DNA of 64,000 bases from Firmicutes bacterium ADurb.Bin146 (lineage in GTDB: Bacteria; Bacillota; Clostridia; DUPQ01). Positions 1 to 64,000 of the stretch are shown here, piece after piece. Positions within the stretch are counted from its first letter, which is position 1. Each line of letters begins with the position of its first letter. The position numbers and the translations under genes were made by a program. Location: NCBI GenBank assembly GCA_002070475.1, contig MWDI01000016.1:1-64000 (forward strand). The letters run 5' to 3'. The notes below the pieces were generated by a model, which saw only the letters and a list, made by a program, of their open reading frames with translations, was not told where the DNA came from and made no database searches.

Positions 1-335
1 AGGTGCAGAAACTCAACGAACTTGTCAGAGGTTGGATTAACTACTTCAAGATAGGAAGTATGAAAACTCTCTGCGCGAACCTAGACAGTAACATTCGCTA
101 TCGTTTACGAATGTGCATTTGGAAACATTGGAAGACTCCGCAGAACAGAGCAAAGAACCTGATGGAACTTGATGTACCAAGGTGGGCGGCTTTTAAAGTA
201 GCTTACTGTGGAGATAAATATGCGAGACTTGCACACAATGGATGGGTACAGAAAGCAATAAACAACAAGAGACTAACCTCATTTGGATTAGTCTCAATGT
301 TAGACTACTACATCGAAAGGTGTGTCGCTTGTTAA
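1..335 (+). CDS. Group II intron reverse transcriptase/maturase, C-terminal fragment
   Basis: The reading frame is open from the window edge; the codon at base 3 is internal, so this is a partial gene. The 110 visible residues match the C-terminal maturase region of intron-encoded proteins: LRGWINYF-like start (VRGWINYFKIG), the basic stretch RYRLRMCIWKHWK, and the ending LVSMLDYYIERC. The reverse-transcriptase palm domain, with its YADD motif, must lie to the left of the window. The protein promotes splicing and mobility of its own intron. The stop at 333-335 is followed directly by domain V, the usual arrangement when the ORF sits in domain IV. Confidence 0.85.
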   Translation, partial: VQKLNELVRGWINYFKIGSMKTLCANLDSNIRYRLRMCIWKHWKTPQNRAKNLMELDVPRWAAFKVAYCGDKYARLAHNGWVQKAINNKRLTSFGLVSMLDYYIERCVAC

Positions 336-342
336 GTTGATT

Positions 343-422
343 GAACCGCCGTATACGGAACCGTACGTACGGTGGTGCGAGAGGTCGAAAATTTCCCTAA
401 TAGGGATTTTCTCCTACTCGAT
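343..422 (+). ncRNA. Group II intron domains V and VI
   Basis: Domain V: CCGCCGTA (346-353) pairs with TACGGTGG (368-375), including a G-T wobble. A two-base CG bulge (366-367) follows, then the inner stem TACG/CGTA and a GAAC tetraloop (358-361). This is the standard catalytic hairpin with its two-nucleotide bulge. Domain VI: CGAG (378-381) pairs with CTCG (417-420), and AGG (382-384) pairs with CCT (413-415). That leaves A416 unpaired at the expected branch-point position. The intron should end near 422. Confidence 0.85.
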
Positions 423-454
423 TTAAAACAAATTTCACTTTTTAAAGGCTGAGC

Positions 455-1603
455 TTAATCAATAAAGCGCGAAGGATACCAGCCGCTTGCTACTATGTAG
501 TACTTAGCTCCTTCTATTGGTGAAAAGGAGGACAGGTCTGGAACATAGAAGTAGATTCTGTTACTGTATCCGAATCTGTCGCCTAACAAAGTATATAAGG
601 CTGTAAAACTGTACTTCTCAATCATTCTGCCATCACAGGGAATTAGAATACCACGGTCATTTATTTCATCGATATTTTTAGCAAGTATTATCTGACCTAT
701 AAACATATCATTAGAGATATAAGATACCACTGTGGGAAAATAGTTTATATCCCCTATAGTAACTGGATTATATTCGCCATCATATTCTGGAAACTCACCG
801 ATTGTGAATATCTGGTAATTCATTTCACTGTTTGGTACTGCAGAGGAAAAATCGGGCAATGTGAACTGTTCCGCATTACTGTTGTAATCTTCTCCGAGAA
901 GAACATATAACTCGTTATATTCGCTTTTTGAAAGGTACTGTCCCGAAACACAGTATTTTGAGTACCCATGTTCATAGCTATAGGGATTCAGATTCAGTTC
1001 CCCTATGCTCTGTTTTTCAAAATCAAAGCCTGATGCCTTTATTGCAGCAGGATACATGCGGTAAACAATCGGAGCATTCGGCGGAGGAGTAGGAGTGGCT
1101 GTTTCTTCAGTCATGTAATTCTTTACCCATGTATAAATATCATACTGGTTTGTCGTAAGGTATTTCTGTTCAGTTACCTCACCATTGTTAAATATCGCAT
1201 ATAACGGAGTTCCATCTGTATATAGCCCGAACCTATTCAAATATGTATCTGTCATGTGATCTACATAATAAATTTTCACATCACGGCCCCATGTACTATA
1301 AATGGTTTCGAAAAAACCGTCATACAGGGCATACTTTTCACCTTCCTCAACAAAATAAACAAGCTCAGGCTGTGATGATTTTAATACCTTCGTATCAAAA
1401 TCCGATTCTGTTACTACTGTATATTTTTGCAGGATAGCTCCACCAAGCATTATGTTATTATCTGAAAACAATCCTTTTTTGTATGCTATCAATATTCCGA
1501 TTCCGCACAAAATAGCAGTTATCAATACACCGGCAATAAATACAAAAACATGCTGTTTGTTAAGCTTGAATTTCTTTTTCGTTATCTTATCAGTATTACC
1601 CAT
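455..1603 (-). CDS. Membrane-anchored protein with thioredoxin-like and two tail-collar-like domains
   Basis: 382 residues. One N-terminal membrane helix (about 18-41) with a basic cytoplasmic side predicts an extracytoplasmic body. Residues about 62-165 resemble a thioredoxin fold: a strand ELVYFV, a VDHMTDTYLNRFGL segment, then GTPLYAIFNNGE with the cis-proline position. There is no CxxC, so redox activity is unlikely. A T/P-rich linker (168-178) follows. Two repeats then resemble the phage tail-collar (MdpB-like) fold: one at about 200-272 with GQYLSKSEYNELYVLLG and FTLPDFSS, one at about 300-382 with CDGR, ALYTLLGDRFG, VPDLSS and a final YPSR. The family match is by eye. The start has a GAGG ribosome site. 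Role unknown; surface adhesion or assembly is only a guess. Confidence 0.7.
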   Translation of the reverse strand: MGNTDKITKKKFKLNKQHVFVFIAGVLITAILCGIGILIAYKKGLFSDNNIMLGGAILQKYTVVTESDFDTKVLKSSQPELVYFVEEGEKYALYDGFFETIYSTWGRDVKIYYVDHMTDTYLNRFGLYTDGTPLYAIFNNGEVTEQKYLTTNQYDIYTWVKNYMTEETATPTPPPNAPIVYRMYPAAIKASGFDFEKQSIGELNLNPYSYEHGYSKYCVSGQYLSKSEYNELYVLLGEDYNSNAEQFTLPDFSSAVPNSEMNYQIFTIGEFPEYDGEYNPVTIGDINYFPTVVSYISNDMFIGQIILAKNIDEINDRGILIPCDGRMIEKYSFTALYTLLGDRFGYSNRIYFYVPDLSSFSPIEGAKYYIVASGWYPSRFID

Positions 1604-1624
1604 ATTTATACCTCTTGTATATAT

Positions 1625-1653
1625 ATTTTAAATGCACATATAGTTATTTGCAA
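1625..1653 (-). promoter_or_regulatory. Promoter for the collar-domain protein
   Basis: On the minus strand, TTGCAA (1653-1648) and TAAAAT (1630-1625) are separated by exactly 17 bp, about 20 bp upstream of the start codon at 1603. It is divergent from the amt promoter at 1670-1698. Confidence 0.6.
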
Positions 1654-1669
1654 ATGATTTAATATATGC

Positions 1670-1698
1670 TTGACATATAAGTTCCTATGGAATACAAT
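1670..1698 (+). promoter_or_regulatory. Promoter of the amt-PII gene
   Basis: TTGACA (1670-1675), 17 bp spacer, TACAAT (1693-1698): close to the sigma-A consensus. Predicted transcription start is near 1705, just before the hairpin at 1713-1746. Confidence 0.75.
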
Positions 1699-1712
1699 CA
1701 GGAAAAATAAGC

Positions 1713-1755
1713 AAAGGCGCTGAACCGCAAAAGGTACAGCGCTTTTTCTTTTCTA
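1713..1755 (+). terminator. Terminator-like hairpin in the amt leader (attenuator candidate)
   Basis: A713-G722 (coordinates plus 1000) pair with 1737-1746 to give a 10-bp stem with a GCGCTG/CAGCGC core. An inner ACC/GGT stem closes a six-base loop (GCAAAA). A T-rich run TTTTTCTTTT follows. The neighbouring upstream gene points away, so no + strand transcript needs ending here other than the amt mRNA itself. The hairpin is therefore best read as a leader attenuator. The loop lacks the A1/G4 bases expected of ANTAR target hexaloops. Confidence 0.65.
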
Positions 1756-1775
1756 AAAAAAAGGAGGACAAATTT

Positions 1776-3491
1776 ATGGGAATTGACAGTGGTTTAAGAG
1801 GAGCTGATCTGGTATGGGTAATGACAGGTACAGCATTGGTATTTTTTATGCAGGCGGGTTTTGCAGTAGTTGAAGCAGGTTTAACACGAGTAAAAAATAC
1901 TGGGAATATTATAATGAAGAACCTTATGGACTTTTGTCTAGGGACTATAGTATTTTGGGTACTTGGGTATTCATTAATGCATGGTAAAGATATAGCAGGA
2001 CTTATAGGGTTGCCGACAAATGGGTTTATAACTGGGAATATGGATATGACTTCTCTCATTTTCCAAACCGTCTTTTGTGCAACTGCTGCAACAATAGTGT
2101 CCGGAGCTATGGCTGAAAGAACCAAGTTTTCCAGCTACTGTATTTATTCAGTAATAATAAGCTTATTTGTTTATCCTATATCCGGACACTGGATATGGGG
2201 AGGTGGATGGTTAAGCCAGCTGGGATTTCATGACTTTGCAGGTTCAACAGCAGTACACATGGTAGGTGGCATATCAGCATTAATTGGAGCGAAAATCCTT
2301 GGACCTCGTATTGGCAAATATGACAAGGACGGGCATCCAAAGGCAATACCAGGCCATAATCTGACATTTGCCGCATTAGGCGTATTTATCCTGTGGTTCT
2401 GCTGGTTCGGATTCAATGGAGCATCAACGTACGGAGTAACAGGACAGGAAGCAAAATTAAGCTTGATACTTGTAACTACTAATATGGCTCCTGCTGTAGC
2501 AGCAACAACTTGTTTATTCATAACCTGGATAAAATATAAAAAACCTGATGTGTCAATGACATTCAATGGTGCGTTAGCTGGTCTTGTAGCAATAACAGCA
2601 GGAACTGATACAGTCTCTCCTTTGGCTACTTTTATAATAGGTATTATTTCCGGATTTGTGGTAGTGTACGGCTGTGAATTTTTGGAAAAGAAGGCAAAGA
2701 TTGATGATCCGGTAGGAGCTATTGCTGTGCACTGTTTTAACGGAGCGCTAGGAACAATACTAGTCGGTGTATTTTCGTTTAATGAAGGTATTGCAGGAGC
2801 TTTTAGGGGAAATACTTCTTTTTCTGAAGCATTCAGGTTTTTAGGAGTCCAGACTTTGGGAGTAGTGGCAGTAGCGCTCTGGGTAGGCGTAACAATGACT
2901 ATTCTATTTCATATTATAAAAAAGACCGTCGGTCTGAGGGTGTCAAGAGATGAGGAGATAGGCGGATTGGACTTTTCAGAACACAATCTGGCGACTGCTT
3001 ATTCAGGATTTATACTTAACAATGAAGAAGATATAGACAAACTGGATGTAATTGAGTACCATCCTTCAGCTAGTGTTCCTGCACAGATGAAGCAGGAAAC
3101 CAGCAAATCTTTAACAGACAGTTTGCAGCCCAAAATGACACTGGTATCTATTATAATCAAAAAGCCTAAATTTGAAGCTTTGAAATATGCTTTAAATAAG
3201 ATTGGAGTGACAGGAATGACAGTGACTGAAGTAATGGGATGTGGAATTCAGAACGGACATACTGAGACATACAGAGGGGCTCCTATGGATATAACACTGG
3301 TACCTAAACTTAAGGTTGATGTCGTAATAAGCGCAGTTCCAGTTGAGAAAGTTATTGAAGCAGCCAAGACTGTACTTAATACAGGGACATTCGGAGATGG
3401 CAAGATTTTCGTATCTGACATTGAAGATGTAATTAGAATAAGAACAGGTGAAAGAGGATTTGATGCTTTACAGGATATTTACAGTGAATGA
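1776..3491 (+). CDS. Ammonium transporter with fused C-terminal PII (GlnK-like) domain
   Basis: 571 residues. Residues about 1-400 are an Amt/AmtB transporter. It shows the typical start (DLVWVMTGTALVFFMQAGFA), the VHMVGG segment with the first pore histidine and a later AVHCFNG carrying the second. Residues about 455-571 are a complete PII signalling domain (VTEVMGCG, GHTETYRG, GDGKIFV, IRIRTGE). In free-standing systems GlnK is a separate protein that plugs the channel; here the regulator is tethered. The T-loop position equal to E. coli Tyr51 is methionine (RGAPMDI), so uridylylation there is not possible. ATP/2-oxoglutarate control is still plausible. Strong AAAGGAGG ribosome site. Expression is probably attenuated by the hairpin upstream. 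Confidence 0.93.
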   Translation: MGIDSGLRGADLVWVMTGTALVFFMQAGFAVVEAGLTRVKNTGNIIMKNLMDFCLGTIVFWVLGYSLMHGKDIAGLIGLPTNGFITGNMDMTSLIFQTVFCATAATIVSGAMAERTKFSSYCIYSVIISLFVYPISGHWIWGGGWLSQLGFHDFAGSTAVHMVGGISALIGAKILGPRIGKYDKDGHPKAIPGHNLTFAALGVFILWFCWFGFNGASTYGVTGQEAKLSLILVTTNMAPAVAATTCLFITWIKYKKPDVSMTFNGALAGLVAITAGTDTVSPLATFIIGIISGFVVVYGCEFLEKKAKIDDPVGAIAVHCFNGALGTILVGVFSFNEGIAGAFRGNTSFSEAFRFLGVQTLGVVAVALWVGVTMTILFHIIKKTVGLRVSRDEEIGGLDFSEHNLATAYSGFILNNEEDIDKLDVIEYHPSASVPAQMKQETSKSLTDSLQPKMTLVSIIIKKPKFEALKYALNKIGVTGMTVTEVMGCGIQNGHTETYRGAPMDITLVPKLKVDVVISAVPVEKVIEAAKTVLNTGTFGDGKIFVSDIEDVIRIRTGERGFDALQDIYSE

Positions 3492-3501
3492 CAGTTATAC
3501 C

Positions 3502-3530
3502 AAGACAAAAACACCTATTTATGCTATCAT
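3502..3530 (+). promoter_or_regulatory. Promoter of the histidine phosphatase gene (possibly leaderless)
   Basis: AAGACA (3502-3507), 17 bp, TATCAT (3525-3530). The start codon ATG at 3537 begins 6 nt after the -10 box and no Shine-Dalgarno sequence is present. Transcription would start at or next to the ATG. Confidence 0.5.
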
Positions 3531-3536
3531 ATTACT

Positions 3537-4100
3537 ATGAGGATTTTACTAATACGGCACGGTCAGACCGATTGGAATATACAGGATAAAGTACAGGGTT
3601 CTTCAGATATACCTCTTAATGAAACCGGAATACAGCAAGCATATGCGACAAAAGATATGCTTAAAGACTATGTTTTTGATATAGTCATTTCTTCTCCTCT
3701 AATAAGGGCTTATCAGACTGCAGATATTGTATGTGAAGGCAGAGAAAATGTCATAGTAACAGATGGCAGGATTTCTGAAAGAGATTTTGGCAAATTTGAG
3801 GGAGTATCATATAAGCAGAATATGGAATACCGCAAAGGCGCATGGTCCTTGAAGATGGACGAGCAGTTAGATACTGTAGAAGCATATCCTTTGTTTTACA
3901 AAAGGGTTGAAGGATTTCTAGATGAAATTTTAAAAGTTCATTATGGCAAGGATATATTGCTTGTTGCGCATGGAGGAGTTTCAATAGCCGTCGGGCAATA
4001 CTTTAGAGGTATACCTCAAAGCGGGCTAGTCCACGAATATATATTGGATAACTGCGAAATAGCTGAGTATAGCGAGGTTGATATAAATAAGAAATTATGA
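3537..4100 (+). CDS. Histidine phosphatase family protein (phosphoglycerate mutase-like)
   Basis: 187 residues. The branch-2-like fold signature is at the very N-terminus: RHGQTDWN with the catalytic histidine, then PLNETGIQQA. SSPLIRAYQTA carries the second arginine and VAHGG the second catalytic histidine. Such proteins remove phosphate from small molecules or, as true mutases, move it. The sequence alone does not set the substrate (alpha-ribazole phosphatase and CobC-like enzymes look similar). The start at 3537 is forced because the active-site motif begins at residue 7; no ribosome site precedes it. The stop overlaps the next gene's ATG by 4 bp, so the two genes are coupled. Confidence 0.85.
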   Translation: MRILLIRHGQTDWNIQDKVQGSSDIPLNETGIQQAYATKDMLKDYVFDIVISSPLIRAYQTADIVCEGRENVIVTDGRISERDFGKFEGVSYKQNMEYRKGAWSLKMDEQLDTVEAYPLFYKRVEGFLDEILKVHYGKDILLVAHGGVSIAVGQYFRGIPQSGLVHEYILDNCEIAEYSEVDINKKL

Positions 4101-5572
4101 TTGATTTCAATGTTTCAAAATCCAGGTACATCAGAGCAGTACAGTGTTTGAAGATGTACTGGATGGATAGAGTAAAGCCGGATGAGTATGATGAATCAGT
4201 AATGGATGAAGCGGTTCTGGAAAACGGTAATGAAGTCGGGCAGTTAGCACAGAATTTATTTGATGGTATATCTGTTGTTGAGTATTCGTCTGATAAATCA
4301 CAAATGATCACTAAGACAGCTGAATATATTCAAAATGGCAGCAGATACATCGCTGAAGCATCTTTTGCATACATGGGCCGTTTCTTAAGCGTTGATATCC
4401 TTCAGATAGATGAAGATGGAGTCGTTATATATGAAGTAAAAAGTTCAACCAGCGTAAAGGATGTATATATAGATGATGTCGCTTATCAAAGTTATGTGCT
4501 TTCATTACTAAATTATAAAGTAAAAAAAGCTAATGTCATTATTCTAAATTCTGAATATGTCAGAAGAGGCGCGCTGGAAATGAATAGGCTTTTCTCCATT
4601 TACGATGAGACTGAGAGAGCATTTTCGCGTCACAAATCAGTAGAAGAGCTGTTAGACTTCTTATCACAAGATATTGATCTTAATACTGAACCAGATATAG
4701 ATATTGCCGAATACTGTTTTTCACCTTATCCATGCGGATACTTCGGTTACTGTACCAGACATCTGCCCAAAGAGAATGTTTTTACTCTTAGAAATCTTAA
4801 TAAAAATGATAAGCTTCGCATGTACTACAGCGGGATACATTCTTTTTTCGATGTAATAAATGAAAAGACATTATATGCAAAGCTAAGGCCTGTTGTGAAG
4901 GACCAGCTTCAAAAAAAGAAGATTGTAAAAAAGAATGAAATTGGAAGATTTATCAAAAATTTCTATTTCCCTTTATACTATTTAGATTTTGAGACAGTAC
5001 AATATGCGATACCTCCATATGATGGTATGAAACCATATCAGCAGATGCCATTTCAGTATTCACTGCACATAGAGCATGAGGATGGCACATTAGAACATAA
5101 AGAATATCTTGCCAATGATGGGTTTGACTGCAGGGAGGAGCTTGCTTTGCGCCTTATAAACGATATACCGAAGCATTCATGTTCGATAGCGTATAATATG
5201 GCATTTGAAAAAGGGATAATAGCAGATCTTGCATTCCAGTATCCAAAATACTATACGGAACTTATGGATATATTCAACAACATGCTGGATCTGATGATAC
5301 CTTTTAAGAATCACTGGTATTATGATGATGCCATGGCGGGTAGTTACTCTATCAAGTATGTACTTCCAGCAATGTTCCCTGATGATATAAATATGGATTA
5401 TAATAATCTTGAAGGAATAAAAAGAGGCGATGAGGCAATGGCAGCATTCCGTAATATGCCTAATATGTCAGAGGAAGAAAAACAGGTAGTCAGAAACCAA
5501 TTGTTAGAATACTGCAAACTAGATACATATGCGATGGTTAAGATAATGAAAAAATTAAGGGAAGAAATATGA
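4097..5572 (+). CDS. DUF2779 protein: Cas4-like Fe-S nuclease domain plus DEDDy-type exonuclease domain
   Basis: 491 residues. The N-terminal half resembles RecB/Cas4-type PD-(D/E)XK nucleases. It has an early cysteine (C17), a core D...IYEVKSS motif and a cysteine group near residues 207-219 (CFSPYPCGYFGYC) that could hold a 4Fe-4S cluster with C17. The C-terminal half has an RNase H-like exonuclease signature: YLDFET, SIAYNMAFEKGII and LEYCKLDTY, the last fitting the YxxxD motif of DEDDy enzymes. The second motif has Asn where Asp is common. The family is annotated DUF2779 and has no settled function; DNA repair or defence is a reasonable guess. It starts inside the stop of the upstream phosphatase gene. 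Confidence 0.8.
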   Translation: MIDFNVSKSRYIRAVQCLKMYWMDRVKPDEYDESVMDEAVLENGNEVGQLAQNLFDGISVVEYSSDKSQMITKTAEYIQNGSRYIAEASFAYMGRFLSVDILQIDEDGVVIYEVKSSTSVKDVYIDDVAYQSYVLSLLNYKVKKANVIILNSEYVRRGALEMNRLFSIYDETERAFSRHKSVEELLDFLSQDIDLNTEPDIDIAEYCFSPYPCGYFGYCTRHLPKENVFTLRNLNKNDKLRMYYSGIHSFFDVINEKTLYAKLRPVVKDQLQKKKIVKKNEIGRFIKNFYFPLYYLDFETVQYAIPPYDGMKPYQQMPFQYSLHIEHEDGTLEHKEYLANDGFDCREELALRLINDIPKHSCSIAYNMAFEKGIIADLAFQYPKYYTELMDIFNNMLDLMIPFKNHWYYDDAMAGSYSIKYVLPAMFPDDINMDYNNLEGIKRGDEAMAAFRNMPNMSEEEKQVVRNQLLEYCKLDTYAMVKIMKKLREEI

Positions 5573-5688
5573 ATGATGAAAACCGTAATAAAGAAGACTT
5601 AAAGACGAAAATTATAAAGACAGTCATTATAGGTCTTATCATAATTGGACTGTCAGTACTGCTGATTTATTGGAATTTTTTCAGATAG
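5569..5688 (+). CDS. Small single-pass membrane protein, 39 residues
   Basis: The ATG overlaps the stop codon of the DUF2779 gene by 4 bp (ATGA), the usual sign of translational coupling. The product has a charged N-terminus (MNDENRNKEDLKTKIIK) and one hydrophobic helix of about 20 residues ending in YWNFFR. I recognise no family. The conserved overlap style and clean hydrophobic profile argue that it is a real gene, but it is short enough to arise by chance. Confidence 0.55.
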   Translation: MNDENRNKEDLKTKIIKTVIIGLIIIGLSVLLIYWNFFR

Positions 5689-5721
5689 TATACTTTTTAT
5701 GAGTTAAAACAAACAAGCCTA

Positions 5722-5750
5722 TATTTTTTTAAATAAGGTTGGGATATAAT
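5722..5750 (+). promoter_or_regulatory. Promoter of the sugar operon (good -10, weak -35)
   Basis: A perfect TATAAT (5745-5750) sits 31 bp before the dehydrogenase ATG at 5781. The -35 position (5722-5727, TATTTT) is poor, so an activator may be needed. Confidence 0.45.
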
Positions 5751-5780
5751 AAAAGAAAGAATAATAGTTGGGAGCAATTT

Positions 5781-6557
5781 ATGGAAATGTTGAAGAATAA
5801 AGTCGCTGTGATAACAGGTGCAGCACAAGGCCTGGGCGAAGCATTAGCACAAAGACTCGATAAAGAAGGATGTTCAGTCGTTGTAGCTGACTTGAATTAC
5901 GAAAAAGCATGCGAAGTAGCAAAAGGGCTAAAAAATGCTGTAGCATGCAAGGTTGATGTTACAAATGAAGCTGATGTGGATGTCATGACTAAGCTTGCTG
6001 TTGATACATACGGAAGAATCGATATATTTGTCAATAATGCTGGAATAGTAATATCCGGACCGGCTCATGAGTTTGATGTAAGTAAATGGAAGCTGGTACA
6101 GGACGTAAACCTTGTAGGATACTTCATATGTGCGAAATCCGCAATTAAACATATGCTTAATAATGAAAATGGAGCTTCTTTTATACAGATTAACAGCAAA
6201 TCAGGCAAAAAAGGTTCTTTCAGAAACAGTGCTTATGCTGCTTCTAAATTCGGCGGTATAGGCCTCACTCAGAGCCTTGCTTTGGAATATGCAAAGAATA
6301 ATATCAGGTTTAATGCTATATGCCCGGGTAATTTATTAAACTCCCCATTATGGGTTAACAGCCTATTCAAACAGTATGCTGCAAATCAGGGGATAACAGA
6401 ACAGGAAGTAAGACAGAAATACCTTGACCAGGTACCAATGGGAAGGTCTTGTGAATATGAGGATGTGGCAAATGTAATGGTGTTTTTAGCTTCACAAATG
6501 TCAAGCTATATGACAGGACAGGCCATTAATGTAACCGGTGGACAGGAAATGCGCTAG
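5781..6557 (+). CDS. Short-chain dehydrogenase, sorbitol-6-phosphate dehydrogenase (SrlD)-like
   Basis: 258 residues. NAD(P)-binding TGAAQGLG near the N-terminus, NNAG, active-site INSKSG and YAASKFGG (YxxxK). The stretch from QINSKSGK through GLTQSLAL, the GNLL.SP segment and the final TGQ.INVTGGQ closely follow E. coli SrlD. A sugar- or polyol-phosphate substrate is therefore likely, but the sugar is not set by sequence. ATG 5781 is chosen over an upstream ATG at 5739 because GGGAG lies 6 nt before it and the -10 box is between the two. First gene of a run with a PHP hydrolase, Fic protein, rhamnulokinase and class II aldolase. In other bacteria an SDR is fused to such an aldolase; here they are separate. 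Confidence 0.85.
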   Translation: MEMLKNKVAVITGAAQGLGEALAQRLDKEGCSVVVADLNYEKACEVAKGLKNAVACKVDVTNEADVDVMTKLAVDTYGRIDIFVNNAGIVISGPAHEFDVSKWKLVQDVNLVGYFICAKSAIKHMLNNENGASFIQINSKSGKKGSFRNSAYAASKFGGIGLTQSLALEYAKNNIRFNAICPGNLLNSPLWVNSLFKQYAANQGITEQEVRQKYLDQVPMGRSCEYEDVANVMVFLASQMSSYMTGQAINVTGGQEMR

Positions 6558-6559
6558 AT

Positions 6560-7780
6560 ATGAATGAATACTTACTTTTACAAATTGAAAATCTGAACAA
6601 TGATAAAAGCGATGAAAGACTAAATAGTTTAAGAGTGTTGAAAAATGCAATAGATAAGGGCGATATCCAAAAGCCCTTATTTTTCAATGACGTAAATAAT
6701 CATATACACACCACATACTCTTTTTCCCCGTACAGCCCATCAAAAGCTCTTTTTATGGCATATATGAATGGTCTTAAAACAGCAGGTATAATGGACCATG
6801 ATTCTGCCGCAGGGTGTGAAGAGTTCATTCAAGCTGGGCAGATACTAGATATGCCTATAACATGCGGTATTGAAGTAAGAGCGCGCATGGACAAGACAGA
6901 GCTAAACGGTAGGAAGATAAACAATCCCGATCAGGATTCTGTTGCATATGTCGCTCTTCACGGGATACCTCATCAGCATATAAAAACGATACAGGATTTT
7001 ATGGCACCTTATAGGAAATATAGGAATATACGTAATAAAAACATGTGCGATAAAATTAATCAGATTTTCAAAAAATACGATATTTTACTGGATTTCGAAA
7101 AAGAAGTGCTGCCATTATCTTTATATACAAAAGGCGGAACCGTAACCGAAAGACATATATCATACGCTCTTGCGCTTAAATTATTGGATAAGTTTCCTAA
7201 AGGCAAAGCATTGATTTCTTTCTATAAAGATACACTTAAATTACCTCTTAGCAGCAAGAACGAGCAGTTATTAAATGATGAATCCAATCCTGTATACGAG
7301 TACGACCTTCTCGGTGCTATAAAAAGCGATCTTATATCACTTTTTTACATTGATGCATATGATGAATGCCCAGATGTGCATGATATAATTGAATTAAGCA
7401 GAAAGACAAAAGCTATATCAGCATACGCATACTTAGGTGATGTAGCAAACTCTGTTACAGGAGACAAGAAACCGCAGGAATTTGAGGATTCATATATAGA
7501 TAAGCTTTTTGATGTGTTGAAAAAGCTGGGATTTGATGCGGTAACATATATGCCTTCAAGAAATACCAAAGAACAATTGATAAAAGTCAAAGCATTATGT
7601 GAAAAGAATGATTTTTTCCAGATAAGCGGAGAGGATATCAATTCACCAAGGCAGAATTTTGTATGTAAAGCCATGAGAGATCCTTTTTTTGACAACTTGA
7701 GGGTGTCAACATATGCATTAATAAAGCACGAGAAGGATGCAACAGAAGATATAACAAAAGCTATGTTTTATAATAAATAG
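6560..7780 (+). CDS. PHP-domain metal-dependent phosphoesterase
   Basis: 406 residues. PHP signature near residue 50: NHIHTTYSFSPYSP (HxH), then IMDHDS and CGIEVRAR. These supply metal ligands for a trinuclear phosphoesterase site, as in histidinol phosphatase and polymerase PHP domains. No polymerase or other extra domain is seen. It lies 2 bp after the dehydrogenase gene and before Fic, kinase and aldolase genes, so removal of phosphate from a sugar phosphate is a plausible role, by context only. The ribosome site is weak, suggesting coupling to the upstream gene. Confidence 0.8.
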   Translation: MNEYLLLQIENLNNDKSDERLNSLRVLKNAIDKGDIQKPLFFNDVNNHIHTTYSFSPYSPSKALFMAYMNGLKTAGIMDHDSAAGCEEFIQAGQILDMPITCGIEVRARMDKTELNGRKINNPDQDSVAYVALHGIPHQHIKTIQDFMAPYRKYRNIRNKNMCDKINQIFKKYDILLDFEKEVLPLSLYTKGGTVTERHISYALALKLLDKFPKGKALISFYKDTLKLPLSSKNEQLLNDESNPVYEYDLLGAIKSDLISLFYIDAYDECPDVHDIIELSRKTKAISAYAYLGDVANSVTGDKKPQEFEDSYIDKLFDVLKKLGFDAVTYMPSRNTKEQLIKVKALCEKNDFFQISGEDINSPRQNFVCKAMRDPFFDNLRVSTYALIKHEKDATEDITKAMFYNK

Positions 7781-7798
7781 GAAAGAAGGTGTTTGCAA

Positions 7799-8530
7799 TT
7801 GAGCTACGAAGAGTTGTGCAGGAAGAGAGACTATGTAAACAGTAATTTATCCAAACTGTCCCCTGAGCAGATAGTTACACTTGAAAAAGAATTTGAGTGT
7901 GACTACACCTACGAATCTACTAAGATTAAAGGAAACATGCTTACAAGGGAACAAGTCAAGGCTATTTTGAATAACGAAGCCGAAGACATGGAGAAAAATC
8001 AGGAAGTGCTGGAAATAATCAACCACAGTAAAGCCTTCAGATACATGAAGATGTTCTTAAAAAAGAACACCTATCTTGATGAAGAAGCAGTGAAGGAAAT
8101 AAATGCGAAAGTTGTAGAGGACATATCAGTTGGCGGAATATACCGTAATGTCAACTTAATGATCCCTGGCAGAAAGCATGTTCCGCCTTCACCTGAAAAG
8201 GCATATTATAAGATGAAGAAGTACTTTAATGATCTGCCTTTTCTGACATACGATACAGCCATGGAAAAAGCCATGTACTCGTATGCCATGTTTATGAAGA
8301 TACACCCTTTTGTTGATGGTAACAGCAGAACTGGAAAACTGATTATGAATTATGTTCTAATGAAGGAGGGTTTCCTGCCAATATATATACCTAAGGATAG
8401 ATACAAAGAGTATGTAGCCGCATTCGAGCTTTTTGCTTCTGAAGACCAGCTTGAACCGCTAGCAAAGCTGGCTTATGAGTTTGAGCAAACTCAGCTTGAC
8501 AGGTATATTGCAAAGATAGACCTGGAATAA
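7799..8530 (+). CDS. Fic/DOC family protein with altered inhibitory and catalytic motifs
   Basis: 243 residues from TTG at 7799. That start lies 9 nt after GAAGG; the TTG at 7793 is too close. The Fic core motif is HPFVDGNSRTGK (residues 169-180); the usual form is HPFx(D/E)GNGRTGR, so Gly is Ser and the second Arg is Lys. A flap-like segment with HVPPSPEKA precedes it. In self-inhibited Fic proteins an (S/T)xxxE(G/N) helix places a Glu against that second Arg. Here the matching stretch is STKIKGN, with Lys44 in place of Glu. The catalytic histidine is intact. AMP transfer to a protein is the common activity of the family; the target is unknown. Embedded in a sugar-catabolic operon. Confidence 0.85.
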   Translation: MSYEELCRKRDYVNSNLSKLSPEQIVTLEKEFECDYTYESTKIKGNMLTREQVKAILNNEAEDMEKNQEVLEIINHSKAFRYMKMFLKKNTYLDEEAVKEINAKVVEDISVGGIYRNVNLMIPGRKHVPPSPEKAYYKMKKYFNDLPFLTYDTAMEKAMYSYAMFMKIHPFVDGNSRTGKLIMNYVLMKEGFLPIYIPKDRYKEYVAAFELFASEDQLEPLAKLAYEFEQTQLDRYIAKIDLE

Positions 8531-8573
8531 GATAATAGAAATATTTGTACACTAAAATCATTGGAGGTAAGTG

Positions 8574-10052
8574 ATGATAAAGGTATTGGCGTATGATTTT
8601 GGCGCGAGCAGCGGAAGGGCTATGCTTGGATCATATGATGGAAAAAAGATATATATTGAAGAACTGCACAGGTTTTCTAATGATCCTGTATATTTGAATG
8701 ACACCCTTTATTGGGATATTTTAAGACTTTTTCATGAAATGAAGACAGGCCTTATTGAAGCAAGAAAAACAGGACATGATGATATAAAAAGCATCGGAAT
8801 CGATACCTGGGGTGTGGATTTCGGACTGATTGACGATAAAGGAAGACTTTTGGAGAACCCCATACATTACAGAGACAAAAGGACAGATGGGCTTATGGAG
8901 GAAGTATGGGCCAAAATAGGCAAGAAGAATCTGTATGACAGGACCGGGATACAGTTTATGCAGTTCAATACAATTTATCAGCTTTATTCGATTGCAAAAA
9001 ATAGGCCTGAACTGTTTGAAAGGACTGCTCAGCTTCTTTTTATGCCGGATTTACTGTCATATTTTCTTACAGGAGAAAAAGTTACAGAATTTTCCATGTC
9101 AAGTACGACACAGATGCTTAACAGTCGGACAGGAGACTGGGATTATGAGCTTTTAGAGAAATTAGGCATACCTTCAAATATATTAGGGAAAGTTACAGAT
9201 AGCGCTACAGTAATTGGAAAACTCTCCGAGCAGGTATGTTATGAGACAGGGTTGAAGCCGATTACTGTTACTGCAGTAGCTGGACATGATACTGGTTCAG
9301 CCATGATTGCAGCACCAGCGGATACTGATCTGTTTGCATTTCTCTCTTCAGGTACATGGTCAATACTCGGTTCAGAATTGCAAAAACCGGTAGTAAATGA
9401 CCTGACATATAAATATGAATATTCCAATGAAGGTGGTATAAACAGGACTGCCAGACTTATAAAGAACATAATGGGATTATGGATTTATCAGGAATGCAGA
9501 AGGCAGTGGAATAAGGAAGGTGACCCTGTATCATTCGATGAACTGGAGATGTCTGCAAGGCAGGCGAAGCCTTTCGCATGTTTGATTGATGTGGATCATC
9601 AAACCTTTTATCATCCTGGCGAAATGCCGGAGCGTGTAGTTGAATTCTGCAGAAGGACTAATCAGTATGTACCAAAGAACAGAGCAGAAATAGTAAGATG
9701 TATTATGGAAAGCCTTGCATTAAAGTACAGATATGTGTTTGACGGACTTTGTGAAATTGTCGGAAGCAGAATACCTAAACTGCATATGGTCGGAGGCGGA
9801 TGTAAAAATACAATGATATCCCAGTTTACTGCAAATGCGCTGGGAATAGAGGTAACATCTGGTCCAATCGAGGCTACTGCAATAGGAAATATAGCTGCAC
9901 AGCTTATAGCATTAGGCGAGATAAAAGACTTAAAACATGCAAGGAAAGTCATAAAGGATAGTTTTGAAATCAAGTCATATTTTCCTCAAGATAGACAGCT
10001 GTGGGAAGAAAAATATAATTACTACCTGAATAATATTTTAAATAAAGGATAA
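8574..10052 (+). CDS. rhaB: Rhamnulokinase (FGGY family)
   Basis: 492 residues, normal length. Phosphorylates L-rhamnulose to L-rhamnulose 1-phosphate using ATP. Markers follow E. coli RhaB throughout: DFGASSGRAMLG at the start, SIGIDTWGVDFGL, YRDKRT, GIQFMQFNT, MPDL.SYFLTG, LSSGTWS, KNIMGLWI, HMVGGGCKNT and EATAIGNI. ATG 8574 is preferred over the GTG at 8571 because GGAGG is then 6 nt away. It is 44 bp after the Fic gene and 14 bp before the aldolase gene. Other FGGY kinases, for example for fuculose, differ in these motifs, so rhamnulose is the best substrate call. Confidence 0.92.
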   Translation: MIKVLAYDFGASSGRAMLGSYDGKKIYIEELHRFSNDPVYLNDTLYWDILRLFHEMKTGLIEARKTGHDDIKSIGIDTWGVDFGLIDDKGRLLENPIHYRDKRTDGLMEEVWAKIGKKNLYDRTGIQFMQFNTIYQLYSIAKNRPELFERTAQLLFMPDLLSYFLTGEKVTEFSMSSTTQMLNSRTGDWDYELLEKLGIPSNILGKVTDSATVIGKLSEQVCYETGLKPITVTAVAGHDTGSAMIAAPADTDLFAFLSSGTWSILGSELQKPVVNDLTYKYEYSNEGGINRTARLIKNIMGLWIYQECRRQWNKEGDPVSFDELEMSARQAKPFACLIDVDHQTFYHPGEMPERVVEFCRRTNQYVPKNRAEIVRCIMESLALKYRYVFDGLCEIVGSRIPKLHMVGGGCKNTMISQFTANALGIEVTSGPIEATAIGNIAAQLIALGEIKDLKHARKVIKDSFEIKSYFPQDRQLWEEKYNYYLNNILNKG

Positions 10053-10066
10053 ACTAGGAGATTACA

Positions 10067-11107
10067 ATGTACAAAAAAAGCATAAAAGAAATGATAGATA
10101 TGTCCTGTAAAGTCGGAAGCCTGCCGGATTACACTCAAGGAGGCGGAGGCAATACATCTGTTAAATTCGATGATGAGCTTATGGCGGTTAAAGCTTCAGG
10201 TTGCAAGCTGTGCGACATTACTAAAACAGATGGGTTTGTTGTTGTTAATTATAAAAAAGTGAGAGAGTATTATGATACTGTCGACTTAAACGTGAAAAGG
10301 GATTTCTATAAGGAAAGCTCACAGTTTGTGAAAGACAATATGGTTAAGCTGGAAGGTTTGAATGATGGAAGACCTTCAATAGAAGCAGGTTTCCATTCTT
10401 TGCTTGAAAAGTATGTAATCCATACGCATTCTGTTTATGGTAATCTTTTATGCTGTACAAAGCAGGGAGAAGAGATAGCAAAGGAACTTTTTCTTAAATC
10501 ACCTTACAGATATCTTTGGCTGCCATATATAGCACCAGGATTTTATCTCACTTTAGAAATACAGAAGCAGATAAAAATTATGGGATGCATTCCCAATATC
10601 ATTTTTATGGGAAGTCATGGGGTAATAATAACAGCAGAAACTCTGTCTGAAGTTGAAAAAATAAATAAGTATGTATCTGATAGAATAAAAGAAAGATTAG
10701 ATATTACAAAACCATATGGAAAAGTAGCAGTAAAGCAGATATCCGATGGAATATATGAATCAGATACACAGAGGTTGGTTTCCTACTTAAAAGGAAAGGA
10801 TTATACGGATGAGTGGTTTGATTCAAATATTCTATACCCTGACCAAGCTGCATATCTGCTCGGAGCTGTTACAACAAAAAATGAGGAAAAAAAGGCTAGA
10901 ATAGACTTGAATACCGGAATAGTACGATACTATGTATCATATAAAGAAGCGCTTACCTTAGAAGAAAGCCTTTGTGCATTCCTTTTCATTATTGAAGAGG
11001 CAAAAAAGAATCAATTAACTATATACACGATGAAGGATGAGGATATAGCATTTATCATGGGATGGGAAGGCGAAGCCTATAGAAAAGCCATGTTGAATAA
11101 AAAATAA
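10067..11107 (+). CDS. Class II aldolase family protein, probable rhamnulose-1-phosphate aldolase type
   Basis: 346 residues. The N-terminal GGGGNTSVK phosphate-binding loop is followed by VKASG. The metal ligands are HTHSVYGN (HxH) and SHGVII. It resembles the aldolase half of the bifunctional aldolase/short-chain dehydrogenase proteins of rhamnose and related pathways more than the 274-residue E. coli RhaD. In this window the dehydrogenase half is a separate gene (5781-6557). The likely reaction cleaves a ketose 1-phosphate to dihydroxyacetone phosphate and an aldehyde. Placed just after rhaB with a GGAG ribosome site. Substrate inferred from the neighbour. Confidence 0.82.
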
Positions 11108-11123
11108 AACGGAGGACGGTAAT

Positions 11124-12341
11124 ATGGATTTTATAAACTATACAAAAATTTATCCTGACATAGAAGGACGGTTTGGACAATACGGGGGAGCATATCTTCC
11201 TCCTGAACTTATTGAAGCATTCAAGGAAATTGACCAAGCATACATGACAATAGCCCACTCAGCTTCGTTCATAAATGAGCTTAGAAGAATAAGAAGAGAA
11301 TTCCAAGGAAGGCCTACACCAGTCTACCATTGTGAAAGGCTTTCTAATAAACTTGGAAGATGTCAGATTTATCTTAAGAGAGAGGATCTAAATCATACAG
11401 GAGCGCATAAGCTAAATCATTGCATGGGTGAAGGATTACTGGCAAAATACATGGGCAAGAAACGGCTGATAGCAGAAACAGGTGCAGGCCAGCATGGAGT
11501 AGCGCTTGCGACAGCAGCAGCTTTCTTCGGCCTGGAATGCGAGATACACATGGGCGAGGTGGATATTGTTAAACAAGCGCCTAATGTTACCAGAATGAAA
11601 ATATTGGGTGCAAAAGTCGTACCAGTCACACATGGATTAAAAACACTTAAGGAAGCGGTTGATTCTGCTTTTGAATCATATATGAAAAATTACAAAGATT
11701 CTATTTACTGCATAGGTTCTGTCGTCGGACCACATCCTTTTCCAATGATGGTGAGGGATTTTCAGATGGTTGTAGGAATCGAAGCTAGGCAGCAGTATAT
11801 GGAAATGACAGGCGAACTTCCAGATGAGATATGTGCATGTGTAGGGGGTGGAAGTAATGCAATGGGACTATTTATGGCATTTCTCAATGACCCAGTAAAA
11901 ATAGTGGGCGTTGAACCAATGGGAAGAGGCCCAGCAGTAGGAGACAATGCAGCAAGCATCACTTATGGTAAGAAAGGTATACTTCACGGATTCGAAAGCC
12001 TCCTTTTGCAGGATGATGAAGGTAATCCATTACCAGTATATTCTGTAGCAAGCGGACTGGATTATCCTGCAGTAGGTCCGGAGCATGCATTCTTACATGA
12101 TGTAAAGAGAGTGGATTACACTTCAGTGACAGATGATGAAGCCATGGAAGCATTTTTCATGTTATCAAGGTATGAAGGAATTATCCCTGCATTGGAAAGC
12201 TCACATGCTCTTGCATATGCAATTAAAGCCGCAAGACTGCATAAAACTAATTCCATACTTGTTAATTTAAGCGGAAGAGGCGATAAAGATTTAGATTATG
12301 TTGTTGAGCATTACGGCATCGGAGACCAGTACAAGATATAA
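11124..12341 (+). CDS. trpB: Tryptophan synthase beta subunit-like PLP enzyme, without trpA
   Basis: 405 residues. Typical start ([15 protein letters not shown]), PLP lysine in HTGAHKLNH (K96), catalytic ETGAGQHG, the phosphate-binding [10 protein letters not shown] loop, and ALESSHALA and LSGRGDKD near the end. TrpB joins indole and serine to give tryptophan. The usual HTGAHK(T/I)N(N/Q) reads HTGAHKLNH, so it may belong to a side branch. No trpA or other trp gene is near; it is the last gene of a sugar operon. It could salvage indole or act on another substrate. Ribosome site GGAGG 9 bp upstream. A hairpin follows at 12371. Confidence 0.87.
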
Positions 12342-12370
12342 AGTGGAATAATAGGAAAAAATACACATAG

Positions 12371-12412
12371 AAATGCATGATTTTCATATTTTTTTGATAT
12401 TATGCATTTTTT
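12371..12412 (+). terminator. Possible terminator after trpB
   Basis: AAATGCAT (12371-12378) and ATGCATTT (12402-12409) can pair around a long AT-rich loop, followed by a T run. The stem is AT-rich and overlaps the next promoter's -35, so this is weak. Confidence 0.35.
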
Positions 12413-12422
12413 GTTATAAAAT
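12394..12422 (+). promoter_or_regulatory. Promoter of the WHPGW-repeat membrane protein
   Basis: TTGATA (12394-12399), 17 bp, TAAAAT (12417-12422), 43 bp upstream of the start codon at 12466. Confidence 0.55.
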
Positions 12423-12465
12423 GTGAGTGATACGAAAATCATAACTTTTGAAAGGGGCATTAATA

Positions 12466-12837
12466 ATGGACCAACAAGAAGCTAAACAACCAAATGAAGA
12501 AAAAAAGGAAGATAACTGCTGCAAATTCGATATAAAGGTTGATAAATGGTATAACAAGCGGAATCCTAATACATTTCCGTATCCAGTCCTTGCAACAATT
12601 GTCTTTCTGCTTATGGGATTCATATGGGACCTGTGGCATCCAGGCTGGATTGTTTTTCTTACAATCCCGGTGTATTATGCAATAGTAAATGCGATAAAAT
12701 CACGTACTGTATCCTACACGCTCATCATAGCCCTTATATATCTGGCAATGGGTTTTATATGGAATTTGTGGCATCCGGGCTGGATTATATTCCTTTTTAT
12801 ACCTATTATCCATTGGTTTACCGGCAAAAAGGGATAA
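12466..12837 (+). CDS. Small membrane protein with a duplicated two-helix repeat
   Basis: 123 residues from ATG 12466 (AAAGGGG ribosome site 8 nt before). The N-terminal 40 residues are charged and cytoplasmic-looking, with a CC pair. Two copies of a hydrophobic unit follow, each reading MGFIW(D/N)LWHPGWI(V/I)FL and then a short helix ending in IP. The copies are about 45 residues apart, giving four probable membrane segments. The duplication is obvious by eye. I know similar LWHPGW units at the ends of some Firmicutes membrane proteins, but no function. Stands alone with its own promoter. Confidence 0.75.
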   Translation: MDQQEAKQPNEEKKEDNCCKFDIKVDKWYNKRNPNTFPYPVLATIVFLLMGFIWDLWHPGWIVFLTIPVYYAIVNAIKSRTVSYTLIIALIYLAMGFIWNLWHPGWIIFLFIPIIHWFTGKKG

Positions 12838-12862
12838 GAACTATTTTTACATATCATAAAGA

Positions 12863-12892
12863 TTAACTTTACCTGAATAGGCATAGTATAAT
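12863..12892 (+). promoter_or_regulatory. Promoter of the DUF4380-like gene
   Basis: TTAACT (12863-12868), 18 bp, perfect TATAAT (12887-12892), 31 bp before the ATG at 12924. Confidence 0.45.
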
Positions 12893-12923
12893 AAGGTTAT
12901 CAAAAAATAGCCGGAGGTGTTAA

Positions 12924-13829
12924 ATGTCAGTACAGATTGAAAAAGTCCCATATGGTGGATGGGATAATTGCTATAGAATATTCAATGATGAAATTGAATT
13001 AATAGTTACATCGGATGTAGGTCCAAGAGTGATAAGGTATGGCTTTATAGGCAGACAGAATGTCATGTGTGAAAAGCAGGATCAGATGGGTAAGACCGGA
13101 GGAGATGAATGGAGGATTTATGGTGGTCACAGATTGTGGCACAGTCCTGAACATGAGATACGAAGTTATTTCCCGGATAATACAAAGGTTGATATCGAGA
13201 TAATTCCAAACGGCATAAAGGTATCTCAACCTGTTGAAACGACAACAATGGTGAAAAAGGATATCAAAATAACTATCAGTGAAAAAGGAACGAATGTATA
13301 TCTTAAGCACATTATAACTAATCATAATTTGTGGGATATAGAGCTTGCAGCATGGGCTCTTACTGTTGTTGCTCCAGGAGGACTGGAAGTTGTACCTCAG
13401 GAGACTTTGGATACCAAGCTTTTGCCTAATAGGATGATATCACTGTGGCCATATTCTGATATGAATGACAAGCGAGTCCAGTGGGGAAGCAAGTATATAT
13501 TCCTTCAGCATGATTCAAGCGCAGTAAAACCATTCAAGTTCGGAATATCAAACACAAACGGATGGGCAGCGTATTTCAATCATAACTATATGTTCATAAA
13601 GAAATTTTCACCACAAGAGAATATGCTTTATCCTGATTATAGCGCATCAATGTATGAGACTTACACATGTGATTTTATGACAGAAATGGAAAGTCTGTCT
13701 CCTCTTACTATACTAGGGCCCAAGGAGAAATTGGAGCATGATGAGCAGTGGCAGTTAATAGACAATTTGAATCTGCCGAAAGATGAGAAAGAAATGGATA
13801 GGATAGTTAAAAAATATATAGTAAAATGA
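12924..13829 (+). CDS. DUF4380-like protein (galactose-mutarotase-type fold, tentative)
   Basis: 301 residues, soluble, no signal peptide. The pattern is beta-rich, with IELIVTSDVGPRVIRYGF near the N-terminus, GGHRLWHSPE at about residue 68-77 and repeated charged strands. This resembles the DUF4380 family, whose members look like carbohydrate-binding or mutarotase-like sandwiches. The substrate is unknown, and the family call is by memory, not alignment. A GGAGG site precedes the ATG. Its stop overlaps the next gene's ATG by 4 bp, so it is co-translated with the phosphoesterase. Confidence 0.6.
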   Translation: MSVQIEKVPYGGWDNCYRIFNDEIELIVTSDVGPRVIRYGFIGRQNVMCEKQDQMGKTGGDEWRIYGGHRLWHSPEHEIRSYFPDNTKVDIEIIPNGIKVSQPVETTTMVKKDIKITISEKGTNVYLKHIITNHNLWDIELAAWALTVVAPGGLEVVPQETLDTKLLPNRMISLWPYSDMNDKRVQWGSKYIFLQHDSSAVKPFKFGISNTNGWAAYFNHNYMFIKKFSPQENMLYPDYSASMYETYTCDFMTEMESLSPLTILGPKEKLEHDEQWQLIDNLNLPKDEKEMDRIVKKYIVK

Positions 13830-14713
13830 GCAAAGCTGCAATATTCTCAGATATTCATGGAAATCTGGACATTCTGTTAAAAGCTATAGATATCTGCAAA
13901 TCAAAAGGTATAAAAAGATATATCGTTCTTGGTGATATGATTTCTGACGGTCCGGATTCTCAAGCTGTACTGGATATTGTAATGGACCTTACTCATGATG
14001 TGGTAAGAGGTAACAGGGAAGAATATATATTAGACTACCACAAAGGGAAAAGAAAACAGTGGGACAACAATTATCAGTGTGAATCATTAGTTAAAGCGTA
14101 TAGGAATTTAAGTGATGAAGGACTTTTATATATATCGAATCTACCTAATGTTAAAAAACTGGATGTTTTCGGTATAGATACATTAGCTGTTCATGGTTCT
14201 CATATAAATACAAAACATTTTATACTTCCTTCAAAGAGTATGGACATATATATGGATATGTATGACAGTTACGATTGCTCTTTATATCTTCTTGGCCATT
14301 CCCATCAGTCATACCGTTTTACACTTAAAGATAAAAATTTCATTAATCCAGGACCTTTGGGGATACCACCTGCAATGAACATATACAAACGTGATGACTG
14401 CTTCAGTATGGGGATAATTACCATTGAGGATAAAAAGCTTATTGGGTATGAGTTGATATATATACCATATGATCCTATGAAACTTAAGGAATACTATTTA
14501 AAAGATATAGATAGTTATGAGCATACTTTCTGGATGGAGCTTATTGTTGACTCTTTCTTTACAAAGACCTATCGGAGCCTGGATTTTCTTCATATGGCTC
14601 AGCAGACTGCTAAGGAGGAGGATTGTGGTCACATTGACCCGATACCTAATCATATATGGGAAAAAGCATCAGAAAACTGGAAAATAAGATATAAAGGGAC
14701 AGGTATATTTTAA
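13826..14713 (+). CDS. Calcineurin-like metallophosphoesterase
   Basis: 295 residues. All five metal motifs are visible: SDIHGN (DxH), GDMISDGPD (GDxxxxG), GNREE (GNxE), AVHGS and LLGHSHQ (GHxH). The first 200 residues are the catalytic domain of the YfcE/MJ0936-like group. The last 80 or so are an extra tail with no recognised motif. The family cleaves phosphodiesters or phosphomonoesters; the substrate cannot be set. Overlaps the upstream DUF4380-like gene by 4 bp. Confidence 0.82.
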   Translation: MSKAAIFSDIHGNLDILLKAIDICKSKGIKRYIVLGDMISDGPDSQAVLDIVMDLTHDVVRGNREEYILDYHKGKRKQWDNNYQCESLVKAYRNLSDEGLLYISNLPNVKKLDVFGIDTLAVHGSHINTKHFILPSKSMDIYMDMYDSYDCSLYLLGHSHQSYRFTLKDKNFINPGPLGIPPAMNIYKRDDCFSMGIITIEDKKLIGYELIYIPYDPMKLKEYYLKDIDSYEHTFWMELIVDSFFTKTYRSLDFLHMAQQTAKEEDCGHIDPIPNHIWEKASENWKIRYKGTGIF

Positions 14714-14719
14714 AAAAAC

Positions 14720-14747
14720 TTGCTATTACATGTGTTTGTATTATAAA
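14720..14747 (+). promoter_or_regulatory. Promoter of the DivIVA-like gene
   Basis: TTGCTA (14720-14725), 16 bp, TATAAA (14742-14747), 41 bp before the ATG at 14789. Confidence 0.45.
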
Positions 14748-14788
14748 ATTAATGAACAGGATAAATATCATCGTAAAAGAGGTGTGAG

Positions 14789-15232
14789 ATGGCAAAGAAA
14801 AGATTCCGTAGCGCAATGAGCGGTTACAACAAGGATGAAGTTAACAAGTATATAGAGAATATGATGGATGAATACGAAGCAAAGATAGTTGAGAAAGAAA
14901 CCATCATAAAGGAACTGAATAAAAAGATAGAAGACATGCAGGTAATGTATGATGAATTAAAGAGCAGAGAAGATGCGCTTTCAAAAGAAAAAGCAAGTAT
15001 TACCAAAGCTTTAATGAAAGCAAACGAATTATCAGAGCAGATTGTCAAGGAAGCCAAGGATACTGCATTCAAGGAAGTAGCTGAGCTTGAGGTGAGAGCT
15101 GAAGAAGAAAGAGAAAAGATAGTAGACATTAAAAAACAGCTATCTGCATTACAGGCATCCGCAGCAAAGCTACTGGAGAAGTTCAGTGATTCTCTAGAAA
15201 AAACTATCGGTTCCTCTGAAGAGCAGAAATAG
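14789..15232 (+). CDS. DivIVA domain-containing coiled-coil protein
   Basis: 147 residues. The N-terminus FRSAMSGYNKDEVNKYI matches the membrane-targeting head of DivIVA/GpsB proteins, which bind curved membrane at poles and septa. The remainder is a long charged coiled coil with heptad-like leucines (about residues 28-125). Shorter than B. subtilis DivIVA and not in the usual place after yggT/ylmH, which in this window lies at 31601 without a divIVA. It may be the main DivIVA or a paralogue. Good ribosome site (AGAGGTG). A clear terminator follows. Confidence 0.8.
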   Translation: MAKKRFRSAMSGYNKDEVNKYIENMMDEYEAKIVEKETIIKELNKKIEDMQVMYDELKSREDALSKEKASITKALMKANELSEQIVKEAKDTAFKEVAELEVRAEEEREKIVDIKKQLSALQASAAKLLEKFSDSLEKTIGSSEEQK

Positions 15233-15252
15233 CCATTTAGAAAATCAAATTC

Positions 15253-15278
15253 AGGAGAACCGGGAGTTCTCCTTTTTT
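15253..15278 (+). terminator. Rho-independent terminator after the DivIVA-like gene
   Basis: AGGAGAAC (15253-15260) and GTTCTCCT (15266-15273) form an 8-bp perfect stem with a 5-base loop, followed by TTTTT. Confidence 0.85.
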
Positions 15279-15299
15279 GTATAAGAAAGGGAAAAACTT

Positions 15300-15776
15300 A
15301 TGGATATACTGGAATTATTAAAGCAAGACGCAAGGCTTACAGCAAAGGAACTTGCTGTTATGACGGGAAAAAGCGTTGAAGAAGTTGAAAAAGTTATTAA
15401 GCAGTATGAACAGGATAAAATAATAGCTGGCTACTCTGCAGTCATAAACTGGGAAAAAGCTAGAGATAATATTGTTGTAGCATTTATTGAAATAAAAGTT
15501 ACACCTGAGAGAGATCGTGGATTTGAGGAAATAGCGAAAAGGATTTATAGCTATAAACAGGTAAAGACCTGCTATCTCATGTCAGGCGCCTTTGATATAG
15601 CAGCAATTGTTGAAGGAACAGATTTAAAGGATGTAGCTTTGTTTGTTACGCAAAAACTTTCAGCTATAAGCGGAGTAACAGCAACATCGACACATTTCGT
15701 GCTGAAAAAATATAAAGAAAACGATCTGGTTTTCGAAGAAGAAGAAAAGGATCAAAGAGAGGCAATAATACTGTGA
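15300..15776 (+). CDS. Lrp/AsnC family transcriptional regulator
   Basis: 158 residues. Residues 1-55 are the AsnC-type helix-turn-helix (LLKQDARLTAKELAVMTG...VEKVI). Residues about 65-145 are the RAM/AsnC ligand-binding domain (VVAFIEIKV, CYLMSGAFDIAAIVEG). Such proteins sense amino acids. The gene overlaps the aminotransferase by 4 bp, so it probably controls, or responds to the substrate of, that enzyme. AAAGGG ribosome site. Confidence 0.9.
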   Translation: MDILELLKQDARLTAKELAVMTGKSVEEVEKVIKQYEQDKIIAGYSAVINWEKARDNIVVAFIEIKVTPERDRGFEEIAKRIYSYKQVKTCYLMSGAFDIAAIVEGTDLKDVALFVTQKLSAISGVTATSTHFVLKKYKENDLVFEEEEKDQREAIIL

Positions 15777-16939
15777 AAAAACCAGGAGAATTTATTAGAG
15801 AAGAAGTGAAAAACACTCCTCCTTCTGGTATAAGGAAATATTTCGATATGCTTCACGGAATGAGTGATGTCATATCTTTAGGAGTAGGTGAACCAGATTT
15901 CGTGACTCCCTGGCAGATAAGGGAATCTGCAATTTATGCTCTGGAAAAGGGCAGAACCCACTATACATCCAATACCGGCATATTGGAGCTTCGTGAAACT
16001 ATATGTGCCATGCTGGATAGAAAATATAATTTGAAGTATAATCCATTAAATCAGATAATAATTACGGTTGGAGCTTCAGAAGCTATCGATATAGCCATAA
16101 GAAGCATAGTGGGGGTTGGTGATGAAGTAATCATTCCGGAACCATGTTTTGTGGCTTACAAAGGGTGTGTGAATTTTGCAGGAGCAAAAGCCATTCCTTT
16201 ACAGCTCAGTGAGGAAAACTGTTTTAAACTGACAGTAAGCCAACTGGAAGAATGCATAACAGAAAAAACTAAAATCCTGATACTCGCATATCCAAATAAT
16301 CCGACCGGAGCAGTTATGACGAAAGAGGAGTTGAAGCCGATAGCAGATTATCTGTCATCAAAAGACATAATAGTCATATCTGATGAGATATATGCTGATT
16401 TGACATATGGTATGGAGCATGCCTCTTTTGCCGCATTTGATAATATGCATGACAAAGTAATATATGTGAATGGATTTTCTAAATCCTTTTCAATGACCGG
16501 ATGGAGATTGGGATATGTATGCGCGCATAAAGATATAATTTCACAGATGCTCAAGATTCATCAATATGCTATAATGTGCGCGCCATCTTTTGTACAGTAT
16601 GCTGCTATTGATGCTCTTAAACAATGTGAAGAAGATGTAATGAAAATGAGACAGGAATATGATACAAGAAGAAGATACCTGTATCAAGGCCTTTTAAATA
16701 TAGGGATTGACTGTTTTGAACCTGAAGGGGCTTTTTACGTTTTCCCAAACATTAAGAAGACCAAGCTGACTTCTGAACAGTTCTGCGACAGGCTTTTAAT
16801 GGAACAAAAAGTGCTGGTAGTGCCTGGAACAGCATTCTCATCAGCAGGCGAGGGTTATTTCCGTGCAACATATGCAAGTTCCCTTGAAAATATAAAAGAA
16901 GCATTAAAACGAATGGAAAGGTTTTTAAAAAATAAATGA
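15773..16939 (+). CDS. PLP-dependent class I aminotransferase
   Basis: 388 residues from GTG 15773, which overlaps the Lrp gene's stop. Fold type I aspartate-aminotransferase family: SLGVGEPDF at the N-terminus, YTSNTG, AYPNNPTGAV, SDEIYADL and the PLP lysine in SKSFSMTGWRLGY, with a C-terminal FRATYASS arginine. Close to the group paired with Lrp-type regulators in Firmicutes and often called PatA- or AlaT-like. Amino-acid specificity cannot be read. Followed, with another 4-bp overlap, by prfB. Confidence 0.9.
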   Translation: MKKPGEFIREEVKNTPPSGIRKYFDMLHGMSDVISLGVGEPDFVTPWQIRESAIYALEKGRTHYTSNTGILELRETICAMLDRKYNLKYNPLNQIIITVGASEAIDIAIRSIVGVGDEVIIPEPCFVAYKGCVNFAGAKAIPLQLSEENCFKLTVSQLEECITEKTKILILAYPNNPTGAVMTKEELKPIADYLSSKDIIVISDEIYADLTYGMEHASFAAFDNMHDKVIYVNGFSKSFSMTGWRLGYVCAHKDIISQMLKIHQYAIMCAPSFVQYAAIDALKQCEEDVMKMRQEYDTRRRYLYQGLLNIGIDCFEPEGAFYVFPNIKKTKLTSEQFCDRLLMEQKVLVVPGTAFSSAGEGYFRATYASSLENIKEALKRMERFLKNK

Positions 16940-18048
16940 TTGATTTCAATATTATTGAAAACGAACTGAATGAAATAAAGGATAACTCGACAAAGCTTAT
17001 AAAAAGCCTGGATTCCGATAACACCAAAGAAGAGATTGCAAGTCTGGAGGAAGAGACTTACAAGGAAGGTTTCTGGCAGGATAATGAGAATTCACAGAGG
17101 ATACTCCAAAGGATAAAGGTTCTAAAGGATCGTGCAGCAAAAGCAAAAGACCTTAAAACCAGGATTGAGGACTGTTTTGTACTGTTGGAATTTGCAGAAG
17201 AAAATCCTGAAGATGAAATGCTAGGGCAGGAGCTTATCGATGCAAAAAATGACTTATCCAAAGCTTACATGGAAATTCGTATGTATTCGCTTCTTAATGG
17301 CCCTAATGATAAAAATAACGCATACCTAACATTACATGCTGGAGCAGGCGGAACTGAAGCCTGTGACTGGGTGGAAATGCTGTTTAGGATGTATACAAGA
17401 TATTTTGAGGAAAAAGGATTTAAAGTTACGGTAACCGATTATCTTGACGGAGATGGCGCAGGAATTAAATCAATATCAATGTATATTGAAGGCGAATATG
17501 CATACGGGTATTTAAGAGGAGAGTCAGGTGTGCACAGACTGGTCAGGATATCTCCATTTGACTCAGCGGGTAGAAGACATACTTCTTTTGCCTCATGCGA
17601 AGTTATACCGGAAATATCAAATGAGATAGACATAAAGATAAAAGCTGAGGATCTTAGGATAGATACATATCGTTCATCAGGAAAGGGAGGACAGCATGTT
17701 AACAAGACTGATTCTGCAATCAGGATAACACATATTCCTACAAATATTGTTGTTGCATGCCAGTCAGAAAGAAGTCAGCATCAAAACAAGGAAACAGCAA
17801 TGAAAATGCTTATGTCCAAACTTTTAGAGATAAAGGAAAGAGAACATAAAGAAAAGATTGAGGACTTGAAAGGCTCGCAGATGGATATAGGATGGGGAAG
17901 CCAAATACGTTCCTATGTCTTCTGCCCTTATACGATGGTGAAAGATCATAGGACAAACTATGAGACTGGTGATGTACAGTCAGTTATGGATGGTAACTTG
18001 GATCCTTTCATAAACGAGTATCTTGCTCAGAATCCTACTATTGATTAA
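16936..18048 (+). CDS. prfB: Peptide chain release factor 2
   Basis: 370 residues. Recognises UGA and UAA stops. The SPF anticodon-like tripeptide is present (RISPFDSAGRRH), as is the peptidyl-hydrolysis motif SSGKGGQHVNK. The N-terminal helical domain (ELNEIKD...FWQD) is complete in a single frame from ATG 16936. The in-frame UGA and frameshift site that regulate prfB in many bacteria are therefore absent. Overlaps the aminotransferase stop by 4 bp. Its stop is 2 bp from the convergent pepT stop. Confidence 0.95.
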   Translation: MIDFNIIENELNEIKDNSTKLIKSLDSDNTKEEIASLEEETYKEGFWQDNENSQRILQRIKVLKDRAAKAKDLKTRIEDCFVLLEFAEENPEDEMLGQELIDAKNDLSKAYMEIRMYSLLNGPNDKNNAYLTLHAGAGGTEACDWVEMLFRMYTRYFEEKGFKVTVTDYLDGDGAGIKSISMYIEGEYAYGYLRGESGVHRLVRISPFDSAGRRHTSFASCEVIPEISNEIDIKIKAEDLRIDTYRSSGKGGQHVNKTDSAIRITHIPTNIVVACQSERSQHQNKETAMKMLMSKLLEIKEREHKEKIEDLKGSQMDIGWGSQIRSYVFCPYTMVKDHRTNYETGDVQSVMDGNLDPFINEYLAQNPTID

Positions 18049-18050
18049 TA

Positions 18051-19277
18051 TCAAATGTTATTAATATCACATGCAATATGAACAAGCACAGCAACCATTT
18101 TTTCCATTTCATTTATGGATACATATTCAAAACGTCCATGAGCATTATGACCTCCGGTTGCTATATTAGGACATAATAAACCCATGTATGATAATCTTGC
18201 TCCATCAGTCCCGCCTCTTATTGCATGTGATGTTGGCGTGTATCCTAATGCGACATAAGCACGATTTGCTCTTTCAATTATGTACATATGGGGTTTTAAC
18301 ATTTCCGCCATATTCAGGTATGTGTCTTTTATATCCATCTTTATAGTATTTGAACCATAAACTCGATTGATAAAATCAGCAGCTAAGTTAAAACGATCTT
18401 TTTTCTGTTTAAGCTTATCTGCATCATGATCTCGTAAAATATACTTCATGAGTACCTGCTCTTCTGTACCAGAAATATCATGAAGATGATGAAATCCTTC
18501 TTTTTTCTCCGTATGCTGAGGGGTTTCATTACAAGGCAGTAACGAGTTAAATTCATAGGCAATAAGTATCGCATTTTTCATAATATTCTTTGCTCCGCCT
18601 GGATGTACTGATAACCCGGTTACAGTTATATGCGCTGATGCTGCATTGAAGTTTTCATATTGTATATCACCTAGAGATCCTCCATCTACTGTATATGCAT
18701 ATGACGCATTAAATTTCTTTACATCAAAAAGATCGGCTCCACGTCCTATCTCTTCATCAGGGGTAAAAGCTATGCTAATAGGCCCGTGTTTTAAAGTATC
18801 GTTATTAATAAGTATCTCAGCCATACTTAGGATTTCTGCTATTCCAGCTTTGTCATCTGCACCTAACAATGTCGTACCGTCAGTAACTATAAGGTCATGC
18901 CCGATGTAGTTTTTTAAATGTGAATATTTATCCACTTCCATTACAATACCTGATTCTGTATTTAATATTATATCTTTACCGTCATAATTGGTTACTATCC
19001 TTGGTTTGATTTTCTTACCGCTGACTGCGTCCGAGGTATCCATATGTGCAATAAAGCCTATTGATTGAATATTCTCGCATCCGGATTTTGCATCAATAAA
19101 CCCATATACATATCCGCATTCATCGACATGTGCATCTTTTATGCCTATATTTTTCATTTGTTCAACCAGGTATCTAGCAAATATCATCTGATTTTCTGTA
19201 GACGGGCATTTGTTTGAAGAAGGATCAGAAGTAGTATCAAACTTTACATAATCAATAAATCTCTCATGAACTTTCAT
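18051..19277 (-). CDS. pepT: Peptidase T (tripeptide aminopeptidase)
   Basis: 408 residues from ATG 19277 (AAAGG 7 nt upstream; an upstream in-frame ATG at 19307 lacks this). M20 family zinc exopeptidase: AHMDTSD (first metal His and Asp), LLGADDKAG, FTPDEEIGRGAD with the catalytic and metal Glu, and a late IRGGTDGARLS. It releases the N-terminal residue from tripeptides in the cytoplasm. Single gene, divergent from the DtxR-like regulator. Confidence 0.93.
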   Translation of the reverse strand: MKVHERFIDYVKFDTTSDPSSNKCPSTENQMIFARYLVEQMKNIGIKDAHVDECGYVYGFIDAKSGCENIQSIGFIAHMDTSDAVSGKKIKPRIVTNYDGKDIILNTESGIVMEVDKYSHLKNYIGHDLIVTDGTTLLGADDKAGIAEILSMAEILINNDTLKHGPISIAFTPDEEIGRGADLFDVKKFNASYAYTVDGGSLGDIQYENFNAASAHITVTGLSVHPGGAKNIMKNAILIAYEFNSLLPCNETPQHTEKKEGFHHLHDISGTEEQVLMKYILRDHDADKLKQKKDRFNLAADFINRVYGSNTIKMDIKDTYLNMAEMLKPHMYIIERANRAYVALGYTPTSHAIRGGTDGARLSYMGLLCPNIATGGHNAHGRFEYVSINEMEKMVAVLVHIACDINNI

Positions 19278-19410
19278 ATCTGTGCCTTTCATAAAACATA
19301 AATTCATTAATTAAGTATAACATGTATATCCCTTTATTTGCTTTATTAATAAAATAGCAGTGAGAGTAACATCCTAAATATGTATATAAGGTTGAAAATT
19401 AGCTGTCATT

Positions 19411-19439
19411 TTGATAAAATTACACTTACAAAGTATTTA
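19411..19439 (+). promoter_or_regulatory. Promoter of the DtxR/MntR-like gene
   Basis: TTGATA (19411-19416), 17 bp, TATTTA (19434-19439), 22 bp before ATG 19461. It lies inside the longer open frame that begins at 19380, which argues against that earlier start. Confidence 0.5.
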
Positions 19440-19460
19440 TTAATTCGGGGCGGTGGTATT

Positions 19461-19847
19461 ATGAGCGGATTGACACAATCCATGGAGAACTATTTAAGAT
19501 GTATACACGAGCTTTCATATGCGAATAAAGGGGTAAGGCTTACTGACCTAGCAGAAAAGATGATGGTTAAAAAAGCTTCTGCAAATAATGCTGTAATGAA
19601 ACTGTCTCGGCTTGGTTACTGCGTTCAGGTCAAATACGGGCAAATATTTCTGACAGATTCAGGAATTGAAGCAGTAAAAGCTGCAACAGGAAAGCATCTA
19701 ATCATCCTTAAATTCCTGAAGGATGTCTTATTTGTAGATGAAATGACAGCAGAAATAGAGACAGCGAAAATAGAGCATCATTTATCTACAAGCACTGTTT
19801 ATGCGATGCATCAGCTGCATTCAAAACTAAAAAATAAACCCAATTAA
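19461..19847 (+). CDS. DtxR/MntR family regulator with degenerate metal site
   Basis: 128 residues. Residues 1-65 form the winged helix (LTDLAEKMMVKKASANNAVMKLSRLGY) and the rest the dimer domain with KIEHHLS. Compared with B. subtilis MntR from memory, the ligands equal to His77, Glu102 and His103 are kept. The positions of Asp8, Glu11 and Glu99 read Asn10, Arg13 and Ala. Manganese binding as in MntR is therefore doubtful; a different metal, or metal-independent binding, is possible. No transporter gene is adjacent. GGGGCGG upstream is a plausible ribosome site. Confidence 0.8.
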   Translation: MSGLTQSMENYLRCIHELSYANKGVRLTDLAEKMMVKKASANNAVMKLSRLGYCVQVKYGQIFLTDSGIEAVKAATGKHLIILKFLKDVLFVDEMTAEIETAKIEHHLSTSTVYAMHQLHSKLKNKPN

Positions 19848-19854
19848 CCGTTAT

Positions 19855-19884
19855 TTGATTTAATGACAATATAAATGCTATAAT
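19855..19884 (+). promoter_or_regulatory. Promoter of phoH
   Basis: TTGATT (19855-19860), 18 bp, perfect TATAAT (19879-19884). The ATG at 19902 leaves a leader of about 10 nt without a clear ribosome site. Confidence 0.55.
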
Positions 19885-19901
19885 AAAATGACGAACCAGT
19901 T

Positions 19902-20900
19902 ATGGTTAAATTAATTGATACGCAGGAGTTAATGGAAAGACTTATTTATTTCGAAAACCTTAGTGATATGATGAGCGTATTTGGAAGCTCGGATTCCAAT
20001 CTGAAAGTTATCGAGAATATGATGAATGTTTCAGTTATAGTGCGCGGAAGCGAGGTAAAGCTGAAAGGAGAGGCAGACGAAGTAAATAATGCTGAAAAGC
20101 TCATCAGTATACTTATTGATATGGCTCAGTCAGGAGAACAGATTAATAAACAAAATATTGTTTATCTTGCTGACCTTATAACGCAGGGAAAAGACGAGGT
20201 ACTAGATCTTCCTTCAGGTTATATATGCTTAAATGCTTCAGGCTCTCCTATTAAAGCTAAAACTTTAGGCCAAAAAAAATATACCGATGCCATTCAAAAA
20301 AACGGGATAACTTTTGGTGTTGGACCAGCCGGCACAGGAAAGACATTTCTAGCTGTAGCATGTGCTGTTACGGCTTTTAGGTCGAAATCTGTAAAAAGAA
20401 TTATACTTACCAGGCCTGCTGTGGAGGCAGGAGAAAAATTGGGATTCCTGCCTGGAGACCTTCAATCAAAAATAGATCCATATCTAAGACCTTTGTATGA
20501 TGCGCTTTTTGAACTTATGGGACCAGATAATGTAGCTAGAAATAAGGAAAAAGGTCTTATAGAGATAATACCTTTAGCATACATGAGAGGGCGCACTTTA
20601 GATGATGCTTTCATTATTCTTGATGAAGCGCAGAATACTACACAGGAACAGATGAAGATGTTTTTAACCAGAATGGGTTTTGGTTCAAAAATGGTTATAA
20701 ACGGGGATATAACTCAGATTGATTTACCAAAAGATAAAAAATCCGGATTAATTCATGCTATTCAAATACTAAAGAATATTGATGATATAAGTATTGTGAA
20801 TCTTACTTTCAAAGATGTAGTAAGGCATGAGCTTGTACAGAAGGTCATTAATGCTTATGAGCGAGCAGAAAGTAAAAAGAAGGTGAACAGAAATGAATAA
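19902..20900 (+). CDS. phoH: PhoH family ATPase
   Basis: 332 residues. N-terminal KH-like region (about 1-100), then the P-loop NTPase: GVGPAGTGKT (Walker A), ILTRPAVEAGEKLGFLPGD and AFIILDEAQNTT (Walker B). PhoH proteins are ATPases, some with RNA helicase activity, and sit beside ybeY and era in many genomes, pointing to RNA metabolism. First gene of the block with pgpH, ybeY, cdd and era; overlaps pgpH by 8 bp. The sporulation pair yqfC/yqfD, often found before it, is missing. Confidence 0.93.
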   Translation: MVKLIDTQELMERLIYFENLSDMMSVFGSSDSNLKVIENMMNVSVIVRGSEVKLKGEADEVNNAEKLISILIDMAQSGEQINKQNIVYLADLITQGKDEVLDLPSGYICLNASGSPIKAKTLGQKKYTDAIQKNGITFGVGPAGTGKTFLAVACAVTAFRSKSVKRIILTRPAVEAGEKLGFLPGDLQSKIDPYLRPLYDALFELMGPDNVARNKEKGLIEIIPLAYMRGRTLDDAFIILDEAQNTTQEQMKMFLTRMGFGSKMVINGDITQIDLPKDKKSGLIHAIQILKNIDDISIVNLTFKDVVRHELVQKVINAYERAESKKKVNRNE

Positions 20901-23049
20901 ATCCAAAAAAACAAAAAGGGATTTATTAAAAACAAGGCTGTACAGCCTGCTTATACTTTTAATTGCAATAATTATAGCTTTGCTTGGTATATTAAAAAAG
21001 GTGTCAGATACAAGCAACTTGATTGATAAAAACAACATTGCTACTACTGATATAATCGCTTCTTACGATTATTATGACAAGGATGCTACTATATCGAAGG
21101 CAAATATGGCAAGAGACTCTGTTGAGCCAATTGCTGTAAGGATTAATACCTCTCAAGTAGCACTTTACGAAAACATACTTAATTTTTTTGATATAACAAA
21201 TCAGTATCGTGATCAGGCAAGAAACATATCCCTTACATCGTTTCAATATAATGTTGAACTAAACAGTCTGGTAAACCAATACACTAGCGTATTTTCATCA
21301 TTAGGCGTAAACATCCCTAATAATCTAGCAAAAGCAATTATCAAGGATGTTAATGACACTTCATATGACAGTTATAAGACTATAGTACGTACGCAGTTCG
21401 AAATATACATGGATGAATATATTTTTAATGAAAATCTGACTGATCATCAAGAGAATTTTGCGTTGTCGGTAAATGATTCTGTGACAGACAGTAATCTGAA
21501 AGAGCTTACGAATGTTCTTAAAACATACTTAATTCAGATAAACAGCAGAATTGATGTACAGGCTACTGAACAAGAAAGACAAAGAGTATACCAGGATGTG
21601 ACAACAAACTCTCCAGTTTTAGTAATGGCTGGATCAATCCTTTACCAGAAAGGTGAAAAACTGGAAAGCGAGGATATAAGAACTCTTTCGGAAATGGGAG
21701 TAATTACAGTATCCAACGACATGTACATGTATATAGGAGCTGCAACACTCTTTATAATATGCCTGTTGGCATCCTTAGCTTCAAAAAAAATATGCGGTCA
21801 CACCATGAAGCTGCAGCCAAAGTCCATATTCATTATAGTTTTGTTATTCTTTATGGTTTATATACCTGCTCTTTACGTCCCGCATGAGTACTATATGTAC
21901 ATACCATATTTTATTCTGCCAATGATGCTGTCAATACTGATTTCTGACAATACATCATACATCTTTTCAGGACCCATGGCGATATTCTACTGCTATATAG
22001 TGGGAGGTGATCTCGTATATCTTTTCATACTGTTAATAGGATCGATAGCCACCATATACATCATCAGAAAAACATCAGCAAGAATAAGGTTAGCAATTTC
22101 AGGAATAGCATTAGGTGCGATTAATACAGCTATATATATGTCATACATGCTTATAACTACCGACATCACACTATATGTGCCATACACTCAGATGCTTGTT
22201 CTGTTTTTCTCCTCAATGGCTGCTGCCCTGTTGTGTCTTGGCTTGCTGCCTGTATTTGAAGCATTATTCAATATCGTCACTCCATTCAAGCTAATGGAAC
22301 TTGCATCTCCTACAAGACCTTTGTTAAAAAGGCTTATGATGGAAGCGCCTGGTACATATCATCATTCTCTTATGGTGGGTAATCTTGCTGAGGAAGCAGC
22401 TGAAGCGATAGGCGCGAATGGTTTATTAGCAAGAGTTGGTGCTTATTACCATGATATAGGGAAATTGAACAGGCCTGCATTTTTTGGTGAGAACCAGTCA
22501 TCAAAAACTGGAAATCCCCACAATACCATGACTCCGCAATTATCAGCTACAATTATTACAAGCCATACCACTGAAGGAGTGGATTTAGCTAAGCAGGGGA
22601 AACTTCCTCCATCTATTCGTGATATCATAATTGAACATCATGGCACAACACAAGTACAGTATTTTTACCATAAAGCTCAAAGCGTATCCGATGAACCGGT
22701 TATAGAAGAGGACTACAGATATTCCGGGCCAAAACCTAGAACTAAAGAGTCAGCATGTGTAATGCTTGCAGATGCATGTGAAGCGACTATAAGGTCGATG
22801 GAAACTACTAATATTATTGAAATTGAAAAAACCATAAGAAAAGTTATTAAGACTAAAAGGGATGATGGTCAGTTTGATCAGTGTGATCTTACATTAAAAG
22901 ATCTTGATGAGATTCTCTTTGCATTTATGAAAGTATTTACTGGATATTTCCATCAAAGAGTTAAATATCCGACACAACAGCAGAAAGATGCCATAACTGA
23001 TATAAAACCTAGCCAAGAGGAACAGGACGAAGATGAAAACGAGAATTGA
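20893..23049 (+). CDS. pgpH: 7TM-HD cyclic-di-AMP phosphodiesterase (PgpH/YqfF)
   Basis: 718 residues. One N-terminal helix (about 17-36), a large extracytoplasmic domain (about 37-275), a cluster of seven membrane helices (about 280-470) and a cytoplasmic HD domain. The HD domain has HHSLMVGNLAEEAA, GAYYHDIGK (HD) and later IIEHHG. The family hydrolyses cyclic di-AMP to pApA. The block phoH-pgpH-ybeY is conserved in Firmicutes. Overlaps ybeY by 17 bp. Confidence 0.93.
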   Translation: MNKSKKTKRDLLKTRLYSLLILLIAIIIALLGILKKVSDTSNLIDKNNIATTDIIASYDYYDKDATISKANMARDSVEPIAVRINTSQVALYENILNFFDITNQYRDQARNISLTSFQYNVELNSLVNQYTSVFSSLGVNIPNNLAKAIIKDVNDTSYDSYKTIVRTQFEIYMDEYIFNENLTDHQENFALSVNDSVTDSNLKELTNVLKTYLIQINSRIDVQATEQERQRVYQDVTTNSPVLVMAGSILYQKGEKLESEDIRTLSEMGVITVSNDMYMYIGAATLFIICLLASLASKKICGHTMKLQPKSIFIIVLLFFMVYIPALYVPHEYYMYIPYFILPMMLSILISDNTSYIFSGPMAIFYCYIVGGDLVYLFILLIGSIATIYIIRKTSARIRLAISGIALGAINTAIYMSYMLITTDITLYVPYTQMLVLFFSSMAAALLCLGLLPVFEALFNIVTPFKLMELASPTRPLLKRLMMEAPGTYHHSLMVGNLAEEAAEAIGANGLLARVGAYYHDIGKLNRPAFFGENQSSKTGNPHNTMTPQLSATIITSHTTEGVDLAKQGKLPPSIRDIIIEHHGTTQVQYFYHKAQSVSDEPVIEEDYRYSGPKPRTKESACVMLADACEATIRSMETTNIIEIEKTIRKVIKTKRDDGQFDQCDLTLKDLDEILFAFMKVFTGYFHQRVKYPTQQQKDAITDIKPSQEEQDEDENEN

Positions 23050-23542
23050 TATAGAAGGAACTGATGAAGAAACAAGTCTGTTTTCCAGACCTGTTACACA
23101 AGTATTAGAAAGAATACTGCAAAAACATATTTTAGATAAAATTGATGCATTGGATAATGAAAATATAACTGTATCTGTCTTTGTAGAGTTTACAGACGAT
23201 GAATATATAAGTCAGATTAATAAAGAGCAAAGACATATTGATAAAGTCACTGATGTTCTTTCCTTTCCTGCGCTTAATTGTGATGAAGGCAGGATAATAT
23301 ATGATAAATATGATATTGACTATGAAAACAAGGAATTATTTCTTGGTGATATACTTATAGCAAAAAGCAGGATATTCTTACAGGCTGAAAGTTATGGTCA
23401 CAGTCCATTACGTGAATGTGTATTTCTAGCAAGTCATGGTCTTTTGCATCTATTAGGCTATGATCATGAGAATGAGGAATCTGAAAAGAAAATGTTAAGA
23501 TTTCAGGAAGATATATTAAAGGAGCTTAATTATGAAAGATAA
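23033..23542 (+). CDS. ybeY: Endoribonuclease YbeY (rRNA maturation)
   Basis: 169 residues. The zinc-binding signature SHGLLHLLGYDHENEE (HxxxHxxxxxH) is near the C-terminus, with KVTDVLSFP in the middle. YbeY acts in 16S rRNA 3'-end maturation and ribosome quality control. GAGGAA ribosome site inside the pgpH end. The dgkA gene that usually follows ybeY is absent; cdd comes next with an 11-bp overlap. Confidence 0.95.
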   Translation: MKTRIDIEGTDEETSLFSRPVTQVLERILQKHILDKIDALDNENITVSVFVEFTDDEYISQINKEQRHIDKVTDVLSFPALNCDEGRIIYDKYDIDYENKELFLGDILIAKSRIFLQAESYGHSPLRECVFLASHGLLHLLGYDHENEESEKKMLRFQEDILKELNYER

Positions 23543-23942
23543 ATATGAGCAACTGAAAGAGGAAGCTTTAAAGGCAGTACAAAATGCTTATTCTCCTTAT
23601 TCTAATATAAAAATTGGAGCTGCCGTAATGGCAGGAAGCGGAAAGATATATACAGGAGCAAATATTGAAAATGCTTCTTTCGGAGCAACTATATGTGCTG
23701 AGAGAACAGCAATTGTAAAAGCAATGAGTGAAAAAGAACAGTATATATCAGCAATCGCTATAACAGGAGATATTAATGATTATGCTTTCCCATGCGGTAT
23801 ATGTCGTCAGGTAATGAGCGAGTTCATGAAAAAAGATGCTTTAATATTTGTAAGCGGTAACGATCTTAAATGGAAACAGTATCAGCTAAAAGAACTGCTA
23901 CCCAACTCTTTTGACTTTTATGCTAGCAAAAAGGGGAGCTGA
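23532..23942 (+). CDS. cdd: Cytidine deaminase
   Basis: 136 residues, the homotetrameric type. Zinc motifs: CAERTAIVKA (C[HA]AE with catalytic Glu) and PCGICRQ (PCxxC). N-terminal AYSPYSNIKIGAAV is standard. Converts cytidine and deoxycytidine to uridine and deoxyuridine in pyrimidine salvage. AAAGGAG ribosome site. One base separates its stop from the era ATG. Confidence 0.95.
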   Translation: MKDKYEQLKEEALKAVQNAYSPYSNIKIGAAVMAGSGKIYTGANIENASFGATICAERTAIVKAMSEKEQYISAIAITGDINDYAFPCGICRQVMSEFMKKDALIFVSGNDLKWKQYQLKELLPNSFDFYASKKGS

Positions 23943-23943
23943 T

Positions 23944-24840
23944 ATGGCATTCAAATCCGGATTCGTTACAGTAATAGGAAGACCTAATGTAGGTAAATCT
24001 ACACTTATAAATGCTATTACAAAAGAAAAAATAAGCATTGTAACACCAAAGCCTCAGACAACGAGGAAGAATGTTAAAGCCATATATACTGATGATGTCT
24101 GTCAGATAATATTTCTAGACACCCCCGGAATTCATGAGCCTAAGACAAAATTAGGTGAATATATGGTAAATGCAGCAAAATCCACATTTTCAGAAACTGA
24201 TGTTATAATTTTTATTATCGCTCCAAAAAAAAGCGATCAGATTCCTCCGGAAGATCTTCACATACTGGAGTTATTAACAGAAATAAAGGATATTCCCATA
24301 ATCCTAATACTTAATAAATGTGACACTATAGATCAAAATACTGCTGGCGATATATTAAGCCATTATTCAAAAAAATTTGAATTTAATGAAATGCTTGCAA
24401 TAAGCGCGCAAGACAGATTCAATGTAGATTCTTTGAAGCATATAATTATTAACTATCTTCCAGAAGGTCCTATGTATTATGACGAGGATCAGATAACAGA
24501 TCAGACCATGAGGGAAATGGCTGAAGATATAATAAGGGAAAAGATGCTGATTCTGCTTTCTGAAGAAGTACCTCATGGGACTGCTGTAGAAATTGAAAAT
24601 TTTAAACAGCGTCCAGATAAACTGTTGTATGACATAGATGCAGTTATTTATTGCGATAAGGAGAGTCATAAAGGAATAATTATAGGAAAAGGCGGAGCCA
24701 TGTTAAAAAAAATAGGGACTGAAGCAAGAAAATCCATGGAAAAATCCTTTGACTCAAAAATTAACCTCAAGTTATGGGTTAAAATTAAAAATGATTGGCG
24801 CAATGATAATAAGATGCTAAACAAACTTGGGTACAAATAA
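23944..24840 (+). CDS. era: GTPase Era
   Basis: 298 residues from ATG 23944 (AGGGGAG before it; an upstream in-frame ATG inside cdd is not needed). G domain: GRPNVGKST (G1), the PQTTR effector region, DTPGIHEPK (G3) and NKCD (G4). A C-terminal KH domain carries GIIIGKGGAMLKKIG. Era binds the 16S rRNA 3' end and assists 30S assembly. Last gene of the phoH block. Confidence 0.96.
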   Translation: MAFKSGFVTVIGRPNVGKSTLINAITKEKISIVTPKPQTTRKNVKAIYTDDVCQIIFLDTPGIHEPKTKLGEYMVNAAKSTFSETDVIIFIIAPKKSDQIPPEDLHILELLTEIKDIPIILILNKCDTIDQNTAGDILSHYSKKFEFNEMLAISAQDRFNVDSLKHIIINYLPEGPMYYDEDQITDQTMREMAEDIIREKMLILLSEEVPHGTAVEIENFKQRPDKLLYDIDAVIYCDKESHKGIIIGKGGAMLKKIGTEARKSMEKSFDSKINLKLWVKIKNDWRNDNKMLNKLGYK

Positions 24841-24855
24841 GTATCTAATTATTAT

Positions 24856-25587
24856 TTATAAAATTTCTTTTATGCTATCTAGAATTTCAAAATGTTTTCC
24901 TGCAATCTTCTCAATGTATCTGCAAGATAATTCAAATATTACACAAAGATCAGATTTTGGTATGCTAAAGAAATATATTTTTGTGGAATCAGAGTTACAT
25001 ATGTGATTTATAGCTTGAAAAACCGCATGTGATATACATGTGCCATTATTACAACATGAAATACCATCATTTTCTATTGAGAAACAGAATGAACAGTCAT
25101 CATCCAATGGCTTTTGGCATTCAACACAAAAATCTGTTACAGGGGCAGCGCCTTCAATTGCTGAAAGGCGGAACTGTATTATTGTTGTTAAAAGCATGGG
25201 ATCTCCTTCATCTCTCATTAACAGATATAGCGTATTTAAAAGAAGAGACATTATTTCATTGGATGGTTGCTCTTCTTGAATAAAGTAAGAGCAAAGATCC
25301 ATAAAATGTGAAGCATAGTATAGTGTTTCAATCTTTTTGGTGAGTCCAAAAAAATCCTGTATCATTGCAGCTCCGGTTAGTATAGGCATATTATTCTGGC
25401 ATACACATTCAAATTCGCCACAATAGAATAATCTGGCTGCATGTGCGAGCGCAGCGCCTTTTTTTTTGACTCCTTTTGCAACAATCTGCATCTTACCCTT
25501 TTCGTAGGTAAGAACCGTCAATATCTTATCAGATTCCTTATATTCTGTTATCTTGCATACTATGCCTTTAACTTTAATATATTCCAT
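24856..25587 (-). CDS. recO: DNA repair protein RecO
   Basis: 243 residues from ATG 25587, where the family's usual start (MEYIKVKGIVCKI) begins. A GTG at 25605 in the same frame is possible. The N-terminal OB-fold is followed by a helical domain with a zinc-type CVEC...C motif at about 155-178. RecO loads RecA on SSB-coated DNA with RecR. In many Firmicutes recO follows era on the same strand; here it is inverted, tail to tail with era. It starts 4 nt after the RluA-type gene stop, so translation is probably coupled. Confidence 0.88.
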   Translation of the reverse strand: MEYIKVKGIVCKITEYKESDKILTVLTYEKGKMQIVAKGVKKKGAALAHAARLFYCGEFECVCQNNMPILTGAAMIQDFFGLTKKIETLYYASHFMDLCSYFIQEEQPSNEIMSLLLNTLYLLMRDEGDPMLLTTIIQFRLSAIEGAAPVTDFCVECQKPLDDDCSFCFSIENDGISCCNNGTCISHAVFQAINHICNSDSTKIYFFSIPKSDLCVIFELSCRYIEKIAGKHFEILDSIKEIL

Positions 25588-25591
25588 TATT

Positions 25592-26524
25592 CTAAAGCAT
25601 ATCACTTGAGTTTGAGGTTAACAAGTGATTTTCCTTAATAACATTTTGTAATATTTGCATATCTTCATGCAAAGGTGATGTTATAGTTATAAACTCATTT
25701 GTGAACGGATGAGTAAAAGATGTCTGATATGAGTGTAGTGCCTGCCGTTTAATATACCTGTCGTATACGCTTTCAATACCGTAAAGGGTATCATGAATGA
25801 TAGGAAAACCGCTTTCCTTACAATGCACACGTATCTGATGTGTCCTGCCTGTAGTCAGTGTAAATAGTAATATGCCTGCATTATGGCATTTGTACAGAAT
25901 CTTATAATGAGTAACTGATGGTTTTCCTTGTGGGTCGAAACAACGAAGCATCGCTGAATCAGGTACCCTAGCAATAGGCATATTTATAGTACCTTCATCA
26001 TTATCTGGATACCCTATTACCATCCCTATATATTTTTTATCTATATCAATGACAGACATCTTGTGATGTACGATTGAATTTTTCGCATAAATAACGATTC
26101 CGGTAGTATCTCTGTCCAATCTGCTTACAGGATGTATTCCCATATTTGGATATTTGAATTTTAATCCGTTTGCTAAAGTATCCTCATCAATATTCATAAT
26201 AGGATGGCATAATATGCCATATGGTTTATTAAGAGCTAAAAGATAATCATCCTCATAAAGTATATCCAGTTTCATATCAGCGCTTGGTATTATGGATTTT
26301 GTAACTTTGTCAGGCACTACTATTCCGACAAGCTGACCTGATGATAGTATATAGTCTGTGTGTTCTGCTTGCCCATCTACGAATATATTGTCAAATGTCT
26401 TTGCCCGACGTATACAGTTTCCGGATATTCCCATTTCTTTTCTTAAAAAAGAGGAAAGCCTTCTTTTATGAGAAGCAGGCTGCACTTCAAGTTCAATACA
26501 TATATCATACTCGTCCTTTATCAT
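25592..26524 (-). CDS. RluA-family pseudouridine synthase with S4-like N-terminus
   Basis: 310 residues from ATG 26524. S4-like RNA-binding region at about 15-80 (RRLSSFLRKEMG...VFVDGQ-like), then the synthase domain with HPVSRLDRDTTGIVIYAKN, whose Asp is the catalytic residue, and TGRTHQIRVH. It isomerises uridines in rRNA or tRNA; target unknown (RluC/RluD/YlyB group). Earlier in-frame ATGs exist up to 26647. A TTGATA-17-TACAAT promoter directly before 26524 makes this start far more likely, with the ATG 6 nt after the -10 box and no ribosome site. Confidence 0.88.
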   Translation of the reverse strand: MIKDEYDICIELEVQPASHKRRLSSFLRKEMGISGNCIRRAKTFDNIFVDGQAEHTDYILSSGQLVGIVVPDKVTKSIIPSADMKLDILYEDDYLLALNKPYGILCHPIMNIDEDTLANGLKFKYPNMGIHPVSRLDRDTTGIVIYAKNSIVHHKMSVIDIDKKYIGMVIGYPDNDEGTINMPIARVPDSAMLRCFDPQGKPSVTHYKILYKCHNAGILLFTLTTGRTHQIRVHCKESGFPIIHDTLYGIESVYDRYIKRQALHSYQTSFTHPFTNEFITITSPLHEDMQILQNVIKENHLLTSNSSDML

Positions 26525-26530
26525 TGTAAT

Positions 26531-26559
26531 ATTGTATTTCAAATGTATAAACATATCAA
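26531..26559 (-). promoter_or_regulatory. Promoter of the RluA-type gene (leaderless candidate)
   Basis: Minus strand: TTGATA (26559-26554), 17 bp, TACAAT (26536-26531). The ATG at 26524 starts 6 nt further on, so the transcript would begin at or next to the start codon. Confidence 0.6.
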
Positions 26560-26579
26560 GTTGCAGCAGATCATGCATA

Positions 26580-26608
26580 TTGATTACATCACAAGTAAAT
26601 GATAGAAT
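26580..26608 (+). promoter_or_regulatory. Promoter of the PlsC-like gene
   Basis: TTGATT (26580-26585), 17 bp, TAGAAT (26603-26608), 24 bp before ATG 26633. Divergent from the promoter at 26531-26559. Confidence 0.6.
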
Positions 26609-26632
26609 TCTATTTACTAAAGATAAGGAAGT

Positions 26633-27865
26633 ATGCATTTGAATCAAGCAAAAAAAAACAAGAATATCAATGCCTATTATATAAATGAACCAGGTGCTGT
26701 GGTTAAAGCCATAATCAGAGGAACCGTAAGAGCAGGATTTAGAATTATACTGAATGTACGTTCAAAGAAAACAGAGGATATAGACAAACTTGATGGAGCA
26801 ACTATACTCCTAGGTAATCATGTTTCAGCCATAGATCCATTTGTCATGGGTGCATATGTGACAAAAAGATGGGTGCACTACATTACATCTTCTTCATATT
26901 TTGAATACCCTATATTAAAAAAGATACTTGTATATCTAGGAGCGATACCCAAGCGGCAGGGCATGAGTGATATACGTTCTACTAAAATTGCAATTAATAT
27001 ACTCAAGAATAATAAAGTCGTAGGATTGTTTCCAGAAGGTGCAAGAACCATTGACGGTTCTACGCTTCCATACAACAATAGTGCAGCAAAGTTAATAAAA
27101 CAGACTGGATCAAATGTTGTAATTTCTCATCTTAGTGGAGCTTCAATATCTTTACCAAGATGGTACAGAGGATGCTCAAGAGGATTCCGAAGAGGCCGTA
27201 TTGACCATAAAGCATATGTTCTTCTAACAAAACAACAGGTAAATACATTATCTATAGAACAGATTGATTTAAAAATCAAGTCAGCTCTAGTTTACAATGA
27301 ATATGACTGGCAAAGAATAAACAGGGTTAAGTTCCATAGCCGTTCAATGTCAGAAGGAATGCATGCAATACTACACAAATGCCCGAGATGTTTACAGGAT
27401 TATTCTATGAGAAGCAAAGGTTCTCTTTTGTTCTGTAATGAATGTGATAATAAAGTATTGGTAGATACATATGGCTTTTTAAATGCACAGACAGTTAATG
27501 ATGTCGCCTTTAATGATATGATCGAGTGGAGAAGATGGCAGAACGAATACTTAAGAAAAGAAATTGACAGTGAGGATTTTAAAATGGAATTCTTTGGCTC
27601 GCTGACTGTAAAAGACGGGTATGGAAAAGTTTTGACAGTATATCCTGAAAGCACTCTGACAATCACTAAAAATGAGATAAAATATGCATATCCTGGCGGT
27701 AATACTATTTTGCTTTTTCATTGTATTACAGATGCGGTATCAGACTATAGCTTGAGGTTTGAGATAAATCAGGAGCGTAATTCATACCAGTTTACTCCTT
27801 TAAATGGACAAACCGTGATTAAAATTACAGATGCAATAAAATGCATAAAAGGAATTTTACAATGA
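26633..27865 (+). CDS. PlsC-like acyltransferase with C-terminal zinc-ribbon and extra domain
   Basis: 410 residues. Acyltransferase motifs: GNHVSAIDPF (HxxxxD), PKRQGMSD and LFPEGART. These mark 1-acyl-glycerol-3-phosphate acyltransferases of phospholipid synthesis. Typical PlsC ends near residue 240. Here a CPRC...CNEC zinc-ribbon (about 250-275) and a further 130-residue region follow. The ATG lies only 2 nt after AAGGAA; a TTG at 26639 has better spacing and may be the real start. Overlaps the next gene by 4 bp. Confidence 0.8.
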   Translation: MHLNQAKKNKNINAYYINEPGAVVKAIIRGTVRAGFRIILNVRSKKTEDIDKLDGATILLGNHVSAIDPFVMGAYVTKRWVHYITSSSYFEYPILKKILVYLGAIPKRQGMSDIRSTKIAINILKNNKVVGLFPEGARTIDGSTLPYNNSAAKLIKQTGSNVVISHLSGASISLPRWYRGCSRGFRRGRIDHKAYVLLTKQQVNTLSIEQIDLKIKSALVYNEYDWQRINRVKFHSRSMSEGMHAILHKCPRCLQDYSMRSKGSLLFCNECDNKVLVDTYGFLNAQTVNDVAFNDMIEWRRWQNEYLRKEIDSEDFKMEFFGSLTVKDGYGKVLTVYPESTLTITKNEIKYAYPGGNTILLFHCITDAVSDYSLRFEINQERNSYQFTPLNGQTVIKITDAIKCIKGILQ

Positions 27866-29121
27866 TAAAAGAATTTGATATAGATAAAAGACTTATACAG
27901 CTTGCTGATAGTGTGCAGAAGGAATGTGATACGCAGTTTGAAAAACTATATGATGTTTCAGAAACAAATCAAGTTAGGATTACGAAATCTTTTCAAGAAA
28001 AGAGAGTAAGTGATGCATATTTTGCTGAAACCACAGGATATGGATATTCAGATAGGGGAAGAGAGCTTCTTGATGAAGTTTATGCAGATATATTTTGTAC
28101 AGAAGATGCGCTTGTAAGAGAAAGTATAGCTTCAGGTACAGCAGCAATATCACTTGCTATGGCTGCAAATTTACGGCCTGGTGATGAGATAATATTTGCT
28201 AATGGCATGCCATATGACACTTTAAGAAGTACTGTTGGAATAACAAAAGCAAAAGGCAGCCTTGCGGAATATAACATTACTCATAAGATAATTGATACAA
28301 AAGATGGAAAAATAGACGAGGATACTGTTGAAGCATCGTTAAGCTGTAAGACAAAAATGGTTTTTGTGCAAAGGTCCAGAGGTTACAGCCTAAAGCCTCC
28401 AGTCAGTAAAGAGCAGTTCATTTCTCTTTCTAAAAAAGTTAAGGCATATAATAAAGACATAATTCTTTTTGCAGACAATTGTTATGGAGAATTCGTACAG
28501 GATGAAGAACCTACACAGTGGGGTATGGATATGGCTGCAGGTTCACTTATAAAAAATCCAGGAGGAGGTCTTTGCAGAAGTGGTGGATACATTGTTGGAA
28601 CAAAGGAGTGTATAGATAATGCTTCTGCTAGACTTTATGCTCCAGGGCTTTTAAAAGAAGTCGGTGCCACAAATAACAAAAGACTCATGTTCCAGGGGCT
28701 TTATATGGCTCCTCATACAGTAATGGAAAGCTTGAAAGGCGCAGTATTTACTGCATTACTCTTCGAAAAACTAGGATTTAAGAGCTATCCGAAATATAAT
28801 GAAGAACGCAAGGATATAATACAACTGGTCATGTTTGACAAGAGCGAACAGCTTTTACAATTCTGTAGAGGAGTACAAGCAGGTTCTCCGATAGATTCAC
28901 ATGTTACCCCGTATCCATGGGATATGCCCGGATATGATGACAAGGTGGTTATGGCTGCAGGCACATTCGTACAAGGCGCTTCCATAGAATTTTCTGCCGA
29001 TGCACCTTTAAGAGAGCCATATATTGCATATATGCAAGGAGGTCTCACTTACACACAAGTAAAACTCGGCGTATTGAAAGCCTGTGATATGATGATAAAG
29101 AAAGGCATGCTTCATATCTGA
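27862..29121 (+). CDS. Methionine gamma-lyase family / aluminium-resistance-type PLP enzyme (YnbB-like)
   Basis: 419 residues from ATG 27862, overlapping the acyltransferase stop (an earlier in-frame ATG at 27841 lacks a site; AAAAGGA precedes 27862). Related to Cys/Met metabolism PLP enzymes: ESIASGTAAISLAMAANLRPGDE, FADNCYGEF, and IKNPGGGLCRSGGYIVG at the expected PLP-lysine region. Members are annotated as aluminium resistance or cystathionine beta-lyase-like proteins; the reaction is not established. It sits before the HlyD-like gene, yggS, sepF and yggT. Confidence 0.82.
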   Translation: MIKEFDIDKRLIQLADSVQKECDTQFEKLYDVSETNQVRITKSFQEKRVSDAYFAETTGYGYSDRGRELLDEVYADIFCTEDALVRESIASGTAAISLAMAANLRPGDEIIFANGMPYDTLRSTVGITKAKGSLAEYNITHKIIDTKDGKIDEDTVEASLSCKTKMVFVQRSRGYSLKPPVSKEQFISLSKKVKAYNKDIILFADNCYGEFVQDEEPTQWGMDMAAGSLIKNPGGGLCRSGGYIVGTKECIDNASARLYAPGLLKEVGATNNKRLMFQGLYMAPHTVMESLKGAVFTALLFEKLGFKSYPKYNEERKDIIQLVMFDKSEQLLQFCRGVQAGSPIDSHVTPYPWDMPGYDDKVVMAAGTFVQGASIEFSADAPLREPYIAYMQGGLTYTQVKLGVLKACDMMIKKGMLHI

Positions 29122-30380
29122 TGAAGAAAGGAAATAAGAAAGTAAAATCTGAGAAAAGCACCGGTACAGTTATCAAGATAATGATAATAATTGCATTTGT
29201 GCTTTTTATAATCCTTGTTACTCGTATGGCCATAAGCTATTATTCCAAAGTTGTCAAAAAGGATATTGCCTATAAAGGCAGGCTTGTTGACCAGATAAAT
29301 ATTTCTGGGTTTGTCCTTTATGAATTTGATTCATATGATGCAATTACTGATTATTCATTAATACAAACAAAGAAGGAAGGAAGCAGAGCTGGCGTAAACA
29401 ACCTGATAGGTTCTTTGGCAAATACCGGTAATCCTTTATATAATGAACTGAAAGAAATTAACGCTCAGATTCTGTCTATGCAGCAATTGTATCAGATAAA
29501 TACTGGTGTTCTTTCAAAAGATATACAGTTGATTGATATTCAGATTAAAAATAGTCTTTTATCCTTGTCTTCTCTTCTTAATGAAAATAAAATATCAGAA
29601 GCGCTGAAACAAAAAGAGAATATAAATTCTCTTTATGAATATAAGACGGATTTGATGAATGGTGATAATAGAAGAATTCGTCAATTAGATGCATTACTTA
29701 CCAGACAGAATGAATTAAGACAAGCTATGGCAAGCGATGTAAAAGATATATTCTGCATCAATTCGGGATATGTGACATATCTCATGCATAATGAGCAGCA
29801 GAATCATACATATAATCAGATGAGTTTGTTGTATCCGGAGGATATAAAAGCAAGAATGTCAGCTGATCAGGCTTACAATGATAACACAGTTGTAAAAGTT
29901 GCCACATCAAAAAAATTCCATATAGTTACTGTTCTCACTTCATCAGATGCAGCTAGGATAAAGGATTTAAAGGGATTAAGGATAAATATAAACACTTTTG
30001 GACTGGATTTTATAGTTAATATAAATAAAGTTATAATAGGCAACAGCTCAAATGGTGAGACTGTCGTATTCTTTGAGACTGATAATATGCTTTCCTCTCT
30101 TGTTTCAATTGGAAGATTTGACGGATTGCTGATTGTAAAGGAATATACAGGTATTAAGGTTCCTACAAGCTCAATTCATAATTATAAATACGCAACATTC
30201 CAACAAACGAAGATAGCATTAATTAAAGGGATATCTGTAAAATTTGTCGATATTGATGTTCTGTACTCAGATGGCACATATGCAATAGTGGAAGATGCAG
30301 ATGACATTTACAGTTTCAAGGCATATGATTACTATATACTTGAGCCTGATAAGGTTTCTGATGGAGATGTTGTCAATTAG
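29121..30380 (+). CDS. HlyD-like membrane protein of the sepF neighbourhood
   Basis: 419 residues. Basic N-terminus, one membrane helix (about 16-37), then an extracytoplasmic region. This has a lipoyl-like strand set (GRLVDQINISGFVLYEFDSYDA), a coiled-coil hairpin (about 105-205) and more beta structure ending in a YILEPDK-type segment. This is the layout of HlyD/membrane-fusion proteins, but no transporter gene is adjacent. Similar genes precede yggS-sepF in other Clostridia, which suggests a cell-envelope or division role. The ATG overlaps the previous stop by one base. Confidence 0.7.
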   Translation: MKKGNKKVKSEKSTGTVIKIMIIIAFVLFIILVTRMAISYYSKVVKKDIAYKGRLVDQINISGFVLYEFDSYDAITDYSLIQTKKEGSRAGVNNLIGSLANTGNPLYNELKEINAQILSMQQLYQINTGVLSKDIQLIDIQIKNSLLSLSSLLNENKISEALKQKENINSLYEYKTDLMNGDNRRIRQLDALLTRQNELRQAMASDVKDIFCINSGYVTYLMHNEQQNHTYNQMSLLYPEDIKARMSADQAYNDNTVVKVATSKKFHIVTVLTSSDAARIKDLKGLRININTFGLDFIVNINKVIIGNSSNGETVVFFETDNMLSSLVSIGRFDGLLIVKEYTGIKVPTSSIHNYKYATFQQTKIALIKGISVKFVDIDVLYSDGTYAIVEDADDIYSFKAYDYYILEPDKVSDGDVVN

Positions 30381-30392
30381 AAAGGTATTTAG

Positions 30393-31067
30393 ATGGATAA
30401 TAAAAATAACTATGTTGCCAGAAATATTTACAAAATTAAAGAACAGATTAATAATGAGAATATTCTTATAATTGCTGTATCAAAAACTGTTTCATGCGAG
30501 ACTGCTGCCTTGGCTTTAGAAGTTCCTAAAGTTGAGCTTGGAGAAAATAGGGTACAGGAATTTTTGAAAAAGTATGAGTATTTTGAGGGTAAAGCAAAAA
30601 TTCATCTAATTGGGCATCTTCAGAAAAATAAAGTTAAATATATTGTCGGAAAGACACCTTTAATTCATTCAGTTGACAGCAAAGAGCTTCTTGATGAAAT
30701 TCAGAAAAGATCTTATGCACAACAGGTAATTACAAATGTACTTATTCAGGTTAAGATTTATGATGAGGAAACTAAATACGGAGTAGATGAAAAAGATGTT
30801 ATGGATTTGATAAGATATAATGAAAATAATGCGAATGTCAGGATAAAAGGACTTATGACTATGGCTCCGCTTACGGATAATGAACAGATAATATCCTCAG
30901 TATTCAAAAAACTGCATGATATTTATGTTGACATCAGTAAAAATACATTTTACAATACAGATATGGTATATCTATCAATGGGGATGAGCAACGATTTTAT
31001 GTTGGCTGCTAAGGAGGGCGCTAACGTACTGCGTATCGGTTCAGCAATATTCAAGGATATCCCATAA
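30393..31067 (+). CDS. ylmE: YggS/YlmE-type pyridoxal phosphate homeostasis protein
   Basis: 224 residues. A single alanine-racemase-like barrel: ILIIAVSKTVS with the PLP lysine, GENRVQEFLKKY, HLIGHLQKNK, VDSKELL and LSMGMSNDFMLA near the end. The family binds PLP and keeps vitamin B6 balance, with no racemase activity known. Located directly before sepF, the standard place for ylmE. Confidence 0.92.
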   Translation: MDNKNNYVARNIYKIKEQINNENILIIAVSKTVSCETAALALEVPKVELGENRVQEFLKKYEYFEGKAKIHLIGHLQKNKVKYIVGKTPLIHSVDSKELLDEIQKRSYAQQVITNVLIQVKIYDEETKYGVDEKDVMDLIRYNENNANVRIKGLMTMAPLTDNEQIISSVFKKLHDIYVDISKNTFYNTDMVYLSMGMSNDFMLAAKEGANVLRIGSAIFKDIP

Positions 31068-31109
31068 ATACTAATGATTATTTGATTGTACACAAAAGAG
31101 GAGGAAAAC

Positions 31110-31592
31110 ATGAGTGTTTTTGACAAATTTCTAACCGAATTCCTAGGTTTCGAACAGGCTGCAACAGAAAAACCACAGATTACACCAGTAACAAGAGAAG
31201 GTAATGGAAAATCCAGACCTACTGTTCAGATTAATCCGATTGTAGAAAGAATCGATGCCTTGGATAAAATTGCTTCACAGAAGGTGGTGCCTATGGAACG
31301 TTCTACTGGTACTTTAAATGTAATGTATCCAGAAAGTTTTGAAGAGACAAAAAGAGTCTGCGATTCACTTAAATCAGGCAGAGCGGTAATAGTAAATCTT
31401 GAACAGGTCGAAAAGGATCTTGCGCAGAGGATTGTGGACTTTTTAAGTGGCACAGTATATACCTTGAATGGCGCTATAAGAAAACTTTCAGATAAGATAC
31501 TAGTCGTAGCTCCTAGCGGCTATCATATCGATGATGAAAAACAGGAACCAGCTAAAGTGACGGATGCCAAAGCAAGGGCATATACAAATTAG
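31110..31592 (+). CDS. sepF: Cell division protein SepF
   Basis: 160 residues from ATG 31110 (GAGGAGG before it). The N-terminus (MSVFDKFLTEFLGFE) is the amphipathic membrane anchor. The core SepF fold at about 70-150 shows MYPESFEETKRVCDSLKSGRAVIVNLE and DFLSGTVYTLNG. SepF ties FtsZ filaments to the membrane. Between ylmE and yggT as in other Firmicutes. Confidence 0.95.
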   Translation: MSVFDKFLTEFLGFEQAATEKPQITPVTREGNGKSRPTVQINPIVERIDALDKIASQKVVPMERSTGTLNVMYPESFEETKRVCDSLKSGRAVIVNLEQVEKDLAQRIVDFLSGTVYTLNGAIRKLSDKILVVAPSGYHIDDEKQEPAKVTDAKARAYTN

Positions 31593-31600
31593 TAGGTAAA

Positions 31601-31879
31601 ATGCTTAAAACCGTACTAACTATAATATACTATTTGCTGTATGCTATTTCATTTATTGTATTTATAAGAGCAATAGCATCATTCTTCGGGAATGCTCGAT
31701 TTAGCAAGTATTACGAAATACTTGTACGGATTACAGAACCATTTTTGGAACCCTTAAGAAATCTGATATCTCGGTTCACCAAAGGAAGGCCTATGATGTT
31801 TGATTTCTCTTTTATTGCTTTATATATTATCATTATGATTCTACAGCGTATCATATTGATAATACAAGCAGGCCTGTAA
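31601..31879 (+). CDS. YggT family membrane protein
   Basis: 92 residues, two hydrophobic segments (about 5-27 and 65-90) with the family centre between them: YEILVRITEPFLEPLRNLI. Function unknown; YggT proteins accompany sepF and often osmotic or division genes. 8 bp after sepF. In many relatives ylmH and divIVA follow; here a terminator and a J-domain gene do. Confidence 0.88.
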   Translation: MLKTVLTIIYYLLYAISFIVFIRAIASFFGNARFSKYYEILVRITEPFLEPLRNLISRFTKGRPMMFDFSFIALYIIIMILQRIILIIQAGL

Positions 31880-31898
31880 ATCATAATATATAAATTTT

Positions 31899-31935
31899 AA
31901 TACCATATAATATATGGTATTCTTATTATTTTTCA
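31899..31935 (+). terminator. Terminator after yggT
   Basis: AATACCATAT (31899-31908) pairs perfectly with ATATGGTATT (31912-31921) around a 3-base loop, followed by a T-rich run. AT-rich but well placed at the end of the sepF operon. Confidence 0.6.
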
Positions 31936-31967
31936 TAATAAGTATTTCACTCCGATTATTAAATATG

Positions 31968-31996
31968 TTGAAAAGTCTGTATAATGGATATATAAT
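31968..31996 (+). promoter_or_regulatory. Promoter of the J-domain gene
   Basis: TTGAAA (31968-31973), 17 bp, perfect TATAAT (31991-31996), 40 bp before the ATG at 32037. Confidence 0.65.
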
Positions 31997-32036
31997 ATAG
32001 TTATAGGTCAGAGAAAGTCAGACCGAGGTGGTGCAA

Positions 32037-32933
32037 ATGGAGTATAAGGATTATTACAAAATCCTTGGCGTTGAGAAGAAAGACGATAAGGATACAATAA
32101 AAAAAGCATATAGAAAACTAGCAAAGAAGTTTCATCCTGATAATAATCCAGGTAATAAAAGAGCTGAGGAAAAATTCAAGGAAATAAATGAAGCTTATGA
32201 AGTATTATACGATGATGAAAAAAGGAAGCGGTATGATACCATGGGTATGAATGATTTCAATTCAGCTGGTTTTGATCCATCTTCTTTTGGACAAAAATAT
32301 TCTTATGATTTCAGCAAAGGTGCAAATTATTCTTCTTCTAATGATTTTTCTGATTTCTTTAACATGTTCTTTGGTGATTTAGGTATGGGTAATATGGGTG
32401 GGGATCCATTCAGGCAGTCATCAAGGTATTCTGCAGGAACAGCTTCTCAGCAGTTTGACAGCGAAGCTTTTATGAAGGTATCTATTGAAGATGCTTTAGC
32501 TGAAAAGGAAATGATAGTATCCATCAATGAAAAGAAAGTTAATCTCAAGCTTCCAAAGGGAATCAGATCCGGCCAGAAGATAAAAATGAAAGGCCAAGGC
32601 CAGTCTGGCGGTGATTTGTATATTAAAATCGAACTTCAGGACACTACTACTTTATCACTTGATAATGATGACCTTATAAAAACTGTTGATGTATATCCAT
32701 GGCAAGCATATTTTGGTTCTGTTGTTCAGGTAGATATGCCTGACAGCACATTAAAAGTCACAATCCCCCAAAATATTAAGGGAGGATCAAAAATAAGGAT
32801 TAGAGAGAAAGGCTATTACAAGAAAGATAAGACAAGAGGAGATTTATATATTAAAGTTAATATAATTAATCCATCAGATTTATCACAAAAGGATGAACAG
32901 TTATATAAAGAACTTTTAAACAAATACAGTTAA
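32037..32933 (+). CDS. J-domain protein, DnaJ class B (CbpA-like)
   Basis: 298 residues from ATG 32037 (GAGGTGG 5 nt before; a GTG at 32028 overlaps that site). J domain at 1-65 with the HPD motif (KKFHPDNNPG) that stimulates DnaK ATPase. A Gly/Phe/Ser-rich linker (about 70-140) follows. Two beta-barrel substrate domains (about 148-290) come next (KLPKGIRSGQKIKMKGQG, IPQNIKGGSKIRIREKGY). The CxxCxGxG zinc fingers of classical DnaJ are absent, so this is not the main dnaJ. No dnaK or grpE nearby. Confidence 0.9.
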   Translation: MEYKDYYKILGVEKKDDKDTIKKAYRKLAKKFHPDNNPGNKRAEEKFKEINEAYEVLYDDEKRKRYDTMGMNDFNSAGFDPSSFGQKYSYDFSKGANYSSSNDFSDFFNMFFGDLGMGNMGGDPFRQSSRYSAGTASQQFDSEAFMKVSIEDALAEKEMIVSINEKKVNLKLPKGIRSGQKIKMKGQGQSGGDLYIKIELQDTTTLSLDNDDLIKTVDVYPWQAYFGSVVQVDMPDSTLKVTIPQNIKGGSKIRIREKGYYKKDKTRGDLYIKVNIINPSDLSQKDEQLYKELLNKYS

Positions 32934-32936
32934 TGA

Positions 32937-32942
32937 TAAAAT
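32937..32942 (+). promoter_or_regulatory. Possible -10 element before the NusG-II gene (leaderless candidate)
   Basis: TAAAAT at 32937-32942 ends 6 nt before the ATG at 32949, and no ribosome site lies in the 15 nt after the J-domain gene. The -35 region is poor, so this is tentative. Confidence 0.3.
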
Positions 32943-32948
32943 ACGCAT

Positions 32949-33320
32949 ATGAAAAAGGCTGATGTACTCCTTATATCTATCTTAATATGCATATTTCTGA
33001 TTTTAATTGGAATATTTCTCTTCAGCGATTCTGAAAATGGTGATATATTAGTTATCCAACAGAACCAGAAGGTAATATATAAGGACTCTATACATAAAGA
33101 CAGTGAGATATATATTATGGATGCATCAGGTAATGTCATAAATATTGTGACTGTCAAGAATGGGACTGCGTATATGTCTTTTGCAGATTGTGCTAATAAA
33201 GACTGCATACATATGGGAGAACTGACAACAGGATCAAAAAAGCAGATATCTTGTCTTCCAAACAGGGTGCTTATATATCTTGTTTCAAAGAACTCTAATG
33301 TGGATGGAATTACAAAATGA
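32949..33320 (+). CDS. NusG domain II-containing membrane-anchored protein
   Basis: 123 residues. N-terminal membrane helix (about 7-26), then a small extracytoplasmic beta domain ending in the typical DCANKDCIHMGELTTGSKKQISCLPNRV pattern with three cysteines (shown here as landmarks only). The family (NusG_II) is unrelated in function to NusG. It is commonly paired with the Gx transporter gene that follows here with a 4-bp overlap, and with flavin or quinone-linked electron transport genes elsewhere. Exact role unknown. Confidence 0.85.
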   Translation: MKKADVLLISILICIFLILIGIFLFSDSENGDILVIQQNQKVIYKDSIHKDSEIYIMDASGNVINIVTVKNGTAYMSFADCANKDCIHMGELTTGSKKQISCLPNRVLIYLVSKNSNVDGITK

Positions 33321-33826
33321 ACAACACAAAAAAATTAACCATATCAGCTATATTCACTGCACTTGCTATAGCAATATCTATAGCGGAGAGCTACATACCT
33401 TATTCTGCAATAGCACCAGGAGTAAAACTAGGTTTGGCGAATGTTATCCCTATGACTCTTCTCTATGTTTTAGGTCCTTTATATGCAATATCTGTTCAGG
33501 CTGTAAGAATTATAGTTACAGGCCTTTTAAGAGGTAATCTTGTAACCTTCTTTTTTAGTTTTTTTGGTGGCATGGCTTCTACAGTATTATGTGCTTTAAT
33601 AAAAAAACAGAAAATAATAGAATTTTCTGTTATTGGTCTGAGTGTTATAGGAGCAGTAATCCATAATACGGCACAGTTTTTCACAGCTCTTGTGATACTA
33701 AAGAACATAAACATTTTGTGGTATATTGCTATTCTAGCTATATTTGCAGTTATTGCAGGAGTGCTTACTGGAATAATAGCAAAATATACCATTAAAGCTA
33801 TAGAAAGATATTCAAGAAGTATTTAA
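33317..33826 (+). CDS. Gx transporter family membrane protein
   Basis: 169 residues, about five membrane helices. N-terminal KLTISAIFTALAIAISIAESYIP and PGVKLGLANVIPMTLLY, then FFFSFFGGMAST, are typical of PF07456 (once called heptaprenyl diphosphate synthase component I). The fold resembles ECF S-components, so small-molecule uptake is possible. The substrate is unproven. Translationally coupled to the NusG-II gene. Confidence 0.85.
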   Translation: MNNTKKLTISAIFTALAIAISIAESYIPYSAIAPGVKLGLANVIPMTLLYVLGPLYAISVQAVRIIVTGLLRGNLVTFFFSFFGGMASTVLCALIKKQKIIEFSVIGLSVIGAVIHNTAQFFTALVILKNINILWYIAILAIFAVIAGVLTGIIAKYTIKAIERYSRSI

Positions 33827-33836
33827 ACGGATTTAT

Positions 33837-33864
33837 TCACATATCAGTAATTTGATTGTATAAT
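33837..33864 (+). promoter_or_regulatory. Promoter of thyA
   Basis: TTCACA (33837-33842), 16 bp, perfect TATAAT (33859-33864), 27 bp before ATG 33891. Confidence 0.5.
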
Positions 33865-33890
33865 ATAAAAGAGAAAACAAGGAGAAAAAT

Positions 33891-34721
33891 ATGAGCAGAG
33901 CTGATGAAATATTTAAAACCATGTGCCGGGATATTATTGATAACGGATTTTCCGATAAAGATTTGGATGTACGTCCAAAATGGCTTGATGGAACCCCGGC
34001 TCATACTGTAAAAAAGTTCTGTGTCGTAAATAGATATGATTTGAGCAGAGAGTTTCCAATCCTGACATTACGTCCTACTCCTTTTAAAAATGCAATTGAT
34101 GAAATACTTTGGATATGGCAGAAGAAATCTAATAATACAAACGATTTAAAAAGCAGGATATGGGATTCGTGGGCTGACAGTGAAGGATCTATAGGAAAAG
34201 CATACGGTTATCAGCTGTCTGTAAAACATAAATACAAGGAAGGCATGTTTGACCAGGTTGACAGAGTGCTTTATGATCTTAAGAACAACCAGGCAAGCAG
34301 AAGGATAATGACTAATATCTATGTACATGCAGATTTACATGAAATGAACCTTTATCCATGCGCATACAGTATGACTTTCAATGTTTCCGGGACTGTCTTA
34401 AATGGAATACTGAATCAGCGATCAAATGATGTGCTTGTTGCAAATAACTGGAATGTTGTACAGTATGCTGTTCTTATGCATATGATTGCCCAGGTATCAG
34501 GATTAAAAGCAGGTGAACTGGTTCATGTAATAGCAGATGCGCATATTTATGATAGGCACATACCCTTAATTGAAGAACTTTTAACAAGACAATCCTTTGA
34601 TGCTCCTAAATTCTGGATTAATCCTGAAATAAAAGACTTTTATGACTTTACACTAGAGGACTTCAAGCTGATTGATTATAAAAAGAATGATCAGATTAAA
34701 AACATCGAGGTAGCAGTATGA
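33891..34721 (+). CDS. thyA: Thymidylate synthase
   Basis: 276 residues. Converts dUMP to dTMP with methylene-tetrahydrofolate. Catalytic cysteine in NLYPCAYSMTF, phosphate-binding arginines in QASRRIMTNIY, and NQRSNDVLVANNWNVVQYAVL plus DAHIYDRH for dUMP. GGAG ribosome site. Overlaps the folA start by 4 bp, the usual thyA-folA pairing that links dihydrofolate production to its reduction. Confidence 0.95.
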   Translation: MSRADEIFKTMCRDIIDNGFSDKDLDVRPKWLDGTPAHTVKKFCVVNRYDLSREFPILTLRPTPFKNAIDEILWIWQKKSNNTNDLKSRIWDSWADSEGSIGKAYGYQLSVKHKYKEGMFDQVDRVLYDLKNNQASRRIMTNIYVHADLHEMNLYPCAYSMTFNVSGTVLNGILNQRSNDVLVANNWNVVQYAVLMHMIAQVSGLKAGELVHVIADAHIYDRHIPLIEELLTRQSFDAPKFWINPEIKDFYDFTLEDFKLIDYKKNDQIKNIEVAV

Positions 34722-35224
34722 ATTTGATAGTAGCTGTTGATGAAAACTGGGGTATAGGATATCTAGGTAAAATACAGTGGAATATAAAAGAAGATATGAC
34801 ATACTTCAAGAACAAAACGCTGAACAAGACAATTATTATGGGAAGAAAGACGCTAGATTCATTCAAAAATGGCAGACCTTTAAAAAATAGGCAAAATATC
34901 GTACTGACAAAAGATAATGAATTTAAAAGGGATGAAGTATTTATTGTACATAGTGTGGAACAAGCGATTGAAAAAGTCAGTTTAATGAATCCTGATGAAG
35001 TCTATATTATTGGGGGACAAAGTATATATGAAGCTTTCCTGCCCTATTGTGAAAAAGCATTTGTCACTAAAGTTCATGGTATATTTAAAGCTGATAAATA
35101 TTTTTTAAATTTAGATCAATCAGAAAACTGGATACTGGTTCATGAATCGGACAGGCTTTTGACACAATCAGGAGTGCATATAACTTTTTGCGAGTACAAA
35201 AGAAAAAAAGATGAAGAGTGTTAA
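34718..35224 (+). CDS. folA: Dihydrofolate reductase
   Basis: 168 residues. N-terminal NLIVAVDENWGIGYLGKIQWNIKEDM with the active-site acid, IIMGRKTLDSF for NADPH and VYIIGGQSIYEAFLPYC near the C-terminus. The usual LPW before the acidic residue reads IQW. Regenerates tetrahydrofolate consumed by ThyA. The stop overlaps the next gene by 14 bp. Confidence 0.95.
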   Translation: MNLIVAVDENWGIGYLGKIQWNIKEDMTYFKNKTLNKTIIMGRKTLDSFKNGRPLKNRQNIVLTKDNEFKRDEVFIVHSVEQAIEKVSLMNPDEVYIIGGQSIYEAFLPYCEKAFVTKVHGIFKADKYFLNLDQSENWILVHESDRLLTQSGVHITFCEYKRKKDEEC

Positions 35225-36464
35225 TAAAAAAAAGGTAAAAATTAATAAGGTATATATAGTACTAGGTTCAATTTATCTAGTAGCATTTATTTTCCGTCTG
35301 TTCATTGCTGGAGCTATTCTGGGGCATCATACTGATATGGGATGTTTTAGTTACTGGGGCGAGCAGGCATATCAGGAAGGGCTTTTGGAATTTTATAATG
35401 GAAAGCTTTATTGTGATTATCCTCCATTATACATATACATCCTGTGGGTAATTGAGGCATTAAGGGAATTGTTTGGCATAATGTTCGCTTTTCCTGCACA
35501 TATAATCATGCTTAAACTCCCATCTATAATTTTTGATATAATTTCTGCATACTTTATATACAAGATAGCCAAAACAAGATTTTCTGAGAAGACCTCTGTT
35601 ATTTTGTCAGCGATAATGGCCTTTAATCTAGCATATATACTAAATTCTTCAGCATGGGGTCAGATTGACAGTATACTGACATTATTCATTGCGTTAACCG
35701 CATATAATATCATGAATAACAAGTTACAATGGGCTACAGTAGCATATGTTTTCGCAGTATTATTAAAGCCTCAAGCTTTTATATTTGCTCCAATATTAAT
35801 ATTTGCATATATTAGAAGCAGGAATATTAAGAAAGTCCTTTCTTCACTTTTAATAGGTCTTGTTCAGTTTGTCGCAATAATACTTCCATATGCTTTAAGA
35901 CAGCATCCTCTATGGATATTCGGTTTGTATTTTGGCACTATGGGACAGTATGCTTATGCAACTGTAAATGCATACAACTTATATGGTTTGCTTGGCCTAA
36001 ACTGGGTACCTGATAGTGAAATATTATGGTTGATTCCATACAAAATATATGGATATCTTGCCATAATTGGGGTGTGTGCATTAACAACAGCAGCATTTAT
36101 AAAAGGACATAAAAAGCCAGGATTTACTTTTGCTACAGCAGGTCTTCTAATGACTGTAGTATTCACATTTGCTACCAAGATGCATGAAAGATATATTTTC
36201 CCATCTATACTTTTGGTACTCGCTGCATATATTTTTTCAAATGATAGAAGATTCCTGCATATACATATACTGCAGACACTTACATTCTTTGCTAATTGTA
36301 CATATATTCTATATTTGAACTACACGAACAGTTATGACATATACTCACCTTTTATAGCAATAGTATCAGCTGTCAGTGTGTTTACAGCATTATGGTATAT
36401 AAAGATATATATTCAATTATATATTATGAACAAGGACAATATGCCTTCAAAATATTTGACATAA
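35211..36464 (+). CDS. GT-C fold membrane glycosyltransferase-like protein
   Basis: 417 residues with about ten membrane helices. A short first loop holds an acidic site (HHTDMGCFSYWGEQ). DYPPLYIYILW, SSAWGQIDSI, LLKPQAFIFAP and TKMHERYIFPS are landmarks of polyprenyl-phosphate-sugar mannosyltransferase-like GT-C proteins. It probably transfers a sugar outside the membrane onto a lipid or envelope polymer; donor and acceptor are unknown. It overlaps folA and runs toward two lipoprotein genes, so an envelope role fits. Confidence 0.75.
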   Translation: MKSVNKKKVKINKVYIVLGSIYLVAFIFRLFIAGAILGHHTDMGCFSYWGEQAYQEGLLEFYNGKLYCDYPPLYIYILWVIEALRELFGIMFAFPAHIIMLKLPSIIFDIISAYFIYKIAKTRFSEKTSVILSAIMAFNLAYILNSSAWGQIDSILTLFIALTAYNIMNNKLQWATVAYVFAVLLKPQAFIFAPILIFAYIRSRNIKKVLSSLLIGLVQFVAIILPYALRQHPLWIFGLYFGTMGQYAYATVNAYNLYGLLGLNWVPDSEILWLIPYKIYGYLAIIGVCALTTAAFIKGHKKPGFTFATAGLLMTVVFTFATKMHERYIFPSILLVLAAYIFSNDRRFLHIHILQTLTFFANCTYILYLNYTNSYDIYSPFIAIVSAVSVFTALWYIKIYIQLYIMNKDNMPSKYLT

Positions 36465-36526
36465 CAAGTTTATTGAGTGAAAATATACTCGCAATAAAAA
36501 AATTGCATATGAAAATGGGGATAAAT

Positions 36527-37744
36527 ATGAAACACAAAAGAAAAACAGTAAATTTAATCAAAAAAGTAATAATAATCTCATTAACAATGATAATAGCAGT
36601 TGTATCCGTTTCCTGTGGCAGTTATTTGGAAGCAGTAGGGAATATAGCAGAATCACCTGTTTTGCCAAGCAAGACACCACAATCATCACCTGCAAATGAG
36701 CCGTCTGAAGAGCCTAGTGAATCTTTAGAACCTACTTCGACTCCTGAAGCAAGTACCTTGCCGTCATCTACTCCAACTGTGACAATGGACCCTTCTTTAG
36801 TGCTTTCAGTCAATCCGCTTACAGGAAAAAGTGAATATATGAATGAGTTTTCTCTGACAGCAAAACCTGTCGCAATACTTTTGGAAAATAAAAGACAGAG
36901 TCTGCCACAGGTAGGAATATCAAAAGCAGATATAGTAGTGGAAATGCTAGTGGAATATGATATTTCACGTTTCATGGCTATATACCAAGATCCATATAGG
37001 ATAGAAAAAATAGGTGCGGTAAGAAGCCTTCGTTCATATTTCACGAAAATGGCATTAGCTTTCGACAGCTATATCTTCCATTACGGTTATAGTGAATATG
37101 GACAGGAAAATGCAAAACAGGATCTTATAGACAGGAATCTTACTACTGTTAATGGAATATTCGGAGAAGATAATGGACATCCTTTCTATCGAGATAGCGA
37201 AAGACTTGCATCGGGCATGGAATCAGTCCACTGCGTAGTGACAACTGGTGAAAATATATTAAACTCCATGAAGGAGTTATCAACCGAGAAAACCGCAAAA
37301 GCAGATCAAGAAATGATATTCAATTTTTCTACTGAAAGCAGCACAAAAAACGGTAAAGAAGCAACAAAAATCTACCTTACAGGAATATATATAAGCAGTC
37401 CATATTTTATATATGACCAGGACAAAGGCGCATATGTAAGACATCAGTTTGCTGATGTTCAAATTGATGGAAATACAGGTGAACCAATAACAATAGAAAA
37501 CCTGTTTATATTGAAAATGGATACACAATACATTGAAGATTCAGCTTTGCATGTAGCGATTACCACACATGGTACTGGAACAGGATACTATATGAATGAT
37601 GGTAAATATATCGAGATACAATGGAGCAGAGATACAGATTCCAGTAAATTTAATTTTACCTCAAATGGAGAAGAAATAAAGGTTGCAACAGGTAATTCAT
37701 GGATATCCTGTATACCATCAGATAAAAGCATATCTATAAGGTAA
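36527..37744 (+). CDS. DUF3048 lipoprotein (YerB-like)
   Basis: 405 residues from ATG 36527 (TGGGGA site; earlier ATGs back to 36392 overlap the previous gene and lack one). Lipoprotein signal with Cys30 in SVSC. A long S/T/P/E-rich linker (about 40-90) follows. The DUF3048 region has PVAILLENKRQSLPQVGISKAD, EYDISRFMAIY and IGAVRSLRSYF, and a later VIHYGYSEYG-like stretch (FHYGYSEYG). Surface-anchored, function unknown. Next to a deacetylase-like lipoprotein. Confidence 0.88.
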   Translation: MKHKRKTVNLIKKVIIISLTMIIAVVSVSCGSYLEAVGNIAESPVLPSKTPQSSPANEPSEEPSESLEPTSTPEASTLPSSTPTVTMDPSLVLSVNPLTGKSEYMNEFSLTAKPVAILLENKRQSLPQVGISKADIVVEMLVEYDISRFMAIYQDPYRIEKIGAVRSLRSYFTKMALAFDSYIFHYGYSEYGQENAKQDLIDRNLTTVNGIFGEDNGHPFYRDSERLASGMESVHCVVTTGENILNSMKELSTEKTAKADQEMIFNFSTESSTKNGKEATKIYLTGIYISSPYFIYDQDKGAYVRHQFADVQIDGNTGEPITIENLFILKMDTQYIEDSALHVAITTHGTGTGYYMNDGKYIEIQWSRDTDSSKFNFTSNGEEIKVATGNSWISCIPSDKSISIR

Positions 37745-37748
37745 TAGC

Positions 37749-38678
37749 ATGAAAAAAAAGATTTATATTTTCTCACTTATATTTTTTATTATTTTTTTAA
37801 CATCCTGTATCAGACCTAATGTACAACCTTCTTTTACGCAAGATGCACAACCATCTTTACCGTATGATGCTGAACAGACAGAGAAAGTTTCACCTTCCCC
37901 ATCACAAGAACCTGTAATACCAACACCTACTCCGACTGTCACTGTTATACCACCGAACAGTACATATATAGCTTTCTATGACCTTTATGCAGATCTTACT
38001 AAGACGGATGAACTTAAAAGGGATATCATTTACTGGAGCGAAAAAGGTATAAGAACGGATATAATGGATAAATATAATGTAATAACATCGATAGATACTG
38101 AAGAAAAGGAAATATATCTTACATTTAATTTAGGTTATGAACATGTAAGGGGAAATACCGAAAAACTTCTAAATATTTTAAAAAACAGAGAGATTAAAGC
38201 AACTTTTTTTCTAGTAGGCGAGTTTATTGAAGTATTTCCAGATAAGGTTAAAGCAATTCATGAAGACGGTCACACTCTTGGAGCACATAGTTATTACCAC
38301 ATTCCTCCTTCATATACAATGTCTGATGAGGAATATATCGATGACTTTATAAAAACTGAGCAGTTACTTAAAACTGCCCTTGCCGACGATTATGAAAGAA
38401 TGAGATATTACAGACCAATATCTGGTGAATACTGCGAAAGAGATTTATATATTGCACAAGCATTAGGCTATACGTCAATTTTATTCGATGCGACATATTC
38501 AGACTGGAACAGAACAGTTATAAATGGATGGGAATTTGCGTATAACGAACTTACTAATGATGTCCATGAAGGCGCAATTTATCAGCTTCACATAGTGACT
38601 GCTGATAATATAGAAGCGCTTCCTGTCTTTCTTGATGAGCTGATAAATGACGGTTGGACATTTAAAGCGTTTGATTAA
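37749..38678 (+). CDS. PdaA-like polysaccharide deacetylase lipoprotein with altered active site
   Basis: 309 residues. Lipoprotein signal (LTSC, Cys20), S/P/T-rich linker (about 30-70), then a NodB domain (about 120-305) closest to PdaA-type enzymes. These act on peptidoglycan N-acetyl groups. Metal histidines are present (GAHSYYH, His180 and His184), as is RPISG. The catalytic motif that should read TFDxG is TFNLGYE: Asn127 replaces the base Asp and Leu128 the metal Asp. Activity may be lost or changed; a binding role is possible. Starts 4 bp after the DUF3048 gene. Confidence 0.85.
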   Translation: MKKKIYIFSLIFFIIFLTSCIRPNVQPSFTQDAQPSLPYDAEQTEKVSPSPSQEPVIPTPTPTVTVIPPNSTYIAFYDLYADLTKTDELKRDIIYWSEKGIRTDIMDKYNVITSIDTEEKEIYLTFNLGYEHVRGNTEKLLNILKNREIKATFFLVGEFIEVFPDKVKAIHEDGHTLGAHSYYHIPPSYTMSDEEYIDDFIKTEQLLKTALADDYERMRYYRPISGEYCERDLYIAQALGYTSILFDATYSDWNRTVINGWEFAYNELTNDVHEGAIYQLHIVTADNIEALPVFLDELINDGWTFKAFD

Positions 38679-38687
38679 AGTGACACA

Positions 38688-38715
38688 TTGACAAAACCTA
38701 TCCGTATGATAAAAT
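38688..38715 (+). promoter_or_regulatory. Promoter of the DivIC-like gene
   Basis: TTGACA (38688-38693), 16 bp, TAAAAT (38710-38715), 27 bp before ATG 38743. Confidence 0.55.
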
Positions 38716-38742
38716 ACATTTACACTAAAGAGGAAGGCTTTT

Positions 38743-39021
38743 ATGAAAAGCAAGACTAAAAAAAGATTATTTACATTAATATCAATTGCATTTATAGCAT
38801 ATTTCATATATATCATTTTTTCACAACAGCCAAGAATTGATATGCTGATAGTTGAGAAGCAGAGGGTTCAGGAAAAAATAAAAGAACAGGATGCCATATA
38901 TGAACAGTTGCTTTATTACCAGTCCATAGCAGGAACAGATGAATATATAGAGATTATGGCAAGATTAAGGCTGGGTTATGTCAAACCTAATGATCTTATA
39001 TTTATAAGTACAGGCGACTAA
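38743..39021 (+). CDS. DivIC/FtsB-like septum formation initiator
   Basis: 92 residues. Basic N-terminus, one membrane helix (about 10-28), a short coiled coil (about 35-65) and the family's C-terminal end, EYIEIMARLRLGYVKPNDLIFI. FtsB/DivIC proteins bind FtsL/FtsQ at the septum. AGAGGAAGG ribosome site. The single gene stands apart from a dcw cluster, which is common for divIC. Confidence 0.88.
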   Translation: MKSKTKKRLFTLISIAFIAYFIYIIFSQQPRIDMLIVEKQRVQEKIKEQDAIYEQLLYYQSIAGTDEYIEIMARLRLGYVKPNDLIFISTGD

Positions 39022-39072
39022 GTATATTTGTATAATTGATTTTTGAGTTAATAAAAACACACACGATCTTGA

Positions 39073-39101
39073 TTGATATTTTATAATCCAAGTGATATTA
39101 T
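39073..39101 (+). promoter_or_regulatory. Promoter of hppA
   Basis: TTGATA (39073-39078), 17 bp, TATTAT (39096-39101), 33 bp before ATG 39135. Confidence 0.5.
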
Positions 39102-39134
39102 TCAGTAAAATATAATTTTTCTGGAGGCAGTTTT

Positions 39135-41228
39135 ATGTGGCAGGCTGGATTAAATATTTTCTATCTGATTGCATTTTTTGCTGTAATAATTGCATTTGCG
39201 TACACATGCTATCTCTACTTATGGGTAAAGAAGCAGGATCAGAAGAATATAAAGATTGGTAAAATAGGTATTTTGATACGTAATGGTGCAAATACATTCA
39301 TGAAAAAAGAGTATATAGTATTAGCTAAATTTGCTCTTATTATGGGTATTCTAATTGCGATTATTCTTCCAACGCCTATATGGTCTAGTAATATATGGGA
39401 TAACATTATTATGATGCTGTCTTATTTATCTGGTACGATATTTTCAGCAATTGCAGGTAAAATAGGTATTTTTGTCTCCACTTTAGCTAATACAAGAGCA
39501 GCTGAGGCATCTTTAAAAGGTATAAAGCAATCCTTTCTTATAGGCTTCAGAGGAGGAGCGGTTATGGGCCTTGCTGTTGTCGGGACCAGTCTTTTAGGAG
39601 TTGCAGCAGTTCTTCTGTTTACTGATAATACAACAGCATTGCTTGGATTTTCATTTGGTGCTAGTTCTCTTGCGCTGTTTGCGAAAGCAGGAGGAGGAAT
39701 ATTTACGAAAACTGCAGATGTGAGCGCAGATCTGGTAGGTAAAGTTGAACTAGGAATACCGGAAGATGACCCAAGAAATCCTGCTGTTATTGCAGATAAT
39801 GTAGGTGATAACGTAGGGGATGTGGCTGGAATGGGAGCAGACTTGTTTGATTCCAATGTTGCTTCTATGGCTGCAGCTTTAGTCATGGCTGCAGGGTTGG
39901 ATGCTACACTAAATAACAGCACGAATACATCAATGGTTTTTTGTTATTCAGCATTAGGTCTTATAGCATCAATAATCGGAATTGCTACGGCAAAGATAGG
40001 GAAAAAAGGAAATCCGACAAAAGCTCTAAATTCTTCAACTTATGTTACAACACTTATTTATCTAGTTTTAACCGCAGGAGCCACTTATTTGTTTGAAGGA
40101 TTCAGATGGGAAATCTGGGGAGCTTCAACAGTAGGGCTATTAGTTGGAGTCCTTATAGGGCTTGTAACCAACTATTTCACAGATGATAACATGCCTATTG
40201 TCCGTAAAACAGCAAAGGCATCTAATTCTGGTCCTGCATTCACTATATTATCAGGAACCGCGTATGGGTTTATATCAGCTGCACCCGCTATGGTGGGTAT
40301 CGCAATATCTGCTTTAGTCGCATACAATATGTGTAAAGATATTGGTGAAGGTTATGCTATGTTCGGGATATCAATGGCGGCGGTAGGAATGCTTTCAATT
40401 GTTGGAATGATTATTGGAAATGATGCCTATGGTCCTATTGTTGATAATGCGAGAGGCCTTGCAGAGATGGGCAATCTTGGAGAAGAAGCTATTAATATAA
40501 CTGATGAGCTTGATAGTGCCGGCAATACTGTAAAAGCAATTACAAAAGGATTTTCCATAAGCGCTGCTGGGCTGACAGTCATAAGTCTTCTTGGAGCTTA
40601 TGTAAGCAAGGTTAATGCTGCTGCGATTGAACTTGGGAAAGAGACGATTGTAGGGTTTGATCTAATGGACCCAAAAGTTTTCTTCGGATTATTGAGCGGT
40701 GCTGCTGTTCCTGCAGTATTCTCTGCCATGTTAATACTTGGAGTGGATCGCAATGCTCAACGTATGGTTGCAGAAATACACAGGCAGTTTAATCAGATAT
40801 CGGGATTAAAGGAAGGTAAAGAAGGCATTGTTCCTGAATATGATAAATGCATAGATATATCTACAAAAGGAGCTTTACGGGAACTGATACCAGCAGGTCT
40901 ATTTGCAATTATAGCAACTTTGGTTGTAGGATTCATCGGAGGAGTACATGCTATAGGAGGATTTCTTATGGGGAATATTGTAAGCGGTCTTCTATTAGCA
41001 TTGTTCATGTCAAATTCTGGCGGATTGTGGGATAATACCAAGAAGTATATTGAAGCAGGTAATTTTGGAGGTAAGGGTTCAGATGCACATAAAGCTGCAG
41101 TTGTAGGAGATACCGTAGGAGATCCTTTCAAAGATACAGCAGGGCCTTCCATTAATACACAGATAACTGTTGTGTCATTGGTAGCGTCACTTATGTCTAC
41201 AATATTCCTTGCATTCTCAATATTCTAA
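39135..41228 (+). CDS. hppA: Membrane-bound ion-translocating pyrophosphatase
   Basis: 697 residues, about 16 membrane helices. Couples pyrophosphate hydrolysis to H+ or Na+ export. The substrate site is complete: DVSADLVGKVELGIPEDDPRNPAVIADNVGDNVGD region (39710-39830) and GDTVGDPFKDTAGPS at the end. The K+-dependence position reads GNTVKA, with Lys where K+-dependent enzymes have Ala; this suggests a K+-independent type. In the motif following GDVAGM the usual LFE is LFD. The pumped ion is not certain. CTGGAGG ribosome site, own promoter. Confidence 0.93.
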   Translation: MWQAGLNIFYLIAFFAVIIAFAYTCYLYLWVKKQDQKNIKIGKIGILIRNGANTFMKKEYIVLAKFALIMGILIAIILPTPIWSSNIWDNIIMMLSYLSGTIFSAIAGKIGIFVSTLANTRAAEASLKGIKQSFLIGFRGGAVMGLAVVGTSLLGVAAVLLFTDNTTALLGFSFGASSLALFAKAGGGIFTKTADVSADLVGKVELGIPEDDPRNPAVIADNVGDNVGDVAGMGADLFDSNVASMAAALVMAAGLDATLNNSTNTSMVFCYSALGLIASIIGIATAKIGKKGNPTKALNSSTYVTTLIYLVLTAGATYLFEGFRWEIWGASTVGLLVGVLIGLVTNYFTDDNMPIVRKTAKASNSGPAFTILSGTAYGFISAAPAMVGIAISALVAYNMCKDIGEGYAMFGISMAAVGMLSIVGMIIGNDAYGPIVDNARGLAEMGNLGEEAINITDELDSAGNTVKAITKGFSISAAGLTVISLLGAYVSKVNAAAIELGKETIVGFDLMDPKVFFGLLSGAAVPAVFSAMLILGVDRNAQRMVAEIHRQFNQISGLKEGKEGIVPEYDKCIDISTKGALRELIPAGLFAIIATLVVGFIGGVHAIGGFLMGNIVSGLLLALFMSNSGGLWDNTKKYIEAGNFGGKGSDAHKAAVVGDTVGDPFKDTAGPSINTQITVVSLVASLMSTIFLAFSIF

Positions 41229-41276
41229 AAGAAGATTCTGCAATTACCGAAAACTCATTTCCAATAACTTGATTTG

Positions 41277-41308
41277 TTGGCAAATTCAGGGTTTTATGTT
41301 AACATAAA
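41277..41308 (+). promoter_or_regulatory. argS promoter overlapping a 16-bp palindrome
   Basis: TTGGCA (41277-41282), 17 bp, TAACAT (41300-41305). The -10 lies within the perfect palindrome TTTATGTTAACATAAA (41293-41308), a possible operator. I saw no T-box motif upstream of argS. Confidence 0.4.
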
Positions 41309-41358
41309 GGATAATTCAAAAGCCTGTAGGGTTTTTATGGAAATGTAAAGGGATTATT

Positions 41359-43065
41359 ATGAAAGACATTAAAAGAATAATAGCAAAACAGCTTGAAAAG
41401 AGCATTGAAAAACTTGAATGGACAGTAATAATGGATGCTCTAGAGTATCCTCCTAACCCTGAAATGGGAGATCTGGCATTACCTTGCTTCAAACTTAGCA
41501 AGGTCTTAAGAAAATCTCCTGTCATGATAGCAGATTCATTAGCTGAATCATTAAACGTTGATATAGTTGAAAGATGCGAAAGTAAAAGCGGATATCTAAA
41601 TATACTTTTGAATAGAAAATATATGGTAAATAATATCCTTAAGGGCGTAATTGATAAAAAATATGAATTTGGAAAGAATGATGAATTTGCAGGTAAAACA
41701 GTATGTATTGATTACTCTGCCCCGAATATAGCAAAACCTTTCCATATAGGGCATCTGCGTTCCACAGTTATTGGCCACTCCATAAGAAGACTTCATGAAT
41801 TTAGAGGATATAAATGCGTAGGTATAAATCATCTTGGTGACTGGGGAACCCAGTTTGGAAAGCTTATTGTCGCATATAAAAATTGGAGCTCTAGACAGTT
41901 GGTAGAAGAAAAAGGTACTGAAGAGCTGGTAAGGATATATGTAAAATTCCACGCTGAAGCAGAAAAAGACTCTTCATTGAATGACCAGGCAAGAAAATGG
42001 TTTTCAAAACTGGAAAAAAAAGATGAAGAAGCTGTAGCTCTTTGGGAATGGTTCAAACAGATCAGCTTGATAGACATAGAAAAGACATATAAAGTACTGG
42101 ACATATCATTTGACAGTTATGCAGGGGAATCTTTTTATAATGACAAGATGGAGCCTGTTATAGAAGAATTAAAACAAAAAAATCTCTTAATCAACAGCGA
42201 TGGTGCAATGATTGTAAGCTTAGAAGAATATAATATGCCTCCTTGCCTTATTGTAAAATCAGACGGATCCACTCTTTATGCAACAAGAGATATCACTGCT
42301 GCAATATATAGGAAAAACACATATGATTTTGATAAGTGCATATATGTAACCGCGACTGCACAGGATCTCCATTTCAAGCAATGGTTTAAGGTAGTGGAAC
42401 TTATGGGATATGAATGGGCAAAGGACCTAATTCATGTCGGATTCGGAATGGTCTCATTGGGTGGCGCTAAATTAGCTACACGTGAAGGAAATATAATATA
42501 TCTTGATGATTTATTTAAAGAAGCATCTAAGAGAGTATTAGCTATAATTAATGAAAAGAATCCGGACATGGAGGATAAGGAACAGAAAGCACAGGATATA
42601 GGGGTCGGTGCGATAGTATTTTCTGACCTTTCAAACAATAGGATAAAAGATATAGATTTTTCATGGGAAGATTCTCTCAATTTTGACGGTTCTACAGGAC
42701 CATATGTACAATATACATATGCTAGAGCATGTTCAGTATTAAGGAAAGCAGGACTTTCCGATGATGAAATCAATATGGATGGAATAAAATCGAACCATAT
42801 GACTAATGATGATGAGTTTGTCCTATTAAAGACATTATCACTATTTAATGAAAAGATTGACCAGGCATTAAAGGACCTTGAGCCATCCTGCATATCACGT
42901 TATCTAATTGATGTATGCATGGCTTTCAATAAGTTCTATAACTGCCATACAATCTTAAATGCGCAAGAGAACAAAAAGTTCAGAATACTTCTTACAGCCG
43001 CTGTAAAATATGTAATAGGAAACGGGTTGTATATAATCGGGCTTAAGAGGACTGAAAGAGTTTAA
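41359..43065 (+). CDS. argS: Arginyl-tRNA synthetase
   Basis: 568 residues. Class I synthetase with the N-terminal Add1 domain (about 1-100), the HIGH motif in PFHIGHLRSTVIGHSI, WGTQFGKL and GFGMVSLGGAKLATREGN in the KMSK-equivalent region. The C-terminal helical anticodon-binding domain ends with LKRTERV. Charges tRNA-Arg. The TAA stop overlaps the convergent GH78 stop at TTAA (43062-43065). Confidence 0.96.
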   Translation: MKDIKRIIAKQLEKSIEKLEWTVIMDALEYPPNPEMGDLALPCFKLSKVLRKSPVMIADSLAESLNVDIVERCESKSGYLNILLNRKYMVNNILKGVIDKKYEFGKNDEFAGKTVCIDYSAPNIAKPFHIGHLRSTVIGHSIRRLHEFRGYKCVGINHLGDWGTQFGKLIVAYKNWSSRQLVEEKGTEELVRIYVKFHAEAEKDSSLNDQARKWFSKLEKKDEEAVALWEWFKQISLIDIEKTYKVLDISFDSYAGESFYNDKMEPVIEELKQKNLLINSDGAMIVSLEEYNMPPCLIVKSDGSTLYATRDITAAIYRKNTYDFDKCIYVTATAQDLHFKQWFKVVELMGYEWAKDLIHVGFGMVSLGGAKLATREGNIIYLDDLFKEASKRVLAIINEKNPDMEDKEQKAQDIGVGAIVFSDLSNNRIKDIDFSWEDSLNFDGSTGPYVQYTYARACSVLRKAGLSDDEINMDGIKSNHMTNDDEFVLLKTLSLFNEKIDQALKDLEPSCISRYLIDVCMAFNKFYNCHTILNAQENKKFRILLTAAVKYVIGNGLYIIGLKRTERV

Positions 43066-45374
43066 TCAGTTATCTGAATAAATTCAGTTATACCAGCAGG
43101 GGCATCTATGAAGTGTCCCTTTTCTTTATCTGATAAACAAACATAAATTCTGCATGCTTTCTTTAAAGCCACCTGATATATTACATTCCTGCCTTCTCTT
43201 CTGAAACTTACAGTTATATCAGAAAGTGGTGTAGGTTTTGTGTATTTGCCGTTATGAAGCTGTTTTGGTATTCTTGGTTTGAATTGTAAAATTTTATATC
43301 CAGCTCCATATGAAGATATTCCGAAAAAGATATCATTAAAAATCATCGGCGTACTTGACCAGGGGTGACACAAGCTGCAGTTTTTCTTGTCGTCCGGATG
43401 CCAAGCTTCTATGCATGTAGTTGCTCCTGTGTTAACCATAGTTTTCCATGAATTTCGCTGATTTGAAACAATTAACTCAAATATCTTGTCAAATTCTTTA
43501 TAAGCATATAACACTGAGAAATAATAATAAGTGAAATATACACCACATACTATACCTCGTTTTTTTATAAATTCCAAAAGGGGTTTATATCCTTTTGGAA
43601 GCTGTAAATTAAAATACAAAGCAAAAACGGCATCATGGAAATTATGATAGACAGATGTTTTTGACATATTAAATAAACCAGATTCGTGATCATAAAAAGC
43701 ATTAATTACAGCTTTTTCAAGACTATCAGCCTGTTTAGTAAGTTTATTTGCTCTTGTCACATCTTTAATGTTTAAGTATACTTTTGCGGTCTGTCTAAGT
43801 ATGCCAAGATATGCAAGATTACCGAAACAGTTTGGACCATTAATAATCTCATCATTGTAGCCATCCCTATATATAACTGGCCAGTCAACAAGAACAGTGT
43901 ACTGTTCCCTGTGTACATGCTTTATGTGCCCTAATATACCTTCTGGCTCGCAAAACTGTGAATAATAAGATATAATGCCTTCTAGAACATTTAATGAATC
44001 ATTTAGTATTTTAGTATCTTCAGTATACTCAAAGTATTTATTTAGGACTAATGGAAAAACTAAAGAGTAATCTATCATTTGTGAGGCATCATATGTGACA
44101 GTAGTACTAAATAGCCCTGGGCATAATCTTGCACTGTTAATACAGTCATAAAGGAATTTTTTCATTATTCTTGTATCATTTGTATATGCCAGATGAGAAA
44201 GGCCTGTTATCAGGCCATCACCTAAAAATGCACCTTTTTCCCTTGTAGGACAATCGATATATGATTCCTGTGTGCCTTCAATTATTCCTTTTTTACACAT
44301 TTCCCAAATTTTTAAAAACAAAGCATTATCTAATTCTAGTGTGGAATGATTCTTGGGTATTGGATAATGCCTGCGGTTCACACATATACTCTTTTTTGTA
44401 AACTTTCCCGGAAAACCAAATACCTCAATATATCTAAACCCTTTAAAGTCAAAAAACTCCGCATAATCATCCTGACCGCTTAATGTGATTGTTTCATCGT
44501 AATCACACCCGCATCTCATATCATGCCTTGCTTCGCTACCGGTTTCATTTAGTTCTTCAGCATGCCATATCCTTAAAATCTGTCCTTTCTTTCCTTTAAC
44601 ATTAACTATTGTATTACCGCATATTTCCTGACCGAAATCCAGAAGATAATGGCCTTTGTCTTTTTTTATAAAGCTTAAAGGATAAGTTATGTTAAAAGAT
44701 ACTGTAGGAGTAATTTGCGGTTTCAAAAAATAAGACATAGGATAGGGTACTGATGAAATAAAAGGTGTTAACCATGAGGAATCATCGAATTCTGACTTGT
44801 TCCAACCATATGGAAAAAGATTCAAATCAATATTTTCTGAAAACTGTGTCTCATACCCATATACTTTATCAAATGAATAAGCATTAAGCTGATAGCATTT
44901 AAAGGAAAAATCAGAAGATATCCTTTGAGTTTCATCGTTCTCATACTCTATTTCTAGCATACAAATCATTCCATTAAGATTATCTGCAGATATAAAAGCC
45001 ATATTAAGCATTCCTTGATAAAATACGTGAAATGCTATTGTATTAGGACCTGATTTTAGAAGTTTTTTTACTTCAAACACATTATAGTTATATGCAAAAC
45101 ATAAAGCTTGGGCGGGACCATATGCCAAAAAGCAACCGTTTATATATGCTTTATAACAATCATCTGCTGTACAATAAAGCTTTGCGGTTTTTATTCTTAT
45201 GTCTTTAACATTAAACTGCTTACGAAAAAGAGTATGCCTGTTGTGTATATCTGTTCTCATGTACTTTGATCTTTTTGCATCTATAGGTTGTACTGCTTGC
45301 TGCTTTTTAAATATCGGATCATGAAGCCAGAAGGCTTTTAATTCGATATTGTCCTTTACACATATATCATACAT
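43062..45374 (-). CDS. Glycoside hydrolase family 78 protein, alpha-L-rhamnosidase-like
   Basis: 770 residues, no signal peptide, so cytoplasmic. N-terminal beta domains (about 20-330; LDFGQEICGN, WHAEELNETG, FKGFRYIEVFG). The (alpha/alpha)6 catalytic domain has ESYIDCPTREKGAFLGDG, which holds the acidic residues of the site, and CIEAWHPD with the second Glu. The CHPWSSTPM segment and a C-terminal beta domain complete it. It releases L-rhamnose from glycosides. The window also has rhamnulokinase and aldolase genes 33 kb away. TATAAT lies 12 nt before the ATG without a clear ribosome site, so the leader is very short. Confidence 0.88.
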   Translation of the reverse strand: MYDICVKDNIELKAFWLHDPIFKKQQAVQPIDAKRSKYMRTDIHNRHTLFRKQFNVKDIRIKTAKLYCTADDCYKAYINGCFLAYGPAQALCFAYNYNVFEVKKLLKSGPNTIAFHVFYQGMLNMAFISADNLNGMICMLEIEYENDETQRISSDFSFKCYQLNAYSFDKVYGYETQFSENIDLNLFPYGWNKSEFDDSSWLTPFISSVPYPMSYFLKPQITPTVSFNITYPLSFIKKDKGHYLLDFGQEICGNTIVNVKGKKGQILRIWHAEELNETGSEARHDMRCGCDYDETITLSGQDDYAEFFDFKGFRYIEVFGFPGKFTKKSICVNRRHYPIPKNHSTLELDNALFLKIWEMCKKGIIEGTQESYIDCPTREKGAFLGDGLITGLSHLAYTNDTRIMKKFLYDCINSARLCPGLFSTTVTYDASQMIDYSLVFPLVLNKYFEYTEDTKILNDSLNVLEGIISYYSQFCEPEGILGHIKHVHREQYTVLVDWPVIYRDGYNDEIINGPNCFGNLAYLGILRQTAKVYLNIKDVTRANKLTKQADSLEKAVINAFYDHESGLFNMSKTSVYHNFHDAVFALYFNLQLPKGYKPLLEFIKKRGIVCGVYFTYYYFSVLYAYKEFDKIFELIVSNQRNSWKTMVNTGATTCIEAWHPDDKKNCSLCHPWSSTPMIFNDIFFGISSYGAGYKILQFKPRIPKQLHNGKYTKPTPLSDITVSFRREGRNVIYQVALKKACRIYVCLSDKEKGHFIDAPAGITEFIQITD

Positions 45375-45515
45375 TGCACTTTTTGTATTATACAGTCAGT
45401 AACTGTTAATACTCCTCCATTTAAGTATTTTATAACAATACTATAAGTTATTTCTACATTAATTAGATATGTCTGTGTATTAATACTGATAAAAGATGAA
45501 TAATGTGCATATAAG

Positions 45516-46148
45516 ATGCAATATTTATTATTTATACCAGCTTCAATATTGATTTCTAGACTTCTAGTAAGACCGTTAAGGAGACTTTCATATGTTGATG
45601 AGCCTTTGTTTTATGATGATATGGAATTTATGCTTTCTTTTATGCTATCAGTGTCTTTTATATTATCTTTGAGTTTAGGGAAAAATCTTTTAAGCAAGAT
45701 TTTAATGATAGTATTCCTTTTCTGCCTATGTTGCATAACATATACAGATGCCCAAGCAGGATATATATATGATAGGTTTCATATAATTATACTGTTTGTT
45801 GGAATAATTCTATCAATATGCGATTTATCTGATGATCAATTAATCAATATAAACTACTTGGAGCAAAGATTGTTCGGATGTATGTTAGGAGGAGGCTTTT
45901 TGGAATTAATGAACAGTCTTTCAATTATTATTCTAAAAAAAGAAGGAATTGGAGGAGGGGATGTCAAACTTTGCTTTGTCTGCGGTTTAGTATTAGGCTT
46001 TAGCGGCATGACCTATGGATTTATACTTACTTTTCTGCCTGCTGCATTGTATACGATTATTTCAAAAGGAATAAGGGGGCAGGAAATATCTTTAGGGCCT
46101 TTCCTGTGTGTTTCAATAGCTGCAGTATATTGTATTGGGCGTGTATAA
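45516..46148 (+). CDS. Prepilin peptidase (A24 family) without methylase domain
   Basis: 210 residues, six or so membrane helices. Aspartyl protease motifs: YTDAQAGYIYDRF with the first Asp and GGGDVKL (GxGDxKL form) with the second. The N-terminal cysteine-rich methyltransferase part of PilD is missing, as in TadV/CpaA-type enzymes. These remove leader peptides from prepilins. No pilin or tad gene is in the window. The ribosome site is weak. Confidence 0.8.
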   Translation: MQYLLFIPASILISRLLVRPLRRLSYVDEPLFYDDMEFMLSFMLSVSFILSLSLGKNLLSKILMIVFLFCLCCITYTDAQAGYIYDRFHIIILFVGIILSICDLSDDQLININYLEQRLFGCMLGGGFLELMNSLSIIILKKEGIGGGDVKLCFVCGLVLGFSGMTYGFILTFLPAALYTIISKGIRGQEISLGPFLCVSIAAVYCIGRV

Positions 46149-46177
46149 ATGTTAAAATTATTAAAAGAGGTATATTT

Positions 46178-46765
46178 ATGACGCAGCCATATGAGACTGT
46201 AATAAGTGAAAAACAGGGATACATTAATTCATGGTATGTATTTTATGTCAAAAGCGGAGAAGAAATGAAGGCACGAGATAACCTCATAAAAATATGCGAA
46301 AGAAAAAAGATAGATTTGGATTTTATCGTTCCTACCGCTATAAAATTCATTAAAAAGGAAAAACAAAGGATAAAGACATATAAAACAGTATTTCCGGGTT
46401 ATGTTTTTGCAAATGGCATTATTGATGCACAGATATATAATATGCTTAAGGGTATACCTAGCGTATTTAGGATGCTAAGAGACCGGAGTACATTTACTCT
46501 TCTTCCTGTTCCAGCAGAAGAGATGCAACTGCTCGCAGGTATAATGAATGTATATGGTGTCATTGAAGCTCCTGAAGTGAGTTTTGAGGAAGGTCAAACC
46601 GCTATTATAACCAAAGGTCCTTTGACAAGTTTTAAAGGTAAGATTGCAGCTGTTGATAAGCATAAGAATAAACTTACCCTTCTTGTTCCGTTTCTTGGAG
46701 AAGAAAGAAGGGTGGAAATCGGATTTATATTTGCAGAACCAATTAATCAGGAGGTCACAGGATGA
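46178..46765 (+). CDS. NusG paralogue, LoaP-like antiterminator
   Basis: 195 residues from ATG 46178 (AAAGAGG before it). NGN domain at about 18-125: SWYVFYVKSGEEMKARDNL, KTVFPGYVF, and SVFRMLRDRST. A KOW domain follows at about 140-190 (EEGQTAIITKGPLTSFKGKIAAVD). The main nusG normally sits with secE and rplK; this copy does not, and it has the long basic IKFIKKEKQRIKTYKT insert seen in LoaP-type specialised paralogues. Those prevent termination in particular long operons. Its target here is unknown. Overlaps yfbR by 4 bp. Confidence 0.82.
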   Translation: MTQPYETVISEKQGYINSWYVFYVKSGEEMKARDNLIKICERKKIDLDFIVPTAIKFIKKEKQRIKTYKTVFPGYVFANGIIDAQIYNMLKGIPSVFRMLRDRSTFTLLPVPAEEMQLLAGIMNVYGVIEAPEVSFEEGQTAIITKGPLTSFKGKIAAVDKHKNKLTLLVPFLGEERRVEIGFIFAEPINQEVTG

Positions 46766-47340
46766 AGAAAGGAAGTTTTTTTGCATTTATACACAGGATA
46801 GGTTATATAAACAGATGGGGATTGATGCGTAACACAAGTTATGAAAATTTGAAAGAACATAGTTATGATGTTGCAGTTATAGCTCAGGGGCTTGCACTTA
46901 TAGGAAATGCTAAATTCAACAAAAATTATGATGTTAACAGAATCACTGCTGCAGCTATGTTTCATGATGTAAATGAAGCACTTACAGGGGATCTTCCGAC
47001 ACCTGTCAAATATGCAAATAAAGAGATTGAAAAAGCTTACAAGAAGATAGAAGCTGATGCTGTGAATAACATAATTCAGATGCAGGATGACATTATTAAA
47101 AATAGTTATATTGAGTATTTCAACCCTTCAGTTGAAGATAAAAAAATAATAAAAGCAGCTGATAAAATATCCGGTTTTATAAAATGTAAAGAGGAAAAGG
47201 ATAGAGGGAATAAGGATTTTGATAAGGCATATGAATCATTAAAAAAGAGCATTGAGAGTTCTGATCTTCCCGAGGTGAAATATTTCATAGAGAACATGCT
47301 TCCTCACTACAACCTTATACTTGACGAATTTTTGGAATGA
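46762..47340 (+). CDS. yfbR: 5'-deoxynucleotidase, YfbR family
   Basis: 192 residues. HD-domain phosphohydrolase very like E. coli YfbR: SFFAFIHR...INRWGLMRNT at the start, KEHSYDVA (first metal His), AAMFHDVNEALTGDLPTPVKYA (HD pair and substrate residues) and KAADKISGFIKC with the last Asp. Removes 5'-phosphate from dNMPs to balance nucleotide pools. Starts inside the LoaP-like gene's stop codon with a GGAGG site just upstream. Confidence 0.93.
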   Translation: MKKGSFFAFIHRIGYINRWGLMRNTSYENLKEHSYDVAVIAQGLALIGNAKFNKNYDVNRITAAAMFHDVNEALTGDLPTPVKYANKEIEKAYKKIEADAVNNIIQMQDDIIKNSYIEYFNPSVEDKKIIKAADKISGFIKCKEEKDRGNKDFDKAYESLKKSIESSDLPEVKYFIENMLPHYNLILDEFLE

Positions 47341-47415
47341 ACTACGAGTAAAACGACGAATTAGAGAGCATTTAAGAGAATGTAAAAGATTTCAAGAGAT
47401 ATATAAAAAAACATG

Positions 47416-47444
47416 TTGACAAGCTGTGTTATATGTATTAAAAT
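47416..47444 (+). promoter_or_regulatory. Promoter of rplM-rpsI
   Basis: TTGACA (47416-47421), 17 bp, TAAAAT (47439-47444). Predicted transcription start near 47451. Confidence 0.7.
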
Positions 47445-47449
47445 TACCC

Positions 47450-47468
47450 ATGCCGTGTAAAGCGGCAT
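47450..47468 (+). promoter_or_regulatory. Hairpin at the 5' end of the rplM mRNA (possible L13 leader)
   Basis: ATGCCG (47450-47455) pairs with CGGCAT (47463-47468) around a 7-base loop, right at the predicted transcript start and just before GGAGGAG (47476-47482). An L13 autoregulatory leader family is known in Firmicutes. I cannot confirm a match by eye. Confidence 0.45.
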
Positions 47469-47494
47469 TAATTATGGAGGAGAACAAGCAAAGT

Positions 47495-47929
47495 ATGAAG
47501 ACTTTTATGGCAAAAGCTGACAGTATAGAGAAAAAATGGTATGTCATAGATGCTAATGGCCAGACACTAGGCAGATTAGCAAGCGAGATAGCCAAGATTC
47601 TTATAGGAAAGAACAAGCCTGAATTTACACCATCCGTTGACACAGGAGATTATGTAATAGTAGTTAATGCTGAGAAGGTAGTTGTAACAGGAAAGAAAGA
47701 AACCCAGAAGATGTACAGAAGGCATACAGGTTACATCGGAGGATTAAAGGAAGTAGTATACAAAGATTTGATGGCCAAACATCCTGACAGGATTATTACT
47801 CAGGCTGTAAAGGGAATGCTCCCAAAAAATACATTGGGAAGGCATATGCTCAAGAAAATGAAGGTATATGCAGGAAGCGAACACAACCATCAGGCGCAGA
47901 ACCCAGTAGTTCTGGATCTGAATAAATAG
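47495..47929 (+). CDS. rplM: 50S ribosomal protein L13
   Basis: 144 residues from ATG 47495, matching the standard L13 start ([20 protein letters not shown]). The GGAGGAG site is rather far (12 nt). Markers: [27 protein letters not shown] and [20 protein letters not shown]. An early large-subunit assembly protein. Followed 14 bp later by rpsI. Confidence 0.97.
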
Positions 47930-47943
47930 CGGGAGGTTAAGTT

Positions 47944-48330
47944 ATGACACAGTATTGCGGAACAGGAAGAAGAAAGAGTTCTGTAGCCAGAGTCAGATTA
48001 GTTGCAGGAACAGGAAACATTACGATTAATGATAAGGATATAAGCGAGTATTTCGGACTGGAAACACTCACAATCATAGTAAATCAACCTCTTGATTTGA
48101 CAAAGCTCAGAGGAAAATATGATGTGTTTGTAAATGTAAAAGGCGGTGGATTCACAGGCCAAGCAGGAGCTATTAGACACGGTATCGCAAGAGCCTTACT
48201 TGAAGCTAATCCTGATTTGAGAACAGAACTTAAGAAAGCCGGTTATCTTACAAGAGACCCAAGAGAAAAAGAAAGAAAGAAACCAGGTCTCAAGAAAGCA
48301 AGAAAAGCATCACAGTTCTCAAAGAGATAA
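47944..48330 (+). CDS. rpsI: 30S ribosomal protein S9
   Basis: 128 residues, start ATG 47944 with GGGAGG before it. Markers: [38 protein letters not shown], and a basic C-terminus ending KASQFSKR, where the last Arg contacts P-site tRNA. Co-transcribed with rplM. Confidence 0.97.
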
Positions 48331-48361
48331 TATTCTTTTTAACACAGGAATTACATATCAT

Positions 48362-48402
48362 AAATCAACATCCCAGGATATATATCCTGGGTATTTTGAT
48401 TT
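48362..48402 (+). terminator. Terminator hairpin after rpsI
   Basis: CCCAGGAT (48372-48379) pairs with ATCCTGGG (48384-48391) around a 4-base loop. The outer AAATCAA (48362-48368) can extend the pairing with TTGATTT (48396-48402). T-rich bases follow the inner stem. Confidence 0.7.
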
Positions 48403-48420
48403 AATGTGACACATTAAATC
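48398..48420. repeat. Perfect 23-bp palindrome between rpsI and the AraC-type gene
   Basis: The arm GATTTAATGTG (48398-48408) and its exact reverse complement (48410-48420) flank a single A. It shares bases with the outer stem of the rpsI terminator, so the two RNA structures exclude each other. It could be an operator or a second, two-way hairpin. Confidence 0.7.
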
Positions 48421-48513
48421 TTATTTACAGCTTAATATAATATTAATTTATAGAATAATTAAAAATACCTGTCCTCATATAGCACCAGCTTGATTGGATT
48501 TTTTAAAGCTATA

Positions 48514-48542
48514 TTAACAATTTTGCAAGAATAATGTATAAT
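48514..48542 (+). promoter_or_regulatory. Promoter of the AraC/GyrI regulator gene
   Basis: TTAACA (48514-48519), 17 bp, perfect TATAAT (48537-48542), 28 bp before ATG 48571. Confidence 0.6.
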
Positions 48543-48570
48543 ATTATTTACGTGGAACATGAGGGGCAGA

Positions 48571-49455
48571 ATGAATTACTATGATAGGATACAAAAATCG
48601 ATAGAGTTTATTGAAGACAACCTTGATACATATATTGAAATTGAGGATGCCGCTGATTCTGCTAAAATGTGCAGTACTGAATATTTACGCTTTTTCTATG
48701 CTGTTACTGGACTTACTGTGCAAGATTACATAGGAAAAAGAAAGATAACATTTGCAGTAGAGGATATAAAAAAAGACAGATCTGATGCCAATAAACTTGC
48801 AAGTAAATACTTTTTTAGCAGTACAGAAGCATTCAGTATGGTATTCAGAACCAATACAGGTTATCTACCTTCGGAGTTTTTAGACCAAAACATACATTAT
48901 TCATTTCCTAAAATTGATGTAAGAGATAAATATTATGATGAACAAGACCCTATGTTATTAGCACGATTTCCTGATATACGTCTTTTAAAACATATACCCA
49001 AGATGAGAATGGCTTCCTATACCAGTTATGGGAATGAACCGGAAAATGATGCATGCGAGATTATTATGGAGTATGCTTTAGAGAATAATCTTTTATGCAA
49101 GTACTGTTCATTCAGGATATTCGGATTTACTGTCCCTGATTCCATTAAAAGTGATGGTACATATGGATATACAGTATGTATAACAGTGGGTGATGAACAT
49201 ATTTTTAAAGATGGACCCGTTAAAGAATTGATAATTGAAAAAGGGCAATATGTTGTAGCAACAACTACAGTAAGTAATATTGTGGAAACATGGGAAAGAT
49301 TTAAAGAATGGCTGCGTTTAAGCGGATACTTACATGGAAGCCATCAATATCTTGAAGAACATCTACTGTGCAGCAGATGGAGAGAAAAAGAACCATTTAA
49401 CGATATTGAGATAAATCTTTACATGCCTGTAAAGAATAAAAAAAGTAAGGAATAA
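48571..49455 (+). CDS. AraC-type regulator with GyrI-like effector domain
   Basis: 294 residues from ATG 48571 (GAGGGG before it; an upstream ATG at 48559 overlaps that site). Residues about 5-105 are the double helix-turn-helix (IEIEDAADSAKMCSTEYLRFFYAVTGLTVQDYIGKRKI, FSSTEAFSMVFRTNTGYLPSEF). Residues about 135-290 look like the GyrI/SoxS-associated ligand domain (LLKHIPKMRMASYTSYGNEPEN, then EKGQYVVATTT). Such proteins sense small hydrophobic or cationic compounds and control export or detoxification genes. The target is unknown. Confidence 0.85.
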   Translation: MNYYDRIQKSIEFIEDNLDTYIEIEDAADSAKMCSTEYLRFFYAVTGLTVQDYIGKRKITFAVEDIKKDRSDANKLASKYFFSSTEAFSMVFRTNTGYLPSEFLDQNIHYSFPKIDVRDKYYDEQDPMLLARFPDIRLLKHIPKMRMASYTSYGNEPENDACEIIMEYALENNLLCKYCSFRIFGFTVPDSIKSDGTYGYTVCITVGDEHIFKDGPVKELIIEKGQYVVATTTVSNIVETWERFKEWLRLSGYLHGSHQYLEEHLLCSRWREKEPFNDIEINLYMPVKNKKSKE

Positions 49456-49502
49456 CCTGTTTTATTTTTACATATATAAAAAATTTCTGAGCAGACCAGA
49501 GC

Positions 49503-49531
49503 TTGCCTTGTTTATATTCTGACTTTAGAAT
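49503..49531 (+). promoter_or_regulatory. Promoter of the tsaE operon
   Basis: TTGCCT (49503-49508), 17 bp, TAGAAT (49526-49531), 22 bp before ATG 49554. Confidence 0.5.
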
Positions 49532-49553
49532 AAAATAGTTGTTAGGAGAAAGT

Positions 49554-50042
49554 ATGAAAGCAACTGACAAGACTTATGTTATTGCTACGTGCAATGAAGA
49601 AGATACAATAAAGATTGGTGCGATAATGGCTTCTGTTTTCGAAAACAGGGTAATTGCAATATGCGGGGATTTAGGTGCAGGCAAAACTCATCTCGCAAAA
49701 GGAATCGCAAAAGGGATGGGTATTACCCGTCATATTACAAGTCCAACATTTAATATCCTAAATGAGTATAAAACTAATGACAAGACATTTTATCATATGG
49801 ATGCATATAGGCTTACAGATGCTGAAGATGCTTATGAAATAGGTATTGAGGATATACTTGAACCTCATGGGATAACGCTTATTGAGTGGGCGGAGAATAT
49901 TATAGATACGCTTCCTCAAGGCTATGTCAGTATTTATATTGAAAAAGGCGAAGATGTGAATAAAAGACTGTTATTTATTACAGCAGATAAAGAATCCATA
50001 GACAGGATGGCAAATTTGATATATGAAAATACTGATAGGTGA
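49554..50042 (+). CDS. tsaE: tRNA threonylcarbamoyladenosine ATPase TsaE
   Basis: 162 residues from ATG 49554 (TAGGAGAAAGT before it). P-loop GDLGAGKTHLAKGIA, ITSPTFNILNEY, FYHMDAYRL and ITLIEWAENI are standard. TsaE is the ATPase that drives cycles of the TsaB-TsaD complex making t6A37 on tRNAs reading ANN codons. tsaB follows with a 20-bp overlap; tsaD is not in the window. Confidence 0.94.
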   Translation: MKATDKTYVIATCNEEDTIKIGAIMASVFENRVIAICGDLGAGKTHLAKGIAKGMGITRHITSPTFNILNEYKTNDKTFYHMDAYRLTDAEDAYEIGIEDILEPHGITLIEWAENIIDTLPQGYVSIYIEKGEDVNKRLLFITADKESIDRMANLIYENTDR

Positions 50043-50727
50043 TACTTGTTTAAAAACAGCTTCAGCATTAATTTCGGATAATAATGATATACTTGCTTAC
50101 ATGCAATCAGAAGGTGAGGAACCTCACTCAGTAATGTTCCCTAAGCTTGTGGAACAGGTATTAAGCATATCAAGAATGGATTTTAAGTCACTTGATGCCG
50201 TCGCATGCGTTTATGGCCCGGGTTCCTTTACAGGAGTAAGAATCGGTCTTACATACTTAAAAACTTTGGCATACGTGCTGGATATACCTTTTTATGTTTT
50301 AAATACACTTGATGTGATTGCTAATATAGAGCCTGCAAAACGTCATATTATATCAATACCTCTGATTGAGGCCAGAAACAGCGAGGTCTTCACAGCAATA
50401 TATGAACCTGAAAAGGGGATATATAGAAAAATCACGCAATACACTGCAAAACATATAGACAAGGTTATCGAGGAAATTACGGATTTATGCAGAAAAGATG
50501 AAAAAGCTTTAATTCTTTTAGGCGGAGACGCGCAGCAAAAATATTTTCTGAAATTTCAAGAAGTTTTAGATGATAGGGTTATACCTTACAGCGAAAAAAG
50601 GGATTATGTTGATTTGAAAAGGGCATATCTTCTTATATCCGAGCAAAATAGGGAAAATCCATTTACAGCGGAACCATTTTACTTAAGAGAATCCGGAGCA
50701 GTAAGAATGAAGAAGCAGAAAAGATGA
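50023..50727 (+). CDS. tsaB: tRNA threonylcarbamoyladenosine protein TsaB
   Basis: 234 residues. ASKHA fold: ILIGDTCLKTASALI at the start (usual DTS reads DTC), YGPGSFTGVRIGLTYLKTLAYVL in the middle and a variable C-terminal half. Partner of TsaD in t6A synthesis. Overlaps tsaE (20 bp) and rimI (4 bp). Confidence 0.93.
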   Translation: MKILIGDTCLKTASALISDNNDILAYMQSEGEEPHSVMFPKLVEQVLSISRMDFKSLDAVACVYGPGSFTGVRIGLTYLKTLAYVLDIPFYVLNTLDVIANIEPAKRHIISIPLIEARNSEVFTAIYEPEKGIYRKITQYTAKHIDKVIEEITDLCRKDEKALILLGGDAQQKYFLKFQEVLDDRVIPYSEKRDYVDLKRAYLLISEQNRENPFTAEPFYLRESGAVRMKKQKR

Positions 50728-51167
50728 ATGTCAGTATTAGAAGAGCGGAAATTGATGATCTCGATGGTATATTCAGGATAGAAAAAGATACATTTACTGA
50801 TTACTGGTCCTATGAGAGCTTGTATGAGGATATATATAAGACATCTATCTCATATTATCTGGTTGCATGTACAAAAGAAGCAGTCATAGGATATATAGGA
50901 ATGTGGCATGTGCTGGATGAATCACATATAATGAATATAGCTGTTGATAGGGAATATCGTCATCTTGGTATAGGGTCTCTTCTATTAGCCTCACTTATAG
51001 ACTATAGTAGGAATGCAGGTATAAAAAGAATGACATTAGAAGTAAGGGAGCATAATGACAACGCTTTGAAACTTTATGAGAAATATGGGTTTGAAAGAAA
51101 TGGTAAACGTAAGGAATACTATCGTGATACGAAAGAAGATGCCATTATAATGTGGAAGGAACTGTAA
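50724..51167 (+). CDS. rimI: Ribosomal protein alanine N-acetyltransferase RimI-like
   Basis: 147 residues. GNAT fold: VSIRRAEIDDLDGIFRIE, MNIAVDREYRHLGIGSLLL with the acetyl-CoA loop, LEVREHNDNALKLYEKYGF and the late YYRDTKEDAIIM ending. E. coli RimI acetylates S18; other substrates are possible. Place between tsaB and uvrC agrees with the usual tsaE-tsaB-rimI order. Stop adjoins the uvrC ATG directly. Confidence 0.92.
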   Translation: MNVSIRRAEIDDLDGIFRIEKDTFTDYWSYESLYEDIYKTSISYYLVACTKEAVIGYIGMWHVLDESHIMNIAVDREYRHLGIGSLLLASLIDYSRNAGIKRMTLEVREHNDNALKLYEKYGFERNGKRKEYYRDTKEDAIIMWKEL

Positions 51168-52949
51168 ATGACTGCTTTCAACGAAAAAATAACCTATCTG
51201 TTATCGACACTGCCGGAAAAACCGGGAGTATATCTGATGAAGGATTTTAAAGGTGAAACAATTTATGTCGGTAAAGCTTTAAATTTAAAAAACAGGGTAA
51301 GTTCATATTTTACAAATACATCAGGACACTCACATAAAACTAAAAGGATGGTAAACAATATCGAGACATTTGAGTATATTGTTCTGGATAATGAAAGACA
51401 GGCCTTTCTTACTGAAAGCGATCTTATAAAATCTTTAAGACCTAAATTCAATATACTGATGAAGGATGATAAGTCCTATCCATATATAAAGATTACTACT
51501 GAAGAAGAGTTTCCTGGTATATACATTACAAGAAAAAAAGGAGATAAGAACGCTAGATATTTTGGACCTTATCCAAATAGAGTGTCAAAGAGAAATACGA
51601 TAACTCTGCTTCAGAGCGCATTTATGCTCCGCTCATGTAATAAAATAGCAAAAAGGCCGTGTATAAATTACGACATGCATTTGTGTCTTGCTCCATGTTC
51701 GAAAGATTACTGCAAAGCAAAGTATAAAGAAGCCGTCGATTCGGCTTTAAGGTTCCTATCAGGTAATGGTAAAGAATTAATAGAGGAATATAAAAATAAA
51801 ATGCAGATTGAAAGCGATAATCTCAATTTTGAAAAAGCAGCATATTACCGTGACCGAATAAATATACTGACAACCATATCAGACAGTTATGCGCTAGACA
51901 CCGACCAGAATTCGCTTGACGTAATCGCATATGCGAGAATGAAGGATTTCATTTCTTTTTTTATAATGAATATCAGAAATGGGAAAGTATCTGATAAAAG
52001 GACAATTAACATTCGTCAGGAACGCATTGAGGAAACAGATATAGGGTATGAATTTTTAAGACAATATTATGATAATAATGTTCCTAAAGAAATTGTTGTA
52101 TATAATGAAATTGCAAACAGGGAAGATATGGAGAAATGGCTTTCAGATAATGCCAAAAGAAAAGTAAAGATTACCATTCCGCAAAAAGGGAAATTAAAAA
52201 AGCTAGCGGATGCGGCATATGAAAATGCGGTCATTACATTAAAGCTTTACATGGGACAGACAAAAAATCTTGTAGATACTAGTTTGATATATTCACTGGC
52301 TTCATTTTTAGAACTGGAAACTGTTCCTGTTGTTATCGAGGCTTTTGATATTTCGCACCTTTCAGGGCAGGATGCTGTAGCATCAAAAGTAGTGTTTAAA
52401 GACGGTATACCATTTAAAAGCGGTTATAGAAGATACATGATAAAAGGTAATAATACCCGTTCAGATACTGATTCAATGAAAGAAGTATTGAGAAGGAGGA
52501 TGGAAAAAGAAGATTTACCGGATTTGTTTCTAATAGATGGAGGACAGAATCAGGTTTCTGCTGTGCTGGATATTGTAACAGATAAGATACCAGTAGCGGG
52601 AATGGTAAAAGATGAGAAACATATAACACGTGCACTTATATATAACTCAAAGGAATATGACCTTTCATCGGATATGAATCTTTATGTGTTTATATCTTCT
52701 ATTCAGAATGAAGCTCATAGATTTGCAATCGAATATAACCGAAAAAAAAGGACAAAGAAGATTTATGAATCTGAACTTGACAATATTCCCGGAGTAGGTG
52801 AGAATATTAAAATTGCACTTTTGAAGCATTTCGGTTCAGTAAGAGGAATAAAAGCTGCAGGTGAGCAGCAGATTGCAGATGTGAAAGGTATAGGACAAAA
52901 AACGGCGAAAGCGATATATAATTATTTTCATAAAACACAGGGAGGATAA
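51168..52949 (+). CDS. uvrC: Excinuclease ABC subunit C
   Basis: 593 residues. GIY-YIG 3'-nicking domain at about 12-95 (GVYLMKDFKGETIYVGKA). A cysteine group follows near 155-180 (CNKIAKRPC...CLAPC). UVR helix pair at about 205-235 (NFEKAAYYRDR). RNase H-like 5'-nicking domain at about 385-520 (EAFDISHLSGQDAVAS, LFLIDGGQNQV). Helix-hairpin-helix pair at the end (IPGVGENIK, VKGIGQKTAKAI). Works with UvrAB in nucleotide excision repair. Continues directly into a phosphoesterase gene. Confidence 0.96.
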   Translation: MTAFNEKITYLLSTLPEKPGVYLMKDFKGETIYVGKALNLKNRVSSYFTNTSGHSHKTKRMVNNIETFEYIVLDNERQAFLTESDLIKSLRPKFNILMKDDKSYPYIKITTEEEFPGIYITRKKGDKNARYFGPYPNRVSKRNTITLLQSAFMLRSCNKIAKRPCINYDMHLCLAPCSKDYCKAKYKEAVDSALRFLSGNGKELIEEYKNKMQIESDNLNFEKAAYYRDRINILTTISDSYALDTDQNSLDVIAYARMKDFISFFIMNIRNGKVSDKRTINIRQERIEETDIGYEFLRQYYDNNVPKEIVVYNEIANREDMEKWLSDNAKRKVKITIPQKGKLKKLADAAYENAVITLKLYMGQTKNLVDTSLIYSLASFLELETVPVVIEAFDISHLSGQDAVASKVVFKDGIPFKSGYRRYMIKGNNTRSDTDSMKEVLRRRMEKEDLPDLFLIDGGQNQVSAVLDIVTDKIPVAGMVKDEKHITRALIYNSKEYDLSSDMNLYVFISSIQNEAHRFAIEYNRKKRTKKIYESELDNIPGVGENIKIALLKHFGSVRGIKAAGEQQIADVKGIGQKTAKAIYNYFHKTQGG

Positions 52950-53597
52950 ATGGCTGTATATGCGATAGGAGATCTACATCTTTCTTTTCAGACAAACAAA
53001 CCTATGGATGTTTTCGGGATGGAATGGGCAGGATACCAAGATACTCTATATGAAAACTGGCAAAATACTGTAAATCCACAAGATACGGTTATAATACCGG
53101 GTGATTTCAGTTGGGCGATGTATCTTAATGATGCAGTTGAGGATTTTAAGTATCTTAACAGTCTTAACGGTAAAAAAATCCTTTTGAAAGGCAATCATGA
53201 TTACTGGTGGGAGACTAGAAAAAAACTTGTAAATTTTCTTGAGAATAATGGATTTTCAAACATTGACTTTTTATATAACAATTCTTTCGAAATAGAAGGT
53301 ATTAATTACTGCGGTACTAAAGGGTATGATCTTAAGGATGCGGATGAAAAAATAGTAAACAGGGAAATAGCCCGTTTTTCAATTTCATATGAAAGCATTA
53401 AAGATAAATCTAAAGATACAATAGCAGTATTCCATTATCCGCCTGAAAAAGAGCTGCTGTACATGATGGCAGAGTACAAAATAAAAAAGTGTGTATTTGG
53501 CCATCTTCACGGCTTAAAAAACAACAGTTATAATAAAATCGATCATATGTTAGTGTCTGCGGATTATTTAGGATTTAAGCCAGCACTGTTAAGGTAA
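52950..53597 (+). CDS. Metallophosphoesterase (YkuE/UDP-like family not resolved)
   Basis: 215 residues. Calcineurin-like motifs: AIGDLHLSF (DxH), IIPGDFSWAM (GDxxW form), LKGNHDYWW (GNHD), AVFHYPP and VFGHLHG (GHxH). Cytoplasmic. Substrate unknown. Its ATG follows the uvrC stop without a gap, with GGGAGG as ribosome site, so it is in the same operon. Confidence 0.85.
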   Translation: MAVYAIGDLHLSFQTNKPMDVFGMEWAGYQDTLYENWQNTVNPQDTVIIPGDFSWAMYLNDAVEDFKYLNSLNGKKILLKGNHDYWWETRKKLVNFLENNGFSNIDFLYNNSFEIEGINYCGTKGYDLKDADEKIVNREIARFSISYESIKDKSKDTIAVFHYPPEKELLYMMAEYKIKKCVFGHLHGLKNNSYNKIDHMLVSADYLGFKPALLR

Positions 53598-53641
53598 TCG
53601 ATATATATTAGGATTATGCAAAATTTGTTAGATTTATCGCA

Positions 53642-53671
53642 TTGTACAGTTATTTGATTTAATTATATAAT
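53642..53671 (+). promoter_or_regulatory. Promoter of the MoxR operon
   Basis: TTGTAC (53642-53647), 18 bp, perfect TATAAT (53666-53671), 36 bp before the TTG start at 53708. Confidence 0.5.
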
Positions 53672-53707
53672 AAGTAAATAGAACCCATCAAAAAGCGGAG
53701 GTGTAAA

Positions 53708-54661
53708 TTGAATATATCACAGGTTAAAGAAGTTGCTGCAGGCATTAGAGATAATATTGGAAAAGTAATTATAGGGAAGAATGAGATAATTGATCTGGTT
53801 TTAGTATCTGTGCTTTGTAACGGACATGTGCTTTTGGAAGATGTACCTGGATTAGGAAAAACAATGCTAGCCAAAAGCCTTGCAAAATCGATAGATGCGC
53901 ATTTTGCCCGTGTGCAATTTACTCCGGACCTATTGCCTTCAGATCTGACAGGTGTAAGCATTTTTAATCAAAAGGAAGGTGAATTCAAATTCAAGAAAGG
54001 ACCTTTATTTACTAATATAGTGCTTGCAGATGAAATAAACAGAGCGACACCAAGAACTCAGTCTGCTTTATTGGAGTGCATGGAAGAGCATCAGATAAGC
54101 GCTGATGGAGTAACATATAAACTGGATGAGCCATTTTTTGTTATAGCGACACAGAATCCATTGGAGACACAAGGAACATTCCCTTTACCGGAAGCACAGA
54201 TGGATAGATTCTTTATGAGGCTTTCAATTGGCTATCCTACTGAACAGGAAGAGATAGCGATATTAAGCAGATTTGAGAAAGATATGCCTTTAGCTGATTT
54301 GAAAAGTGTTGCAACAAAGGATACCATTATTGAAGCTTCACAGGCAGTGAGCACGGTAAATGTTCCTGATGATATAAAAGACTATATAGTAAGGATAGTA
54401 TCAGCTACCAGGACAAGCACAAAGCTTATTCTAGGATTAAGCCCCAGGGGAAGCCTAGCTCTTATGAGGGCTGCAAGAGCATATGCTGCAGTAAAGGGTA
54501 GGGATTTCGTAATCCCATCAGATGTCAAAACAGTAGCACCACATGTTATGGGTCACAGAGTAATGCTCAAAGGTCACTCCTTGTCATACGGTGCAAAGGG
54601 TACGATGGATGTAATTAATGAGATATTGGATACAGTGCCTGTTCCTACAGAGGAAGTATAA
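53708..54661 (+). CDS. MoxR family AAA+ ATPase
   Basis: 317 residues from TTG 53708 with GCGGAGGTG before it. Walker A in LEDVPGLGKTMLAKSLA, Walker B in NIVLADEINRATPRTQSALLECMEE, sensor 1 ATQNPLETQGTFPLPEAQMDRF, and the RLSIGYPT region. MoxR ATPases act as chaperones that activate partner proteins, often with VWA- or DUF58-domain proteins. The next two genes (DUF58, DUF4129) are the classic partners. Confidence 0.93.
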   Translation: MNISQVKEVAAGIRDNIGKVIIGKNEIIDLVLVSVLCNGHVLLEDVPGLGKTMLAKSLAKSIDAHFARVQFTPDLLPSDLTGVSIFNQKEGEFKFKKGPLFTNIVLADEINRATPRTQSALLECMEEHQISADGVTYKLDEPFFVIATQNPLETQGTFPLPEAQMDRFFMRLSIGYPTEQEEIAILSRFEKDMPLADLKSVATKDTIIEASQAVSTVNVPDDIKDYIVRIVSATRTSTKLILGLSPRGSLALMRAARAYAAVKGRDFVIPSDVKTVAPHVMGHRVMLKGHSLSYGAKGTMDVINEILDTVPVPTEEV

Positions 54662-54667
54662 TACGGT

Positions 54668-55840
54668 ATGGAACTGATTCTGATTGTTATAAGTCTTGTT
54701 ATATTTTTTGCGGCGGAAATAATATTCTTCAAATTTTTCGTATTAAGAAAAATTGAATATTCGCTTAAGTTCAGTCAGGATGAAGCATATGAAGGCGATG
54801 ATATTTTTATTGATGAAGTTATAAACAATAATAAGAATGTTTTCGTACCATGGTTGAAAGCAGATATACACGCATCTAAATGGCTGCAGTTCGCAAATAC
54901 GAGTTCTTCAATTATTGACGAGGAAAGATGCGTATCTTCGGGCTTCAGTCTTAAAGGCCATCAGAAAGTAACAAGAAGGTGGTATACCAGGTGTGCGAAA
55001 AGAGGAGTATTCACAATAGTCAATACTACACTGACAGCAGGAGATCTTTTAGGGATTATGCAGGATTCGGAAGCCTTTCCCGCGAACACCAGGCTTATGG
55101 TATTTCCAGGAGTATTGCGTCTCGAAGAAGCTTTCTTTTCAAATAAGGACCTTTTGGGTGATATGATGGTAAAAAGGTTCATAATGGATGATCCTTTTAT
55201 AATCAAAGGGACAAGAGAATATGTTCAGGGAGATCCCTTAAATCGCGTAAACTGGAAAGCTACTGCAAGAATGCAGAAGCTTATGGTCAGAGAAAATGAT
55301 TTTACGGCAAAAAAAGGTATTACTGTGCTTTTTAATATTAAATCATATGCATTAGAATATATAGATGTAAAATATAAAGATGTAATAGAATTGGGTATAA
55401 AAGTAGTTAATACGATTTTGGAAAGAGGTTACGGTATGGGATTTCCTTTGAGATTTGGAACTAATGCCGGGATTATTTCCAATCCTGATGAGATGATATT
55501 TACAGACTCTATATCCGGACCTGAGCACATGCGACATTTGAAAGTGATTCTTGCCGAACTCATACTTAAGAATCATCTGGATTTTCCAGAATATATCGAA
55601 AAAAATTATAACGAGATATATGATACACAGGTATATATTGTTTCCGCGTATTTAAATGATGAAATTATTGAAAAAGCGGATATACTAAGAAGAAATGGGA
55701 ATACTGTGAAGTTTTTAATACTTAACTATACTTCCGATGCGGTTTCAAGCAGGGGTATGGAAGTATTTTTATTAGATAGAAATACTGATTTTTTGAAGGA
55801 GGGGGAATATTATGGCTCTGGAAAAACAAATAAAGCGTAA
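54668..55840 (+). CDS. DUF58 domain-containing membrane protein
   Basis: 390 residues. N-terminal membrane segment (about 2-25; a second is not evident), then a beta-rich region (about 30-150). The DUF58 core follows at about 175-215: DPFIIKGTREYVQGDPLNRVNWKATARMQKLMVRE. DUF58 resembles a von Willebrand A fold. Function unknown, linked to MoxR and transglutaminase-like proteins in envelope processes. Overlaps the next gene by 29 bp. Confidence 0.9.
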   Translation: MELILIVISLVIFFAAEIIFFKFFVLRKIEYSLKFSQDEAYEGDDIFIDEVINNNKNVFVPWLKADIHASKWLQFANTSSSIIDEERCVSSGFSLKGHQKVTRRWYTRCAKRGVFTIVNTTLTAGDLLGIMQDSEAFPANTRLMVFPGVLRLEEAFFSNKDLLGDMMVKRFIMDDPFIIKGTREYVQGDPLNRVNWKATARMQKLMVRENDFTAKKGITVLFNIKSYALEYIDVKYKDVIELGIKVVNTILERGYGMGFPLRFGTNAGIISNPDEMIFTDSISGPEHMRHLKVILAELILKNHLDFPEYIEKNYNEIYDTQVYIVSAYLNDEIIEKADILRRNGNTVKFLILNYTSDAVSSRGMEVFLLDRNTDFLKEGEYYGSGKTNKA

Positions 55841-57224
55841 ATTCCTGCCACTTTTAGGAAATATGGGATCTGTAGGCGCTCTGACTTTTACAGTGTATTA
55901 TTCAATATTTCCAGAAACAGTTTTTTACTGGCTAGGATTCTGTTTTGTGATGATGCTTATCGGTACAGTGTTTGGAATAATGATTGTCGAGTATTATGAA
56001 AAAAAAGGAAAAGACATTGTAAAAGCAGATGTTGACAGGGTAAGACTGCTTTTACAGCCATCATATCTATATGCATTTATACCTTTTGCAATACTTTTAG
56101 TATTAGGATTAATCTTGTCATATGGATTTACTGAAGCATTTTTCGGTTTTGCGTTTCTGCCTTCTATATACTTCATACTAGGTATAGGAAACGGTATATT
56201 TGACTACACTCAGACTGCAAACAGAAAGATGCTATATCTAGCTATAATTCCGATAGCCATTTCATTATTCAGTGCTTTTGTTGCCGGACCATACGGGTTT
56301 TATCAGGATCCTGTATGGATTTTCGGTTCACTTTATCTTCTGTTCTTCCTGCTCATTATAAATAGGATTAAGATTGAGGAGATGTTCGTATTAACCAAGC
56401 GGGTAAATGTCGAGAACAAAAAAACAATAAGAAGAAGAAACGATTTTTTAATAATGATTTTCTTCACGCTTTACTTGATAATATTCGTAATACGTAATAG
56501 CTTTACAAAAATTTCAGATTGGATAATTAAGTCGGCATTTGCATTGATAAATTGGATAATAAACCAATTTTACAAGCTGTACAAGGAAATAGATGTAGAA
56601 CAGGTAACTGAAGTCGCAGAAGATGTCGTGGAAAACGGACCACCTCAGATGAGCCCTCCTTTGAATCCTGTTGCAAAAACTATACTAATCGTTATAGCCA
56701 GCCTCGTGATAGCAATAGTTATTTACTTTTTAGTAAAGAAGATAATACAGCTTATTAAATGGATTGCTGAAAAAGCAAATGATACTTTTACCGGTGGGTC
56801 AAGAGTTAAAAAAGATGTAGACAACGAGGAATTTGAGGAAATAGTGGAGTTTCTCAAGGATAAAAAACAAAGTAATAGATCAAAAAGAGCTCCGAAATTT
56901 AAATATACGATAAGTAGCCTGAAAGCTTTGGATACATACAAGGAAAAAGTCAGATATCTCTATGGATTTGCTTTGGAGAGACTTAGATACAAAAAAGTAA
57001 ACGTGACAAAAGCAGACACTCCTGAACAGATAGTGGATAAGTTAATGAATTATGAGAATGGTGATATTCTTGTTAATGATGTTTTTGAGGATTTTACAGA
57101 GGAATATATAAAAGTACGTTATGGGAATAAGGAACCGTCTGTAAAAGAGGATATAATGAATAAAGCATCTGCAGTTGATGATGGTATAGACAGGATAAAG
57201 ATTAAAGAGAAAACTGATGAGTGA
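55812..57224 (+). CDS. DUF4129 membrane protein of the MoxR operon
   Basis: 470 residues. About six helices in the first 200 residues, another at about 213-230, and a further one near 293-315. The C-terminal cytoplasmic domain (about 355-450) reads KYTISSLKALDTYKEKVRYLYGFALERLRY...TPEQIVDKL, the DUF4129 pattern. In relatives DUF4129 ends a transglutaminase-like protein; the papain-like catalytic core is missing here, so this is the shorter form. GGAGGGGG ribosome site within the DUF58 end. Confidence 0.8.
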   Translation: MALEKQIKRKFLPLLGNMGSVGALTFTVYYSIFPETVFYWLGFCFVMMLIGTVFGIMIVEYYEKKGKDIVKADVDRVRLLLQPSYLYAFIPFAILLVLGLILSYGFTEAFFGFAFLPSIYFILGIGNGIFDYTQTANRKMLYLAIIPIAISLFSAFVAGPYGFYQDPVWIFGSLYLLFFLLIINRIKIEEMFVLTKRVNVENKKTIRRRNDFLIMIFFTLYLIIFVIRNSFTKISDWIIKSAFALINWIINQFYKLYKEIDVEQVTEVAEDVVENGPPQMSPPLNPVAKTILIVIASLVIAIVIYFLVKKIIQLIKWIAEKANDTFTGGSRVKKDVDNEEFEEIVEFLKDKKQSNRSKRAPKFKYTISSLKALDTYKEKVRYLYGFALERLRYKKVNVTKADTPEQIVDKLMNYENGDILVNDVFEDFTEEYIKVRYGNKEPSVKEDIMNKASAVDDGIDRIKIKEKTDE

Positions 57225-57245
57225 CCATCAAGTCATTAATTTTTG
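57220..57245 (+). terminator. Weak terminator at the end of the MoxR operon
   Basis: AGTGAC (57220-57225) pairs with GTCATT (57232-57237) around a 6-base loop, then AATTTTT. It overlaps the DUF4129 stop codon and reaches the lon -35 region. Confidence 0.3.
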
Positions 57246-57271
57246 CATTAGTATAAAATATTTGGTAGAAT
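57243..57271 (+). promoter_or_regulatory. Promoter of lon
   Basis: TTGCAT (57243-57248), 17 bp, TAGAAT (57266-57271). Predicted transcription start near 57278. No CIRCE or CtsR-type heat-shock site was seen. Confidence 0.55.
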
Positions 57272-57292
57272 AATAAGTACACTAAAATCGGT

Positions 57293-57307
57293 CGTGATAA
57301 TATCACG
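57293..57307. promoter_or_regulatory. 15-bp palindrome in the lon leader
   Basis: CGTGATAATATCACG is symmetric around its central A and lies about 15-29 nt after the predicted transcription start and 24 bp before the lon ATG. It could be a repressor operator or an RNA hairpin. It matches no operator I know. Confidence 0.5.
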
Positions 57308-57330
57308 GCTTAAACATAAGGAAAAAAGAT

Positions 57331-59760
57331 ATGGAAGATGAAAAGAATAAATTAGAAAAGATAATTGATGATAAAGACACTATAGAAGGGCTGGACATAC
57401 CAGATTTGGCTTCCAGTATTAAAGAAGATTCAGAAAATATACAGTTTTCAAAAGTACCTCTCATACCACTTCGTGCTGTAGCGGTTATACCAAGCATGGT
57501 AACTCATTTTGATGTGGGAAGGGAGAAATCTATTCTTGCATTGGAAAAAGCTATGGAGGAAAACGGACAGGTTTTTCTAGTTATGCAAAAAGATGCATCA
57601 GTAGAGAATCCAAAACAAGAGCATCTGTATGAATATGGTACAATTGCAAACGTAAAACAAGTATTAAGACTGCCAGGGAGGACATGCAGGATTCTAGTTG
57701 AAGGAATCAAACGTGCCAAGCTTGAAGATACAGTAACAATAAAAGGATATTACACAGCAATAGTCTCTATACCAGAAATAAAAAAAGCTGTTATTTCAGC
57801 AAGCAATGCATTGGAAGCAATGCACAGAAAGCTTACCACTCTTTATGAAGAATATGTCACTCTTCTAGGAAGGATATCGCATGAAGGATATTTCAGTGCG
57901 GTTGCAGCAGATGATATAGGTATAGTAGCAGATGCTATGGTCGGTTCCATGGTACTAAAACCGGATGTAGTGCAGTCTTTTATAGATGAACTGGATGGAA
58001 TAACCAGAGCAGACAAACTGCTTCCTTTACTGGCTAATGAGATAGAGATTTTGAAGCTGGAAAGAGATCTTGCCACAAAAGTCAAAAGCACTATTGATGA
58101 CAAACAAAAGGAATACTATCTTCGCGAACAGCTAAAAGCTATACAAGAGGAACTTGGAGAGTACAACGAGATTATAGATGAAGATGAGATGAGTGAGTTC
58201 ATCAAAGCTATAGATTCTAAAAGATATCCCATGGAAGTCAGGTTAAAACTTAAAAAAGAGATGAACAAACTTTCAAAGATGTCTCCAATGTCTCCGGAAG
58301 CATCTGTTATACGCTCATATATGGAAACTCTGATAGAGCTTCCTTTCGGCATACACACTAAAGAAAAATTAGATATAAAACATGTCAGGAAAATACTAGA
58401 AAGAGATCATTACGGATTAAACAAGGTAAAAGAAAGGATAATTGAATATATTGCAGCAAAGAAATTAAGCAGTGATTTCAATTCTCCGATATTATGTCTT
58501 GTTGGACCTCCAGGAACTGGTAAAACATCAATAGTTAAATCAATTGCTGAATCTATTAATCGTAAATATGTACGTATGTCCTTAGGAGGTATTAAGGATG
58601 AAGCGGAAATAAGAGGCCATAGAAGAACATATATAGGGTCTATGCCGGGAAGAGTTGCAAAAGCGATTAAACAGGCAGGTTCAATGAATCCTTTAATACT
58701 TTTTGATGAGATTGACAAACTAGGAAATGATTTTCGTGGAGATCCTGCAAGCGCTATGCTGGAAGTGCTGGATGCTGAACAAAATAACTCCTTTAGAGAC
58801 CATTATCTTGAGATATCATTGGATTTAAGCCATGTTATGTTCATAACAACTGCTAATACTACAGAAACCATACCGAGGCCTTTGCTAGACCGTATGGAAG
58901 TCATAGAGGTCACAGGATATACTGAAGAAGAAAAAATGCATATAGCGAATAAGTATATAATTCCAAAGCAACTCAAGAAACATGGTATGACTAAAAAGCA
59001 GCTGTCTATAACAAAAGATGTATTAATGAATGTCATAAGCAACTACACTAGAGAATCAGGCGTAAGGAATCTTGAGCGTGAGATAGCTTCTCTTTGCAGA
59101 AAAGCCGCGACAAAGATGCAGCTTGATGAAACGGATACGATTAAGGTGACTGTTGATAATATTGAGGATTTTTTAGGACCTAAAAGATATCTGTATGATA
59201 CGACATTCGACCAAGATGAAATAGGTATTGCAAGGGGTCTTGCATGGACTCAAGTTGGAGGGGATACTCTCACTATAGAAGTAAATATTATGAACGGGAC
59301 AGGACATATAGAACTTACCGGAAGACTTGGTGATGTCATGAAGGAGTCTGCAAAAGCCGCAATAGGCTATATACGCTCACAGACAGAAAAACTGGCTATA
59401 AACCCTGACTTCTATAAGGATAAAGATATACATGTTCATGTTCCAGAAGGAGCTGTTCCGAAAGATGGGCCTTCGGCAGGCATAACTCTTGCCACAGCAA
59501 TAATATCTGCTCTATCAAACAAAAAAGTGAGAAGAGATGTCGCAATGACAGGCGAAATTACCTTAAGAGGAAGAGTACTTCCTATTGGAGGGTTAAAAGA
59601 GAAACTGTCCGCTGCAAGAAGAGCAAATGTAAGGCAGGTGTTAATTCCTATGGAGAATGTCAGAGACTTAGCGGATGTCCCAAAACAGATTTTGGATGAA
59701 CTGCAGATTACACCAGTAAAGAACATGGATGATGTGCTTATGCATGCTTTAGCGGAATAA
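57331..59760 (+). CDS. lon: ATP-dependent protease Lon (LonA)
   Basis: 809 residues. N-terminal substrate domain (about 38-235; [20 protein letters not shown]). AAA+ module with Walker [10 protein letters not shown] and [11 protein letters not shown]. Protease domain with the catalytic Ser in [13 protein letters not shown] and Lys in [14 protein letters not shown]. Degrades damaged and regulatory proteins in the cytoplasm. AAGGAAAAAAG ribosome site. The palindrome upstream may regulate it. Its terminator lies inside the end of the convergent MATE gene. Confidence 0.97.
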
Positions 59761-59799
59761 AACTGTCATTACAGGAAAAGTTAATAAATATAACATGTA

Positions 59800-61167
59800 T
59801 CAGACAGGCTCAGAATTTTTAATTTTGAGCTTGTCATTTTTCCATCTGCCAGAAAAAAAGAAATAACCGCCTATCAGCATTGAAAAAAAAGTTGCTATTG
59901 GCGCAGCATAACCAAGCCCCCCTACGCCTGTTTGCAAAACTTTAGCGAATAATAACACCAAGGGGATTCGAAACACCAAGGAACTGACTGTGCTTGAAAT
60001 CATAGAAATAATTGAATAGCCAGCGCCATTTAATAATCCGTTAAAACAAAACGCGAAAGGCACGACCAGATAATCATAACTGAAAGACTTAAGATAACTG
60101 ACACCTATTTTAATGACATCCGGCTCAGCCTTAAAAGCAATAAGAATAGCTTCAGGAAAAATTTGTACAAAAGCGAAAATTATTACGCTTATTGAAAAAG
60201 ATATCATAATAGCGGTTGTAAGTGTCTTGGATGCTCTTTTATAAAACCCTGCGCCAATATTCTGAGCTGCCATAGCAGAGACAGAAGCACTCATCGCAGC
60301 TGCAGGAAGTATTGCAAAGGAATTAAACTTGCCTACTATACCGACAGCTGCTGATGCTGTGACTCCTCCAATATCGTTAATCATAGATGTAAGAACTAAG
60401 AAAGATATTCCTACAATCACATTCTGAGCGCTAGAAGGAATTCCGACTTTTAATAAAAGCCTTATTTTATCTTTGTGTATTCTGAAGCTCTTGTGATGGA
60501 AATTAAATATGAACTTGCTTCTTTTAAGATATATTACCGCAAGAATCATTGATATTGCTTGAGAAATAATAGTTGCAATAGCTGCACCAGCTGCACTCAT
60601 GTTGAAGTAACCGACAAACAATATATCTAAAAATACATTAATAACACAAGCTATACCTACAAAAACAAGAGGTCTCTTGGAATCTCCCATACCTCTTAAT
60701 ATAGCGCTTATTGCATTGTACCCGAATACGAATACAATACCCCACATGCATATAAGAACATAATCTTTTGCCATGTCATATGATTCAGACGGCGTATTCA
60801 AAACCTTTAACATGACATCAGTGAAGAATGTCATGAATATGGAAAAGAAAAGAGCAAGAATACCCATAACCGTAAACAATGTACCAATCGTCTTGTCTAC
60901 TTCCTCATGTTTTTTTGCCCCTATATACTGTGCGATAAGCACGGTACCGCCAACTGCAAGCCCTATTACAAAGTTGGTTATTACCATTGTAATCTGGCCG
61001 CCTATATTTACTGCTGACATTGTATATGTGCCGCTGTACCAGCCGACAATGAGCATATCTGCTACAGAATACAATGCTTGCACAATATTTGAAAGCAACA
61101 AAGGAAGACTGAATTTAATCAGTTGCTTTGCTACATTACCTTCTGTAAGTCTGTTTTCGATACCCAT
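59800..61167 (-). CDS. MATE family multidrug/cation exporter
   Basis: 455 residues from ATG 61167 (GGAGG 5 nt before; the longer frame to 61248 lacks a site). Twelve predicted membrane helices in two bundles; N-terminal TEGNVAKQLIKFSLPLLLSNIVQALYSVADMLIVG is typical of the NorM/DinF group, and the AISAILRGMGDSKRPL segment marks the middle. It exports drugs or metabolites with Na+ or H+ exchange; substrate unknown. Its last twelve codons coincide with the lon terminator stem on the other strand. A Rex-like sequence overlaps its probable promoter. Confidence 0.92.
   Translation of the reverse strand: MGIENRLTEGNVAKQLIKFSLPLLLSNIVQALYSVADMLIVGWYSGTYTMSAVNIGGQITMVITNFVIGLAVGGTVLIAQYIGAKKHEEVDKTIGTLFTVMGILALFFSIFMTFFTDVMLKVLNTPSESYDMAKDYVLICMWGIVFVFGYNAISAILRGMGDSKRPLVFVGIACVINVFLDILFVGYFNMSAAGAAIATIISQAISMILAVIYLKRSKFIFNFHHKSFRIHKDKIRLLLKVGIPSSAQNVIVGISFLVLTSMINDIGGVTASAAVGIVGKFNSFAILPAAAMSASVSAMAAQNIGAGFYKRASKTLTTAIMISFSISVIIFAFVQIFPEAILIAFKAEPDVIKIGVSYLKSFSYDYLVVPFAFCFNGLLNGAGYSIISMISSTVSSLVFRIPLVLLFAKVLQTGVGGLGYAAPIATFFSMLIGGYFFFSGRWKNDKLKIKNSEPV
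59803..59841 (+). terminator. lon terminator, embedded in the 3' end of the MATE gene
   Basis: 59803-59817 pairs with 59821-59835 over 15 bp (two wobbles) around a TTT loop, then ATTTTT. It lies 43 bp after the lon stop and inside the C-terminal codons of the convergent MATE gene. Confidence 0.75.
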
Positions 61168-61184
61168 AAATGCCTCCATATGCA

Positions 61185-61221
61185 TTGTTACAATGTTAAC
61201 ACAACATTTTTTTATTAACAA
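61185..61221 (-). promoter_or_regulatory. MATE gene promoter with Rex-like operator candidate
   Basis: On the minus strand TTGTTA (61221-61216) and TAACAT (61198-61193) are 17 bp apart. Overlapping the -10 is TTGTTAC-N4-TTAACAC (61185-61202 on the + strand), differing from the Rex consensus TTGTTAA-N4-TTAACAA at two places. Confidence 0.35.
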
Positions 61222-61248
61222 GATGATTAATCCAGTGCTATTATGCAA

Positions 61249-61277
61249 TTTACAAAATAGCGGTTTGAATATATAAT
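61249..61277 (+). promoter_or_regulatory. Promoter of the homocysteine cluster
   Basis: TTTACA (61249-61254), 17 bp, perfect TATAAT (61272-61277), 25 bp before ATG 61303. Confidence 0.65.
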
Positions 61278-61302
61278 TACTCTAATTAGCAAGGAGGGTA
61301 TT

Positions 61303-62451
61303 ATGAGATCCATTGCCCAGATAAATGAAAAGATAAAAAAAGGCAAGGCTGTTGTTGTTACAGCAGAGGAAGTAATAGACATAATCAAAGAAAAAGGCTA
61401 TAAGGAAACTTACGAAATGGTTGATGTTGTGACTACCGGAACATTTGGACCTATGTGCTCGTCAGGAGTATTCATCAATTTCGGACATTCAAATCCTCCA
61501 ATAAGAATGCAAAGCATAATGCTGAACGATGTGCCTGCATACGGAGGTCTTGCAGCTGTTGATACATATATTGGAGCTACTGAAGTATCTGTAAAAAGAG
61601 GTATGGAATACGGTGGGGGTCATGTAATAGAAGACTTGATTGCTGGAAAGGATATTAAACTGCATGCGCTTTCAAACGGTACTGACTGTTATCCGCGAAA
61701 AGAAATCCTCACAACTATAAACAAAGATAATATAAATCAGGCATACATGTATAATCCGAGAAACGCTTACCAGAATTATCCTGCAGCTACCAACTCAACT
61801 AATAAGACTATATATACATATATGGGGACATTGCTTCCCAACTATGGGAATATCACATACAGTACATCCGGAGAGCTCAGCCCTTTGTTGAATGATCCGT
61901 ATATGCGGACAATTGGAGTCGGGACTAGGATATTTTTAGGCGGAGGCATAGGATATGTCGCATGGCAGGGTACCCAACATAAGGTGGATGTGGAAAGAAC
62001 TGCAAATGGTGTTCCAATTGTAAATGCGGCAACTTTGGCAGTTATTGGGGATATTAAGCATATGAGTACGAAATATGTCAGAGGAGCGGTATTTGATAGG
62101 TATGGAGTTACACTTTTTGTGGGAATTGGCGTGCCAATACCGATTCTCGATGAAGATATGCTAAAATTCGTTTCTGTAAAAAATTCTGAGATATATACAA
62201 AGCTTGTGGATAAATCCGGTAATGTAAATATCGATAAAAAGTTTAATTATGCCGAGCTGAGAAGCGGGACTGTTAAATTCAATGGAAAGAATGTTCATAC
62301 TGCTCCTTTATCATCTTTATACGTAGCACGTAATATCGCGCTTACTTTAAAAGACTGGATAAATAAAGGATCTTTTGAGTTGACTGATAAAGTTACAGAC
62401 CTGCCTTTTGAAAGCAGGGTTAATTCGCTGGAAATAAGGGAGATAAAATAA
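61303..62451 (+). CDS. Homocysteine biosynthesis protein (DUF39, COG1900)
   Basis: 382 residues. Family landmarks: VDVVTTGTFGPMCSSGVFINFGHSNPPI with the conserved cysteine, LNDVPAYGGLAAVDTYIGAT, and IFLGGGIGYVAWQGTQH. In methanogens and other anaerobes DUF39 proteins, with a NIL-domain ferredoxin, make homocysteine from aspartate semialdehyde and a sulfur source without the usual O-acyl-homoserine route. GGAGGG ribosome site. Its stop overlaps the next ATG by one base, and both expected partner genes follow. Confidence 0.9.
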   Translation: MRSIAQINEKIKKGKAVVVTAEEVIDIIKEKGYKETYEMVDVVTTGTFGPMCSSGVFINFGHSNPPIRMQSIMLNDVPAYGGLAAVDTYIGATEVSVKRGMEYGGGHVIEDLIAGKDIKLHALSNGTDCYPRKEILTTINKDNINQAYMYNPRNAYQNYPAATNSTNKTIYTYMGTLLPNYGNITYSTSGELSPLLNDPYMRTIGVGTRIFLGGGIGYVAWQGTQHKVDVERTANGVPIVNAATLAVIGDIKHMSTKYVRGAVFDRYGVTLFVGIGVPIPILDEDMLKFVSVKNSEIYTKLVDKSGNVNIDKKFNYAELRSGTVKFNGKNVHTAPLSSLYVARNIALTLKDWINKGSFELTDKVTDLPFESRVNSLEIREIK

Positions 62452-62855
62452 TGGGCAAGCTAAAACTGAAACTTACATTTGATAAAGACTGCGTCACTAG
62501 GCCTATAATATATGAACTTGTTAAAAAATATGATGTTATGACTAATATCCTTAATGCTAATATAGAATATGGAAATAAAGGAAATATGATTCTAGAGATA
62601 AAAGGAAAAGATGAGAATCTCAAACTAGCACTGGAATATTTTAAGGATTTGAAGATAAAATATGAAATATATGCTGAAGCGATAATATGGGATGAAAAAC
62701 AATGTATAAACTGTGGAAGCTGTACAGCTGTTTGTCCTACTCAAGCGCTTACAATGGGAAAGGACGATTGTCTTCATTTTGATAAAGACAAATGTGTAGT
62801 ATGCCAGCTTTGTATAAATGCTTGTCCCATACGGATAATATCCGTAGAATTGTAG
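62451..62855 (+). CDS. NIL-domain ferredoxin, partner of the DUF39 protein
   Basis: 134 residues. N-terminal NIL domain (about 1-78; LKLTFDKDCVTRPIIYELVKKYDV), as in methionine transporter ATPases where it binds methionine. A two-cluster 4Fe-4S ferredoxin follows (CINCGSCTAVCP and CVVCQLCINACP). It supplies electrons, and perhaps amino-acid sensing, to the DUF39 protein in anaerobic homocysteine synthesis. The order DUF39-NIL-ferredoxin is the one seen in methanogens. Confidence 0.9.
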   Translation: MGKLKLKLTFDKDCVTRPIIYELVKKYDVMTNILNANIEYGNKGNMILEIKGKDENLKLALEYFKDLKIKYEIYAEAIIWDEKQCINCGSCTAVCPTQALTMGKDDCLHFDKDKCVVCQLCINACPIRIISVEL

Positions 62856-62867
62856 AGGATAGATGTA

Positions 62868-63587
62868 ATGTATCAGATAAGAGATTATAGGAAATCTTTT
62901 TCTAATGAGCTTAAGTGGTATAATGTCTGCGTAGAAGAGACTGATCTTATGATAGGCACTGATGAGAATTACTCAAAACAGGTTTTGAAGATTGTAAGGA
63001 CTCTTAGACACGATATATATGCCGCAATCGAAAAGAATCAGGAATTTTTCACTTCGCTAGTACCGATTGAATACGAGAAAGCTGAAGGTGTAGCGAAAAT
63101 TATGGTAGAAGCTGCAAAGCTTGCAGGTGTCGGACCATTTGCAGCTGTAGCCGGAGCGATTAATGATATGCTTGCTGATAAACTTTCCGATCAATCAAAA
63201 CAGATATTCATAGAAAATGGCGGTGATATATATATAAAGTCAGATAAAGATAGGAAAATCGGAATATTCGCAGGCAAATCGGTTTTATCAAACAAGTTTG
63301 CCATCGAAATACCAAAAGAAATCTTTCCTGTCGGGATTTGCACATCATCTGCGACAGTCGGACACTCTTTCAGTATGGGAAAAGCCGATGCTGCGGTAGT
63401 TATATGTAAAACCTCAGCTGTAGCTGATGCATTTGCTACTGCATTGTGCAACAGAATAAAAAACATTGAGGATATATCTTTTGCTTTGGAGTGGGTAAAT
63501 TCTTTTGAAGAAGTTATAGGAGCTGTTGCAATTATGGACGATAAGATAGGAGCGATAGGAAATATTAAACTCGTGAAATGGAACTGA
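62868..63587 (+). CDS. UPF0280 (COG2122) ApbE-like protein
   Basis: 239 residues. Related to the ApbE flavin-transferase fold: VAGAINDMLADKL, FIENGGDIYIKS, GICTSSATVGHSFSMGKADAAVV. COG2122 genes accompany the DUF39/NIL-ferredoxin pair in anaerobes, and sulfur transfer in homocysteine formation has been proposed for them. Whether it binds flavin is not visible. 12 bp after the ferredoxin gene and one base before proB. Confidence 0.88.
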   Translation: MYQIRDYRKSFSNELKWYNVCVEETDLMIGTDENYSKQVLKIVRTLRHDIYAAIEKNQEFFTSLVPIEYEKAEGVAKIMVEAAKLAGVGPFAAVAGAINDMLADKLSDQSKQIFIENGGDIYIKSDKDRKIGIFAGKSVLSNKFAIEIPKEIFPVGICTSSATVGHSFSMGKADAAVVICKTSAVADAFATALCNRIKNIEDISFALEWVNSFEEVIGAVAIMDDKIGAIGNIKLVKWN

Positions 63588-63588
63588 T

Positions 63589-64000
63589 ATGAGGACGCAA
63601 TTAGAAAAAGCAGAGAAAATAGTAATAAAAGTCGGAACAAACACACTTACGCATGAAAACGGCAAGATGAATCTGAAAAGCATGGAGCTTTTAGTCAGGG
63701 AAATAGCTGAACTTACGAATAAAGGTAAAAAAGTCATTCTTGTTACTTCAGGTGCTGTGGGTGTAGGGCTCGGTAAACTTAATATTAATAGGAAACCAAA
63801 AAATCTTATTGAAAGGCAGATATTATCAGCAGTAGGGCAATGTGAGCTTATGCATATATATTCCAAACTTTTTTCTGAATATTCTATAACTGTAGGCCAG
63901 ATACTGCTTACTAGGGATGTTACAGAAAATCCTGTTAAGGCAGAAAATGCATATAACTCTTTCAAGGGTCTTCTTAATATGGGTATAGTACCAATAGTAA
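63589..64000 (+). CDS. proB: Glutamate 5-kinase, N-terminal part (runs off the window)
   Basis: ATG 63589, one base after the UPF0280 stop; 137 codons are visible. Amino-acid kinase fold: KIVIKVGTNTLT at the start, VILVTSGAVGVGLGKL, SAVGQCELMHIYSKLFSEY and VGQILLTRDV, as in ProB. It phosphorylates glutamate in the first step of proline synthesis. Its place at the end of the homocysteine operon links two amino-acid pathways that both use glutamate- or aspartate-family intermediates. The C-terminal PUA domain, if present, lies outside. Confidence 0.93.
   Translation, partial: MRTQLEKAEKIVIKVGTNTLTHENGKMNLKSMELLVREIAELTNKGKKVILVTSGAVGVGLGKLNINRKPKNLIERQILSAVGQCELMHIYSKLFSEYSITVGQILLTRDVTENPVKAENAYNSFKGLLNMGIVPIV

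Follow-up and report, generated by a model that had tools for sequence, protein, structure and literature searches.

Two collar domains and a cysteine-free thioredoxin-like domain on one membrane-anchored chain in a Clostridia genome

Collar domains take their name from phage fibres. The locus studied here raises the question of what two of them do on a single bacterial protein that also carries a membrane helix and a thioredoxin-like domain. The gene sits where contig C16 (MWDI01000016.1) begins, in the 2.5-Mb assembly of Firmicutes bacterium ADurb.Bin146, and we analysed the first 64,000 nucleotides of that contig, referred to below as the window. A preliminary description made from the DNA letters had proposed this domain layout and regarded it as unfamiliar. 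Our searches of the literature found no paper on collar and thioredoxin domains as one protein. As set out below, the parts are known and the combination is new, the new element being only the carrier, a membrane-anchored pseudo-thioredoxin.

Results

Gene and locus

The interval proposed for the gene holds a real open reading frame, and its strand had to be corrected to minus, so that it is read from 1603 to 455 (Table 1). About 30 bp beyond its stop codon sits the end of a group II intron (window positions 1-422, with the maturase end at 3-335 and the catalytic end at 344-422); the contig begins inside this intron. On the other side of the collar gene, and divergent from it, is an ammonium transporter gene, followed by genes for a phosphatase, a DUF2779 protein, a dehydrogenase, a PHP-domain protein, and a Fic protein. 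The neighbours are metabolic genes, and no phage-like genes were seen in the first 8.5 kb of the window. A Pfam Collar search of the whole genome recovered both domains of the 382-aa protein and no other collar. As a separate observation, the ammonium transporter (1776-3491, plus strand) is fused to a P-II regulatory domain in a single chain of 571 aa.

Table 1. Features of the collar gene, with window coordinates.
Feature	Position	Strand	Basis
Whole gene, 382 aa: anchor, pseudo-thioredoxin, T/P linker, and two collar domains	455..1603	-	Open reading frame; Pfam Collar twice; AGAGG before the ATG start codon
K-rich N-terminal stretch and membrane helix, residues 1-41	1480..1603	-	Hydropathy; alignments with L005 and L074; weaker K..QGFIAG.L matches start PF07833 stalk proteins
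Degenerate thioredoxin domain running into the linker, about residues 60-171; cysteine-free, GTP kept at the cis-Pro site	1090..1426	-	Profile, alignment, fold search
T/P-rich linker, about residues 168-179, present in L005 too	1066..1102	-	Alignment
First collar domain, residues 198-273	785..1012	-	PF07484; collar model
Core of the second collar domain, residues 321-380, with its leading strand starting near residue 298	464..643	-	PF07484; collar model

Membrane anchor

Hydropathy analysis gave one membrane segment only, in keeping with the single N-terminal helix described earlier. The helix spans about residues 19-41 (the best 19-residue window begins at residue 21, with a mean of 2.83) and is preceded by a positively charged, lysine-rich stretch. 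In alignment, the window protein and two relatives introduced below (L005 and L074) have in common the motif K-x-K-L-x-K-x-H-x-x-x-F-I-A-G-x-L. Searched alone, this N-terminal motif returned the known members and weaker matches, the latter from 6e-5. Twelve of the weaker matches were read, and four of these had K..(Q/K)G(F/Y)(I/L)AG.L followed by a PF07833 stalk domain, a domain that occurs on exported proteins. These matches favour, and do not prove, a reading of the helix as an export signal or signal anchor that would leave the rest of the protein outside. We rejected a lipoprotein, since C33 has no lipobox in front of it and is not kept in L005 or L074. The resemblance to the anchor of the window protein is itself recurrent among Clostridia, where K..QGFIAG.L starts the PF07833 proteins at L103, L105, L106, and L109.

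Degenerate thioredoxin domain

The region had been described as thioredoxin-like, with GTP at the cis-proline site and no CxxC, and this was confirmed; moreover, the domain proper (about residues 60-165) has no cysteine at all. The only cysteines of the protein are at positions 33 (in the helix), 218, and 323 (one per collar), so that none lies between residues 34 and 217 and the CxxC of catalytic thioredoxins is absent. The GTP aligns with the IP of thioredoxins. The domain is like thioredoxin TrxA (PF00085) in fold and in its N-terminal F(D/E)..VLKS..P.LV.F, and unlike TrxA in being cysteine-free and part of a membrane-anchored protein. Taken alone, it remained below the Pfam threshold (E = 0.056), whereas its relative at L074 was above the Pfam cut-off. 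Against a classical thioredoxin model built without the window domain, it scored 19.7 bits (best of 3,000 shuffles, 7.7), compared with 34 to 35 bits for L005 and L074, which makes it the most diverged of the three members. A profile of all three matched PDB thioredoxins at 5e-10. An AlphaFold2 model of about residues 50-171 (pLDDT 81) adopted a thioredoxin fold, with a Foldseek match to thioredoxin at 9e-8; it is supportive and not independent, because its input alignment contained thioredoxins. Judged by its residues, the thioredoxin-derived domain cannot carry out CxxC thiol chemistry.

Linker and collar domains

The T/P-rich linker was found where it had been proposed, and two collar repeats follow it. 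Pfam Collar matched over two stretches (E = 3.7e-15; PF07484, 56.1 bits against a cut-off of 24), and the repeats aligned to each other with a score of 78, compared with a maximum of 49 among 2,000 shuffles. The hallmarks assigned to the pair were only partly shared: the second repeat has CDGR, PDLSS, and YPSR, whereas the first has CVSGQ, PDFSS, and FPEY. Correspondingly, the last strand and terminal YP.R of MdpB-type proteins are clear in the second collar, and the first ends in FPEY. In the PDB, a 19-sequence collar profile picked out T4 gp12-type short tail fibres (best 9e-4). The tandem was modelled with moderate quality only (pLDDT 69, pTM 0.49); with Foldseek, the T4 short tail fibre came first in the PDB without reaching significance, and viral collar proteins in BFVD matched at up to 2e-6. 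Because a joint full-length alignment put the C-terminal half of the thioredoxin domain under the collars, the two halves were modelled separately, and each model describes its half by itself. Profile and fold searches thus returned a thioredoxin fold and then PF07484 twice, in the order foreseen, and no single model in Pfam, NCBIfam, or PHROGs spanned the full chain.

Comparison with known collar proteins

Outside the family itself, the best sequence matches were small bacterial collar proteins of the MdpB (microcystin-dependent) type, PF07484. These have in common a collar of about 80 residues, no insertion before the last strand, and a YP.R end; they are free proteins of 80 to 200 aa, often encoded in arrays of two or three genes, whereas the window protein carries two collar copies on one membrane-anchored chain. 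The T4 gp12 short tail fibre collar (1OCY, 5IV5, 9CUY) is similar in profile and fold. In fibres of this type the collar is followed by a receptor-binding insertion of some 100 residues, and the genes lie in a phage tail context. The window protein has neither, its alignment containing no insertion and its neighbours being metabolic, and it also has no fibre shaft. A closer parallel in layout comes from four Firmicutes loci (L055, L057, L058, and L059), where one chain carries three fused collars behind a signal-like segment at its N terminus. These apparently exported proteins likewise carry tandem collars, and they differ in having three of them, in having no thioredoxin domain, and, at L055 and L057, in long repeat regions after the collars. 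The novelty first attributed to the whole layout is accordingly narrowed: exported tandem collars already exist, and it is the pseudo-thioredoxin carrier with its membrane anchor that stands.

Relatives and distribution

The same architecture was found elsewhere among uncultured Clostridia, and its distribution is very sparse. Within the genus, one of the three other genomes has a tandem-collar copy (L002; 168 residues, cut by the contig end, 44% identity, 1.2e-42); its named counterpart with the identical protein, L068, is Clostridia bacterium STD2_39. Within the class, one further genome among 391 has the layout (L005 in G309, from another family; E = 8e-16); its named counterpart with the identical protein, L069, is an uncultured Clostridia MAG. 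L005 comprises the anchor, cysteine-free thioredoxin, T/P linker, and first collar; its contig stops at LGQ, by eye equivalent to the IGQ where the second collar of the window protein starts. The join from anchor to collar is covered by these two members only, one of them cut by a contig end. Our gene also lies at the end of a MAG contig, as might be expected if assembly or binning had artificially joined two genes, but the same join occurs independently in L005, in another MAG and family, and this contradicts such an artefact, whose probability we regard as negligible.

In a phylum-wide sample, a genome of another class (G750; L062/L074) encodes the anchor motif and pseudo-thioredoxin with no collar. 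Given this protein, the collars appear to be an accessory. The anchored pseudo-thioredoxin may have come first, with collars added later, an order that three sequences cannot prove. Among 46 genomes of the class of G750 there were no further anchored pseudo-thioredoxins, and searches for them in that class and in the class of the window returned only ordinary thioredoxins or nothing. A scan of genome contigs gave no match with the single window sequence; with an alignment it gave L068, L069, and distant collar proteins. Gene neighbours differ among the family loci and none is conserved: the genes beside L005, L034, and L074 are not common to these loci, and L005 is adjoined by a tRNA cluster. 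At L074 (6273-9184), the collar-less protein is encoded between genes for a PrsW-family protease and an S41 peptidase.

Discussion

On balance, we think it probable that the 382-aa protein is a self-contained, surface-displayed binding protein built on a non-catalytic thioredoxin spacer. The helix would be an uncleaved signal anchor with its N terminus inside and everything after it outside the membrane, the dead thioredoxin domain would be a compact spacer or assembly platform, and the T/P linker would give the head enough reach to pass the wall. This head would be made of the collars, with chains probably assembling into a trimer like that of T4 gp12, and its ligand would be a polymer or glycan, either on the surface of the cell itself or on another surface. 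Since the assembly encodes no other collar protein, such a trimer would have to consist of copies of the same chain. In support of this reading, collars occur on the apparently secreted Firmicutes proteins described above, and the alignments place the same layout in a second family and the collar tandem in a congener. By analogy, support also comes from a virophage: its three collar-domain tail proteins, which are consecutive, were reported to assemble into a stable heterotrimer able to bind Synechococcus cells (PMC12724248). A more specific version, that the lineage has built a receptor-recognition head from collars on a dead-thioredoxin stalk, either to make contact between cells or to mimic a phage fibre, is speculative and rather improbable. 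In T4-type fibres and the virophage, receptor binding is attributed to the region that lies past the collar, the collar itself being structural. The short collars of the window protein lack that region, and the head might by this comparison be an assembly module instead of the binding site.

The roles could also be reversed: the pseudo-thioredoxin would be the active module, serving exported proteins outside the cytoplasm as a redox-dead chaperone or docking domain, and the collars would be no more than an oligomerisation tag. Collars are known structural elements of trimeric fibres, as the gp12 matches recall, and in G750 the anchored pseudo-thioredoxin stands alone between its two peptidase genes. 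However, peptidase neighbours are absent at the other loci, and of the three thioredoxin domains that of the window protein is the most remote from classical thioredoxin, so that we consider this reading unlikely. We give less credence still to an exported protein with no specific role, whose two domains are decaying and whose gene is on its way out. The very sparse distribution, the lost active site, and the nearby group II intron would suit such decay; yet the frames are open, the domain order is kept in two families, and the collar motifs are conserved at 44% identity between congeners.

A phage-related gene, left over from a prophage or encoding a phage receptor or decoy with a borrowed tail-fibre part, could account for the fold matches to viral collar proteins. 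We nevertheless disfavoured this origin and hold it to be very unlikely: 50,697 phage records gave no match at 1e-5 and, with the cut-off relaxed, only matches of E ≥ 0.6, no viral contig relative was found in IMG/VR, the neighbours are metabolic, and the closest collars belong to bacterial MdpB-type proteins. Among plasmids, a Paenibacillus stretch was the sole match; it shows similarity to collars and includes a tail fibre protein.

With this protein, the means by which bacteria present collar domains away from phage particles gain a new carrier, and a small family of thioredoxins comes into view that are membrane-anchored and cysteine-free. Elsewhere among the fetched loci, bacterial collar genes occur in threes (L009, L010, L011, L012, L053, and L064), including two sets of three at L073 (4637-8456) and five successive triplets at L071 (7989-17310), and in pairs (L006, L007, L008, L036, and L054). 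The triplets and the three-collar fusions suggest heterotrimers as the functional unit in cells; sets of two or three, together with the fusions, fit the published heterotrimer (PMC12724248). This pattern makes the role of cellular collar proteins directly testable. At L036 (1492-3129), the pair of small collar genes is immediately followed by a gene whose product resembles, by eye, a discoidin-type surface protein.
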